A stretch of DNA of 41,874 bases, from positions 1 to 41,874 of the forward strand of contig JAPLFN010000107.1 of assembly GCA_026390655.1 (NCBI GenBank). Reading direction: 5' to 3'. The position numbers and the translations under genes were made by a program. The notes below the pieces were generated by a model. The model searched no databases and was not told the origin of the DNA. It saw only the letters and a list, made by a program, of their open reading frames with translations. The DNA is from Candidatus Kapaibacterium sp. (GTDB lineage Bacteria; Bacteroidota; Ignavibacteria; Kapaibacteriales; Kapaibacteriaceae). The first letter of the stretch is position 1, and every line of letters begins with the position of its first letter. Below, in pieces: positions 1 through 41,874 of this stretch.

Positions 1-21
1 ATCTCGCTATCTTGGTAGGAA

Positions 22-756
22 ATGACCATCCACACCGTTATCTCCTCCCTTGAGCATATCGTTGCCACCGCGCAACAAGAAGGTGCACGATATGGCTATT
101 TCGCATCTCTCTACCTAGGCATGACGCGCTCTGTTCGAGACGCCCTCGGTAAGGGGCTTTACGAGAACAACGTCAGGATGGAACGCTTGTGCGTGGTCTT
201 CGCTCAGCGATACCTCGATGCGCACGCTCATTGGAGATCGGGTACAGCCCCTTCCAGTTCTTGGTCCGTGGCCTTCTCTGAAGGTGGACGTGATTCGATC
301 ACGATCATTCAGCACCTCCTCCTCGGCGTTAACGCCCACATTAATCTTGACCTTGGCATAGCAGCCTGCGAGGTTGCTGAGGGTGATATGCTGTCTCTCA
401 AGGCCGACTTCGATAGCATCAACGACACTATTGCAGCGCTCTTCAATGATGTAAAGGCAAAACTCCGCTCGGTGAGTTGGCCGATCCGCTTCCTGGATGA
501 CCTCGGTGGTAATGTCGATGATAGCGTCGCCAACTTCAGCATACGCATAGCGCGGGATGAGGCCTGGCGTTTCGCGCTTTCCCTCAACTCCTCCGATGAT
601 ATTGGCAAGGGGCTCCTTGAATCTGCTCGAGATGCATCAGTCGCGAGGTTTGCGAACAAGATCATCTATCCGGGCTTTGTGGCAAACCTCGCACTCAAGC
701 CTATCAAGTGGTTTGAGCCGAAAGATGTTCGCAGGGTGCTGTCTATCCTGTTGTAG
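22..756 (+). CDS. DUF5995 family protein
   Basis: Function unknown. The 244-residue protein carries the feature I associate with DUF5995: a central 'LLGVNAHINLDLG' segment (about residues 101-113). There is no signal peptide or membrane segment, so it is probably cytoplasmic. The ATG is preceded by a purine-rich 'taggaa', which supports this start. The next gene (cyclase) begins 3 bp after the stop, so the two are probably co-transcribed. Two copies of the octamer AAGGGGCT and one AGCCCCTT lie inside it. The family assignment is from memory of the conserved motif and was not checked by a search. Confidence 0.7.
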   Translation: MTIHTVISSLEHIVATAQQEGARYGYFASLYLGMTRSVRDALGKGLYENNVRMERLCVVFAQRYLDAHAHWRSGTAPSSSWSVAFSEGGRDSITIIQHLLLGVNAHINLDLGIAACEVAEGDMLSLKADFDSINDTIAALFNDVKAKLRSVSWPIRFLDDLGGNVDDSVANFSIRIARDEAWRFALSLNSSDDIGKGLLESARDASVARFANKIIYPGFVANLALKPIKWFEPKDVRRVLSILL

Positions 757-759
757 TTT

Positions 760-2592
760 GTGACACTCATGACGCAAGTAAAGCTCATCCCCTTTTTGTG
801 CAATTCCTACGCTAGTTGCCTGCTGATACTGCTAGCATCTGTAGCCCTCAATGCACAAGATTCCAAGGTGCCCCCTGACCTGTGGAATACGGCGTTTTCG
901 GAGAAGATCGATACAGCTGCTTCCCGAGCGTTTGAGACGATAGTTTCGAACTACTGGACGCCGGCACGTGATTCTATTCCGCTCTACATTTCACGTGCCG
1001 AGGCCTATCTGGCGAAGGCGAAAGAGACACATGCCGATGATCTGTCGCTATTGCGAATAGAACTCTGTACCGGCCAGCTCTATAAGCATGATCAGTCGCC
1101 TACTCAGTCTATCAAACACTACTTCGCGGCTCTGATGCTAGCCGAAAGGTTGTCCCAACCGAAGTACATCACAAACATCAACTTAGAGATCGGACTCATT
1201 TATTATTTACAGGGGAACTGGGAGAAGGCTATTCACTTCTTCAACGCAGCGCTCAGGTACAACAAAGACGCAAAGAATGTTCGGCGAGAGAACATACTTA
1301 CATATTTGATAGGTCTATCTCTTAACAACGCCGAACGCTATTCCGAAGCGCTTCCGTTGTTTCGTCGCATCTATGACTACAATGTCGTTGATCGCGACAC
1401 GAATAGAATGTTAGAAGCCGGTACAGGTTTGGCCGATGCTTATCGCGGAACAGGCAAACCGGACTCAGCAGAGAAGATCTACCGTTACATTCTGCAAGTG
1501 GCCGATGAATCCGGCGCGGAACGCCATGAGCTTCACGCAGTGGTACACGCCGGACTAGCACGCCTGTACTTTGTCATGGGGCGCCTCGCGGATTCTGAAA
1601 GAGAGGCACTCGCATCCTTGACCTATTCGAGACGAAACGATTACTTTATTCCAAAGCTTGAAGCTCAGAAGACGCTCTACAATGTCTATCGACAACGTGG
1701 CGATTATGCTAATGCGCTGCATTATCTGGAGATGTATACGCACGATTACGACTCGCTTCAGAACAAGGGGAACATCGCTAAGATGAGTGTCTCCCAAGCG
1801 CTGTTCGAGTATCAACACAAAGAAGATGCGATCATAGCTGAAGAAGGCAAGAAGCAGACGATCATGATTGTGGTTGCCTCGTTAACATCCCTCCTCGTCA
1901 TCGTTGTGTTCTTCTTCTACCGCTCACTCTCGAAACAGAAAGCAAGATCAGAGGTGCTCCTTGAGAACATTCTCCCCAAAGACACCATCGCTGAATTGAA
2001 GGAGCAAGGGGGCGTGGTGCCACGCATACATCATAACGTTACCATCATGTTTTGCGATGTGAAAGACTTTACCGTACTCGCGGAAGATCTTAGTCCTGAG
2101 TCGCTCGTGAAACTTCTTGATCTCTACTTCCGAAAGTTTGATGCTATCGTGAGTGACCTCGGACTCGAGAAGATTAAGACGATCGGCGATGCATACATGG
2201 CAACAGGCGGTCTCCATGATGATTCGCAGAACTATGCCGAACGTTGTATAGAAGCTGCCCGTCAGATGATAAGATTCGTAGATGAGACCTCAGAACAGTA
2301 CCACACCCAATTCGGACACTCTTTCAGATTTCGCATTGGGATCCACACGGGCAGCGTTGTGAGTGGCGTAGTAGGGCGCGATAAGTACGCCTACGACATT
2401 TGGGGTGATACGGTGAATACGGCTTCACGTATTGAACAACATTCGGAGCCCGGACGAATCAATCTATCTGGTAGCACCTACGAATTGGTTAGCTCCACAA
2501 TCCCATGTGTCTATCGGGGAAAGATCTCGGCTAAGAACAAGGGCGAGGTTGATATGTACTTCGTTGAATCATCAAGCACGTCCGACTCATGA
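760..2592 (+). CDS. TPR-containing membrane adenylate cyclase (class III)
   Basis: Predicted to make cAMP from ATP at the inner membrane. Order of parts: N-terminal signal/anchor (about 1-33), tetratricopeptide-type helical repeats in the periplasm (about 40-350), one membrane helix (about 367-390, 'MIVVASLTSLLVIVVFFFY'), then a cytoplasmic class III cyclase domain (about 425-600). Visible catalytic features: metal-binding aspartates in 'FCDVKDFT' and 'TIGDAYMA', the adenine-selecting Lys in 'KIKTIGDAY' and Asp in 'YDIWGDTVN', and the transition-state Asn/Arg in 'NTASR'. The Lys/Asp pair argues for ATP rather than GTP. The track start is GTG; an in-frame ATG lies 9 bp downstream. The stop overlaps the next start (ATGA), suggesting translational coupling to the secreted beta-helix protein. 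Confidence 0.88.
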   Translation: MTLMTQVKLIPFLCNSYASCLLILLASVALNAQDSKVPPDLWNTAFSEKIDTAASRAFETIVSNYWTPARDSIPLYISRAEAYLAKAKETHADDLSLLRIELCTGQLYKHDQSPTQSIKHYFAALMLAERLSQPKYITNINLEIGLIYYLQGNWEKAIHFFNAALRYNKDAKNVRRENILTYLIGLSLNNAERYSEALPLFRRIYDYNVVDRDTNRMLEAGTGLADAYRGTGKPDSAEKIYRYILQVADESGAERHELHAVVHAGLARLYFVMGRLADSEREALASLTYSRRNDYFIPKLEAQKTLYNVYRQRGDYANALHYLEMYTHDYDSLQNKGNIAKMSVSQALFEYQHKEDAIIAEEGKKQTIMIVVASLTSLLVIVVFFFYRSLSKQKARSEVLLENILPKDTIAELKEQGGVVPRIHHNVTIMFCDVKDFTVLAEDLSPESLVKLLDLYFRKFDAIVSDLGLEKIKTIGDAYMATGGLHDDSQNYAERCIEAARQMIRFVDETSEQYHTQFGHSFRFRIGIHTGSVVSGVVGRDKYAYDIWGDTVNTASRIEQHSEPGRINLSGSTYELVSSTIPCVYRGKISAKNKGEVDMYFVESSSTSDS

Positions 2593-3986
2593 ACAAACTT
2601 GTAGATCGATTCATTATTGTGCTCTTAGTGTGCACACCATTCATTGCTTTTGCGAATACCTATCGCGTTGGCGCAACACGTACCTATACCGTGCCAAGTG
2701 CTGTTTCGCCCCTTGTCAATAACGGCGACACTGTCCTCATTGATGCGGGTGAGTACGTAGGAGATGTGTGTTCATGGCGCGCAAACAATCTTCTTCTGCG
2801 TGGAGAAGGGCTCGTGATACTCCGAGCTAACGGAAAGGCAGCGGAGCAGAAGGCGATATGGGTTGTCAAAGGAAATGATTGTGTGATCGATGGGATCGAC
2901 TTTCGTGATTGTGCGGTACCGGACAGAAATGGCGCTGGTATTCGAGTTGAAGGAACGAACATCACGGTGCAGCGTTGTGCGTTTCGGAAGAACCAAGATG
3001 GTATTCTCGCCGGCGATAACAGAACCAGTACCATTACCGTAGAGTACTGCGAGTTTGATCGTAGCGGTGCCGGAGATGGTCTCTCGCATGCGATCTATGT
3101 GAACCATGTGCGACGTTTTATCTTCCGATACAACTATTCCCACGGCACCCTCGTTGGCCACGAGTTTAAGTCGAGGGCACTCGAAACATTCATTGCTTAC
3201 AATCGGATATCCAATGAAGACGGCACCGGAAGTAGGAACATCGACCTTCCAAACGGAGGTACGTCGGTCATCATCGGTAATGTGATTCAACATGGACCCA
3301 ATGCAGAGAATGGTAACGTGATCGGTTATGGTTTGGAAGGCATGGTAGACACTGTTGCAAACAATCTCACTGTGGCTTACAACACGATTGTGAACGAACG
3401 CTCTAGTGCAACTTTCATTCGCGCAGACACCAACACAAAGATTCTGCGACTCGTGAACAATCTCATCGCAGGTAATGGCACCCTCCTTATTGGCGATGCA
3501 GCAGACGTGGACACCCTGCATAATCTGCGGTCCATGCGTATTGCTGACGTCATGTTTACGAACGCCGCCCAGTACGACTATCGATTACTCGAGACTTCCC
3601 CAGCGCGCCTTGCGGCACTCGATGTGTGGAATGATCTCCAGGTTACGCCCACATATTCGTATAGGCATGTAACAGGTCGTACAGAGAGGCGCACCGCTCG
3701 AGACCTAGGTGCCTATGAGTCTGATAAGACAGCATCGGTAGATGTCACCAACGAAACAGATATCGGTTCCGTAACGCCCCTTCCTGCTTCATCATTCATA
3801 ACGCTGCATCTTCCGATGTCTGTTAGGGGGCTTCCCTCGTCAGTTATTGGAGTTGATGGCAGAACGATTGCGATGCTTGGGATTGCCGCAGAGGAAGATC
3901 TCCGGATCAACGTCCAGGCGTATCCGCCCGGACTGTATACGATCGTGTGCGGACGGGTGAATGTGCCGTTTATCGTTGCCCGGTAG
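2589..3986 (+). CDS. Secreted right-handed beta-helix protein with T9SS sorting domain
   Basis: A 465-residue exported protein of unknown substrate. A signal peptide (about 1-21, 'FIIVLLVCTPFIAFA') is followed by a pectate-lyase/PbH1-like parallel beta-helix (about 45-310), seen as repeated 'N.I..N.I' and 'CVIDGIDFRDC' type turns. The C-terminal about 70 residues ('GLYTIVCGRVNVPFIVAR' at the end) resemble a type IX secretion sorting domain, so surface display or release is likely. Its start overlaps the cyclase stop by 4 bp. Typical relatives are polysaccharide lyases or adhesins, but I see no catalytic signature that lets me choose. Confidence 0.75.
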   Translation: MNKLVDRFIIVLLVCTPFIAFANTYRVGATRTYTVPSAVSPLVNNGDTVLIDAGEYVGDVCSWRANNLLLRGEGLVILRANGKAAEQKAIWVVKGNDCVIDGIDFRDCAVPDRNGAGIRVEGTNITVQRCAFRKNQDGILAGDNRTSTITVEYCEFDRSGAGDGLSHAIYVNHVRRFIFRYNYSHGTLVGHEFKSRALETFIAYNRISNEDGTGSRNIDLPNGGTSVIIGNVIQHGPNAENGNVIGYGLEGMVDTVANNLTVAYNTIVNERSSATFIRADTNTKILRLVNNLIAGNGTLLIGDAADVDTLHNLRSMRIADVMFTNAAQYDYRLLETSPARLAALDVWNDLQVTPTYSYRHVTGRTERRTARDLGAYESDKTASVDVTNETDIGSVTPLPASSFITLHLPMSVRGLPSSVIGVDGRTIAMLGIAAEEDLRINVQAYPPGLYTIVCGRVNVPFIVAR

Positions 3987-3987
3987 A

Positions 3988-4030
3988 TGTTGCCGGGAGA
4001 GTAAGACTCCCGGAGTGTTGCCGGGAGAGT
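3988..4030. terminator. Hairpin with flanking direct repeat between convergent genes
   Basis: CCGGGAG (3993-3999), 7-nt loop, CTCCCGG (4007-4013) form a 7-bp stem; the 15-mer TGTTGCCGGGAGAGT occurs twice (3988-4002 and 4016-4030). It sits exactly between the beta-helix gene stop and the stop of the convergent Omp85 gene, so a bidirectional terminator is the simplest reading. There is no T-run. Confidence 0.55.
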
Positions 4031-5152
4031 TCAAAAAGCTTCATTAAAGCTAAGGTAGTATTGCACAACTCCCCTGGCTACTCCAACATCAAAACGCAGT
4101 GAGATGCGTTCTTGCGGAACCAGCAGAAATCGAATGCCGCCCCCCCAAGATGCCCAAGTTTGTGGCAACGTGAATGAGGAAGGGGCTCCTCCAACTTGAC
4201 CGATGTCTGTGAATACCACCCCACGAAATCGCCAGATAATGGGGAAGCGGAATTCGGCGCTCATGAGGGCAGATATCCGGTCTCTTTGCTGAGCATCAAT
4301 AACGCCTCTGAGGTTGCTTGTGCCTCCAATGCTTGGCCACTGCTGAAATGTAGGCGTGCCTGATGTATTCTGTACCATTAGTCTGCCAGCTAGGGAAAGG
4401 TCGTTAGCAATGCTCGCATATGCCCGTAGATCGGCTTGAATGAGCGTTGATGAGTAGGTGCTTCCAAGCCCCTTACCATACACTATTGTCGCTGCCTCAC
4501 AGTATAGGCCCGCCCTAGCGTCAAAGTTGTTGTCGCGTGTATCATATGATACGAGCGGACCGATACCGTTGAACCAACCACCGTTGTATCCGGCTACCAA
4601 ACCCGCACCGAGTGGTCCCACAGATCCATCTTCTCTTGTGTCTATACGCTTCATGTGGTCGTACCTAATGTCTATTCGCACCCCAATGCTAAGTCCCTGC
4701 TGAACACGATCACCCGAAACTGCACGAAGAACTCGTGCCTGCACCTTGAAGCCATATGGAGTATAAAGCTCCGCATTTGAAGATGGATTCCCATTTCCGA
4801 TCCCAAAGAACTTGTATGGATAGAGATACCACTCCGCAAGACCTTCAATACGCATACGATTGCTGTCGAGATAGATCTCCGGATACACCCCAAACGCGAA
4901 CTGAGCATTCTGTGTTGCTTGTATGCCAACAGCCATGGAAGAGGCACGAAACGAAGGGTCCGCTTCGGTCCGATTTGTCAAAAACGCTGTAAGTACCCCC
5001 ATGAATCTGGTCTCGGGGGTGTAGGCTATGAGTGGGACGATTGACCACCCGAAACCCGTTTGGAGGGAATCCCCAGGTTTTTGGGCATGCGAGGGTGTTG
5101 CTACGAGAAAAGCGACGAAGAAAACGCCGAGTATGTATTTGCGAGGCGACAT
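4031..5152 (-). CDS. Omp85/BamA-TamA family outer-membrane barrel (no POTRA)
   Basis: A 373-residue outer-membrane protein of the bacterial surface antigen (D15/Omp85) barrel family. It has a clear signal peptide ('ILGVFFVAFLVATPSHAQ'), then only barrel-type amphipathic strands. Family marks are 'GGTSNLRGV' (like the conserved strand/loop-6 region) and 'FRGVVFTDIGQVGG'; it ends in an aromatic residue (F), as barrel proteins often do. Full-length BamA is about twice this size because of its POTRA repeats; here they are absent, as in short Omp85-like barrels next to patatins or other partners. It is transcribed alone, divergent from the Rrf2 gene. The true cargo or role is unknown. Confidence 0.72.
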   Translation of the reverse strand: MSPRKYILGVFFVAFLVATPSHAQKPGDSLQTGFGWSIVPLIAYTPETRFMGVLTAFLTNRTEADPSFRASSMAVGIQATQNAQFAFGVYPEIYLDSNRMRIEGLAEWYLYPYKFFGIGNGNPSSNAELYTPYGFKVQARVLRAVSGDRVQQGLSIGVRIDIRYDHMKRIDTREDGSVGPLGAGLVAGYNGGWFNGIGPLVSYDTRDNNFDARAGLYCEAATIVYGKGLGSTYSSTLIQADLRAYASIANDLSLAGRLMVQNTSGTPTFQQWPSIGGTSNLRGVIDAQQRDRISALMSAEFRFPIIWRFRGVVFTDIGQVGGAPSSFTLPQTWASWGGGIRFLLVPQERISLRFDVGVARGVVQYYLSFNEAF

Positions 5153-5177
5153 AGAAAGAACAATCTAGCCCCTTCAC

Positions 5178-5209
5178 TTGCATCATATCGAATCATTCCC
5201 TTATATTGC
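5178..5209 (+). promoter_or_regulatory. Candidate Bacteroidota-type promoter for the Rrf2 gene
   Basis: TTG at 5178-5180, 21 bp, then TATATTGC at 5202-5209, close to the Bacteroidota TTG / TAnnTTTG arrangement. It lies about 50 bp before the Rrf2 start chosen here. Pattern match only. Confidence 0.35.
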
Positions 5210-5212
5210 GAT

Positions 5213-5233
5213 TAGGGACTACCTTATCCCCTA
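5213..5233. promoter_or_regulatory. Candidate operator, TAGGG-N11-CCCTA dyad
   Basis: A 5-bp inverted repeat lies just downstream of the predicted promoter and upstream of the Rrf2 start. This is where an autoregulatory Rrf2 site would be expected. It does not match a known NsrR or IscR consensus. Confidence 0.25.
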
Positions 5234-5261
5234 TGTAAATGCAAAATGGTCGATCTTCCTG

Positions 5262-5690
5262 ATGCTCTCAAAGTCCTCTACATACGCGATCCAGGCCCTA
5301 GCCTTTCTTGCAGCAAAAGGATCAGAGCCGGAGTTCACGCCGATCTCGGAGATTGCAGAGACGCTTTCCATTCCGTATCACTTCCTCAAGAAGATCCTTG
5401 CAGAACTTTCTCAGAAGGGGCTTCTGCACTCTCAACGCAGTGCCAGAGGCGGAGTAGGGCTCAATCGAGATGCAAAGTCCATAACCTTACTCGATATCAT
5501 AACAGCCCTCGATGGCTCGTCGCTGTTCTCGGAATGCATTCTCGGTTTGCCTGGCTGTGGCGAAAAGACTCCTTGCGCACTTCATAACGCGTGGGCTGCC
5601 GAAAGATCTCGTCTGCATCTCATGTTTTCGTCTACAACTCTTTCAGATATCGCCAAACGAATCCATTCAAAGGGATTCAGGATCTCATAA
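5262..5690 (+). CDS. Rrf2 family regulator with three-cysteine (Fe-S) motif
   Basis: A 142-residue winged-helix transcription factor. I start it at the internal ATG giving 'MLSKSSTYAIQAL', the standard Rrf2 N-terminus; the longer ORF adds 28 residues without family likeness. The helix-turn-helix is around 'TPISEIAETLSIPYHFLKKIL' (26-46), then the wing 'RGGVGL'. Three cysteines, C92-X6-C99-X5-C105, resemble the cluster ligands of NsrR/IscR/RsrR, so a redox- or NO-sensitive Fe-S cluster is likely. It lies 45 bp upstream of the RIC gene and leads into the nos block, which fits a nitrosative-stress regulator. NsrR-like function is inferred, so no symbol is given. Confidence 0.88.
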   Translation: MLSKSSTYAIQALAFLAAKGSEPEFTPISEIAETLSIPYHFLKKILAELSQKGLLHSQRSARGGVGLNRDAKSITLLDIITALDGSSLFSECILGLPGCGEKTPCALHNAWAAERSRLHLMFSSTTLSDIAKRIHSKGFRIS

Positions 5691-5735
5691 CTCGTCTTTT
5701 TTGTCACATTAGTGATTCGTTACTCCCCTTTCCCC

Positions 5736-6431
5736 ATGTTTACAACAGCCTCGTCTCTAACTGACATTCTCCGTGACGCTCCAGCGTCAGTCAGTGTTTT
5801 TCATCAACACGGTCTCGACTATTGCTGTGGAGGCAAGACATCGCTACAGAAGGCATGCAGCGATCGTGGACTCGACGTCCAGATGATCCTCGGTGAGCTC
5901 GTGAACGCTAAGGACAGCGACGTATCAGGATCGATCCATCCGGAACTCTGGAACACGGCCTTTCTAATAGACTACATCATCAACAACCATCACAGTTTTC
6001 TGCGCAATACACTCCCGATGGCTTGTGAACAGATGCAGCGAGTTGTTGACCGACATGGAGATCGCTATCCGGATGCAAAGGCCATCGCTGAGCTAATGGA
6101 AGAACTTCGCTCAACCCTTCTCGAACATCTTGACGAAGAAGAGAAGGGCGTTTTTGCAGCCGTGCTAACGGACGCTAACGCCGCAAGCGCAACTCATGAG
6201 ATTGAAAACCATGAGAAGAGTCACAGCGATGTGGGCCGAAAACTTCAAAGACTCCGCGCACTAACGAACGAATTCGTTCCCCCGCTGGACGCCTGCACTA
6301 CACACCGAGCCGGCTACGATTCTATGCGGCGCATCTATGAGGATACGATGCAGCATGTCTATCTCGAGAATGCACTCCTGTTTCCGCACATCATCTCTGA
6401 CATCAATAGAATTACTAACACACATCATTGA
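5736..6431 (+). CDS. ric: Iron-sulfur cluster repair di-iron protein (RIC/ScdA/YtfE)
   Basis: Cytoplasmic di-iron protein that restores Fe-S clusters damaged by NO or oxidants. The N-terminal DUF542/ScdA_N domain has the CCGG motif (C30-C31 in 'GLDYCCGGK'); the rest is a hemerythrin-like four-helix bundle with the expected His/Glu ligands in 'NNHHSFLR', 'EHLDEEEKGVF', 'HEIENHEKSH' and 'ENALLFPHI'. The ATG at 5736 gives the normal ScdA N-terminus; a GTG 24 bp upstream is possible. It follows the Rrf2 regulator and precedes the nos genes, a pairing expected where NO is encountered. Confidence 0.93.
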   Translation: MFTTASSLTDILRDAPASVSVFHQHGLDYCCGGKTSLQKACSDRGLDVQMILGELVNAKDSDVSGSIHPELWNTAFLIDYIINNHHSFLRNTLPMACEQMQRVVDRHGDRYPDAKAIAELMEELRSTLLEHLDEEEKGVFAAVLTDANAASATHEIENHEKSHSDVGRKLQRLRALTNEFVPPLDACTTHRAGYDSMRRIYEDTMQHVYLENALLFPHIISDINRITNTHH

Positions 6432-6457
6432 CCTCCACTCACTTGAGGAAGAATACC

Positions 6458-6931
6458 ATGAAGTCTTTCACATATAGTCGTCTAGCCGTGGTCGCAATAC
6501 TCGTTATCTCATCTGCTTGGATAGGAGGTTGCTCATCTAAGGACGGTGATGCCGACGATAAGACACCGTCGTTTGCCGAAGATCAGCAACCAAAGGCTGT
6601 CTACGGCAAAATTCAAAAGGTGGATGTAGGTGATGCGATCGACCCCTCTATGGCAAAGGCGGGCAAGGAAATATTTGAAACGAAATGCACCGCATGTCAC
6701 AAATATGATGTGAGGTATGTAGGCCCTCCCCTTGGTAAGGTTACCGAACGCCGGACTCCGGTGTACATCATGAACATGATCCTCGACACAGAAACCATGA
6801 TCGAGAAGGATGACACTGTGCAATGCCTAGTACAGACCTTCCTGATGAAGATGCCGAATCAAAGCGTGGATGAGAAGGACGCTCGCAACATTCTCGAACA
6901 CCTGCGCACAAAGCCAACAGAAGCAAAATGA
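6458..6931 (+). CDS. Lipoprotein monoheme cytochrome c of the nos cluster
   Basis: Probable electron donor to NosZ. The start at 6458 has 'gagga' upstream and yields a lipoprotein signal ending in lipobox 'WIGGC' (C25). One heme site, C77-T-A-C-H81, and a likely axial Met in 'FLMKMPNQ' (M130 or M132). The window holds no nosR, nosG, nosH or nosC, so this membrane-tethered cytochrome is the only visible route for electrons. Its stop overlaps an ATG of the longer nosZ reading frame, and the chosen nosZ start is 38 bp further on, so co-transcription is nearly certain. Confidence 0.88.
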   Translation: MKSFTYSRLAVVAILVISSAWIGGCSSKDGDADDKTPSFAEDQQPKAVYGKIQKVDVGDAIDPSMAKAGKEIFETKCTACHKYDVRYVGPPLGKVTERRTPVYIMNMILDTETMIEKDDTVQCLVQTFLMKMPNQSVDEKDARNILEHLRTKPTEAK

Positions 6932-6969
6932 TCATCCATGTACCCCTCACTTATTCTAGGAACACTCGT

Positions 6970-8925
6970 ATGGTAACGCCGAGATCCTTCTTGCGCGGTC
7001 TGTTCGTACTTATAGCCGCAATCTCAATTGTCTCCTGCTCAAAGGACAACGCTCCTTCGGGCGGCGCTCTTTCTGGTGACGCAGCGCAACGCGTCTATGT
7101 TGCACCGGGTCAAAAGGACGAATTCTACGACTTCGTCTCTGGTGGATTCAGCGGCCAAGTGGCCGTTTATGGTCTTCCAAGTGGACGACTCTTTCGCGTG
7201 ATTCCCGTCTTCTCCGTTGATCCGGAGAAGGGATGGGGCTTCACAGAAGAAACAAAACCAATGCTTAACACATCACACGGATTCATTCCGTGGGATGATT
7301 CGCACCACCCGGACCTATCGCAAACAGGTGGCGTTGCAAATGGTAAGTGGCTCTTCATCAACGGAAACAATACGCCCCGTATCGCACGTATTGATCTGAC
7401 GGATTTCCGTACGAAGGAAATCATTGAGATTCCGAACAGTGCCGGTAATCATTCTTCGCCGTTCTCTACAGAAAACTCTGAGTACGTTGTTTCGGGTACA
7501 CGTTTCTCGGTACCTATTCCTCAAGAAGACGTCTCTATTACCACATACTCCGAGAAGTTCAAAGGGGCTCTCACCTTCGTCAAGGTGAACCAGACATCAG
7601 GTGCAATGGATATCGATTTCCAACTCCTCGTTCCTGGCTTTGACTATGACCTCGCCCGTGCCGGCAAGGGTCCTTCACACGATTGGATGTTCATGTCGTG
7701 CTACAACACGGAAAAAGCCAATACGATGAAGGAGATCAACGCCTCTCAGAACGACAAGGACTTCATCATCGCTATCAACTGGAAAAAGTGTGCTGAGATC
7801 GCTGCTTCCGGAAAGGGTACGATCATGAATGTGGACTATGCACACAATGTCTACGATGATGCCAAACAGTCAGCAACTTCTACCATCAAGAAGTCTATTC
7901 GCATTCTGACCTCTGAAGACATCAAGGGTGCCTTGTACTATATGCCTACACCAAAGTCACCGCACGGTTGCGATGTTGATCCGTCCGGTGAGCTCATTGT
8001 TGGTGGCGGCAAACTCGCAACTGTCATTCCTGTAATGTCGTTCTCCAAGATGATCAAGGCAATCGAAAGTGGCAAGTCAGACAAGATCATCGATGGAATA
8101 CCTGTATTGAACTACAAGGACTGCTTAGCAGGTGAAGTTGTTCGTCCAGGCCTTGGACCTCTTCATACTGAGTTTGACGGAAAAGGATATGCCTATACAT
8201 CGATGTTCGTTTCTTCAGAGATCGTTAAGTGGTCACTTAAGGATTTCAAAGTTGTCGATCGCGTACCTACCTATTACTCAATTGGTCACCTTGGTATTCC
8301 TGGTGGTAACTCCACAAAACCTTGGGGCAAGTATCTGATCGCCTATAACAAGATCACAAAGGATCGCTACCTGCCTACAGGCCCTGAGCTTGCACAATCC
8401 GCGCAGCTCTTTGACATCTCGGGCGACAAGATCAAGCTCCTGCTTGATTTCCCAACGATCGGTGAACCTCACTATGCTGTTGCATGTCCGGCCGATCTGA
8501 TCATGAAGAATTCACGGAAGATGTATCAGCTATCTGAGAACATGCACCCATATGCTACAAAGAAAGAGTCTGACACAAAGGTAGTTCGCTCCGGAAACGA
8601 GGTTCACGTGTATATGACGTCAATCAGATCACACTTTTCGCCAGACAACATCGAAGGTGTAAAGGTTGGAGACAAGGTCTATTGGCACGTTACAAACCTT
8701 GAGCAAGACTGGGATGTTCCGCACGGCTTCGCCGTCTACGGTGCAGCAAACTCGGAGCTACTCATAATGCCGGGAGAAACCTGCACCATGCTTTGGGAAC
8801 CTAAGCAAGCAGGCGTTTTCCCATTCTATTGCAGTGACTTCTGTTCTGCACTGCACCAGGAGATGCAAGGGTATGTCCGCGTCTCTAACGGCGGTAGCGG
8901 TGCAATGTCGTGGAATAAAAAGTAA
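6970..8925 (+). CDS. nosZ: Nitrous oxide reductase, clade II (Sec-dependent) NosZ
   Basis: Reduces N2O to N2 in the periplasm, the last step of denitrification. The N-terminus is a Sec-type, apparently lipoprotein signal ('LIAAISIVSC') with no twin arginine, which marks clade II (atypical) NosZ. The beta-propeller carries CuZ-type histidine segments ('DSHHPDLS', 'HGCDVDPSGE', 'HTEFDGKGYAYTSMF', 'EPHYAV', 'ENMHPYA'). The C-terminal cupredoxin domain has the CuA set: His in 'HGFAVYG' and 'CSDFCSALHQEMQG' (C-X3-C-X3-H-X2-M). The start at 6970 is preferred because it has 'tagga' upstream and a clean signal peptide; ATG 6928 is an alternative that overlaps the cytochrome stop. Confidence 0.98.
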   Translation: MVTPRSFLRGLFVLIAAISIVSCSKDNAPSGGALSGDAAQRVYVAPGQKDEFYDFVSGGFSGQVAVYGLPSGRLFRVIPVFSVDPEKGWGFTEETKPMLNTSHGFIPWDDSHHPDLSQTGGVANGKWLFINGNNTPRIARIDLTDFRTKEIIEIPNSAGNHSSPFSTENSEYVVSGTRFSVPIPQEDVSITTYSEKFKGALTFVKVNQTSGAMDIDFQLLVPGFDYDLARAGKGPSHDWMFMSCYNTEKANTMKEINASQNDKDFIIAINWKKCAEIAASGKGTIMNVDYAHNVYDDAKQSATSTIKKSIRILTSEDIKGALYYMPTPKSPHGCDVDPSGELIVGGGKLATVIPVMSFSKMIKAIESGKSDKIIDGIPVLNYKDCLAGEVVRPGLGPLHTEFDGKGYAYTSMFVSSEIVKWSLKDFKVVDRVPTYYSIGHLGIPGGNSTKPWGKYLIAYNKITKDRYLPTGPELAQSAQLFDISGDKIKLLLDFPTIGEPHYAVACPADLIMKNSRKMYQLSENMHPYATKKESDTKVVRSGNEVHVYMTSIRSHFSPDNIEGVKVGDKVYWHVTNLEQDWDVPHGFAVYGAANSELLIMPGETCTMLWEPKQAGVFPFYCSDFCSALHQEMQGYVRVSNGGSGAMSWNKK

Positions 8926-8937
8926 CGGAGAGCGAAC

Positions 8938-9525
8938 ATGAAACCCCTTCATCGGATCTTGACGGCGCTTGGAGCACTTTCCCTGCTCGGACTATTCGTG
9001 TTTCCAATGTGGTCCATCACCCTTGAGGCTCCTCAATATCCGAAGGGTAGCGAGCTCGGAATACTCATCCGAATCAACAACGTTGAAGGTACGCGACCGA
9101 ATGATCTAGGCAACATCAACAACCTCAATCACTACATAGGCATGAAGAGAATAGAGGTGGACTCCATCCCTGAACTCAAATACATGCCGATCATCGTGCT
9201 TGCTCTTGTTGGTCTAGGTCTTTTGATCGCTGCCTTTGGGCGCAGATGGATGAACCTTGTGTGGATAGCCCTGCTTACTGCGGCTGGAGCACTTGGCCTA
9301 TACGATTTCTGGCTCTGGGAATATGACTATGGACACAACCTCGATCCGCATGCCATCATTAAGATCGAGGGAATGTCCTATCAACCGCCACTGTTCGGTA
9401 CCGAGCAACTTTTGAATTTCTCGGCTAGTTCGTATCCCGACATTGGCTTTGCCTTTATCGCCCTCGGCGCACTCCTTGTTGGCCTAGCCTGGTGGCTTAG
9501 CCGCAAGCGTACAACCACTCACTAG
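8938..9525 (+). CDS. Small polytopic membrane protein of the nos cluster (NosB-like position)
   Basis: 195 residues with about four membrane helices (roughly 5-24, 83-101, 104-122, 168-187) and a periplasmic segment containing 'YPKGSELGI' and 'NLNHYIGMK'. It starts 12 bp after nosZ with 'ggaga' upstream. Clade II nos clusters regularly carry an uncharacterised membrane protein, called NosB in epsilonproteobacteria, immediately after nosZ; position and topology fit, but I cannot confirm homology. A role in electron transfer or NosZ maturation is inference from location. Confidence 0.75.
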   Translation: MKPLHRILTALGALSLLGLFVFPMWSITLEAPQYPKGSELGILIRINNVEGTRPNDLGNINNLNHYIGMKRIEVDSIPELKYMPIIVLALVGLGLLIAAFGRRWMNLVWIALLTAAGALGLYDFWLWEYDYGHNLDPHAIIKIEGMSYQPPLFGTEQLLNFSASSYPDIGFAFIALGALLVGLAWWLSRKRTTTH

Positions 9526-9541
9526 TTATCTGCGGCGAATT

Positions 9542-9988
9542 ATGAAAAATCTTTGGCTCATCTCGATCATCGCGATATCGATTATCGTCACATCATGCAG
9601 CGAACCGGAACCCAAGGCCATCGTGTATGGCAGCGAACAATGCACGTCTTGTCGCATGGGCACCACGGATCAGAAGTTTGGTGCGGAGATCGTTATGAAG
9701 ACGGGCAAGACCTTTGTCTTTGACTCGCCTGAGTGTATGATCGAGTGGGCAGAAGGCACCACCGTAAAGAAGATTGATATCCACTCATTCTGGGTCACAG
9801 ACTTCATCAATCCTGGAACCCTGATCGATGCTCGCACGGCGTGTTATCTCGAAAGTGACATGATCCACTCCCCAATGGGATTGAACGTGGCCGCCTTTCG
9901 TGATAACAACTCCTGCGAGCGCGCTCGGGTAAACTTCGTCGGCAAGGTGAGAACATTCGACGAAGTACTCACCCTCCCTAATAACTAG
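9542..9988 (+). CDS. nosL: NosL copper chaperone lipoprotein
   Basis: Binds Cu(I) and delivers it for assembly of the NosZ copper centres, anchored to a membrane as a lipoprotein. It has a lipoprotein signal ('IIVTSC') and the NosL core: 'EQCTSCRM' (a C-x-x-C-R-M metal site), 'FDSPECMIEWA' and 'FWVTDF'. Length (148) is normal for the family. It sits between the nosZ-associated membrane protein and the YtkA-like lipoprotein in an unbroken operon. Confidence 0.94.
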   Translation: MKNLWLISIIAISIIVTSCSEPEPKAIVYGSEQCTSCRMGTTDQKFGAEIVMKTGKTFVFDSPECMIEWAEGTTVKKIDIHSFWVTDFINPGTLIDARTACYLESDMIHSPMGLNVAAFRDNNSCERARVNFVGKVRTFDEVLTLPNN

Positions 9989-9992
9989 AAAC

Positions 9993-10799
9993 ATGATTAC
10001 GACAACACTCTTCATGAACACCTTAAAATTGTCGGCGCTCGCAGTATTAGCAGTCCTTGTGCTGTCTTGCACTACAACCACAGAGCCCGTTAAGCCGATC
10101 ACAATCGACAAGACTCTCGTATCCACGGTGACTGCATCCAACTACGCTGTGGAACTCTATGCGGATGGAGCCATTACTGTGGGGTATACGCCTCTCTATG
10201 TTCGCATCCGACACAATGGACTAACGTTAACGGACGTTCACGTGCTCATTACACCAAACATGGATATGGGCAGTATTCACCATACATGCCCGGTTGAGCA
10301 AGATGAAGAGGTTGCGCCGGACAAAGACGGACTGTATCACAGCGCAGCCATCTTTACGATGGCAAGTGATGTGGGCTGGAAGGTAGGCATTACCATTCAT
10401 GATCACGACATAGACACAACGTTTACCGTACACATTCCAATCGCGGTAGGTAACTCAGGAAACACAGTTACTCTCAAGGATGCATCCAGCACAAAGTACA
10501 TCCTCACGCTTAAGAACGCTGCATGGACTGTGGGGATGAACGATATCATGTTCAATCTCTATCGCACAGCCGACGGGTTTGACTATACTCCTGTTGATGA
10601 TGCTGAAGTTTCCTTTGCTCCAACGATGCCCTCAATGGGACATGGCTCTAAAGGAAATGTCACCCCTGTGGCAACAGTCGGCGGATGGTACGTCGGTCGT
10701 GTCAACTACACAATGACTGGAGACTGGCAGATAGCTCTTGCAGTGAAGACCCTTGACGGACAGATACTCACGAACAACTATCAGGTTGTTGTTCGGTAA
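9993..10799 (+). CDS. Lipoprotein with two YtkA/FixH-like domains, probable copper binding
   Basis: A 268-residue exported lipoprotein ('LAVLVLSC'); the start may instead be ATG 10014. It appears to have two tandem immunoglobulin-like YtkA/FixH-type domains (about 50-145 and 150-268). The second has the typical 'PSMGHGS...GWYVGRVNYTMTGDWQI' layout. Each domain holds a Met/His-rich segment: 'NMDMGSIHHTC' in the first and 'MPSMGHG' in the second, candidate Cu(I) ligands. Placement between nosL and a copper-type TonB receptor suggests a periplasmic or outer-membrane copper relay. The duplication and metal role are my reading of the sequence. Confidence 0.72.
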   Translation: MITTTLFMNTLKLSALAVLAVLVLSCTTTTEPVKPITIDKTLVSTVTASNYAVELYADGAITVGYTPLYVRIRHNGLTLTDVHVLITPNMDMGSIHHTCPVEQDEEVAPDKDGLYHSAAIFTMASDVGWKVGITIHDHDIDTTFTVHIPIAVGNSGNTVTLKDASSTKYILTLKNAAWTVGMNDIMFNLYRTADGFDYTPVDDAEVSFAPTMPSMGHGSKGNVTPVATVGGWYVGRVNYTMTGDWQIALAVKTLDGQILTNNYQVVVR

Positions 10800-10801
10800 C
10801 G

Positions 10802-12808
10802 ATGAGCCCCCTCCCAACCATCGTGTTTCTCTACGTTGTGACCGGCGTTGCGGCTATAGCTCAGGATACGCTCAAGACGATCACCGTGCGTACTGTAGTG
10901 GTGGAGGCAGATCCGTATTCGAAGCCGTGGCGCATGGATCGCCCCTTGTCGGCATCGAGTTCTGTTGACGACCTCATGAGACTCGGCGGCCTTTCACTGA
11001 TCCAACGCGCTAATGGCTTTGCGGGCGAGGCGTCGATGCTTGGACTACGTGGGGGACAGATGAACACGTCCATCGATGGCATGAAGATCCACGCAGCATG
11101 TGTTGATAAAATGGATCCTTCGACTGCCTACATCGAGCTTGACAATCTCTCTTCCATGGACGTATCGTCCGATGCAACTGATTTGCGTTATGGACAGAAC
11201 CTCGGTGGCTCAGTGAACTTCTCTCTGAAACAACCCACACTTGCTACCTCTTTATCGTCAATAGTCAGTATGTCAACGGAATCCAACGCAGCCCTGCGAC
11301 GCTTTCGCGTCGATCTTTCCGGCGGTACCGAAACGCTTGGACTCAGGGCCGGATACACAATGCGATCTGCCGACAACATGCGTGCTGGTGATGGGCAGTA
11401 TATCTCATTATCGGGTTTCACAAAGCACAACGTTCAGGTAGGGGGCTTATGGAAGCTATCGGACCGAGATGCACTTTCAGCGACCTTTATCGCCGACGTG
11501 GCGTCGGACGTTGGATATCCCGCTCTCATCATGGATACGCGTAAGGCCGATGCACTTATTGGCGCTATCACATGGCGCTCAGCATGGTCTCCTTCCATCA
11601 ACACATCTGCAAAGCTGTATGCAAACTCAGTTACGCATACGATGGACGACTATGATCGCCCCCTATCGCAGATAGCATCGCGAGCCTTTATGCCGAACAT
11701 GCACATGCCTATGCTTGGTACAACTCATGTGTTTGGTTTGTTAGCCGAAGGCAGCATCGCTAGTTCCGATAATCTCATTCGAACCGTGATTGATGTTACG
11801 TATCTCGATGCACGCGCAACGATGAGTATGATCCCATTGGACACCTCTGTTTCAACAATGCAAATGACAAACATCGGAGATGCACGCGTTGCAACTGCAG
11901 GTGTTAGTGCTTCATGGGAGCACAGTATTGATTGTGATTTATCAGTGCGCGTTGGAACAAGAGTTGACGTCTCGAGCCGCACGCTAGCGGACGCTTCTTT
12001 CCGTAGTGTCCTTGGTGGCTACTATCCCGGGATGTCTCTTGATAGAACTGCCGTCGCACTCTCAGTTAATGTTGGCGCGTTCTACACAGTCGCAGAGGGT
12101 GTTCAGCTGTGGACCGTTGTGGCGCGTAGCGAGCGAATGCCGACACATCTTGAAATGTATGGCTTCTGGCTCTACGATCCTCAGGCTAACATTGTCACTA
12201 TAGGACGTCCTGATCTTGCTAACGAAAAGGCTTTGTCACTAGATATAGGGAGCACGTTCCGAACAGATGATATGAAGCTCTCTGTGTCAGGATCGATGCG
12301 TCACATCGACAACTACATCGCGCCGGTGCCGTCAACAGATGTGCCTACTCAAGGACAGCCCCCTACCCGCTACATGGGAAGTATAGGCGGCGCCGACCTT
12401 ATGGGCTTCAACGCAAACGCTACGGTCAGCATTACGCCGTGGTGCAGCATGCAAGCATCGGTACTCGGAACATGGGGAACAGGTATTACGATCAATGACC
12501 CGTTACCACTCATTGCTCCCATGCAGGGGATGGTTCGTGCTGTTGTTGGAGACCCTATGCTTCAGGGGGAGATCATCGTGACAGCAGCAGTTGCGCAATC
12601 GCGTGCATCACGACTAATTCTCCCTGAGGACAATACGGCGTCTTGGGCGCGGGCGGACGTTCTTTTGGCATGGATGCCTCTTTCACAACTTCGCATTCAA
12701 TTTGCGTGCACCAACCTATTCGATACGTTCTACCATGAGCATACGAGCATCAACAACATGCCATCACGCGGTCGTTCTCTCAACGTTGGGTTCAGAGCCG
12801 TGCTGTGA
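10802..12808 (+). CDS. TonB-dependent receptor, OprC/NosA-like copper importer
   Basis: Outer-membrane receptor predicted to import copper for NosZ. Signal peptide (about 1-20), plug domain ('LGLRGGQMNTSIDGMK') and a long barrel ending 'LNVGFRAVL'. In the plug, 'IHAACVDKMDPSTAYIEL' contains C100-x3-M104, the CxxxM half of the copper site described for Pseudomonas OprC and related to NosA. A Met/His cluster 'NMHMPM' (about 299-304) could supply the other half (HxM in OprC). The gene lies 2 bp after the YtkA-like gene, and its stop overlaps nosD (GTGA), placing it firmly in the nos operon. I found no SusD partner here. Confidence 0.87.
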   Translation: MSPLPTIVFLYVVTGVAAIAQDTLKTITVRTVVVEADPYSKPWRMDRPLSASSSVDDLMRLGGLSLIQRANGFAGEASMLGLRGGQMNTSIDGMKIHAACVDKMDPSTAYIELDNLSSMDVSSDATDLRYGQNLGGSVNFSLKQPTLATSLSSIVSMSTESNAALRRFRVDLSGGTETLGLRAGYTMRSADNMRAGDGQYISLSGFTKHNVQVGGLWKLSDRDALSATFIADVASDVGYPALIMDTRKADALIGAITWRSAWSPSINTSAKLYANSVTHTMDDYDRPLSQIASRAFMPNMHMPMLGTTHVFGLLAEGSIASSDNLIRTVIDVTYLDARATMSMIPLDTSVSTMQMTNIGDARVATAGVSASWEHSIDCDLSVRVGTRVDVSSRTLADASFRSVLGGYYPGMSLDRTAVALSVNVGAFYTVAEGVQLWTVVARSERMPTHLEMYGFWLYDPQANIVTIGRPDLANEKALSLDIGSTFRTDDMKLSVSGSMRHIDNYIAPVPSTDVPTQGQPPTRYMGSIGGADLMGFNANATVSITPWCSMQASVLGTWGTGITINDPLPLIAPMQGMVRAVVGDPMLQGEIIVTAAVAQSRASRLILPEDNTASWARADVLLAWMPLSQLRIQFACTNLFDTFYHEHTSINNMPSRGRSLNVGFRAVL

Positions 12809-14043
12809 AACACCTCCTGATCATAGCGTTGATTCTTTGGATGTCGCCCGCCTATGCAGGTACACAGAAGGCATACCCTACTGGTGCTTCCACACTACGG
12901 ACAGCGTTATCGAACGCACGTGAGGGTGACACCATTCTCGTAATGCCTGGTGAACACTCGGGCAGCGGATACGATATCACCAAGCGCATAACGATCATTG
13001 GCATGAAGGGGGCTGTTGTAGATGGTCACTCGAGCGGCGGAACGATCTTTCTTGTTAATGCCGATGGCGTTGCATTTCGCACGCTCACCATTCGCAACGT
13101 TGCCGTAAGCTATGTAGATGATCATGCAGCTATCAAGGTGCTAAACAGAGTCGGGACGGACATCGATGGGTGCCGAATTGAAAACGGCTTCTTCGCAATC
13201 TATCTCAGCAAGTCAGCGAATTGTCGCGTAGCAAACAACACCATTATAGGCGCAATGCGCGATGAGTCAAACTCAGGCAACGGTATACATGCGTGGACAT
13301 GTCGCAATATTCTTGTCACCGGGAACACGATTACCGGACATCGCGATGGCATCTACTTCGAATTCATGCGTCAGGGAACAGTTCTCAATAATCACAGTGA
13401 GCAGAATGCTCGATACGGTCTGCACTTTATGTTCTCGGATTCGTGTTCGTATCACAACAATGTGTTCGCTTCAAATGGCGCCGGCGTAGCCGTGATGTTC
13501 TCCCATGTGGTTGAGATGATCGGCAACACCTTCCGGAACAACTGGGGACCCACGTCCTATGGGTTGCTCCTTAAGGAGATCAAGGAAGGTCACCTCAAGG
13601 ACAATCATTTCGAGCGAAACAGTATAGCCATTCATGCAGAAGGGGCTGGCCACTTTCTGATTGAAGGCAACACGTTCATTCGCAATGGATACGGTTTACG
13701 CATTCTGGGTGGATGCGAAGAGATCACCGTGGTTCGAAACACGTTTGACGGAAACACCTTTGACGTCACGACGAACTCACGCGAGTCTTTCAACACGTTC
13801 AGCGGCAACTACTGGAGCAGTTACGAAGGGTACGACCTTGATCACGATGGCGTTGGAGATGTTCCACATCACCCCGTAAGACTCTACTCCCAGCTTGTAG
13901 AGCAGATGCCGTCTTCGGTGATCCTTCTCCACACTGCGTTCATTACCATGCTTGATTTGGCTGAACGTATCATTCCGACAGTGACGCCCGATCTACTCGT
14001 TGACAATAAGCCCCTTATGAAGCCTAGAGCACAGCAACAATGA
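12805..14043 (+). CDS. nosD: NosD, periplasmic beta-helix protein for CuZ assembly
   Basis: Periplasmic partner of the NosFY transporter, needed for maturation of the NosZ CuZ site (sulfur supply). Signal peptide ('IIALILWMSPAYA'), then a right-handed parallel beta-helix with repeated 'N.I..N...G' rungs through about residue 350 and the NosD-type 'SGNYWSSYEGYDLDHDG' segment near 333-349. It uses GTG overlapping the receptor stop, and its own stop overlaps nosF (ATGA). 412 residues is a normal length. Confidence 0.94.
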   Translation: MKHLLIIALILWMSPAYAGTQKAYPTGASTLRTALSNAREGDTILVMPGEHSGSGYDITKRITIIGMKGAVVDGHSSGGTIFLVNADGVAFRTLTIRNVAVSYVDDHAAIKVLNRVGTDIDGCRIENGFFAIYLSKSANCRVANNTIIGAMRDESNSGNGIHAWTCRNILVTGNTITGHRDGIYFEFMRQGTVLNNHSEQNARYGLHFMFSDSCSYHNNVFASNGAGVAVMFSHVVEMIGNTFRNNWGPTSYGLLLKEIKEGHLKDNHFERNSIAIHAEGAGHFLIEGNTFIRNGYGLRILGGCEEITVVRNTFDGNTFDVTTNSRESFNTFSGNYWSSYEGYDLDHDGVGDVPHHPVRLYSQLVEQMPSSVILLHTAFITMLDLAERIIPTVTPDLLVDNKPLMKPRAQQQ

Positions 14044-14762
14044 TCCGTATAGACCATCTGCACAAGTCCTTTCGCGCATTGCATGTATTGCAGGGCGTAT
14101 CGGTTGTGCTTCCTACCGGCAGTGTAACGGCCATTATAGGTCCCAATGGCTCGGGTAAGACTACACTTATGAAGAGCATTGTTGGACTCGTGCAACCTGA
14201 TAGAGGAACGATCGCCGTTGATGGCGTTTCCACCATTAACAATCCTGAGAGCAGAGCAACAATAGGCTACATGTCACAAGTGGCGCACTATCCGGAGAAC
14301 CTTACACCGCGAGATCTGGTCAACATGGTGCGGGGTGTCCGCATGAGTCGTGTGCCGGATATCTCCGATGAACTCATCGAGGACGTGCAACTTCATGGTC
14401 ATATGGATAAGCCAATGCGCGCGCTCAGTGGAGGCACACGTCAGAAGGTTGGGAGCGTGTTGGCGTTAATGTTTCAGCCAACAACATTGTTGCTTGATGA
14501 ACCAACGGCCGGACTCGATCCGGTTGTTACTGAGCGTTTGAAAGAGCGCATCATCAAGGTACGTGATGCAGGGTCAACTGTGTTGATCACCTCGCACGTT
14601 CTCTCCGAGATCCAGGAACTGGCCGATAGGATCATCTACCTGCATGAAGGACGCGTAATCTTTGATGGCATGGTGAACGAGCTCTTAGAGCGCACTGGTC
14701 ACGATGTTCTCTCGCGTGCAGTTGCCACTATCATGATGCAAAGCAATGGAGGTGTCCAGTGA
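14040..14762 (+). CDS. nosF: NosF ABC transporter ATPase
   Basis: ATP-binding subunit of the NosDFY transporter. Walker A 'GPNGSGKTT', Q-loop region 'IGYMSQVAHYP', signature 'LSGGTRQKVG', Walker B 'LLLDEPTAGLDP' and switch His in 'ITSHVLSE' are all present, so it should hydrolyse ATP. 240 residues. Overlaps nosD by 4 bp and nosY by 4 bp. Confidence 0.96.
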   Translation: MIRIDHLHKSFRALHVLQGVSVVLPTGSVTAIIGPNGSGKTTLMKSIVGLVQPDRGTIAVDGVSTINNPESRATIGYMSQVAHYPENLTPRDLVNMVRGVRMSRVPDISDELIEDVQLHGHMDKPMRALSGGTRQKVGSVLALMFQPTTLLLDEPTAGLDPVVTERLKERIIKVRDAGSTVLITSHVLSEIQELADRIIYLHEGRVIFDGMVNELLERTGHDVLSRAVATIMMQSNGGVQ

Positions 14763-15541
14763 AAACCACTGCACTTCTCTTGAAATACGTTGTTCGCGAT
14801 GTTATGCGGAGTCGTTGGCTAGCACTCTACCTCATCTTCTTTGCCGCTGTTACGGAAGGACTCCTGTATTTCACTGGTGGCGAAGCCAAGACCGTCGTAG
14901 GACTAATGAATGTTGTGTTACTCCTCATCCCGCTTGCGGCCGCTGTGTTCGGAACACTTCATGTGCACCACAACCGCGACTTCGTAGAGCTAATGTTGAC
15001 GCAGCCTGTTTCGCGGAGCGCTATCTACTTTGCTCTCTACCTTGGCGTGAGCCTACCATTTCTCATCGCCTTTGTTGTCGGCATCGGTGTTCCCGCTGCT
15101 ATTCATGGCGTCGTGTTCAATCCTCCTATCCTAACGCTACTAGCGGCCGGCAGCGCGCTAACGATGGTATTCTTTGCAATCGCGTATCTCATTGGCGTGG
15201 TGGTACAGGACAAGGCTGCGGCCATGGGCGTTGCCTTCATATCGTGGCTCTCGTTTGCCGTGTTGTATGATGGATTGATCCTTGCTCTCACAGTGATCTT
15301 CGCGGACTATCCACTAGAGAAGGCAACGATTGCCATGGTAGTTCTGAATCCGATCGATCTCGCACGGATCATCGTAATGCTCACGTTTGACTACGCGGCA
15401 CTCATGGGATATACCGGTGCTGTGTTTCAGGAGTTCTTCGGTGCAGCAACCGGCATCATCATTTCATCGAGTTCACTCATTGTCTGGACGTTGCTCCCGG
15501 TTTTCATCGGGAGGCGCGCCTTTGGACGTAAAGACTGGTAA
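14759..15541 (+). CDS. nosY: NosY ABC transporter permease
   Basis: Membrane subunit of NosDFY (ABC-2 type). About six hydrophobic helices, with 'HHNRDFVELMLTQPVSRSAIYF' as the typical cytoplasmic coupling segment after the second helix. It starts with GTG overlapping the nosF stop. A 31-bp gap separates it from the FAS1 gene, so the nos operon could end here or continue; no terminator hairpin is visible in that gap. Confidence 0.93.
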   Translation: MKTTALLLKYVVRDVMRSRWLALYLIFFAAVTEGLLYFTGGEAKTVVGLMNVVLLLIPLAAAVFGTLHVHHNRDFVELMLTQPVSRSAIYFALYLGVSLPFLIAFVVGIGVPAAIHGVVFNPPILTLLAAGSALTMVFFAIAYLIGVVVQDKAAAMGVAFISWLSFAVLYDGLILALTVIFADYPLEKATIAMVVLNPIDLARIIVMLTFDYAALMGYTGAVFQEFFGAATGIIISSSSLIVWTLLPVFIGRRAFGRKDW

Positions 15542-15572
15542 TTCTCTTCTCCCATATTTCTGGAGTTCTGTT

Positions 15573-16124
15573 ATGCGCACGCTCGTTACACTATTCATAG
15601 CCGGAACCATCGCAGTCGCGAGTGGTTGTTCATCTGGTTCTGATCAACCTAAGGAAGAATTGAAAGGGGCTGATGGCGGTCCATCGGGTCAGGCACTCGT
15701 AAAAGACGACGACTCACAGAAGGACATTCTCAAGATTGCCGGTGGATCCAAGGATCACACAACCCTCGTAGCTGCCGTCCACGCAGCAGGCTTGGAGAAT
15801 GCATTGTCAAATGCAGGCCCCTTTACAGTGTTTGCTCCAACAGATGCCGCCTTTGGCAAACTTCCGGCAGGCACAGTAGAAGATCTTGTAAAGCCAGAAA
15901 ACGTTGACAAGCTCTCAACGATCCTTTATCATCACGTTCTAACTTCAGACCTAGATCAGTCGAACTTCACGGACGGGCAAAAGGTCACGATGTTCGACGG
16001 GTCACAAGTAACGATGACCATCAACGACAAGGGTTGGTTCATTGATGGTGCCAAGATCGTTGGTTCCGTCCGCGCTTCAAATGGATGGGTCCATGTTGTT
16101 GATGCCGTTGTGGTTCCGAAGTAA
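15573..16124 (+). CDS. Fasciclin (FAS1) domain lipoprotein
   Basis: 183 residues from the ATG at 15573 (the ORF track extends 62 residues upstream into nosY without support). Lipoprotein signal ending 'VASGC', an acidic linker, then one FAS1 domain (about 50-183) with 'GPFTVFAPTDAAFGKLP' and 'YHHV' typical of the family. Such proteins act at the cell surface in adhesion or signalling. It is convergent with an RskA-like anti-sigma gene; FAS1 genes beside SigK-RskA pairs are known in mycobacteria (mpt70/mpt83). Confidence 0.92.
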   Translation: MRTLVTLFIAGTIAVASGCSSGSDQPKEELKGADGGPSGQALVKDDDSQKDILKIAGGSKDHTTLVAAVHAAGLENALSNAGPFTVFAPTDAAFGKLPAGTVEDLVKPENVDKLSTILYHHVLTSDLDQSNFTDGQKVTMFDGSQVTMTINDKGWFIDGAKIVGSVRASNGWVHVVDAVVVPK

Positions 16125-16146
16125 AAACATACACCAGACTCATTTC

Positions 16147-16180
16147 ACGGGGCTTATCTGCAATTGCGGATAGGCCCCGT
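16147..16180. terminator. Terminator hairpin between FAS1 and anti-sigma genes
   Basis: ACGGGGC-t-TATC, 10-nt loop, GATA-g-GCCCCGT: an 11-bp stem with one internal mismatch, located between convergent stops. On the + strand it is followed by a T-rich run only weakly (ttgctgtct). A bidirectional terminator is likely. Confidence 0.7.
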
Positions 16181-16208
16181 TGCTGTCTACGTAGCCCAAG
16201 ACTAATGT

Positions 16209-17003
16209 CTACCCTACCTTACCCGCTACGATCATCGCTTCCATTGTGGGTGTTGGTCTTCCACCCTTTGGCTCGACAGTGATAGCAAATACCGAGGGAC
16301 GATCGATGGACTTCATAGCGATGATGCGTTCTTCTGTAGTAGCTATGTTGATTACGCCGAGGTCCACCGGTACGCCATCTACAATTGCCCATAGCTGATA
16401 GTCTTGATCTGCCGATAGCTCTGGCAACCCTCTGGCGTCAATGACAACGTTGTGACTATTTGTGTTCCAGAATACAGATGCGTACGCAGTGCCGTTCGGC
16501 TGGACTGCAGGTAACTGTACTCGCCGAACGTTCTTCTCGATCATTGCGTCGAGTGACTTCTGATAGTAATTGACCTTGTTGGCAATGACTGAATTGTTGG
16601 TCCTTGCCTCTGCCAATGCTTCCACAGCGGCATTTCGGTCATCTAGAAGTGTAGATCGTTCTGTAAGGAAGTAGATCGATGGTAGTGCACCGATAAGCAG
16701 TCCAATAGACGCCGCAATAAGATAACGTGAGCGAGTAATGATTGGATAGACGGTTGCTTGCGGTTGCGAGACTGGTACTTCTTGGAATACTGCATTCAGT
16801 GCTTTGGCCCGTAGATCAGGCGAAGGGAGAACAGCATTCTCTTGTGCAAATGCTTCAAGCGCTTGGGCAATCACCCTGATCTCGGCCTCGACTGCGGGGC
16901 TCTGCTTCATGGCCTGCTCCACAATTCCACGCTCCTCTGGAGTGCACGCATCAGCAACGTACAGTTCAAGGAGTCCAGAATTGAGTAGTTCGTCGTGTGT
17001 CAC
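16209..17003 (-). CDS. RskA-like anti-sigma factor
   Basis: Membrane protein expected to hold its partner ECF sigma factor inactive. The N-terminal cytoplasmic part ('LLELYVADACTPEERGIVEQ') is a zinc-less anti-sigma domain as in RskA; one membrane helix (about 94-113, 'IAASIGLLIGALPSIYFL'); then an RskA C-terminal periplasmic domain ('ASVFWNTNSHNVVIDARGLP', 'YQLWAIVDG'). It overlaps the sigma gene stop by 4 bp, the standard pairing. 264 residues. Confidence 0.9.
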   Translation of the reverse strand: MTHDELLNSGLLELYVADACTPEERGIVEQAMKQSPAVEAEIRVIAQALEAFAQENAVLPSPDLRAKALNAVFQEVPVSQPQATVYPIITRSRYLIAASIGLLIGALPSIYFLTERSTLLDDRNAAVEALAEARTNNSVIANKVNYYQKSLDAMIEKNVRRVQLPAVQPNGTAYASVFWNTNSHNVVIDARGLPELSADQDYQLWAIVDGVPVDLGVINIATTEERIIAMKSIDRPSVFAITVEPKGGRPTPTMEAMIVAGKVG

Positions 17004-17551
17004 AACGATACTCCATATATCGATCGAAGAGTGTTCATAGCGAGCCTGACCCTTGATTTCACGGTACCAAGCGGGATGTCAAACTCTTTGGCTATCTCCG
17101 ATTGCGAGTAACCTTTAAAATAGACGAGATCGATGATCTCCTCCTGCTCCTTTGGAAGTGTTCCAACCAATGAGCGAAGATCAACAGACTCTGCTGCTTC
17201 TCGAGGATCTGACACCCTGCTTTCAATACCTACGATCTCCTCCGCGGATTGGATCTCTTCACGTGAGAAAGACGCCTTTCGAAGTGTGTCGATTGCAAGA
17301 TTCCGAGCAATGTTGAGCATCCAGGTAAAGAGCGTACCCCGGTCTGACGTATAGCTCTCTCTATTCGTCCAAACGCGGACGAAGGTCTCCTGCAGCACAT
17401 CTTCTGCATGTGATGTGGAACGAAGAATCCTTAGTACTACTCCATAGAGTGACGAGGAATATTCGTCGTATAAAGCCGACATCACACTAGCATCGCCCCT
17501 TTTAAGGCTTGCTGCATAGTCTCGGGATACGGATTCCAAATCGTGAGGCAT
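17000..17551 (-). CDS. ECF RNA polymerase sigma factor (SigK-like group)
   Basis: 183 residues from the ATG at 17551 (the track start is an upstream TTG). Region 2: 'LYDEYSSSLYGVVLRIL' and 'HAEDVLQETFVRVW'; region 4: 'GYSQSEIAKEFDIPLGTVKSRVRLAM' (helix-turn-helix for the -35 element). The following gene encodes the RskA-like anti-sigma factor. Divergent from the DUF4331 operon, which together with the FAS1 gene is its most probable target. SigK-like is inferred from partner and neighbours, not from promoter specificity. Confidence 0.93.
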   Translation of the reverse strand: MPHDLESVSRDYAASLKRGDASVMSALYDEYSSSLYGVVLRILRSTSHAEDVLQETFVRVWTNRESYTSDRGTLFTWMLNIARNLAIDTLRKASFSREEIQSAEEIVGIESRVSDPREAAESVDLRSLVGTLPKEQEEIIDLVYFKGYSQSEIAKEFDIPLGTVKSRVRLAMNTLRSIYGVSL

Positions 17552-17594
17552 ACCAAATATAGGGCAGTATCGAACAATCAAGAGTACCGGTGAT

Positions 17595-17624
17595 CCAATA
17601 CCATGGATTAACCGTAGGTATTGG
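17595..17624. promoter_or_regulatory. Perfect 8-bp inverted repeat between sigma and DUF4331 genes
   Basis: CCAATACC (17595-17602) and GGTATTGG (17617-17624) with a 14-bp spacer, immediately followed by GGAAAC, which overlaps the right arm and resembles an ECF -35 element (GGAAC) facing DUF4331. Position in the divergent intergenic region fits an operator or promoter pair. No clear -10 was found. Confidence 0.4.
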
Positions 17625-17671
17625 AAACGTGCAACAAAGCACTCAATTCCACTACTTTCTTGAGGTGACCT

Positions 17672-19732
17672 GTGAGGCTTCTTCGTCCTAAAATGGTACT
17701 AACGGCGCTGGCTGCTACGGCTGGCCTGTGTGCCATCGTATTTGCATCCTCGCACCGCGAGGCACCACTGATCAGCAATGATCCGTTGGCCGACAATACA
17801 GATCTCTATGCATTCCGTTGTCCGGAAGACACAAATTCCATAGCGATCATCGCAAACTTCATTCCGTTCGAACTCCCTGAGGGCGGACCGAATTACTCTT
17901 CGTTCGGAGAAAACATTCGTTATGAGATCCACGTTGACAACAATGCCGCCGTGTCCGGAGATGAGATCACCTATCGCTTTACGTTCACAAAGATGAATGA
18001 AGATCCAACCACGTTCTTCAACATCCGTCTTGGCAAGGAGAATCTCAAAACGAGTTATGTGTGTGAGCGTTCCATTGATGGAGGAAAGACGTTTCAAAAG
18101 ATCGTAGCGGCCGGTAAGGTTCCACCACCAAACATTGGACCACGCTCAATCGAAGGCGCTGCGGGATTGAACAAGCCATACGCTCAACTTGTACAGGAAG
18201 CCATCACAACGGCATCCAGCGGAGAGACTGTATTCTGTGGACCGGTTGACGATCCCTTCTTCGTTGATCTCGGTGGAGTGTTTGACCTTGGCCAAACGCG
18301 TAAGGCAGATGGTGTTGGATCTGAGAAGTCACGCGATGCGCTGGCCGGATTCAACTGTCACACAATTGCACTGAAAATTCCGATCGCTACCCTTCAGAAG
18401 AATGGCAAGCCTGTGAGCATGGCAGCTAACATTCTTGACGGAGACTATGTTATCGGTGTGTGGGCATCTGCGTCGCGACCAAAGATCTCAACTCTTCGCA
18501 CTGACGGTCAAAAGCCTGACGTTAGCGGTGAGTGGATTCAGATCTCGCGCATTGGTATGCCCCTTACAAACGAAGCCGTCATTCCTGTCGGCGATAAAGA
18601 TCGTTGGAATGCAGGCACGCCATATGAGACAACGCGTGAACTTTCATACGGCAAGTACTTTGTAAACCCTGAACTTGCTCTCTACATGGATGACAGCAAG
18701 TTTGGTGGTGCTGTTCCTGCGCTTGCCGATCTTCGCATCCAGTCAAAGAGCCTTGGTACCTATGACTTCCGGAACGGTGCAGACGGACTTTATGGTCTCC
18801 TTGCCACAAATGGTGGGGCCGGAACGGCACTCGATACGTCCGCCTTCGGTAAGATCCTACTCCAGCCGAAATCACCACGATCTGTAGACCTGTTACCGAT
18901 CTTTTACACTGGCGTTCCAAATCTGCCTCCCTACCAACTCGCCACGGGTAAGAGCGGCAATCCACTTGCAGCAGGAAAGCCATTCATCAACAACTTTCTT
19001 CCAGTGCTGGGCGACATGCTTCGTTTGAACATGGCAACGCCGGTAACGCCACGCGAAAGTGCTGACTTCTCGTCACTGGGGCTCGTACAGTGTGCAGCGC
19101 TCGGACTCACTGATCCACGCTTTAATGCATCTGCCAAGTTGCAATGGATCCCCAACATGGATGGCTTCCCTAATGGTCGCAGACTCGAAGACGATGTAAC
19201 GACGATCGAACTGCAAGCCGTATCTGGTGTTGTTTTAGCAGCTATCGGGCTCTGGTATGATGACTATACATCTGGAGGTTCACCCGTTACTCCAAATCTT
19301 GTAAAGGTTCTGTCGTACAATGCGGGACCTACCAAGAACGACAAGTCGTTCTCGAAGAAATTCCCCTACATGGCTGAGGCACACCGCGGCTACGATGCAG
19401 GAGCGACAACCGTCGGCGTTCGTGGACAGTTGAATGATGATCCGCTTGGATTCACTGCACCATCTGCGTTCTTCATCGGATCTGGAGCTCCAAACCCATT
19501 CACCTCATCTACCACGCTTCGCTTCCATTCCGCCGAGGGTGGTAATGCAACGATCCGCGCGTTTGATGCAAGGGGCGTACTCGTTGCCACGATCTACGAC
19601 AACGCAATCGCAGCTGGAGACCAGTCGGTAACATGGTCTGCGGGTAGCGGACTCACCAATGGCGCCTACATGCTCGTGTTGGACATCAATGGCCGCCAAG
19701 AAGCCTCGACCCGAATCATACTCCTTCGTTAA
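17672..19732 (+). CDS. DUF4331 protein with C-terminal T9SS sorting domain
   Basis: A secreted 686-residue protein of unknown function. GTG start supported by 'gaggtg' 4 bp upstream; ATG 17693 is the alternative. The start of the mature chain is the DUF4331 hallmark 'SSHREAPLISNDPLADNTDLYAF'. The domain runs to about residue 590; residues about 600-686 form a T9SS type A/FlgD-Ig-like domain ('GAPNPFTSSTTLRF', 'LTNGAYMLVLDINGR'). Export through T9SS to the surface or medium is therefore likely. First gene of an operon with a TPR lipoprotein and a TonB receptor, divergent from the ECF sigma/anti-sigma pair. Confidence 0.93.
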   Translation: MRLLRPKMVLTALAATAGLCAIVFASSHREAPLISNDPLADNTDLYAFRCPEDTNSIAIIANFIPFELPEGGPNYSSFGENIRYEIHVDNNAAVSGDEITYRFTFTKMNEDPTTFFNIRLGKENLKTSYVCERSIDGGKTFQKIVAAGKVPPPNIGPRSIEGAAGLNKPYAQLVQEAITTASSGETVFCGPVDDPFFVDLGGVFDLGQTRKADGVGSEKSRDALAGFNCHTIALKIPIATLQKNGKPVSMAANILDGDYVIGVWASASRPKISTLRTDGQKPDVSGEWIQISRIGMPLTNEAVIPVGDKDRWNAGTPYETTRELSYGKYFVNPELALYMDDSKFGGAVPALADLRIQSKSLGTYDFRNGADGLYGLLATNGGAGTALDTSAFGKILLQPKSPRSVDLLPIFYTGVPNLPPYQLATGKSGNPLAAGKPFINNFLPVLGDMLRLNMATPVTPRESADFSSLGLVQCAALGLTDPRFNASAKLQWIPNMDGFPNGRRLEDDVTTIELQAVSGVVLAAIGLWYDDYTSGGSPVTPNLVKVLSYNAGPTKNDKSFSKKFPYMAEAHRGYDAGATTVGVRGQLNDDPLGFTAPSAFFIGSGAPNPFTSSTTLRFHSAEGGNATIRAFDARGVLVATIYDNAIAAGDQSVTWSAGSGLTNGAYMLVLDINGRQEASTRIILLR

Positions 19733-19748
19733 CAGTAGCCCTGTTAGG

Positions 19749-19778
19749 ACCTTCCCGCCCGCAAGCGGGTGGGAGGGT
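19749..19778. terminator. Strong GC-rich hairpin between DUF4331 and TPR genes
   Basis: ACCTTCCCGCCCGC-AA-GCGGGTGGGAGGGT: a 14-bp stem with two wobble pairs and a 2-nt loop. There is no T-run, and it lies inside an apparent operon, so it may be an attenuator, an mRNA-stabilising hairpin after the abundant secreted protein's message, or a repeat element. Confidence 0.55.
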
Positions 19779-19809
19779 GCTATCAAGATCAATATTCCTG
19801 GAGATCACA

Positions 19810-20778
19810 ATGAAGATGTTTGCACTGACTCTTGTCTGCTTCGCCGCTGTGGCATGCACAAAGCTATTCTCCGTAGACACTGTTGAGATACCGAAGCTGA
19901 AGCCTCGCGTATCCGGACTCTATGAAGCTGAGTTTGTGCACCAACGCAAATCCTATGAAAAAGCCTGCGCACAGATAGACGCGACGCCAGATGTGCTAAA
20001 GCCCTATTCAACTGTTGCGTCGGTATTCATGAATGAGGCGCGCGTTACTGGAGATCATCCATACTACTACCCTGCTGCACTGAACGTAATCGAGCGTGGT
20101 CTTCACATCGACAATCAGAACAGCGAACTTCTCATGCAGAAGACGAGTGTGCTGCTATCTCTACATCGTTTTGAGGACGCCCGGAAACTCGCTACTACCC
20201 TCTGTGCTCGAATGCCCAACGTTGCAACCGTTTTTGGAATGCTGTGTGACGCCAATCTCGAACTCGGGAAGATGAACGAGGCCGTTGCCGCAGCCACTAC
20301 CATGATGAACCTCCGTCCTAGCATGGAATCATACGCGCGCATCTCCTATATACGCGAGCGTCATGCAGACATGGAAGGCTCACTCTCCGCAATGCATATG
20401 GCCGTTCAGTCTGGCCAGCCTGGAACCGTTGATGCTGCCTGGGCCAGAACTACCTATGGCAATCTCTTGTTCAGGGCCGGTCGCATTTCGGATGCTGAGC
20501 GGCAGTTCTTACTTGCCCGACTTGAGCGGAAGAATTTTCCATTTGCCCTCGCCGGACTAGCCCATATCGAACGCAGCCGATCGAATAGCACAGGTGCGAT
20601 CGCACTTCTTGATTCAGCCCTGGCTCTCATGCCGGAGATATCCTTTGTCAAGGATGAAATCGACATCGAAAGAGAACGAGGAAACACCCTGCGTGTTTCG
20701 GTTCTTGAAAAGCTGCATGCACAAATGACGAGGGAGGATCGTGAGTCCGGTTCGCTTGCTGAAGCTGTGGCGCAATGA
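19810..20778 (+). CDS. TPR lipoprotein
   Basis: 322 residues from ATG 19810 (the track start is 11 residues upstream). Lipoprotein signal 'LVCFAAVAC'; the rest is helical tetratricopeptide-like repeats ('LMQKTSVLLSLHRFEDARKL', 'YGNLLFRAGRISDAERQFLLA'). Anchored in a membrane, probably the outer one. Its stop overlaps the TonB receptor start (ATGA), so the two are made together; a TPR lipoprotein coupled to a TonB receptor recalls SusD/SusC, although this is not a recognisable SusD. Confidence 0.82.
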   Translation: MKMFALTLVCFAAVACTKLFSVDTVEIPKLKPRVSGLYEAEFVHQRKSYEKACAQIDATPDVLKPYSTVASVFMNEARVTGDHPYYYPAALNVIERGLHIDNQNSELLMQKTSVLLSLHRFEDARKLATTLCARMPNVATVFGMLCDANLELGKMNEAVAAATTMMNLRPSMESYARISYIRERHADMEGSLSAMHMAVQSGQPGTVDAAWARTTYGNLLFRAGRISDAERQFLLARLERKNFPFALAGLAHIERSRSNSTGAIALLDSALALMPEISFVKDEIDIERERGNTLRVSVLEKLHAQMTREDRESGSLAEAVAQ

Positions 20779-22808
20779 TTCGAGTAACAACCTCAATCAC
20801 GGTTGCCTTTCTTATCTGCACTTCTGTTCTTCATGTACAAGCGCAGAAAGTGGCAGAAAAAAGGGATACGGTTATATACAACAAGCCAACGGTGTCAGTT
20901 GTGGCAATGCGTCCAATGTCTGCTGCGTCTGATCAGACCTTTCGATCTGCGGATCTTGCGCTGCTACCTCGCACATCCACCCAGGATCTCCTTCGCATCG
21001 TTCCGGGACTTGTCATTGCACAGCACGCGGGTGGGGGGAAGGCCGAACAGATTTTTCTCCGGGGTTTCGATGCAGATCACGGGACGGATGTAAACATCAA
21101 CGTAGACGGTGCGCCAGTGAACATGGTATCGCACGGTCACGGGCAAGGGTACGCGGACATGCACTTCATCATCCCCGAGTTGGTTGACCGTGTTGACGTT
21201 GTAAAGGGGCCATACTTTGCCCAGTATGGAGATCTGACAACCGCAGGGGCTATTACTCTCCATCTCGCTGATACATTGTCTCAGAATGTAGCAAAGATGG
21301 AGGGCGGTCTCTATGGTTTCTATAGAGGTCTCGCACTTGCATCCACATCTCTCGATGCAACGCGAGCGTACGTTGGCGCGGAGGTACTCTCTTCGCGTGG
21401 ATTCTTTGAGAGACCACAAGGCATGCAAAAGCTCAATCTTATTGGTAAGACCTACACACCAATTGCAAGGAACACAGTTGTGACGGGTTCTGCTATGTAC
21501 TTCTCATCGTCCTGGGACGCGAGTGGGCAGATACCTGAACGGGCAGTTCAAGAGGGTCTCATCACACGATATGGCTCAATAGATCCAAACGAAGGAGGAA
21601 ACACGCAGCGTGCTACATTTCAAGTCGCACTTGAGACTCAGACCACGGACCCGCTAACTGTGAAGGCTTCATTCACAGACTACCGATTTCAACTTTTCAG
21701 CAATTTCACATTCTTCCTCAATGATTCGGTGCGCGGAGATATGATCGAGCAAACAGACGACCGTCAAGTATTGACCCTTAAGGCCCAAAAGTCGCTCTCG
21801 TCTACAATAGGTTCCGTCGGTTCCATTACGCTCATAGGGGCGAATGTCCGCTATGACGACGTAACCGCTGCTCTGTATCACGATTCAGTTCGCACGCGAA
21901 TAAGCACGACGAGAGCAAACAACGTAAGGCAATTGAATCTCGGGATCTACGGGCAGCAGACGTTTTTCTTTGGAGATCTTAGTGTTGTTCTTGGTCTGCG
22001 CGGGGACTACTTTAGCTTTAACGTGAAAGACATCACCTCTACAGTTGGTGCGCCTCAAGGATCAACAACAACGTTTCTATTCTCTCCTAAAGCTACCGTA
22101 ACCTACACCGTTGATGAGAACGCAGTCCTCTTTCTGAACTCCGGCTTTGGCTTTCATTCCAACGATGCTCGCGTTGCTGTTTCGGTACCCAATAGCACAA
22201 CTATTCCGCGAGCATTTGGCTCGGAGATCGGAGCGAGATGGGCCGATCAGGTAATTGCGGTTTCCGCAGCAGCGTGGATGCTTGATCTTGAAAGCGAGTT
22301 TGTTTGGATCGGAGATGAAGGCACAACCGAGCAGTCAGGAAGATCGCGTCGTGTCGGTGTGGATCTGGAGGCGAGATATCAGACCACATCGTGGTTGACC
22401 GTTGGAGGGAATGCGACATTTTCTCGGGGTCGTATGCGCGACGAACAAGATGGCCAAAACTACATCCCACTTGCCCCCTCTGTTACTGTCACATCTTTTG
22501 CGGTTTTCACTCTTCCATGGATGACCGCCGCGCTTCGGCTGCGTCATGTAGACTCACGTCCGGCAAACGAGTTCAACACCGTCACGGCTGCGGGGTATAG
22601 CGTCTTCGATGTGAACGCGTCAATTCCAATCTCAAAGAAGATCTCAGTCAGTCTTCAGTGTGAAAATCTATTCAACACACAGTGGCGAGAGTCGCAGTTT
22701 GACACACAGAGTCGACTGAAGAACGAGGCCACATCGGTATCTGAGATTCACTATACGCCTGGAACGCCTCTCTCCATCCGCGTTGGTATCTCGATGCAGG
22801 GCTGGTAG
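20775..22808 (+). CDS. TonB-dependent receptor of the DUF4331 operon
   Basis: 677 residues: signal peptide (about 1-25), plug domain (about 45-160) with 'IFLRGFDADHGTDVNINVDG' and the unusual 'VSHGHGQGYADMHFIIPE', then a barrel ('FDVNASIPISKKISVSLQCENLFNTQWR' region near the end). Substrate unknown; the His-rich plug loop 'MVSHGHGQG' could contact a metal or small ligand. Translationally coupled to the TPR lipoprotein. Sigma-factor control by the divergent ECF pair is inferred. Confidence 0.9.
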   Translation: MIRVTTSITVAFLICTSVLHVQAQKVAEKRDTVIYNKPTVSVVAMRPMSAASDQTFRSADLALLPRTSTQDLLRIVPGLVIAQHAGGGKAEQIFLRGFDADHGTDVNINVDGAPVNMVSHGHGQGYADMHFIIPELVDRVDVVKGPYFAQYGDLTTAGAITLHLADTLSQNVAKMEGGLYGFYRGLALASTSLDATRAYVGAEVLSSRGFFERPQGMQKLNLIGKTYTPIARNTVVTGSAMYFSSSWDASGQIPERAVQEGLITRYGSIDPNEGGNTQRATFQVALETQTTDPLTVKASFTDYRFQLFSNFTFFLNDSVRGDMIEQTDDRQVLTLKAQKSLSSTIGSVGSITLIGANVRYDDVTAALYHDSVRTRISTTRANNVRQLNLGIYGQQTFFFGDLSVVLGLRGDYFSFNVKDITSTVGAPQGSTTTFLFSPKATVTYTVDENAVLFLNSGFGFHSNDARVAVSVPNSTTIPRAFGSEIGARWADQVIAVSAAAWMLDLESEFVWIGDEGTTEQSGRSRRVGVDLEARYQTTSWLTVGGNATFSRGRMRDEQDGQNYIPLAPSVTVTSFAVFTLPWMTAALRLRHVDSRPANEFNTVTAAGYSVFDVNASIPISKKISVSLQCENLFNTQWRESQFDTQSRLKNEATSVSEIHYTPGTPLSIRVGISMQGW

Positions 22809-22819
22809 GGCCTCTACCA
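22803..22819. terminator. Small hairpin holding both stop codons of convergent genes
   Basis: TGGTAG-GGCCT-CTACCA: the TAG stops of the TonB receptor (+) and the porin (-) form the two arms. A 6-bp stem, so a weak terminator at best. Confidence 0.3.
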
Positions 22820-24184
22820 CACCACCTGGTACTGCATTACTATCTGATTGCGCCTCTCGCCTTGTACCAGTTCACCAAAGGGGTTGTCAGCAATAGACAC
22901 ACCATACGTTGGACGATTTTGCACTTCGAGTGAAAGTCTGCTTCTAATTCCGTCCAGCAAGAGAGAGCACCCTACAGCATAAATGTCGGTGAGTTGATAA
23001 TTAAGACGTTCGTACCAGGACAACGTGACGCTCGCGTATGGCATTATGCCTGCGGCACCTACAACTCTTGGAAGAAACACGCCAACGTGTGAGTAGAGAA
23101 CATTACCAGTGCCGAACATGGGAAAAGCATTGCCATACGAGGAACCGTGCTGAGTAAGGGGCTTCAGCTGCGTGCTATCTGTCGGAGTTTGAATCGAGGT
23201 TCCTGTGTTCATCACGCCATTGTACCGCAGATAGTTTCTTCCGTAGTTGTTGTGGAAGAGTCCGGCGTACGCACTTAGTGTGGTGCCATCACGGTCAATC
23301 GGGGCATCGAACATAGACTCCACAGCCATGAGCAGCAGATTTTCATACAGCGTATCGGCCCCTAACGTACGCCACATCGCACGCGGTTGATAGATCACAC
23401 CTGCACCGATGTTAAAAACGCGGCGTGTTCCGTAGTACGTCCCTGCCATGTTTGGCACCTGATGCGGTTCGTGATCTCGAAACTGATAGATGATATAGGC
23501 CTGCTGTTGAAGCGTATGACCTACCTGTGCAAAGTTGGACCATGCACTGATCGGTGGCTGCGTTTGGCCGTTTGTTGTAATCGGGAATGGATCAGAGAGT
23601 GCAAAGCGATAGTCGACGGGGCCAATCTGCCCCCTGGCAGTGAGACTCAATTTCCTGCCAAAAACATCGGTCTGCTCAACTGTGGCTTGGGCAAACACCG
23701 GAATGTCCATCGTCGGCATGGCGATAACTGCCGGTTGGGTGAACCTGCTCAGACCATTCACAAATGCTAGACCAGCCCCGAGTTTCAATTCATTGCCAGT
23801 AGTTAAACGATACTCACCGAAAACATCATGAAAGAACGCTTGGAGCCTGCGGTTGCTACCCCATGCGAAGTTCGAGTTGTAGTTATTAAAGCCGTATTGA
23901 ACGAACAACGTCGCACGGTCAGTTATCTGTGCAAATGCCTGAATACGAGCTCGTCTGACACCAATATCAAAGGTCTCGTCCTGTGGAGCCCCTTGAACCA
24001 TCGTGCCTGGATTGCTTTGATTGAATCGTAGCCAGAACTGCCCAAACATCTGGATCTTGAGGATCTTTGTTGTGTCCGGCTGTGTGCCCCAATTCATGTC
24101 CTGGGCGGCCGCAAACCTGCCGCAGGTCATCAGTACGAGCGCAGCAGCTATGAAACGAAAAGTGTTCAGCTCGGTTCTTTTCAT
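22814..24184 (-). CDS. Outer-membrane porin (OprP/OprO-like)
   Basis: A 456-residue barrel protein with signal peptide ('FIAAALVLMTCGRFAAAQ') and strand-rich body; 'IQMFGQFWLRFNQSNPG' and 'VRRARIQAFAQITDRATLFVQYGF' resemble the N-terminal part of phosphate-selective-type porins. Ends in an aromatic/hydrophobic terminus ('MQYQVVW'). Divergent from the rhodanese-diheme cytochrome pair across a 56-bp gap, so it might pass sulfur oxyanions; that is only inference from location. Confidence 0.7.
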   Translation of the reverse strand: MKRTELNTFRFIAAALVLMTCGRFAAAQDMNWGTQPDTTKILKIQMFGQFWLRFNQSNPGTMVQGAPQDETFDIGVRRARIQAFAQITDRATLFVQYGFNNYNSNFAWGSNRRLQAFFHDVFGEYRLTTGNELKLGAGLAFVNGLSRFTQPAVIAMPTMDIPVFAQATVEQTDVFGRKLSLTARGQIGPVDYRFALSDPFPITTNGQTQPPISAWSNFAQVGHTLQQQAYIIYQFRDHEPHQVPNMAGTYYGTRRVFNIGAGVIYQPRAMWRTLGADTLYENLLLMAVESMFDAPIDRDGTTLSAYAGLFHNNYGRNYLRYNGVMNTGTSIQTPTDSTQLKPLTQHGSSYGNAFPMFGTGNVLYSHVGVFLPRVVGAAGIMPYASVTLSWYERLNYQLTDIYAVGCSLLLDGIRSRLSLEVQNRPTYGVSIADNPFGELVQGERRNQIVMQYQVVW

Positions 24185-24240
24185 GGGGTGAAGTTAGGTA
24201 GCCACGACCAATTCAAGGCAGAAAGGTGCTAATTTTCGCG

Positions 24241-24627
24241 ATGAAAACTATCATTGCTGTTATCGTCGTAGGCCTGTTGGCCATTAGCGTCGTGGACGCG
24301 GGATCATCAGGCGACGTCTCAACTGCGTCGGCTGAAAAGATGGTTAAGGATACAAAGGGGCTCATCATCCTTGATGTGCGGACGCCGGAAGAGTATGCAG
24401 CCGGACACCTTGCCAATGCGAAGCTGATGAATTACTATGACAAAAACTTTACAGACCAACTGAAAACACTTCCGAAATCAAAATCTGTGCTTATCTACTG
24501 TAAGTCGGGACGTCGCAGCGCAGAGACACTTGCATTAATGAAGAAGCTTGGGTACAAGAAGGCCTACAACATGCTCGGTGGATTTGTGGCATGGTCAAAC
24601 GAGAAACGTCCGTCAACAACGAAATAA
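24241..24627 (+). CDS. Exported rhodanese-like sulfurtransferase
   Basis: 128 residues from ATG 24241. A signal peptide (about 1-20, 'IIAVIVVGLLAISVVDA') precedes a single rhodanese domain with 'LIILDVRTPEEYAAGHLANA' and the active-site loop 'C87KSGRRS', so the persulfide-forming Cys is intact. Predicted to move sulfane sulfur in the periplasm. The next gene, a diheme cytochrome, begins 2 bp after its stop, indicating one transcript. Confidence 0.92.
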   Translation: MKTIIAVIVVGLLAISVVDAGSSGDVSTASAEKMVKDTKGLIILDVRTPEEYAAGHLANAKLMNYYDKNFTDQLKTLPKSKSVLIYCKSGRRSAETLALMKKLGYKKAYNMLGGFVAWSNEKRPSTTK

Positions 24628-24629
24628 TT

Positions 24630-25712
24630 ATGAAGAGAGATACGGAGAAACGTAGGGTCACGCCATGGCGTGACCGTGATACGGAGAAACGTAGGGTCAC
24701 GCCATGGCGTGACCGTAATACGGGGATACGGGGTTACGTTGTAGCCCTCGTAGTTTTCAGTTGTGCGATCTTCTGCATTGGATGTGCGAAGCATGAAAAG
24801 GAAGTGATTGTTGAGAAGAAGTCAGATAGTCTCTACACGCCCCCTGATACCAATTCGATTCCAAACGATGCATTAGGTGCAACGATTCGCTATGGGAAAG
24901 AGCTCGTCGTGAATTTCCCTTACTACCTTGGACCAAAGGGCAAGGTAGGTCACTTTGGGCGTAACGGCCTTGGTTGTCAGAGCTGCCACCTCGATGCCGG
25001 AACCAGGCCATACGGTCTGAACTATTTCTCTGCCCATGCCAGATACCCGCAGTATCGCGCGCGCGAAGGTCGCGTACTCACGTTGGCAGACAGAGTAAAC
25101 AACTGTATCGAAAGGCCGTTGAATGGAGTGCCGATGCCTACAGACAGCAAGGAGATGGTTGCCATCGTGACCTACATGAAGTGGATCTCTCGTGGTGTAC
25201 CTGTTGATGCTCACGTGCCGGGTGACAAGCTCAAAGACATTGCACTGCTTGATCGAGCAGCCAACTCTGAAAAAGGGCGCACGATTTATGAGAAACACTG
25301 CATGCGCTGCCACGGAGATGATGGCCAGGGTGTTCTCAAGCCAGATGGCATTGCCTACTTCTATCCGCCTCTTTGGGGCAAGCTTTCCTACCAGCCCGGT
25401 TCATCAATGCACCGCCTGATCAAGTCTGCTCAGTTCATCAAATACAACATGCCCTTTGACCTCGCACGTTGGGATAAACCAGTCCTAACAGACGAAGAAG
25501 CGATGGATGTTGCGGCCTACGTAAATGATGACCAACTCCACACGAGGCCCGGTGTGTATCTCGACAACGAGTATCCGGTGCGCAAAGAAAAACCGGTTGA
25601 CTACTACCATCCGCCTTATGAAGACCCGTTCTCTGCTAAAGAACACAAATACGGTCCGTTCAAGCCAATCTTTGAATGGCGTAAAAAGAACGGTCACCCA
25701 ACAGGCTATTGA
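24630..25712 (+). CDS. TsdA/SoxA-like diheme cytochrome c lipoprotein with repeat-derived N-terminus
   Basis: Likely thiosulfate dehydrogenase/tetrathionate reductase type enzyme. Two heme sites, C116-Q-S-C-H120 and C224-M-R-C-H228; between them 'ARYPQYRAREGRVLTLADRVNNCIERPLNG' follows the TsdA pattern, with C159 a candidate ligand. Lipobox 'FCIGC' (C52). The n-region is abnormal: residues 4-29 are two copies of 'DTEKRRVTPWRDR', encoded by two 39-bp DNA repeats that contain the palindrome GGTCACGCCATGGCGTGACC. No in-frame start exists between the repeats and the hydrophobic core, so the repeat must be translated if the signal is used. Its stop abuts the convergent sulfotransferase-like gene with no gap. 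Confidence 0.85.
   Translation: MKRDTEKRRVTPWRDRDTEKRRVTPWRDRNTGIRGYVVALVVFSCAIFCIGCAKHEKEVIVEKKSDSLYTPPDTNSIPNDALGATIRYGKELVVNFPYYLGPKGKVGHFGRNGLGCQSCHLDAGTRPYGLNYFSAHARYPQYRAREGRVLTLADRVNNCIERPLNGVPMPTDSKEMVAIVTYMKWISRGVPVDAHVPGDKLKDIALLDRAANSEKGRTIYEKHCMRCHGDDGQGVLKPDGIAYFYPPLWGKLSYQPGSSMHRLIKSAQFIKYNMPFDLARWDKPVLTDEEAMDVAAYVNDDQLHTRPGVYLDNEYPVRKEKPVDYYHPPYEDPFSAKEHKYGPFKPIFEWRKKNGHPTGY
24639..24716 (+). repeat. Tandem 39-bp repeat carrying a 20-bp palindrome, inside a coding region
   Basis: Two identical 39-bp units (24639-24677, 24678-24716), each containing GGTCACGCCATGGCGTGACC (24656-24675 and 24695-24714). 39 is a multiple of three, so the frame of the cytochrome is kept and each unit adds 13 residues. 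A degenerate 'atacgggg' pair follows. The 26-bp core GTAGGGTCACGCC...GACCGT recurs at 28179-28204, and a diverged inverted copy is at 39651-39672. Confidence 0.95.
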
Positions 25713-28139
25713 TCAACGCTGAACGACAAATCTCGATCTGAATGTCCTGCCAAGCCTATCTGATACTATCGCAGTGTACACTCCGGTCGTAAGTCCGGAC
25801 GTGGCAATGTCTATTCGTACACCACTGCCTTGAACCTCAGCCACCTGTTCGCCGGTGCTCGCAAAAACCATGGCGCTAACACATCCGGAGCCGATGTTTT
25901 CTAATGTGACGTGATCAATTGCAGGCTGCGGATACACACTCAACGGTGACGGCTGTGCAACGGCAACATCCCTCACGGATGTAATGCCTGTGATCTCAAT
26001 GTTTTCTGCATCGGTTACCACGATCTGCGCAAACTGCTGTTCGCGCGACGTAATGCGGATGTGATATCCGGTGCCAATTGGAACGGTAACTGGCACCAAC
26101 CATAAGTATCCTTGAGAAGAAGCAGGTACAGAGTCTCTGACGATAGCCACCAGCTCACCATCCTTTACAAGTTCTAGTCTCACGCTCCCGGTGATATTTG
26201 TCTTCCACGAAACAGCATAGCTACTGTCGTGCGTCCAGCGTACATCTGTTTCCGGACGATTGATCTCTAGGAATGGCGCGGCAACTACAAAGCTGTCCAC
26301 CTTTGACCAATCACTTTGGAGCTTGCCGATAGTGGCACGAGCACGCCAATAGAACTTCTCTTCGGCATTGCCGGCATTGAATGCAATTCTGTCGCTTTGT
26401 GTTGAGCCCTTCTGAACCATCATTGTGAAAGCGAAATCTCGCGCTACCTGTACATACAAGGAATCAGTTCGTCCATACTGTGCTACACGCAATTGATGCG
26501 TGTACTTCTCAAGTATGCGTTCTGCTCCGATAGGCCATTGCAGGGTGGGTACCCTAGGAGCATCAGGTTTCGGAGCCGGTATGCCAAAGGCGAACTCGCC
26601 CGCCGTTGTTTTCTCAACAACAAGCTCGCGAGTTGCCGCATCATAGCGTGTGTTCAAAGGAAGGAAGCTTCCAGTGTCCGGATAACTCCGACGATAAACT
26701 GTGAGCTTCTGAGGATCCAACACGATACCAAGGGTGTCAATGTTAAAGCGCACGGTTATCTCATGAGACCGCACACCCTCTACAACAAGTGAGATTCTTC
26801 CCTGATGCAACAAGGGGGCTTCTTCATTCCATACGGAATTTACCGGCGACCATTGCGCACGCTGAGCTACTGTGGTGTTATAGAAGTATGAGTCCAGCGA
26901 TGTGAACTGAACCTTCATCCCAACGTTTTGAGCGCCACGATGATAGGAGTATGTTTCATTGAGAAGTACATCCTTGATCTGAACAGTCGCACTCGCTCGC
27001 CCCGTTGGCCATATCGGATACTTCGTTGCACGGTACACATACATTTGCTTGGGGTATGATGCCTCAAACACAACCGTCCCATTAGAGTCAACTTCCGTGA
27101 CGGCCGCAGAGCCTTCGTTTGCAGCACTTCCCCATCCAAGCAATCGATGGCCATTGGCGAGGGTCTGCAAGCCCCCTTGAATACTCACGTAATAGTCGGG
27201 AACATGACGGTATTCCCAAACGAGTCTGCACGTCTTGTTCACTTCATCAAGTTCATACTCAACACCGCGCGAATATTGCGGTGTGTGTTGTGTTCCATTG
27301 TCGAACAACGTGATATGTCCGTTGGGCAACCTACGTGCATCATGTTGATAGCTGAAATATGTTGGTGCCTGCTCTTCGTGCTCACCGATAAATGTGAACT
27401 GATTGCTCTTACCGCCCAGTATCCACATCACATCGCCTGTTGCGCGGTTTACTTTGATCACTTGAGACATGTGCCGCATCGAGACGATCCAGTTACCGTC
27501 ATTATCGATCCATAGGGAATTGTTGTGGCAATACCTGATGGCCGGTGCTTGGAGATTCTCGTATGAATCGGTGATCGGCAAGTGATCGAGAGAACGCCAC
27601 TGGACAACAACATTTCCGTCCCTGTCGATCTCCTGAATAACGGCTTGCACAACATTTGCTGCCGGATGTCCGCCAGGGACAACCTTGGACATGTCCACAG
27701 TAACATCCTCCGCACCGAGGATTACAAGGTTTCCATTCGGGAGCATGTGAAAGTCGTGTTGCGTTGTTAAGTAGCCCCTTGCCTGAGAAACGAACTCTTG
27801 TGTAGCAAACAATGTGTCAACGATGTAAACACCAGCAGGAACTGACGCTCCCGCAAAGACCACTAACTCAGAATAGCCAAGCCTCCCATCAGGGAACACC
27901 TTGTACTCAAATGGGTAATTGGCCGTCCTGCCAACCTTCATCACTCCGCCGTTAACGTTATAAACTCCCAGGTAGGGGGCGTAGGGGCGCGGACTAACTC
28001 GACAGTTCGGTGCCAGATAGAGGAAACCTGGCTCTGGCGAGTCATTTGTTGTGACCTTTAAAGGGGCTAGGTCTGACTGTGCGAAGACCTGCAGCGCCAT
28101 AAGACAAAACAGCACGACAGGTAGCGTTGAACGTTTCAT
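25713..28139 (-). CDS. Arylsulfotransferase-like (ASST) beta-propeller protein with T9SS domain
   Basis: 808 residues from ATG 28139 (track start 28166 is nine codons upstream). Signal peptide ('LPVVLFCLMALQVFAQ'), an ASST-type propeller (about 60-400) with 'TTQHDFHMLPNGNLVILG', 'WILGGKSNQFTF', 'SYQHDARRLPNGHITLFDNG', then Ig/FN3-like modules, and a C-terminal T9SS domain ('LSVYPQPAIDHVTLENIGSG', 'GLTTGVYTAIV'). The propeller may transfer sulfate or may only bind; I cannot confirm the catalytic His. It is a paralogue of the gene at 29261. Convergent and gap-free with the diheme cytochrome. Confidence 0.82.
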   Translation of the reverse strand: MKRSTLPVVLFCLMALQVFAQSDLAPLKVTTNDSPEPGFLYLAPNCRVSPRPYAPYLGVYNVNGGVMKVGRTANYPFEYKVFPDGRLGYSELVVFAGASVPAGVYIVDTLFATQEFVSQARGYLTTQHDFHMLPNGNLVILGAEDVTVDMSKVVPGGHPAANVVQAVIQEIDRDGNVVVQWRSLDHLPITDSYENLQAPAIRYCHNNSLWIDNDGNWIVSMRHMSQVIKVNRATGDVMWILGGKSNQFTFIGEHEEQAPTYFSYQHDARRLPNGHITLFDNGTQHTPQYSRGVEYELDEVNKTCRLVWEYRHVPDYYVSIQGGLQTLANGHRLLGWGSAANEGSAAVTEVDSNGTVVFEASYPKQMYVYRATKYPIWPTGRASATVQIKDVLLNETYSYHRGAQNVGMKVQFTSLDSYFYNTTVAQRAQWSPVNSVWNEEAPLLHQGRISLVVEGVRSHEITVRFNIDTLGIVLDPQKLTVYRRSYPDTGSFLPLNTRYDAATRELVVEKTTAGEFAFGIPAPKPDAPRVPTLQWPIGAERILEKYTHQLRVAQYGRTDSLYVQVARDFAFTMMVQKGSTQSDRIAFNAGNAEEKFYWRARATIGKLQSDWSKVDSFVVAAPFLEINRPETDVRWTHDSSYAVSWKTNITGSVRLELVKDGELVAIVRDSVPASSQGYLWLVPVTVPIGTGYHIRITSREQQFAQIVVTDAENIEITGITSVRDVAVAQPSPLSVYPQPAIDHVTLENIGSGCVSAMVFASTGEQVAEVQGSGVRIDIATSGLTTGVYTAIVSDRLGRTFRSRFVVQR

Positions 28140-28167
28140 AGCGATAGGACCTTGGATTGAGGTCAAA

Positions 28168-28214
28168 GTTACGGAGTTGTAGGGTCACGCCATGGCGTGA
28201 CCGTAGTTACGGAG
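28168..28214. repeat. Intergenic copy of the GGTCACGCCATGGCGTGACC palindrome
   Basis: The palindrome is at 28183-28202 with the same 26-bp core as the copies at 24.65 kb, and is flanked by a direct repeat GTTACGGAG (28168-28176 and 28206-28214). The flanks resemble the TACGGAG flanks of the tandem copies. It sits in the divergent promoter region of the ASST-like and RmlD-like genes. Confidence 0.85.
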
Positions 28215-28217
28215 GTC

Positions 28218-28239
28218 GCGCGATAGCATGCTATCGCGC
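28218..28239. promoter_or_regulatory. Perfect 22-bp palindrome
   Basis: GCGCGATAGCATGCTATCGCGC reads identically on both strands. Directly after the GTTACGGAG repeat and just before the candidate promoter of the RmlD-like gene. Could be a regulator site or another repeat element; no homologous copy seen elsewhere in the window. Confidence 0.55.
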
Positions 28240-28241
28240 TG

Positions 28242-28271
28242 TTGTTCGTAATCTCGCACTGTTGATCTTTG
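28242..28271 (+). promoter_or_regulatory. Candidate Bacteroidota-type promoter for the RmlD-like gene
   Basis: TTG at 28242-28244, 19 bp, GATCTTTG at 28264-28271 (one mismatch to TAnnTTTG). About 25 bp before the start codon. Pattern match only. Confidence 0.35.
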
Positions 28272-28295
28272 CACAATGTCAGCGACTTCACATAG

Positions 28296-29186
28296 ATGAT
28301 TACAATTGTTGGTGCAGGAAGCTCTTTAGCAGGAGCTCTCATTCCATTGCTTATTGATGAGACAGATGAGCCCCTTCATCTGATCTCTGGACGCGCGTTG
28401 CCATTTGAAGATGAGAAGATCCAAACATCGATTATTGACGTGTTGGATAAGAACGCTCTTAAGACTTCCATAATGGAGGCCATGCCAAATACGATCATCA
28501 ACTGCGCGGCAATGACAAGCGTTGACAGATGTGAGACAGAGCGGAACATGGCCTGGTCAGTTAACGTTACCCTCGTCGAGAACTTAACGCGGATGGCCCG
28601 CATTGTTGACGCACGCATCGTGCAGGTATCAACCGATTATGTGTTTGATGGTCTCAAGGGACCTTACGCTGAAGGTGCTATCGCAAATCCGATCAATTAC
28701 TACGGTAAGTCAAAGCTTGCCGGAGAAATTGTGTGTTTGAGCGGAAGTAACGCGGCAGCTGTGGTTAGAACGAATGTGCTCTATGGCACTTCGAAGGAGC
28801 GACCTGATTTTGTTCGGTGGGTTCTCGATGCTCTCGATGCCGGCACGCCGGTCCGCGTAGTAAATGATCAATACTCAAACCCAACGTATATCGAGGATCT
28901 GGCTGATGCTATCTCTCGAATCGTAATGAGAAAACGTAGTGGATTGTTTCATGTTGGAGGGGCAGACTATGTAAGTCGATTCGATTTTGCTGTGAAGATC
29001 GCAGAGTTCTTCAAAGGAGATGTATCATTGATTCGAGCAGTGACAACCGCAGAGTTGGGTCAGGCCGCGCGTCGCCCCCTACGAGGAGGACTGGTTCCGC
29101 TCAAAACAGAGACCGATCTTAAAATGAAGATGCGCGGAATTGAAAGTGGACTTTCATCCGTGCGACATGCTATGTTATCCAAATAA
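28296..29186 (+). CDS. RmlD-like NAD(P)-dependent sugar-nucleotide reductase
   Basis: A 296-residue extended short-chain dehydrogenase of the dTDP-4-dehydrorhamnose reductase family. N-terminal nucleotide-binding glycine motif 'GAGSSLAG', 'NCAAMTSVDRCE' after beta-4, catalytic 'STDYVFDG' and 'YYGKSKLAGE' (Tyr-x3-Lys). Cytoplasmic. The other rml genes are not in the window, so it may instead act on another nucleotide sugar, or a related RmlD-fold role. It lies alone between two ASST-like T9SS genes; whether it makes a sugar linked to their surface attachment is speculation. Confidence 0.88.
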   Translation: MITIVGAGSSLAGALIPLLIDETDEPLHLISGRALPFEDEKIQTSIIDVLDKNALKTSIMEAMPNTIINCAAMTSVDRCETERNMAWSVNVTLVENLTRMARIVDARIVQVSTDYVFDGLKGPYAEGAIANPINYYGKSKLAGEIVCLSGSNAAAVVRTNVLYGTSKERPDFVRWVLDALDAGTPVRVVNDQYSNPTYIEDLADAISRIVMRKRSGLFHVGGADYVSRFDFAVKIAEFFKGDVSLIRAVTTAELGQAARRPLRGGLVPLKTETDLKMKMRGIESGLSSVRHAMLSK

Positions 29187-29211
29187 CATGTAACGAAAGT
29201 GTCGATTTGGG

Positions 29212-29247
29212 GTTGTTACCAGCGGTAGAACATTTTGTGGTAACAAC
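29212..29247. promoter_or_regulatory. Perfect 9-bp inverted repeat upstream of second ASST-like gene
   Basis: GTTGTTACC (29212-29220) and GGTAACAAC (29239-29247), 18-bp spacer, ending 13 bp before the start codon. It could be an operator or a 5' UTR hairpin that affects translation. Confidence 0.45.
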
Positions 29248-29260
29248 AGCATTGAGAATA

Positions 29261-32200
29261 ATGACACTCTTTCATCGCGCATTTGGTTTGGCGAAGACAA
29301 TTTTTTTTACCCCCATCATTGTTGTACTCAGCTCCCTCTTCATAGTTCCATCGCTTCAGTCACAGAATGACCTACGAGACCTAGATGTTACCGTACTGAG
29401 GTACCCTTCCCCTGGCTATTACTTTGTTGCCGCCGGTTCTGCGAGTTCTTCGTCCGCGCTTGACAATGCGGGCAAGAATATGTTTATTAAATCGCTGGGC
29501 AAAGCACTCTTTGTTAACAACGTTCAGACGTATGGCAACAAGTGGTTCACCCACTTTGCATTACCTGACAATGTTCCTGTTTTTCTTCGTCGCGATGTAC
29601 ATAATACCGTTATAGACACATTGCGTCCTTCCGGTGGGTATGCCACGGACTTTCATGAGTGCAGGATTATTTCTGATACGTCATATCTCATCCTAGGGGT
29701 AGAAAAGTTGACGGTTGATCTGTCGGCAACGGTGCCCGGTGGTAAGTCAAATGCAGACGTTTCCGTAGCAATTGTTCAAGAGCGAACGTTTTCGGGACAA
29801 ACGCTCTTTCAATGGAGATCTATCGACTACATTCCAGTGGCAGATGCAGTCGAAGATATTGATCTCACGGCTGCAAGCATTGATTACATCCATGTGAATT
29901 CCATCGTTAAGGATAAGGATGGAAACTATCTCTTGTCTTGCCGACATCTCGATGAAGTCATAAAGATCAATGGTAGAAACGGGTCGGTCATCTGGCGTTT
30001 AGGGGGCTCCAAGTCAAAGCACAATCAGTTCACGTTTGAGAACGATACAACAGACGGATTCGTAGGGTTTTCGCATCAGCATAGCGCTATCATTTCTAAG
30101 ACGGGTACATTGCTGATGTTTGACAACGGCAACCTCAAACCCGGAACGCCTCGTTCGAGAGCTGTTGAGTATTCCATTGATGAGGTACGAAAAACTGTGC
30201 GAAGGGTCTGGGAGTTCAGTCCTACACCAGATGTTTATGCCTCCTCGATGGGCAGCGTACAAGAGCTCGAGAACGGCAATATTCTTGTTGGCTATGGATC
30301 TGCAACAACCAATTTGGTTGCCCAAGAGGTCAACCGAGATGGAACAATTCACGTGCAGATACAGGACCCAACGGGCGATGCGCTTACTGCCTATCGTGTG
30401 ACAAAATCTAGTATGCATATGTCCGGCATGTTTCGTGAGGTCTCCACCACGGGAGCTATGTCCTTTGCTGACGCTGCCAGCTCAACAAACTTGAAGGTCA
30501 ATTGGAATAGGGTCTCAGCCGCTACCTCGGCAATGGCTGAGCGACATGCGTATCAGCCACACAATATCTCGTTTACGGAAGACGTTGCATGCGGTGTATT
30601 ACCCAGTCGATGGGTTTTTAGAGTAAAAGATCCGTCCTTGGTCTCCGGCACCATGACGTTTGACCTAGGAGCAGAACCCGCGATAGATTTTCCAGATAAG
30701 GTCAATCTCTATTATCGATCGGCCGAAGGAGTCGGTGATTTCCAGCTCGTTGCCGCAAAGTATGACCAAGCAACGAAACTCTTGACCGTTGACAAGCTCA
30801 TGTATGGTGAGTTTATGCTAGCCTATGCAATGTGCATCGCACCTACGCTGGTGTCTCCGGCAAATCTTGCAACTGAAGTGGGTTCTACTCAAAAATTGGA
30901 GTGGACTGAGGCAGTTTACACAGGTGAGTATCAGGTAGCCCTGTCCGAGTCTCCAACCTTTGCAACAACATTTGCGCTGCTGACTGTGGTTGGACTTAAA
31001 ACGACGATGCCATCCGTTCTTGAGTTTACAACGTTCTATTGGCGGGTGCGGAGTAAGGTCCTCAACGGATATGGTCCATGGTCTGAAGTGTTCCAGTTCA
31101 CAACACAAATTGCAGTTCCAACGATCATAGGTCCACGTGTTTCCGGAGTAGACACTGTTGCCGTCCTTCCAACGCAAGCATTCTCGTGGCATCCTGTAAA
31201 GGGGGCTCGTACTTACCATGTTACAGTTAACAGATTTGGTCTTCCAGTCTCTGTAGCCGATACACTTATTCAGACAACATCATTTGTGCTTGGAACAACT
31301 CTCCAACCAAACACGAAATACACATGGAATGTACGGGCCCTGAGTGACGCTGTTGTTGGCCGACAAAGCGCAGACGTGTTCTTCGTTACTGCACCTGCAA
31401 CCCCGCAGCTTATTACTCCTGCCAATAAAGCAATTGACGTTCCAACGGACAGCCCACTTTTTGTCTGGGACGAAGTTCCCGGAGCAGTCAGATACATATT
31501 GACGTGTAGACGCACGGCTGATAATGTGGTGCTTGCCAATGTTTCTTCGGAGCGTCCTCCACTGACGATACCTACTCTTCCCTTGGCTACGCAATGCCTT
31601 TGGACGTGCAGGGCGGTTAGTAAATATGGCTCCGGGATTGATGCTAAGCCCTTGTCCTTCACAACAACTTCAACAACCATTTTGAATTCGCCGGGTACGT
31701 TATCACCAAAAAAAGCGGGTGACGTGGATACACTCTCCGTCCCATTTTCCTGGACCAACGTACCTCTTGCAAGATTTTACGATCTACAGATTACCTCCAA
31801 ACTGACATTCGAGCAGTTTGATATCGATACTTCAGGGCTAACATCTGTTGAATGGATTGCGCCCATTCTCAAGCCCGGTATCACCTATCGTTGGAGAGTG
31901 ATTGGCTATAACGGCACTGCCGCCGGACGGTGGTCAGATACTGCCACGTTCACAACGGTGGCGGCTCCATCGCAAGGTCTGACCCCCGTTTCTCCTGTTT
32001 CAGGCTCTGCTGAGGTTGCTGTTTCAGGCAACTTCACGTACACAACGTCCTCAAGATTCACGAGTTATGGCGTCCAAGTTGGCCTAGACGCGGCCCTTTC
32101 TTCTCCTACGTTTCAGCTTTTTTCAGACAACGCATTGTGTCCGTACACAGGTCTATCAACTGGAACAACATATTTCTGGCGTGCAGTGGGCATAAAGGCC

Positions 32201-32521
32201 GGTCAGCCTGACGAGTACGGCTCAACGTCAAGTTTTAGAACGATCACTTTCACCGGAGTTGAGGCAACAAACAACCTCGATGACATTCAGCCGAGTGCGC
32301 ACTTTGATGGTGACGTCTTAACCTTTGTAAGGGGCACTACAGGCGCACAGATCACGAGTGGATCGTTGTATTCACTTCAGGGCAACATTGTGAAAGTGAT
32401 TGACAAGGATGCATGGCTCAGTGGTTCGTCTCAGTGCACAGGCCTGGCGCATGGCAGCTACTTTCTCGTGCTCTCGTCATCTACCGGTGACGTTGTTGTG
32501 GTACCACTCCTGAAGATCTAG
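29261..32521 (+). CDS. Large ASST-like beta-propeller protein with FN3 repeats and T9SS-like end
   Basis: 1086 residues from ATG 29261 (the track's TTG at 29207 adds 18 residues). Signal peptide ('IIVVLSSLFIVPSLQSQ'), ASST-like propeller (about 50-400) with 'WRLGGSKSKHNQFTF', 'FSHQHSAIISKTGTLLMFDNG', then about five fibronectin type III-like modules recognised by repeated 'YxWRV' type strands ('TTFYWRVRS', 'TKYTWNVRA', 'ITYRWRVIG', 'TTYFWRAVG'), and a weak C-terminal T9SS-like domain. Paralogous to the gene at 25713-28139 but longer and in opposite orientation. Cell-surface or secreted; substrate unknown. Confidence 0.8.
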   Translation: MTLFHRAFGLAKTIFFTPIIVVLSSLFIVPSLQSQNDLRDLDVTVLRYPSPGYYFVAAGSASSSSALDNAGKNMFIKSLGKALFVNNVQTYGNKWFTHFALPDNVPVFLRRDVHNTVIDTLRPSGGYATDFHECRIISDTSYLILGVEKLTVDLSATVPGGKSNADVSVAIVQERTFSGQTLFQWRSIDYIPVADAVEDIDLTAASIDYIHVNSIVKDKDGNYLLSCRHLDEVIKINGRNGSVIWRLGGSKSKHNQFTFENDTTDGFVGFSHQHSAIISKTGTLLMFDNGNLKPGTPRSRAVEYSIDEVRKTVRRVWEFSPTPDVYASSMGSVQELENGNILVGYGSATTNLVAQEVNRDGTIHVQIQDPTGDALTAYRVTKSSMHMSGMFREVSTTGAMSFADAASSTNLKVNWNRVSAATSAMAERHAYQPHNISFTEDVACGVLPSRWVFRVKDPSLVSGTMTFDLGAEPAIDFPDKVNLYYRSAEGVGDFQLVAAKYDQATKLLTVDKLMYGEFMLAYAMCIAPTLVSPANLATEVGSTQKLEWTEAVYTGEYQVALSESPTFATTFALLTVVGLKTTMPSVLEFTTFYWRVRSKVLNGYGPWSEVFQFTTQIAVPTIIGPRVSGVDTVAVLPTQAFSWHPVKGARTYHVTVNRFGLPVSVADTLIQTTSFVLGTTLQPNTKYTWNVRALSDAVVGRQSADVFFVTAPATPQLITPANKAIDVPTDSPLFVWDEVPGAVRYILTCRRTADNVVLANVSSERPPLTIPTLPLATQCLWTCRAVSKYGSGIDAKPLSFTTTSTTILNSPGTLSPKKAGDVDTLSVPFSWTNVPLARFYDLQITSKLTFEQFDIDTSGLTSVEWIAPILKPGITYRWRVIGYNGTAAGRWSDTATFTTVAAPSQGLTPVSPVSGSAEVAVSGNFTYTTSSRFTSYGVQVGLDAALSSPTFQLFSDNALCPYTGLSTGTTYFWRAVGIKAGQPDEYGSTSSFRTITFTGVEATNNLDDIQPSAHFDGDVLTFVRGTTGAQITSGSLYSLQGNIVKVIDKDAWLSGSSQCTGLAHGSYFLVLSSSTGDVVVVPLLKI

Positions 32522-32533
32522 AGCCTAGCTCTT

Positions 32534-34078
32534 CTATCCGTTCCAGTACGGACGATCTAGATTCCTGTATTGAATGGCCTCGTTCACGTGTTGTTCTGTT
32601 ACGTCAATTGATTCAGCCAGATCAGCAATGGTTCTTGCAACCTTCATGATCCTGTCATACGCCCGTGCTGAGAGATGAAGCTTTGCCATTGCCGTTGAGA
32701 GCGCCGTTCGCGCATGAGGAGTTAGTACACAGTACCTCTCCATATCCTTGGCAGTCATATCCGCGTTCTTGAAAAGATGTGACTGATCCGCAAATCGCAC
32801 ATTCTGCACGTCGCGGGCGGCAACCACCCTGGAACGAACGCTTGCTGATGATTCACCTGCATCTATCTGCACGAGCTCACTCACGTTTACAGCTGGCACA
32901 TCTATGTGGATGTCTATCCTATCGAGCATCGGTCCAGAGATCTTTGCCATGTACCGTTGCACGTCTTGAGGCGTGCATCTGCACTCACGATTCATACTTC
33001 CGAAGAATCCACAAGGACATGGGTTCATTGAGCTCACAAGCATAAAGTTGGCGGGATACTCAACAGTCATACGCGTGCGCGAGATCCTGATGCAATGTTC
33101 CTCTAGGGGTTGCCGAAGAACCTCTAGCACATTGCGTTGGAACTCCGGTACCTCGTCGAGAAAGAGCACGCCATGGTGGGCCAACGTGATCTCACCTGCG
33201 CGGACCACGCCAACGCCCCCTCCTACCAAAGCTGCATCACTGATCGTGTGATGAGGAGCACGGAAGGGGCGTTGCGTCACAAGGGGCTGACCAGGGGGGA
33301 GCAGGCCAGCCACTGAGTGAATGGTTGTGGTCTCGAGTGCTTCTGCAAGACTTAGCGGCGGTAGTATCGTGGCGAGTCGCTTAGCGAGCATGGTCTTTCC
33401 TGCGCCAGGCGGCCCAACCATAATGAGGTTGTGTCCGCCAGCAGCCGCAACTTCAAGCGCTCGTTTTACACCCAGCTGACCCTTCACGTCACATAGGTCA
33501 ATGAGGTGCCTTGCTGAGGCTGCGGCAAAGACGGATTCGATGTCTAGCGTATGCGGTAAACGTTTTGATGCGCCCGAAATCAGCTCAATAGCGTCTATTA
33601 GTGACTCCACGCCATAAACGTCCACCCCGTTTACTATTGCCCCTTCATCGATGTTCCGTTGCGGTACGATGAGTCTCTGTACCCCACGTTTCTTCAGCAT
33701 CATTGCTACTGGCAGCGTGCCTCTCGCTGGCCGCACAACGCCATCGAACGCAAGCTCACCGAGAAATGCCGTGTCAAGAAGTTCAGGAACCTCGATCATA
33801 TTCATTGCTTGGAGAATTCCGATCGCAATGGGAAGATCGAATGCGCTGCCTTCCTTGCGCACATCTGCTGGCGCGAGATTCACAGTGATCCGGCGGGGCT
33901 GCCAGTCGTAACCCGCATGATGCAGCGCTGCCACCACACGCTCGCGCGATTCGCGAACCGAGTTGTCCGGAAGGCCTACGATCTGAAATGCCGGTAGTCC
34001 AACCTCCACGGTCACCTCAATCTCAATTGGAAAGGCGCCGATACCTATCACCGATGCAGAATGCGTCTTTGCGTACAT
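32534..34078 (-). CDS. comM: ComM/YifB family AAA+ ATPase
   Basis: ComM is a branch-migration helicase that helps integrate incoming DNA during natural transformation. 514 residues from ATG 34078. N-terminal Lon-protease-like fold ('FPIEIEVTVEVGLPAFQIVGLPD', 'RITVNLAPADVRKEGSAFDLP'), then a Mg-chelatase-type AAA+ core with Walker A 'GPPGAGKTML', Walker B 'LFLDEVPEF', sensor and 'SSMNPCPCGFFG' cysteines, and the C-terminal lid. Length and motifs are complete. Relevant to the octamer ARGGGGCT described below, because uptake sequences occur in naturally transformable bacteria. Confidence 0.95.
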   Translation of the reverse strand: MYAKTHSASVIGIGAFPIEIEVTVEVGLPAFQIVGLPDNSVRESRERVVAALHHAGYDWQPRRITVNLAPADVRKEGSAFDLPIAIGILQAMNMIEVPELLDTAFLGELAFDGVVRPARGTLPVAMMLKKRGVQRLIVPQRNIDEGAIVNGVDVYGVESLIDAIELISGASKRLPHTLDIESVFAAASARHLIDLCDVKGQLGVKRALEVAAAGGHNLIMVGPPGAGKTMLAKRLATILPPLSLAEALETTTIHSVAGLLPPGQPLVTQRPFRAPHHTISDAALVGGGVGVVRAGEITLAHHGVLFLDEVPEFQRNVLEVLRQPLEEHCIRISRTRMTVEYPANFMLVSSMNPCPCGFFGSMNRECRCTPQDVQRYMAKISGPMLDRIDIHIDVPAVNVSELVQIDAGESSASVRSRVVAARDVQNVRFADQSHLFKNADMTAKDMERYCVLTPHARTALSTAMAKLHLSARAYDRIMKVARTIADLAESIDVTEQHVNEAIQYRNLDRPYWNG

Positions 34079-34091
34079 GTTTTGCCTTTTT

Positions 34092-34119
34092 GTGCGTGCA
34101 CTGTATACGTGCATTGCAC
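34092..34119. promoter_or_regulatory. Imperfect dyad between comM and RNase H genes
   Basis: GTGCGTGCAC (34092-34101), TGTATAC, GTGCATTGCAC (34109-34119): arms match apart from one bulged base and complementary centre. In a 74-bp divergent intergenic region, so a shared operator is possible. Confidence 0.35.
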
Positions 34120-34138
34120 CAGACAAAACGTGACGCAG

Positions 34139-34146
34139 TACCTTTG
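34139..34146 (+). promoter_or_regulatory. Bacteroidota-type -7 element (TACCTTTG)
   Basis: TACCTTTG is an exact TAnnTTTG match 6 bp before the RNase H start; an upstream TTG lies at 34114-34116 (22 bp away). Transcription would start at or just before the ATG, giving a nearly leaderless mRNA. Confidence 0.45.
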
Positions 34147-34152
34147 TAGCCT

Positions 34153-34767
34153 ATGGCAGCTGTAAAGAAATCCAAGTGGTATGTGGTGTGGACTGGACAC
34201 AATCCGGGCATCTACACCTCGTGGGACGATGCGAAGAAGCAGATCCATGGTGTGCCGGGTGCTCAATACAAGTCGTACGAAAGCCCGTCAGCGGCAAAGG
34301 AGGCCTTTGAAAGAGGTCACGTTCACGTTGCCTCACAGCGCCCTCGTGCTACCCATCGAAACTGTATTCTTCCGTCGCTTGCAGTAGACGCTGCTTGTGA
34401 CATGACTACTGGAGTGATGGAATATCGCGGTGTAGACGTAGGCACCGGCACGGAGATCTTCCGAATGGGACCGTACCTCGACTCTTCGAACAACCTCGGA
34501 GAATTTCTCGCCGTCGTACATGCTCTTGCCTACTGTAAACAGAATGGCATCGCGTTGCCGATCTATTCTGATTCCAGAACTGCTCTCTCTTGGGTTCGCA
34601 ACAAGCTCGCTAAGACAACGGTGGCGCGTACGTATGGAAACGCTGAGGTTTTTGCGCTCATTGCTCGGGCAGAGACATGGTTGAAAACCAACACCTACCC
34701 AAACGTTGTTCTCAAATGGAAGACCAAGGAATGGGGAGAAAACCCCGCTGACTTCGGCCGCAAATAA
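34153..34767 (+). CDS. Ribonuclease H with N-terminal viroplasmin (hybrid-binding) domain
   Basis: Degrades RNA in RNA-DNA hybrids in the cytoplasm. Residues about 8-55 form the viroplasmin/HBD-like module ('KWYVVWTGHNPGIYTSWDDA', 'YKSYESPSAAKEAF'), and about 73-204 the RNase H fold with D79, E117 ('NNLGEFLAV'), D140 ('IYSDSRTAL') and D200 ('NPADFG') as the metal-binding set. Divergent from comM. Its TAA stop is the first triplet of the TAACTCG heptamer array that fills the gap to dut. Confidence 0.92.
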   Translation: MAAVKKSKWYVVWTGHNPGIYTSWDDAKKQIHGVPGAQYKSYESPSAAKEAFERGHVHVASQRPRATHRNCILPSLAVDAACDMTTGVMEYRGVDVGTGTEIFRMGPYLDSSNNLGEFLAVVHALAYCKQNGIALPIYSDSRTALSWVRNKLAKTTVARTYGNAEVFALIARAETWLKTNTYPNVVLKWKTKEWGENPADFGRK

Positions 34768-34820
34768 CTCGTAACTCGTAACTCGTAACTCGTAACTCGT
34801 AACTGGTAACTCGTAACTTC
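34765..34820. repeat. Heptanucleotide tandem repeat (TAACTCG)8
   Basis: Eight consecutive 7-bp units: five TAACTCG, then TAACTGG, TAACTCG and TAACTTC. The array begins with the stop codon of the RNase H gene and ends 3 bp before the dut start codon. Because each unit opens with TAA, reading frames are closed in it on the + strand, whereas the reverse frame is open ('VTSYELR...'). Copy number is likely to vary between strains. Confidence 0.97.
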
Positions 34821-34823
34821 CCC

Positions 34824-35267
34824 ATGAAAATCCCCATCGTCCAACTTCCTCATGCAGCTGATCTGCCCCTTCCCATCTATGCTTCTGAGGGGGCTTCTGG
34901 GATGGATGTGCATGCTGCCGTAGACGGTCCCATAACGTTGAGTGCCGGCAAGGTTGTTATGGTCCCAACGGGCTTGTGCGTTGCCGTGCCTCGTGGCTTT
35001 GAAATGCAAGTTCGATCTCGCAGTGGGCTTGCCGCTAAACAAGGCGTGTTTGCATTGAACTCGCCGGGAACCATCGATAGCGACTATCGCGGTGAGGTAA
35101 AGGTTATCCTCGCAAATTTCTCAGATATAGACGTGGTTATCGAGCGTGGCACGCGCATTGCCCAGCTTGTTGTTGCCCGTCACGAGTGCGTGGAGTGGCA
35201 CGTTGTTGATGCCCTTGAGGAAACAGTTCGCGGTGAAGGCGGTTTTGGTAGCACAGGAGTACATTAA
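34824..35267 (+). CDS. dut: Deoxyuridine 5'-triphosphate nucleotidohydrolase (dUTPase)
   Basis: Hydrolyses dUTP to dUMP and pyrophosphate, keeping uracil out of DNA. The trimeric dUTPase motifs appear in order: 'ASGMDVHA' (1), 'RSRSGLAAKQGV' (2), 'LNSPGTIDSDYRGEV' (3, with catalytic Asp region), 'RIAQLVVAR' (4) and the glycine-rich tail 'RGEGGFGSTG' (5). 147 residues is standard. The upstream heptamer array replaces a normal leader, leaving little room for a promoter other than inside the repeat or the RNase H gene. Confidence 0.97.
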   Translation: MKIPIVQLPHAADLPLPIYASEGASGMDVHAAVDGPITLSAGKVVMVPTGLCVAVPRGFEMQVRSRSGLAAKQGVFALNSPGTIDSDYRGEVKVILANFSDIDVVIERGTRIAQLVVARHECVEWHVVDALEETVRGEGGFGSTGVH

Positions 35268-35277
35268 TAACGATTTC

Positions 35278-35314
35278 TTGATAAAAGCACCAATAAAGGT
35301 ATATTTACTATACC
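35278..35314 (+). promoter_or_regulatory. Promoter with overlapping operator for brnTA
   Basis: TTG (35278-35280), 19 bp, TATATTTA (35300-35307) fits the Bacteroidota promoter pattern. The inverted repeat GGTATA-TTTAC-TATACC (35298-35314) overlaps the -7 element and touches the ATG at 35315. This is where the antitoxin would bind for autorepression, and transcripts would be practically leaderless. Confidence 0.5.
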
Positions 35315-35578
35315 ATGACGTCATTCGAATTCGATATTCTGAAGAGTCAAGCCAATCTCCTTAAACACGGGATCGACTTTCAACAAGGACAATTGATCTG
35401 GAACGACCCAGAATTCGTTGAGATCACCGCGAAATCAGATGATGAATTTCGCGCAATGGTGATCGGTAGGATCGATGATCATCATTGGTCAGCTATTATC
35501 ACATACCGCGATCACAGGGTCCGTATCATCTCCGTGCGTCGCTCTAGAGAAAGCGAGATTGCTCTTTATGAAAGCTAA
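35315..35578 (+). CDS. brnT: BrnT family toxin (RelE-like RNase fold)
   Basis: Toxin of the BrnT/BrnA type II system, a ribosome-independent RNase that halts translation. 87 residues with the family pattern: 'FEFDILKSQANLLKHGIDFQQG' at the start, 'DEFRAMVIGRIDDHHWSAII' in the middle, and 'RVRIISVRRSRESEIALYE' at the end. The antitoxin start lies inside its last codons (11-bp overlap). No truncation, so it is probably active. It sits among housekeeping genes (dut, rpiB), suggesting insertion of a small module. Confidence 0.93.
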   Translation: MTSFEFDILKSQANLLKHGIDFQQGQLIWNDPEFVEITAKSDDEFRAMVIGRIDDHHWSAIITYRDHRVRIISVRRSRESEIALYES

Positions 35579-35810
35579 AAAGATAGATGCATTGTTTCAC
35601 GAGGCACAAGAAGACATTGTGGAGATGTTAGATCTGTCTAGTATTCGGCGCCCCAACCTTACGCAGAGACGCGTCAATGTTGACTTTCCAAACTGGATGA
35701 TTGATTCACTTGATCGTGAAGCGGAAAAGCTTGGTGTTACCAGACAATCCGTTATTAAGGTATGGCTGGCCGAACGCCTTGAGCAGGTATCATCGCGCAA
35801 GAGTGCCTAG
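35568..35810 (+). CDS. brnA: BrnA family antitoxin (ribbon-helix-helix type)
   Basis: Neutralises BrnT and represses the operon. Start chosen at ATG 35568, giving 80 residues ('MKAKKIDALFHEAQEDIVEM'); the track ORF begins 31 codons upstream inside brnT in another frame. The C-terminal half 'RRVNVDFPNWMIDSLDREAE' and 'LGVTRQSVIKVWLAERL' is a ribbon-helix-helix DNA-binding domain. Overlapping reading frames keep toxin and antitoxin synthesis linked. Confidence 0.92.
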   Translation: MKAKKIDALFHEAQEDIVEMLDLSSIRRPNLTQRRVNVDFPNWMIDSLDREAEKLGVTRQSVIKVWLAERLEQVSSRKSA

Positions 35811-35833
35811 ACATTCATTTCTTCAAACCACCC

Positions 35834-36277
35834 ATGACAATATCCATTGGTTCTGATCATGCAGGCTTTCTCTACAAGGAAGCCCTCAAACAAATGCTAG
35901 TAGATGACGGCTACGTTGTACTGGACGTTGGTACGTACTCTGCAGAATCGGTTGACTATCCGGACTATGGAGTAGCAGCTGCACATCTTGTGCGTGATGA
36001 TCACGCTGACCGCGGTGTGCTAATCTGTGGCTCGGGAATCGGGATCTCGATCGCAGCCAATAAGGTTCGTGGCGTGCGTGCGGCAAATTGCACGAGCGTT
36101 GAAATGGCCCAACTTTCTCGCATGCATAATGATGCGAACATGGTCGCAGTGGGCCAACGTATTGTCAGCCTCGAACTCGCACAGGATATTGTTCGGGCGT
36201 TTATGACAACGGAGTTTGAAGGGGGCAGGCATTCCGGCCGTGTTGACAAGATCGATGCACTGGGAGACCTAGAATGA
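35834..36277 (+). CDS. rpiB: Ribose-5-phosphate isomerase B
   Basis: Interconverts ribose 5-phosphate and ribulose 5-phosphate (pentose phosphate pathway). 147 residues of the RpiB/LacAB fold: 'GSDHAGF' at the N-terminus, 'DYPDYG', the active-site 'ICGSGIGISIAANK' with the catalytic Cys, 'HNDANMVAVGQR' and 'GGRHSGRVDKI' (phosphate-binding). Stop overlaps the bshB1 start (ATGA). Confidence 0.97.
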   Translation: MTISIGSDHAGFLYKEALKQMLVDDGYVVLDVGTYSAESVDYPDYGVAAAHLVRDDHADRGVLICGSGIGISIAANKVRGVRAANCTSVEMAQLSRMHNDANMVAVGQRIVSLELAQDIVRAFMTTEFEGGRHSGRVDKIDALGDLE

Positions 36278-37005
36278 ACGCAGATGTGATGGTGCTCTCT
36301 GCACATCCCGACGATGCAGAACTGTCCTGTGGCGGAACAGTAATGAACCTTACGAGCGAAGGGAAGCACGTTGTCTTTGTGGAGTGTACGCGGGGTGAAC
36401 TCGGTACACGCGGTACTCCAGAGCTGCGTGAACAGGAAGCTGCAGCGGCGGCAAAGATTCTCGGCGTCACAGATCGCGAGTGCCTGGGTCTTCCCGATGG
36501 TCACATCATGCATTCCAACGAGAATATTCTTGCAGTGGTGAAAGCAATTCGTACGTGGAGACCGAACGTACTTCTCATTCCTCCGTCAATTGAGCGCCAT
36601 CCCGATCACGAGGCTGTTCATCGTCTCGCGCGGTCTGCTGCATTTCTTGCCGGACTCACCAAGATCGAAACATCGAACAATGGTGTACAACAGGAGCCCC
36701 ATAGACCCCGACGGATGTTATGCTTTCAGCAGCAGTATGACTTTCCGCGCAGTCCCGATCTCTATGTAGACATCTCAGAGACATTCCAGAGTAAGATGTC
36801 ATCCATCCGGGCGTTTACATCACAATTCCACGTCCCGCAGGAATACACCAGCACTGAGGCTGAGACATTTCTTTCGCGGCCGGAGTTCTTGCAGGAGATC
36901 GAGGCGCGAGCGATGTATTTCGGGAGTCGTATAGGCGTGCGGTACGCTGAGGCATTTCTTGCGATTGAACCACTAGGCGTTTCATCGCTCAGTGCATTGC
37001 TGTGA
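36274..37005 (+). CDS. bshB1: Bacillithiol biosynthesis deacetylase BshB1 (PIG-L family)
   Basis: Removes the acetyl group from N-acetylglucosaminyl-malate, the second step of bacillithiol synthesis. 243 residues; the zinc/acid-base motif 'AHPDDAE' (H11, D13, D14), 'ECTRGELGTRGTPELREQEA' typical of BshB1, and 'PSIERHPDHEAVHRL' with the third zinc His. Other PIG-L deacetylases share the zinc motifs, but the 'RGELGTRG' segment and length favour BshB1. Coupled to rpiB; bshA and bshC are not in the window. Confidence 0.9.
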   Translation: MNADVMVLSAHPDDAELSCGGTVMNLTSEGKHVVFVECTRGELGTRGTPELREQEAAAAAKILGVTDRECLGLPDGHIMHSNENILAVVKAIRTWRPNVLLIPPSIERHPDHEAVHRLARSAAFLAGLTKIETSNNGVQQEPHRPRRMLCFQQQYDFPRSPDLYVDISETFQSKMSSIRAFTSQFHVPQEYTSTEAETFLSRPEFLQEIEARAMYFGSRIGVRYAEAFLAIEPLGVSSLSALL

Positions 37006-37011
37006 CGCATG

Positions 37012-37455
37012 CTACTGCATGAGACGCGCGCGAAGTTCTGATAAATGTGCTTGCTTAACAGCAACAACATCTTCGGTTCTGACCGTCACGCCGCGCTTAC
37101 CGATCGTCTTCATTGCGTACACGGCAACAGCGGCAAGGTCTGCATCTGAGTAGGGGGCTGGTGGCATTCCTAAACGAAGACCTGCCTCACCATAGACCGT
37201 TCTGCCACTGGCACCAAAGGCCAAGACAAGGATGATTTCACGTGATGATTGCTGCCAAACCTGTCGTCCCTGGATCTTGTAGAGCCCCTTACCACCGGCT
37301 CCATCTGCTCCGTGACAGCGCTGACAATATTGCGTGTAGACTTCGCGCCCCCGGTCGGTAGACGACTGACCATTAGCAGAAACGACCACTGTAATGACAA
37401 TGGCTGCAACTGCAAGTATCAACAACGCTGCACTCGATTTCATGATCCTCTTCAA
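37012..37455 (-). CDS. Exported monoheme cytochrome c
   Basis: 147 residues; ATG 37443 is an alternative start. An N-terminal hydrophobic segment ('AALLILAVAAIVITVVVSA') acts as signal or anchor, then a class I cytochrome c domain with 'C-Q-R-C-H-G-A-D-G' and a probable axial Met in 'RLGMPPAPYSDADLAAVAVY'. Convergent with bshB1 (6-bp gap), divergent from the rsmH-murF fusion. It occupies the place where mraZ would sit in a standard cell-division cluster. Partner enzyme unknown. Confidence 0.86.
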   Translation of the reverse strand: MKRIMKSSAALLILAVAAIVITVVVSANGQSSTDRGREVYTQYCQRCHGADGAGGKGLYKIQGRQVWQQSSREIILVLAFGASGRTVYGEAGLRLGMPPAPYSDADLAAVAVYAMKTIGKRGVTVRTEDVVAVKQAHLSELRARLMQ

Positions 37456-37487
37456 GACTTCAGTGTAAAAATGAGCAAATTCCCGTT

Positions 37488-39647
37488 ATGGCGCGCCTAG
37501 AAATAGAGACATACCATGTCCCAGTGATGCTGAAAGAGTGCATTACCTATCTGGCAGTACTGCCGGGCGGGGTGTATGTTGACGGGACATTGGGTGGCGG
37601 CGGACATACTGCTGCATTGCTGGAGCAGGCATCAGACGATACCCGCATCTATGCCTTCGATGCCGACGAAAAGGCCATCGATCACTGTCGCATACGTTTT
37701 GCCGATGAATTGCAAAGGGGCGAGGCATCGCGCCTGGTCTTGGTCTACGCCAACTTTGACTCCATTGCCGAACGTCTCGCAGAGTGCGGTCCGATCAATG
37801 GGGTTTTGCTGGACCTGGGCGTTTCTTCCTATCAGTTTGATCACCACCATCGGGGCTTCAGTTTCCGACACATGGCTCCACTTGACATGCGATTCATGCC
37901 TGAAGGAGAAACGGCCGCCGATATCCTCAACTCTCGCACAGAGCAGGAATTGACGCAGGTGTTTCGTGACTATGCAGACGAGCCACAGGCGTGGCGCCTC
38001 GCAAAGGCAATCATCCAACGGCGTCAACTCTCTGCGTTTGCAACCACTGCAGACCTACGAGATGTGGTTATTCAACAGATACCGCCTCAGCATCAACCAA
38101 AAACCATGGCTCGCATTTTTCAAGCGTTACGTATTGCCGTGAATCGTGAACTTGAACGCTTGGAAGGTACCCTTCATTCAATCATTCCACTGCTTGCGCC
38201 GGGAGGCCGAATTGTTGTGATGAGTTATCACAGCGGCGAAGATCGTGTTGTTAAATCCCTTTTTCGAAAAAGCACGGACACACTCACAGTTGTGACCAAG
38301 AAGTCAGTAGAGGCATCTCCAGATGAACTCCGCGAAAACCCCCTTCCCCAGACTCTTGTGGTACAGGGCATTTGCACTGATACAAGAACACTTGTTCCGG
38401 GAAATGCCTTTATAGCACTGAAAGGCGGGCAGTTCGACGGTCATGACCACATCGCCACGGCCATCGCCAACGGCGCATCACTGATCATTGCCGAACACCC
38501 GATTGCGACAGTCTCAACGCCCGTTGTTCCGGTTCTCATTGTGCAATCCACTCTTCAATGTCTCGGTTCGTTTGGTTGGTATCATCGCAGGCGTTTTACG
38601 ATCCCTGTTGTCGCAATTGCAGGAGCAGCCGGAAAAACATCAACAAAGGATCTTGTTGCGCATGTATTAGCGTCATCTATGCGTGTGTTAAAGACACAAG
38701 CCAATTACAACAATCAGATCGGTACGCCCCTTACACTTTTACAGTTGACCGACGAGCATCATGCAGCCGTGATTGAGATTGGAACTAACGAACCCGGAGA
38801 GATCGAGATCTTGTGTGCGATGGTTCAACCTACGTTGGGACTGATCACCAACATCGGCAAGGAGCATCTCGAGAAGCTCATTGATCTTGATGGCGTTGAG
38901 CGAGAAGAAACCGCACTCTTTGATTGGCTTCGCGACCATAATGGACTTGCATTTGTCAACATGGATGATGAACGCCTACAGAAGTATGCCACGACGTTCA
39001 CACGGTGTATCACGTTTGGCGTAGAGACCGGCGCAGACATACACCCCTCCATCGCATTTGACGCGGATGTACGCCCAACCGTCCATATCGTCCACGGCAC
39101 GTTCACACTCCGAGCACCAATGCGCGCACATGGCTTGGCAACAGCATATAACGCAACCTGCGCTCTGGCTATTGCGTGGGCAATGCATGTACATCCGGCA
39201 AATGTGCAAGGGGCTCTTATGACGTATGAGCCCCCTGCTGCGCATGGATATGCGCGTATGACTGTAGAGCATCATGCTGGTTTGACAGTATTAAACGACT
39301 CATATAACGCAAATCCTGAATCGATGGTGATGGCTCTGCGAACACTGGCACGGTATCCAGCTACAAAGCGCGTTGCCGTCCTTGGAGACATGCGTGAGCT
39401 CGGGTCAGCCGCAGAGGAGGAGCACATGCATATGATAGCAGAGGCCGAGAATTGCGCCGACGTGATCATCCTTATGGGCGATGAGTTTCGAAGAGCGGCC
39501 GAACGCGTCGATAGTCCCCATGTTATCTTTCACGAAACACATCGCGGTTGTGCAACAAGTCTTCACGATCTTGCGGCTCCGGATGTAGCGGTTCTCGTGA
39601 AGGGTTCGCGAGGAATGCACATGGAACGTGTCCTTGAACATTTGTGA
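37488..39647 (+). CDS. RsmH-MurF fusion protein (16S rRNA methyltransferase + UDP-MurNAc-pentapeptide synthetase)
   Basis: One open frame of 719 codons. Residues 1 to about 285 are RsmH/MraW (m4C1402 of 16S rRNA): 'YHVPVMLKECI', SAM site 'YVDGTLGGGGHT', 'DLGVSSYQFD', 'RGFSFRHMAPLDMRF', 'RIFQALRIAVNRELE', 'YHSGEDRVVK'. Residues about 286-719 are MurF, adding D-Ala-D-Ala to UDP-MurNAc-tripeptide: 'GICTDTRTLVPGNAFIALKG', ATP loop 'GAAGKTSTK' (379-387), 'VIEIGTNEPGEIE', 'NDSYNANPESM'. The RsmH half lacks its usual end (NP-RSRSAKLR-type) and MurF lacks roughly its first 15-20 residues; ftsL, ftsI and murE, normally between them, are missing. mraY follows 36 bp later, in normal order. Confidence 0.9.
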   Translation: MARLEIETYHVPVMLKECITYLAVLPGGVYVDGTLGGGGHTAALLEQASDDTRIYAFDADEKAIDHCRIRFADELQRGEASRLVLVYANFDSIAERLAECGPINGVLLDLGVSSYQFDHHHRGFSFRHMAPLDMRFMPEGETAADILNSRTEQELTQVFRDYADEPQAWRLAKAIIQRRQLSAFATTADLRDVVIQQIPPQHQPKTMARIFQALRIAVNRELERLEGTLHSIIPLLAPGGRIVVMSYHSGEDRVVKSLFRKSTDTLTVVTKKSVEASPDELRENPLPQTLVVQGICTDTRTLVPGNAFIALKGGQFDGHDHIATAIANGASLIIAEHPIATVSTPVVPVLIVQSTLQCLGSFGWYHRRRFTIPVVAIAGAAGKTSTKDLVAHVLASSMRVLKTQANYNNQIGTPLTLLQLTDEHHAAVIEIGTNEPGEIEILCAMVQPTLGLITNIGKEHLEKLIDLDGVEREETALFDWLRDHNGLAFVNMDDERLQKYATTFTRCITFGVETGADIHPSIAFDADVRPTVHIVHGTFTLRAPMRAHGLATAYNATCALAIAWAMHVHPANVQGALMTYEPPAAHGYARMTVEHHAGLTVLNDSYNANPESMVMALRTLARYPATKRVAVLGDMRELGSAAEEEHMHMIAEAENCADVIILMGDEFRRAAERVDSPHVIFHETHRGCATSLHDLAAPDVAVLVKGSRGMHMERVLEHL

Positions 39648-39650
39648 ACA

Positions 39651-39672
39651 GTCACGGCGTGCCGTGACCCTA
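39651..39672 (-). repeat. Diverged inverted copy of the palindromic element
   Basis: GTCACGGC-GT-GCCGTGAC lies between murF and mraY; read on the - strand it is TAGGGTCACGGCACGCCGTGAC, aligning with TAGGGTCACGCCATGGCGTGAC at 24.65 and 28.18 kb. The one arm change is matched on the opposite arm, so pairing is kept. May also act as an intergenic hairpin. Confidence 0.8.
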
Positions 39673-39683
39673 TCAATGCATAT

Positions 39684-40814
39684 ATGCTCTATCAATTGAC
39701 TCTTTGGCTTCGGACGCTTGGAGACCTACCTGGGATCAATCTCTTTGGTTACGTAACCTTCAGGGCAGCAGCAGCAGCGATCACTGCACTTCTCATCGCC
39801 ATTGTCCTTGGTCCAAGTATTATCAGGGCACTGAAGCGCAAGCAGATCGGCGAGCAGTCTAAGGCTGAACTGCAACAGGTAGGCAATCATTCCTCTAAAG
39901 CTGGTACGCCAACGATGGGCGGACTGATCGTGCTTGCAGCCGTGTTGATCTCAACGCTTCTATGGGCCAATGGGTTGAACATGTATGTAGTGATGGCCGT
40001 TTTCACAACGGCAGCTCTTGGTGGTGTAGGGTTTCTGGATGACTATCTGAAGGTAGTAAAGAAACTACCGAAGGGGCTTATCGGTCGTTACAAGATAGTT
40101 GGACAAGTAACCGTTGGGCTTGTAGTTGGGTGCTCGATCTACTTCTTTCCCGAATGGTATTCTCAAGAACTCATTCCATGGAAGACGCTTACAACCGTTC
40201 CGTTTGCGAAGATGTCGAACTTCGATTTCGGCATCATGTATATCCCGCTCGTGATATTCATTATCACTGCTACGTCTAACGCTGTAAATCTCACAGATGG
40301 CTTGGATGGACTGTGTATAGGCACCGTAGGGGTGAGTGCGCTGACACTGGCAGTGATTGCGTATTTCAGTGGCAATGCCTTCTTCGCTGACTACCTCAAC
40401 ATCATGCACCTGCGAGGCACTGACGAGCTGGCCATCTTTTGTGCAGCCATCGTGGGTGCGGCTATGGGCTTCCTATGGTACAACGCATATCCTGCCCAAG
40501 TCTTCATGGGCGATACCGGATCTCTTGCACTTGGAGGAGCTGTCGGTGTCATGTGTGTGTTGATCAAGAAGGAGTTTTTGTTACCCATCGTTGGGGGGGT
40601 GTTCTTTGCAGAAACAGTCTCCGTGATCATGCAGGTATTGTGGTTTAAGTATACACGTAAGAGATACGGCATTGGTAGGCGCATCTTCCTGATGGCCCCC
40701 TTCCATCATCATTTCGAAAAGAGCGGATGGCACGAGTCTAAGATCGTCACCAGAATCTATATTGTTGCGATTATGCTTGCCATCATCACGATGGCCTCGT
40801 TCAAGGTGCGCTAA
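39684..40814 (+). CDS. mraY: Phospho-N-acetylmuramoyl-pentapeptide transferase MraY
   Basis: Makes lipid I by moving phospho-MurNAc-pentapeptide to undecaprenyl phosphate in the inner membrane. 376 residues, about ten membrane helices. Signatures: 'GTPTMGG', 'FLDDYLKVVKK' (paired Asp), 'NAVNLTDGLDGL', 'FMGDTGSLALGG' and 'MAPFHHHFEKSGWHESKIV'. Follows the rsmH-murF fusion as mraY follows murF in the standard cluster, but murD does not come next. Confidence 0.98.
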   Translation: MLYQLTLWLRTLGDLPGINLFGYVTFRAAAAAITALLIAIVLGPSIIRALKRKQIGEQSKAELQQVGNHSSKAGTPTMGGLIVLAAVLISTLLWANGLNMYVVMAVFTTAALGGVGFLDDYLKVVKKLPKGLIGRYKIVGQVTVGLVVGCSIYFFPEWYSQELIPWKTLTTVPFAKMSNFDFGIMYIPLVIFIITATSNAVNLTDGLDGLCIGTVGVSALTLAVIAYFSGNAFFADYLNIMHLRGTDELAIFCAAIVGAAMGFLWYNAYPAQVFMGDTGSLALGGAVGVMCVLIKKEFLLPIVGGVFFAETVSVIMQVLWFKYTRKRYGIGRRIFLMAPFHHHFEKSGWHESKIVTRIYIVAIMLAIITMASFKVR

Positions 40815-40817
40815 TAG

Positions 40818-41874
40818 ATGTCCATTACCGACGCGAACAACAATGTGTGGGTGGTCTCAGCTGACATGGGGTATGGCCACATGCGTGCGGTTTTCCCATT
40901 TCGTGGCATAGCAGATGGCGGCTTGTTAGCAGCCGGAGACAATGACGTCGCTTCTGAGTCAGAGCGTCGCTTGTGGCGGAGATACTTGCGTCTATACGAG
41001 CTGTTCTCTCGCGCAAAGAGCATTCCGGTGATAGGGAAGCAAGTTTTTGGACTCCTCGATTCACTCCTGCACATTCCATCGCTGTATCCGATCCGCAATC
41101 TGTCGCAGACAACGTATCAGGTAAATGCCCTCGATTCACAATTGAAAAAGGGCCTAGGCGCGGGTATTCAGAAGACGATTGAATCGAAACGTCAGCCGCT
41201 TCTCACATCTTTTTATGTTCCTGCGCTTGTTGCGGATAAAGCCGGACACGAACCCCTCTTCTGTGTGATTTGTGATGCAGATCTCAATCGCGTTTGGGTT
41301 GCAAAGGACCCCACTGAATCGAACATCAACTACTTCGTTCCGTGCGGCAAGGCTGCACAGCGATTGAGGTCGTACGGTGTTTCTAATGATCGCATCTACA
41401 TGACAGGATTCCCACTCGACGACGAGCTGCTTGGTGGCAGGGGGCTTGCAACGCTGAAACAAGATCTCAGTGTGCGGCTGAAGGTGCTGGATCCGAGTGG
41501 TAGATTTCATACTCTCCACGGAAAGAGTGTGGAACATTTTCTTGGTGCGGACACTACACATCCGGTACCGGCAGATCGCGTCCTGACCATTACCTACGCT
41601 GTTGGTGGAGCTGGTGCTCTGACAGAGATCGGCGCTTCTCTTCTGAAAACGTTCCGCGAGAGGTTGCGTGCCGGAACGATGCAACTCAATCTTGTTGCCG
41701 GTACACGACGTGAAGTCCGGGACGAGTTTGAGGAGTTGCGGTTGAAGATCGTTGGTGCAGAAGCACGCGTGAAGGTGATCTACGAAACATCACTCGAGGC
41801 CTACTTTACATCGTTCAATGCCGCTATTCGTTCTACGGATATACTCTGGACAAAACCAAGTGAGTTGTCTTTTT
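40818..41874 (+). CDS. Partial GT-B type glycosyltransferase-like protein (MurG/MGDG synthase-like)
   Basis: Reading frame from ATG 40818 stays open to the window end (352 codons), so it is cut by the window and absent from the ORF track. The start is 3 bp after the mraY stop. The N-terminus 'VVSADMGYGHMRAVFPF' resembles the 'GxGH' first loop of MurG, monogalactosyldiacylglycerol synthase and related transferases; later 'VICDADLNRVWVAKDP', 'FVPCGKAAQRLRSYGVSNDR', 'TGFPLDDEL' and 'TYAVGGAGALTEIG' match the GT-B layout. It is not a convincing MurG, because the typical MurG UDP-GlcNAc region cannot be recognised. It replaces murD in the cluster order. Confidence 0.6.
   Translation, partial: MSITDANNNVWVVSADMGYGHMRAVFPFRGIADGGLLAAGDNDVASESERRLWRRYLRLYELFSRAKSIPVIGKQVFGLLDSLLHIPSLYPIRNLSQTTYQVNALDSQLKKGLGAGIQKTIESKRQPLLTSFYVPALVADKAGHEPLFCVICDADLNRVWVAKDPTESNINYFVPCGKAAQRLRSYGVSNDRIYMTGFPLDDELLGGRGLATLKQDLSVRLKVLDPSGRFHTLHGKSVEHFLGADTTHPVPADRVLTITYAVGGAGALTEIGASLLKTFRERLRAGTMQLNLVAGTRREVRDEFEELRLKIVGAEARVKVIYETSLEAYFTSFNAAIRSTDILWTKPSELSF

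Follow-up and report, generated by a model that had tools for sequence, protein, structure and literature searches.

How does copper cross the outer membrane of bacteria that reduce N2O with a clade II NosZ? Copper limits N2O reduction, bacteria of this kind are considered important N2O sinks, and the papers that could be searched yielded no description of the step. The question is posed in concrete form by a contig of Candidatus Kapaibacterium sp. (GenBank assembly GCA_026390655.1, contig JAPLFN010000107.1), whose 41,874 nucleotides are referred to here as the window. In it, a gene for a TonB-dependent receptor lies between nosL and nosD. A first-pass annotation of the DNA proposed a copper-type receptor built into a clade II nos operon, acting as a NosA-like import arm dedicated to the reductase. 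The analysis below addresses what the receptor is, which residues would bind the metal, which protein accompanies it, and how closely its occurrence follows that of nosZ.

The nos operon of the window

The window carries a complete clade II nos operon on the forward strand, with NosD, NosF, NosY and NosL encoded alongside a NosZ that scores 919.6 bits against the Sec-type model TIGR04246 (cut-off 625) versus 363.7 bits against the Tat-type model (cut-off 625). A RIC/ScdA-type iron-sulfur repair protein (5712..6431; PF04405 and PF01814) stands at the operon head, in a synteny conserved in the family. It is followed by a cytochrome c gene (6428..6931; PF00034), itself conserved beside nosZ, by nosZ (6928..8925), and by a gene for a 195-aa membrane protein of no Pfam family (8938..9525), which is found directly 3' of nosZ in all clade II operons examined. 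Next come nosL, encoding a copper chaperone lipoprotein (9542..9988; PF05573 above cut-off), a double YtkA-like lipoprotein gene (9993..10799), the receptor gene (10802..12808), nosD (12805..14043; TIGR04247, 382 bits, above cut-off), the ABC ATPase gene nosF (14040..14762; PF00005 and synteny) and the permease gene nosY (14759..15541; PF12679 and synteny). From nosL to nosY, the junctions measure 4 bp, 2 bp, and then 4-bp overlaps. The tight fit of the receptor gene that had been claimed earlier, a 2-bp spacing from the YtkA-like gene and a GTGA overlap with nosD, is confirmed at both ends: the YtkA-like reading frame stops at 10799, and the GTG start of nosD at 12805 shares its GTGA with the receptor stop codon. 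A promoter and terminator scan of the operon gave no informative signal, promoter-like matches occurring at the level of shuffled sequence. Just upstream, on the same strand, lies a gene for an Rrf2-family protein (5178-5690; PF02082), a candidate regulator, and a fasciclin-domain gene (15573-16124) directly follows nosY.

Identity of the receptor

The receptor gene encodes 668 residues, with a signal peptide at about residues 1-20, a plug and a beta-barrel. Plug (PF07715) and barrel (PF00593) both score above the Pfam cut-off, giving the complete architecture of a TonB-dependent transporter (TBDT). The best NCBIfam model is TIGR01778 (TonB-copper), at 111.5 bits (E 4.9e-32) against a curated equivalog cut-off of 472, so the protein is filed as a member of an OprC-like subfamily and not as that equivalog. 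A phmmer search of the PDB with the single sequence returned essentially OprC alone (7.6e-10), and a profile built from 64 receptor homologues ranked OprC (5e-88) ahead of PhuR (7e-39) and ZnuD (4e-33). In a Foldseek search with the AlphaFold2 model (pLDDT 90.1, pTM 0.87), the top 28 PDB matches are all OprC chains, with TM scores of 0.79-0.83. By sequence profile and modelled fold, OprC is by far the closest relative, and the receptor is assigned on these grounds to the OprC/NosA type. Copper is very likely its substrate. TonB and ExbD are both encoded in the same genome.

Residues of the predicted copper site

In OprC, copper is held by C143 and M147 of the plug and by H323 and M325 of the barrel wall, and a surface track of methionines leads to the site (PMC8610252). 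All four ligands are found in the receptor when it is aligned with OprC. The phmmer alignment (positions counted by hand) pairs C100 with C143, M104 with M147, H279 with H323 and M281 with M325, and the same four columns coincide in a MAFFT alignment. The plug half corresponds to codons C100-V-D-K-M104 (11099..11113), just as the first-pass annotation had read CVDKM as the CxxxM half of an OprC site. The barrel half corresponds to H279-T-M281 (11636..11644), and both of its ligands fall within strand E266-282 of the AlphaFold2 model. Convergence of the four residues in space is implied by the alignment together with the match to the OprC fold.

The earlier choice of barrel partner, H301/M302/M304, has to be replaced by H279-T-M281. 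The stretch NMHMPM (residues 299-304) lies where the loop 283-303 ends and is aligned with SMMPMPM of the OprC methionine track, and position 301 may be Y, N, H or F within the nearest subfamily; these two observations rule the stretch out as the HxM half. The Met cluster of which it forms part, M297-PN-M300-H-M302-P-M304 (11690..11713), stands at the end of the loop that joins strand 266-282 to strand 304-320, and its four methionines are invariant in 30 sequences of the nearest type. The receptor has 34 methionines; these four and M343 are among those conserved in the nearest subfamily. The cluster would suit a counterpart of the OprC methionine track.

Conservation was assessed in sequences gathered without reference to the motif. 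With the full-length receptor as query, homologues at E <= 1e-20 were recovered in 65 of 396 genomes from the phylum; together with a search of the window's family, this supplied an alignment of 64 sequences. Thirteen columns are invariant, among them C100, M104, M244, H279 and M281 (64/64 in each case). Among seven additional weak matches, L160 and L162 have no CxxxM, and a stop codon interrupts L161. The absence of the Cys and Met from orthologues had been put forward as grounds for abandoning a copper site; the proposal stands, as CxxxM is missing in only 2 of the 71 homologues checked, both among the most distant. A chance motif is ruled out, because the residues are invariant in 64/64 sequences and three other receptor-like matches in the same genome contain no HxM and no CxxxM in the plug.

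A double-YtkA lipoprotein as partner

Two subfamilies are prominent among the receptors, one with the plug motif AC[VIT]D.MDP (VT, that of the window) and one with ACPNRMDP (P type, closer to OprC in motif), the latter forming one separate, fully supported group in the tree. This division coincides with a difference in gene neighbourhood. Of 125 distinct VT loci, 121 have a double-YtkA gene near the receptor: immediately upstream in 97, immediately downstream in 22 and a little more distant in 2. For P-type receptors the count is 0/17. Of the four VT loci without a YtkA call, L183 starts at the edge of its contig, tblastn gives a match in L065, and two are undecided. The lipoprotein is thus a near-obligate partner of the VT subfamily and never of the more OprC-like one. 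The neighbourhoods include 80 named genome loci found via the Cys/Met pattern, which were used for gene context and not for motif conservation. The partnership is a new element of the present analysis; a search of open-licence papers found no account of it, nor of an OprC-type receptor in clade II nos operons.

The lipoprotein of the window scores 52.9 bits against PF13115 (gathering cut-off 25.9), has its lipobox cysteine at Cys26, and contains the motifs MDMGSIHH and MPSMGHG. Its invariant or near-invariant positions include C26, P100, M212, M215, Y233, M241, G243 and W245. The predicted structure (pLDDT 94) is all-beta and consists of two halves. A profile of the family finds a sole meaningful match in the PDB, CrdA of Helicobacter pylori (E 9.5e-7), and Foldseek aligns the model with CrdA over about 112 columns, full-length matches being generic beta-sandwiches of low TM score. 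Another YtkA-family protein, CtaK of Bacillus subtilis, supports CuA assembly (PMC13344008). Because of the match to CrdA and the role of CtaK, the double-YtkA lipoprotein is regarded as a putative periplasmic copper acceptor.

Other genes recur near the module outside the window. MbnP (PF20243) occurs in 15/125 and a MauG/MbnH-type di-haem peroxidase in 19/125 VT loci, and both in 0/17 P-type loci; examples are L069, L070, L074, L081 and L102-L110. A small protein of about 120-160 aa, membrane-anchored in appearance, with a Cys motif resembling LCxNKDxPxLxCNGKCHL and a C-terminal HPP, is encoded beside the module in about 80/125 VT loci (upstream of the YtkA-receptor pair in L097:11078-11449, L101:6631-6996, L206 and others), and directly upstream of 8/17 P-type receptors. 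The copies scanned matched no Pfam family above cut-off, and no copy was seen where the window's family has the pair integrated in nos.

Distribution in the family and the phylum

Within the window's family, the receptor follows the reductase closely. Among 23 genomes, nosZ is present in 11 (in one of them as a partial gene at the edge of a contig) and the receptor in 8, all of which have nosZ. The receptor accordingly occurs in 8/11 genomes with nosZ versus 0/12 without (Fisher p = 3e-4, genomes counted as independent). In 8/8 carriers, the YtkA-receptor pair comes after nosL inside nos, and nosD is next wherever the contig continues; in L066 the receptor is the last gene on the contig, the nosD side lying beyond it. 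Three nos operons of the family (G086, G105 and G398) have no pair, and their nosL and nosD genes are 8 bp apart or overlap. In the NosZ tree these three are nested among the carriers at two separate positions, and the receptors of the family form one clade. The simplest history is one ancestral integration followed by two clean losses, with regains possible.

A further case comes from locus L068 (genome G212), where a YtkA-receptor pair occupies the same nosL/nosD junction with a receptor from another branch and with the small Cys-motif gene described above still attached. A single insertion for all nosL/nosD cases is unsupported, since the G212 receptor groups with others; its position in the tree suggests a second insertion or a replacement.

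Across the phylum the association is looser. In the sample of 396 genomes, nosZ is found in 27/47 VT carriers versus 103/349 other genomes (p 2e-4, genomes counted as independent). In two further carriers the nos operon runs off the contig, and nosZ is absent in 18-20/47, or about 40%. The receptor lies within about 12 kb of nosZ in 13 of the 27 carriers that have both, whether inside the operon, downstream, divergent or convergent. Since 24 kb amounts to about 0.6% of a genome of 4 Mb, such proximity is far from chance. Loci of Flavobacteriaceae also have the receptor linked to nos.

With these counts the first-pass annotation can be judged as a whole. Its copper-type receptor in a clade II nos operon is borne out by the homology to OprC, the fold, the ligands and the operon layout. 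The NosA-like import arm likewise finds support in the OprC/NosA type of the receptor and in a nos linkage kept in the family and recurrent across the phylum. The word dedicated fits the window's family, where 8/8 carriers have the receptor inside nos and 0/12 genomes without nosZ have it at all, and does not hold for the receptor type, for which strict dedication to nos is ruled out by the many carriers without nosZ. Because about 40% of carriers lack nosZ, the YtkA-receptor pair is best described, from its genomic occurrence, as a general copper-uptake module that appears to have been placed repeatedly at nos loci and built into the operon of the window.

Proposed function and alternatives

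The preferred reading is that the receptor functions as an outer-membrane, TonB-energised importer of ionic copper, co-encoded in one operon with a clade II NosZ and its maturation factors. The extracellular Met cluster (M297/M300/M302/M304) would guide copper from outside toward a site formed by C100, M104, H279 and M281 between plug and barrel. Remodelling of the plug by TonB would then release the metal into the periplasm, where the double-YtkA lipoprotein would take it up and hand it on, with NosL/NosDFY or the CuA site as the next recipient, leading to the loading of NosZ. As a whole, this sequence of import, hand-over and loading is considered probable. Weighing against it are the facts that nos is not the sole client, about 40% of carriers lacking nosZ, that three members of the family keep a nos operon in which the pair is absent, and that the receptor reaches 111 of 472 bits with TIGR01778. 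A more specific version, held tentatively and at somewhat below even confidence, is that the lipoprotein serves as acceptor for the OprC-type receptor in a Bacteroidota-wide unit, situated here in nos, so that copper would bypass the cytoplasm on its way to NosL/NosDFY/NosZ.

The strongest competing explanation is that the module is merely sited in nos and feeds the whole cell, the operon coupling its expression to low-oxygen respiration. General copper uptake is the likely ancestral role, because the module is common without nosZ and sometimes stands beside MbnP and a MauG/MbnH-type protein in other lineages. The same genome encodes COX1-family (heme-copper-oxidase-family) proteins, which may be copper users, although some may be NO reductases, and OprC/NosA are found in non-denitrifiers (PMC8610252). 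On the other hand, the distribution in the window's family, with no receptor outside nosZ-containing genomes and every carrier placing it inside nos, fits nos-specific use there. Exclusive service to NosZ in this family is plausible, and a whole-cell role for the receptor of the window is a real possibility but the less likely one.

Import of a copper chelate (chalkophore), as by MbnT or CrtA, in place of free ions is improbable. Many TBDTs take chelates, and the MbnP/MbnH neighbours recall methanobactin loci, where that pair also occurs (PMC3621798). However, the full CxxxM-HxM set of OprC shows no variation, unlike CrtA, which imports a chelate and is without conserved Cys/Met (PMC12914433), and a Pfam scan of the operon revealed no biosynthesis genes. 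A receptor for heme or for a metal other than copper (zinc, as ZnuD), its Met and Cys being incidental, is suggested by the rank of PhuR and ZnuD as next-best in the profile search, but is very improbable given that OprC is ahead in E-value (about 50 orders of magnitude) and also by fold, that the thioether-rich ligand set suits Cu(I) and not Zn, and that the neighbouring genes are copper genes.

For ionic-copper import beside nos, the broader interest lies in the recurrence of the pair throughout Bacteroidota, frequently next to genes for N2O reductase, which suggests a route by which copper may reach a greenhouse-gas-destroying enzyme. The cassette may also mark out N2O reducers that scavenge copper.

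Comparison with known systems

Like CrtA/BfrG (PMC12914433), the receptor would link TonB-dependent uptake of copper to a copper enzyme of respiration. That system has no conserved Cys/Met, two conserved His, and imports chelated Cu(II) (PMC12914433); in the receptor of the window, by contrast, one Cys and three Met ligands are invariant. The partner protein resembles CrdA (PDB 9ll2/9ll4) and CtaK/YtkA of B. subtilis as a YtkA-type copper-handling protein, and differs from them in having two YtkA halves, in being a predicted lipoprotein, and in its pairing with a TonB-dependent receptor.

OprC of Pseudomonas aeruginosa (PDB 6fok; PMC8610252) is alike in fold, in the four ligands in place, in M286, and in a Met cluster after the HxM strand, at about 18% identity in the structural alignment. 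The plug motifs read ACVDKMDP in the receptor and ACPNRMDA in OprC. Unlike OprC, the receptor has a YtkA-like partner, sits inside nos, and falls below the TIGR01778 cut-off.

NosA serves clade I NosZ, in a gammaproteobacterium. NosA of Pseudomonas stutzeri is a copper protein of the outer membrane, of OprC type and with a link to the maturation of NosZ (PMC8610252, PMC7558416), as is proposed for the receptor of the window. Its necessity is disputed even in Pseudomonas (PMC8610252, PMC7558416), one P. stutzeri strain requiring NosA and another not (PMC8610252). A receptor that has the full OprC ligand set, lies inside the operon and is accompanied by a constant lipoprotein makes testable the old question of whether NosZ has its own outer-membrane copper supply, and nature offers both nos operons that contain the cassette and others that lack it. 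The setting in the window differs from that of NosA in its clade II (Sec) NosZ, in its Bacteroidota host, and in the position of the receptor between nosL and nosD.

Follow-up and report, generated by a model that had tools for sequence, protein, structure and literature searches.

The start of a lipoprotein cytochrome c gene from a Candidatus Kapaibacterium-type genome contains two tandem palindromic repeats, which are in frame with the coding sequence. The gene lies at positions 24630–25712 (plus strand) of the window, by which we mean the whole stretch of 41,874 nucleotides that was analyzed. We consider it very likely that the repeats are a tandem pair of GTAG-tagged REPs, embedded in an array of octamers, that was captured in frame as the n-region of the cytochrome export signal. 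The kind of event is already known; new here are its lineage and host genes, and the unusually clear turnover of signal-peptide n-regions at the same site in related species.

The insert at the cytochrome gene start

The cytochrome combines a SoxA/TsdA-type domain with one of class I cytochrome c (Pfam matches PF21342, E = 1.7e-15, PF13442 and PF00034). Its full-length identity to orthologues from the genus and family is 61–77%, rising to as much as 80% in the mature portion. A rhodanese gene (PF00581; 24226–24627, plus strand) is located directly 5′ of it, and the gene order porin-rhodanese-cytochrome-neighbour is conserved in relatives. The start codon is assigned to ATG 24630, with a further in-frame ATG upstream, at 24591, as an alternative.

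The original prediction described two tandem 39-bp units, each with a perfect 20-bp palindrome, encoding residues 4–29, and both exact copies were found between ATG 24630 and the lipobox. The two units, at 24639–24677 (residues 4–16) and 24678–24716 (residues 17–29) on the plus strand, are identical. Each consists of an octamer remnant GATACGGAGAAAC, a GTAG tag (24652–24655 and 24691–24694), the palindrome GGTCACGCCATGGCGTGACC (24656–24675 and 24695–24714), and a final GT; tag and palindrome together span 24652–24675 and 24691–24714. Read from ATG 24630, the product of the units is DTEKRRVTPWRDR, present twice. The octamer array, AATACGGG GATACGGG GTTACG, runs on in frame after the units (24717–24738), so that the repeat-derived segment is longer than 78 bp. 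The hydrophobic core and the lipobox FCIGC follow at 24739–24785, with the lipobox cysteine (24783–24785) in a position that is conserved among orthologues. The number of 39-bp units at this site is taken from MAG data and may be mis-assembled.

The tagged 24-mer GTAGGGTCACGCCATGGCGTGACC has six matches in the window with up to 3 mismatches, compared to 0.00 expected from shuffled windows. These correspond to three palindromes, each matched on both strands. The third is an intergenic tagged copy with octamers at 28179–28202 (plus strand; palindrome at 28183–28202).

The reading frame is open from ATG 24630 (or ATG 24591) across both units to the lipobox cysteine. As originally claimed, no ATG, GTG or TTG occurs after the repeats among the codons read from 24630 up to the cysteine. 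Near-cognate codons in this region are ATC and ATT, both within the hydrophobic core, and ATA 24726, the only one ahead of the core, which lies in the octamer remnant. The resulting n-region is very basic, also as predicted, with 13 K/R and 6 D/E residues and a net charge of about +7 by sequence count.

Repeat families and their putative mobilization

The genome carrying the window (G000; 2.63 Mb in 131 contigs) is a 92%-complete MAG. The palindrome of the insert, termed pal1, occurs at about 38 sites on over 20 of its contigs and at none in 10 congeners, allowing up to 2 mismatches; it is thus a species-specific family. A variant, pal1′, has the sequence GGTCACGGCATGCCGTGACC. The bases G, T, A and G of the tag precede 28, 30, 30 and 29 of 31 copies, respectively, figures that are somewhat inflated since the copies were oriented by the tag; the opposite flank is variable. 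Copies are surrounded by octamers of the type TTACGGGG/ATACGGAG, whose cores are located within 30 bp of 27 of the 31 copies, compared to 4.75% of random positions. Units with the same 39-bp spacing are also present on contigs C45, C64 and C121. Most copies lie between ORFs (short or antisense ORFs overlapping them were left out of the coding count), and several contigs terminate in one. A second family, pal2 (GCGCGATAGCATGCTATCGCGC), has 34 sites in G000 and 8 in the related species G010, and occurs within the cytochrome orthologue of that species as well; one copy is in the window at 28218–28239 (plus strand). The window also contains an array of the 7-base unit AGTTACG (34770–34801). TACGGAT arrays are numerous in G001 and octamer arrays in G009, indicating that the array type is species-specific.

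REPs with an unpaired GTAG at the end of the palindrome form the GTAG-tagged, RAYT-associated superfamily (PMC3733652). The sequence features of pal1 fit this superfamily, as a RAYT-type REP in an array of 8-bp repeats: a perfect 20-bp palindrome, where 20–40 bp is typical of REPs, an unpaired GTAG tag at one end, and many dispersed, mainly extragenic copies. RAYT-like genes are present in G000 and in 7 of 10 congeners, none of them reaching the NCBIfam cut-off of 80 bits. The best match in G000 scores 44–47 bits, although the genes on C61 and C20 pass the Pfam Y1_Tnp threshold. In G000 these genes adjoin palindromes other than pal1; that on C61 adjoins the pal2 variant GTAGCGCGAGAGCATGCTCTCGCGCTAC, and no RAYT gene was detected beside pal1 in this MAG, which is 92% complete. 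In the congener G005, a RAYT-like gene (C46:6918–7337) is flanked by copies of GTAGGGTCACAGCATGCTGTGACC (6661–6846 and 7423–7450), a sister REP of pal1. The mobilization of pal1 was presumably carried out by a RAYT-type transposase.

This G005 locus (C46:6661–7450) and another at G002:C35, where two inverted GTAG-type palindromes lie downstream of a RAYT-like gene, are REPtron-like units in Kapabacteria. Five tandem 37-bp palindromic units adjoin another RAYT-like gene (G003:C262).

Turnover at the orthologous site and probable translation of the repeats

The N-termini of 11 orthologues were read. Nine of them, from seven congeners and the family members G015 and G016, are short and ordinary and lack the insert, so the residues encoded by the repeats are not a universal feature of the protein. 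The other two, from the related species G002 and G010, have repeats at the same n-region, each different and all open in frame. The n-region of G002 is composed of octamers only (MKPFVTQLRSYLVTQLRICVVVLCCTLVFIGC) and lacks a palindrome, while that of G010 contains octamers and a pal2 palindrome (MMMTSGTEIQRYRDTEVPARAIACYRASTIVFFSVLLFIGC); in both proteins the lipobox is FIGC. Their cytochrome start codons overlap the rhodanese stop codon as ATGA, 5′ of the repeats, and an overlap of this kind is a usual sign of coupled translation. G010 has an alternative start, a GTG between the octamers and the palindrome, from which the palindrome would still be translated.

A tree of four concatenated genes joins G002 and G010 (98/98). 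A clade of all three insert-bearing species is neither rejected nor proven by the same tree (p-AU 0.38), and a cytochrome-only tree with distant outgroups gave no resolution. The simplest reading is that an octamer array arose once in an ancestor and that REPs arrived separately afterwards. One homologous site presents a series of states: no insert, octamers, octamers with one palindrome, and octamers with another. Such a series makes the translation of mobile palindromes into protein directly testable.

We infer the following order of events. REPs and octamers would spread chiefly between genes and be kept where they land in a permissive n-region or loop with an open frame. An octamer array would have settled first, between the start codon and the hydrophobic core of the cytochrome, in the common ancestor of the three species. 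A signal-peptide n-region tolerates nearly any sequence that is in frame, free of stops and net-positive, and the array could then have been turned over in frame, lineage by lineage. The G000 lineage would have gained a pal1 REP and undergone the 39-bp tandem duplication, G010 would have gained a pal2 REP, and G002 would have retained octamers alone. Read from ATG 24630, the repeats would form a cytoplasmic n-region that is removed with the signal peptide, leaving the mature cytochrome unaffected and the cost low. This explanation needs no benefit of the insert, for which we found no evidence, although pairing of the palindromes in the mRNA may influence expression.

The repeats almost certainly encode the start of the cytochrome export signal. 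In all three species, and through different repeats, the frame is open from the ATG beside the rhodanese stop. Segments of matching lengths around repeats elsewhere are open at rates of 0.19, 0.31 and 0.36, so that three open frames in three would arise by chance with a joint probability of about 0.02. The proposal of a dispersed palindromic family captured in frame is supported, with ATG 24630 as the probable start in use.

It is unlikely that the repeats are instead an untranslated leader, with translation beginning at a non-standard codon after them. Initiation at ATA 24726 would yield MRGYVVALVVFSCAIFCIGC, which looks like an ordinary lipoprotein signal and is similar to those of orthologues such as MRSNAVIIALATVACIIAAGC, and many G000 repeats do serve as leaders: most sampled repeats near gene starts have an ordinary start codon 3′ of them, and those repeats are thus not translated. 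However, ATA is a very rare and weak start codon, and both the shared open frame at this site and a membrane-protein ORF that remains intact through such repeats in mid-gene (see below) argue against a leader.

A second alternative, that an mRNA hairpin some 26 nt downstream of the start codon is kept because it tunes how strongly the cytochrome is translated compared to the rhodanese, is distinctly unlikely. The paired palindromes do form a strong mRNA fold (z = −6.5 compared to shuffles), but any such palindrome folds, the G002 site has none, and the same repeats occur in unrelated places, including protein loops. An Rfam match of the hairpin to mir-15 (E = 0.023, 27 bits compared to a cut-off of 80) was attributed to chance. 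It is highly improbable that the longer basic n-region is an adaptation for targeting, with an effect on Sec routing: its net charge and the lengthening of n-regions in three species would suit such a role, but length and sequence differ from species to species, and other congeners manage without it.

Probable captures in other genes, and known systems

Repeats are found in frame in at least three further gene families of G000. The cleanest candidate for coding capture is an HTTM/VKGC protein (C80:8279–9661, minus strand), in which the inter-helix loop KVAREHDLKVAREHALAPARHTVAPIRHTVAPILHTVAREHALSLP corresponds to pal2-variant palindromes and short tandem repeats. The equivalent loops in G001, G002, G005, G008, G009 and G010 are shorter, non-repetitive and mutually different. 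Since these repeats lie in mid-gene, an alternative or later start could not explain them. Three adenylate cyclase paralogues (C61:2069, C85:16986 and C5:53049) contain pal1′ in a variable loop, just ahead of the conserved RGxIEVKGKG end, where the residues of relatives are unrelated. The C5 copy, at a contig end and in an inverted duplication of the cyclase end, is probably an assembly artefact.

Ahead of the lipobox of a VWA-OmpA lipoprotein (C96:7885–9459, minus strand), and in frame with it, lie a 21-bp array (about 7 copies), a variant of pal2 and pal1′. Translation could also start at a GTG within pal1′, and the array may thus be 5′ UTR. In the G002 orthologue on C130, which shares 79% identity, octamers of the CGTCAT type make up the n-region and reach into the beginning of the hydrophobic core, and a GTG is the sole usable start. 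Orthologues at a greater distance are ordinary. When tandem repeats were surveyed across about 1.15 Mb, including overlaps, no other gene turned up in which a start codon was missing between an array and the hydrophobic core, which suggests that capture is uncommon.

Intragenic, in-frame REPs have been described in several species and phyla, many of them at N-termini (Di Nocera 2013, PMC3733652). The Kapabacteria repeats resemble GTAG REPs (PMC3733652) in being tagged palindromes, dispersed in dozens of mostly intergenic copies, single and in tandem, with some in frame in ORFs, and in that a sister REP of pal1 flanks a RAYT-like gene. They differ from the GTAG REPs surveyed in 2013 in their host, in their setting of octamer arrays, and in the occurrence of different repeats at one signal-peptide site in relatives. 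That survey recorded only CGTC repeats in Chlorobi and Bacteroidetes (PMC3733652). The intragenic REPs of Xanthomonas recB are similar in that differing REPs lie at about the same gene site in related species (PMC3733652); the host there is a DNA-repair protein, whereas here it is a cleavable signal peptide. Literature searches returned no paper on REPs in Kapabacteria, in agreement with the initial view that no such case was known in this lineage. The cytochrome is not a lone case, given the two related species and the other gene families. Intragenic GTAG REPs are thereby extended to a little-studied phylum.

The originally noted likeness to Rickettsia palindromic elements (RPEs) holds for the in-frame capture, which in RPEs is seen in numerous unrelated genes, both in terminal regions and within loops; as to identity, the repeats are GTAG-tagged REPs of the RAYT kind in octamer arrays. 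That the element is an RPE or its descendant can practically be dismissed: palindromes are indeed captured in frame in several genes, but pal1 carries a GTAG tag, whereas RPE-type REPs end in CGTC (PMC3733652), and its sister REP brackets the RAYT-like gene of G005. Longer RPE-1 elements also exist, the presumed mobilizer is different, and no sequence kinship with RPEs was seen for the Kapabacteria repeats, which are RPE-like in their working only.

It is conceivable, although we hold this tentatively, that REPs and octamer arrays in Kapabacteria are a recurrent raw material for new protein segments. Lipoprotein n-regions, one hydrophobic-core start and membrane-protein loops would then have been rebuilt time and again from repeats specific to each species, and the export signals of orthologues would diverge through the capture of repeats and not by point mutation.

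The many such repeats at gene starts are a warning to gene callers. At one such trap (G000:C64:1–160), three palindromes lie just 5′ of the lepA start with the upstream frame open; this frame was not counted as coding, since the usual LepA start is downstream.
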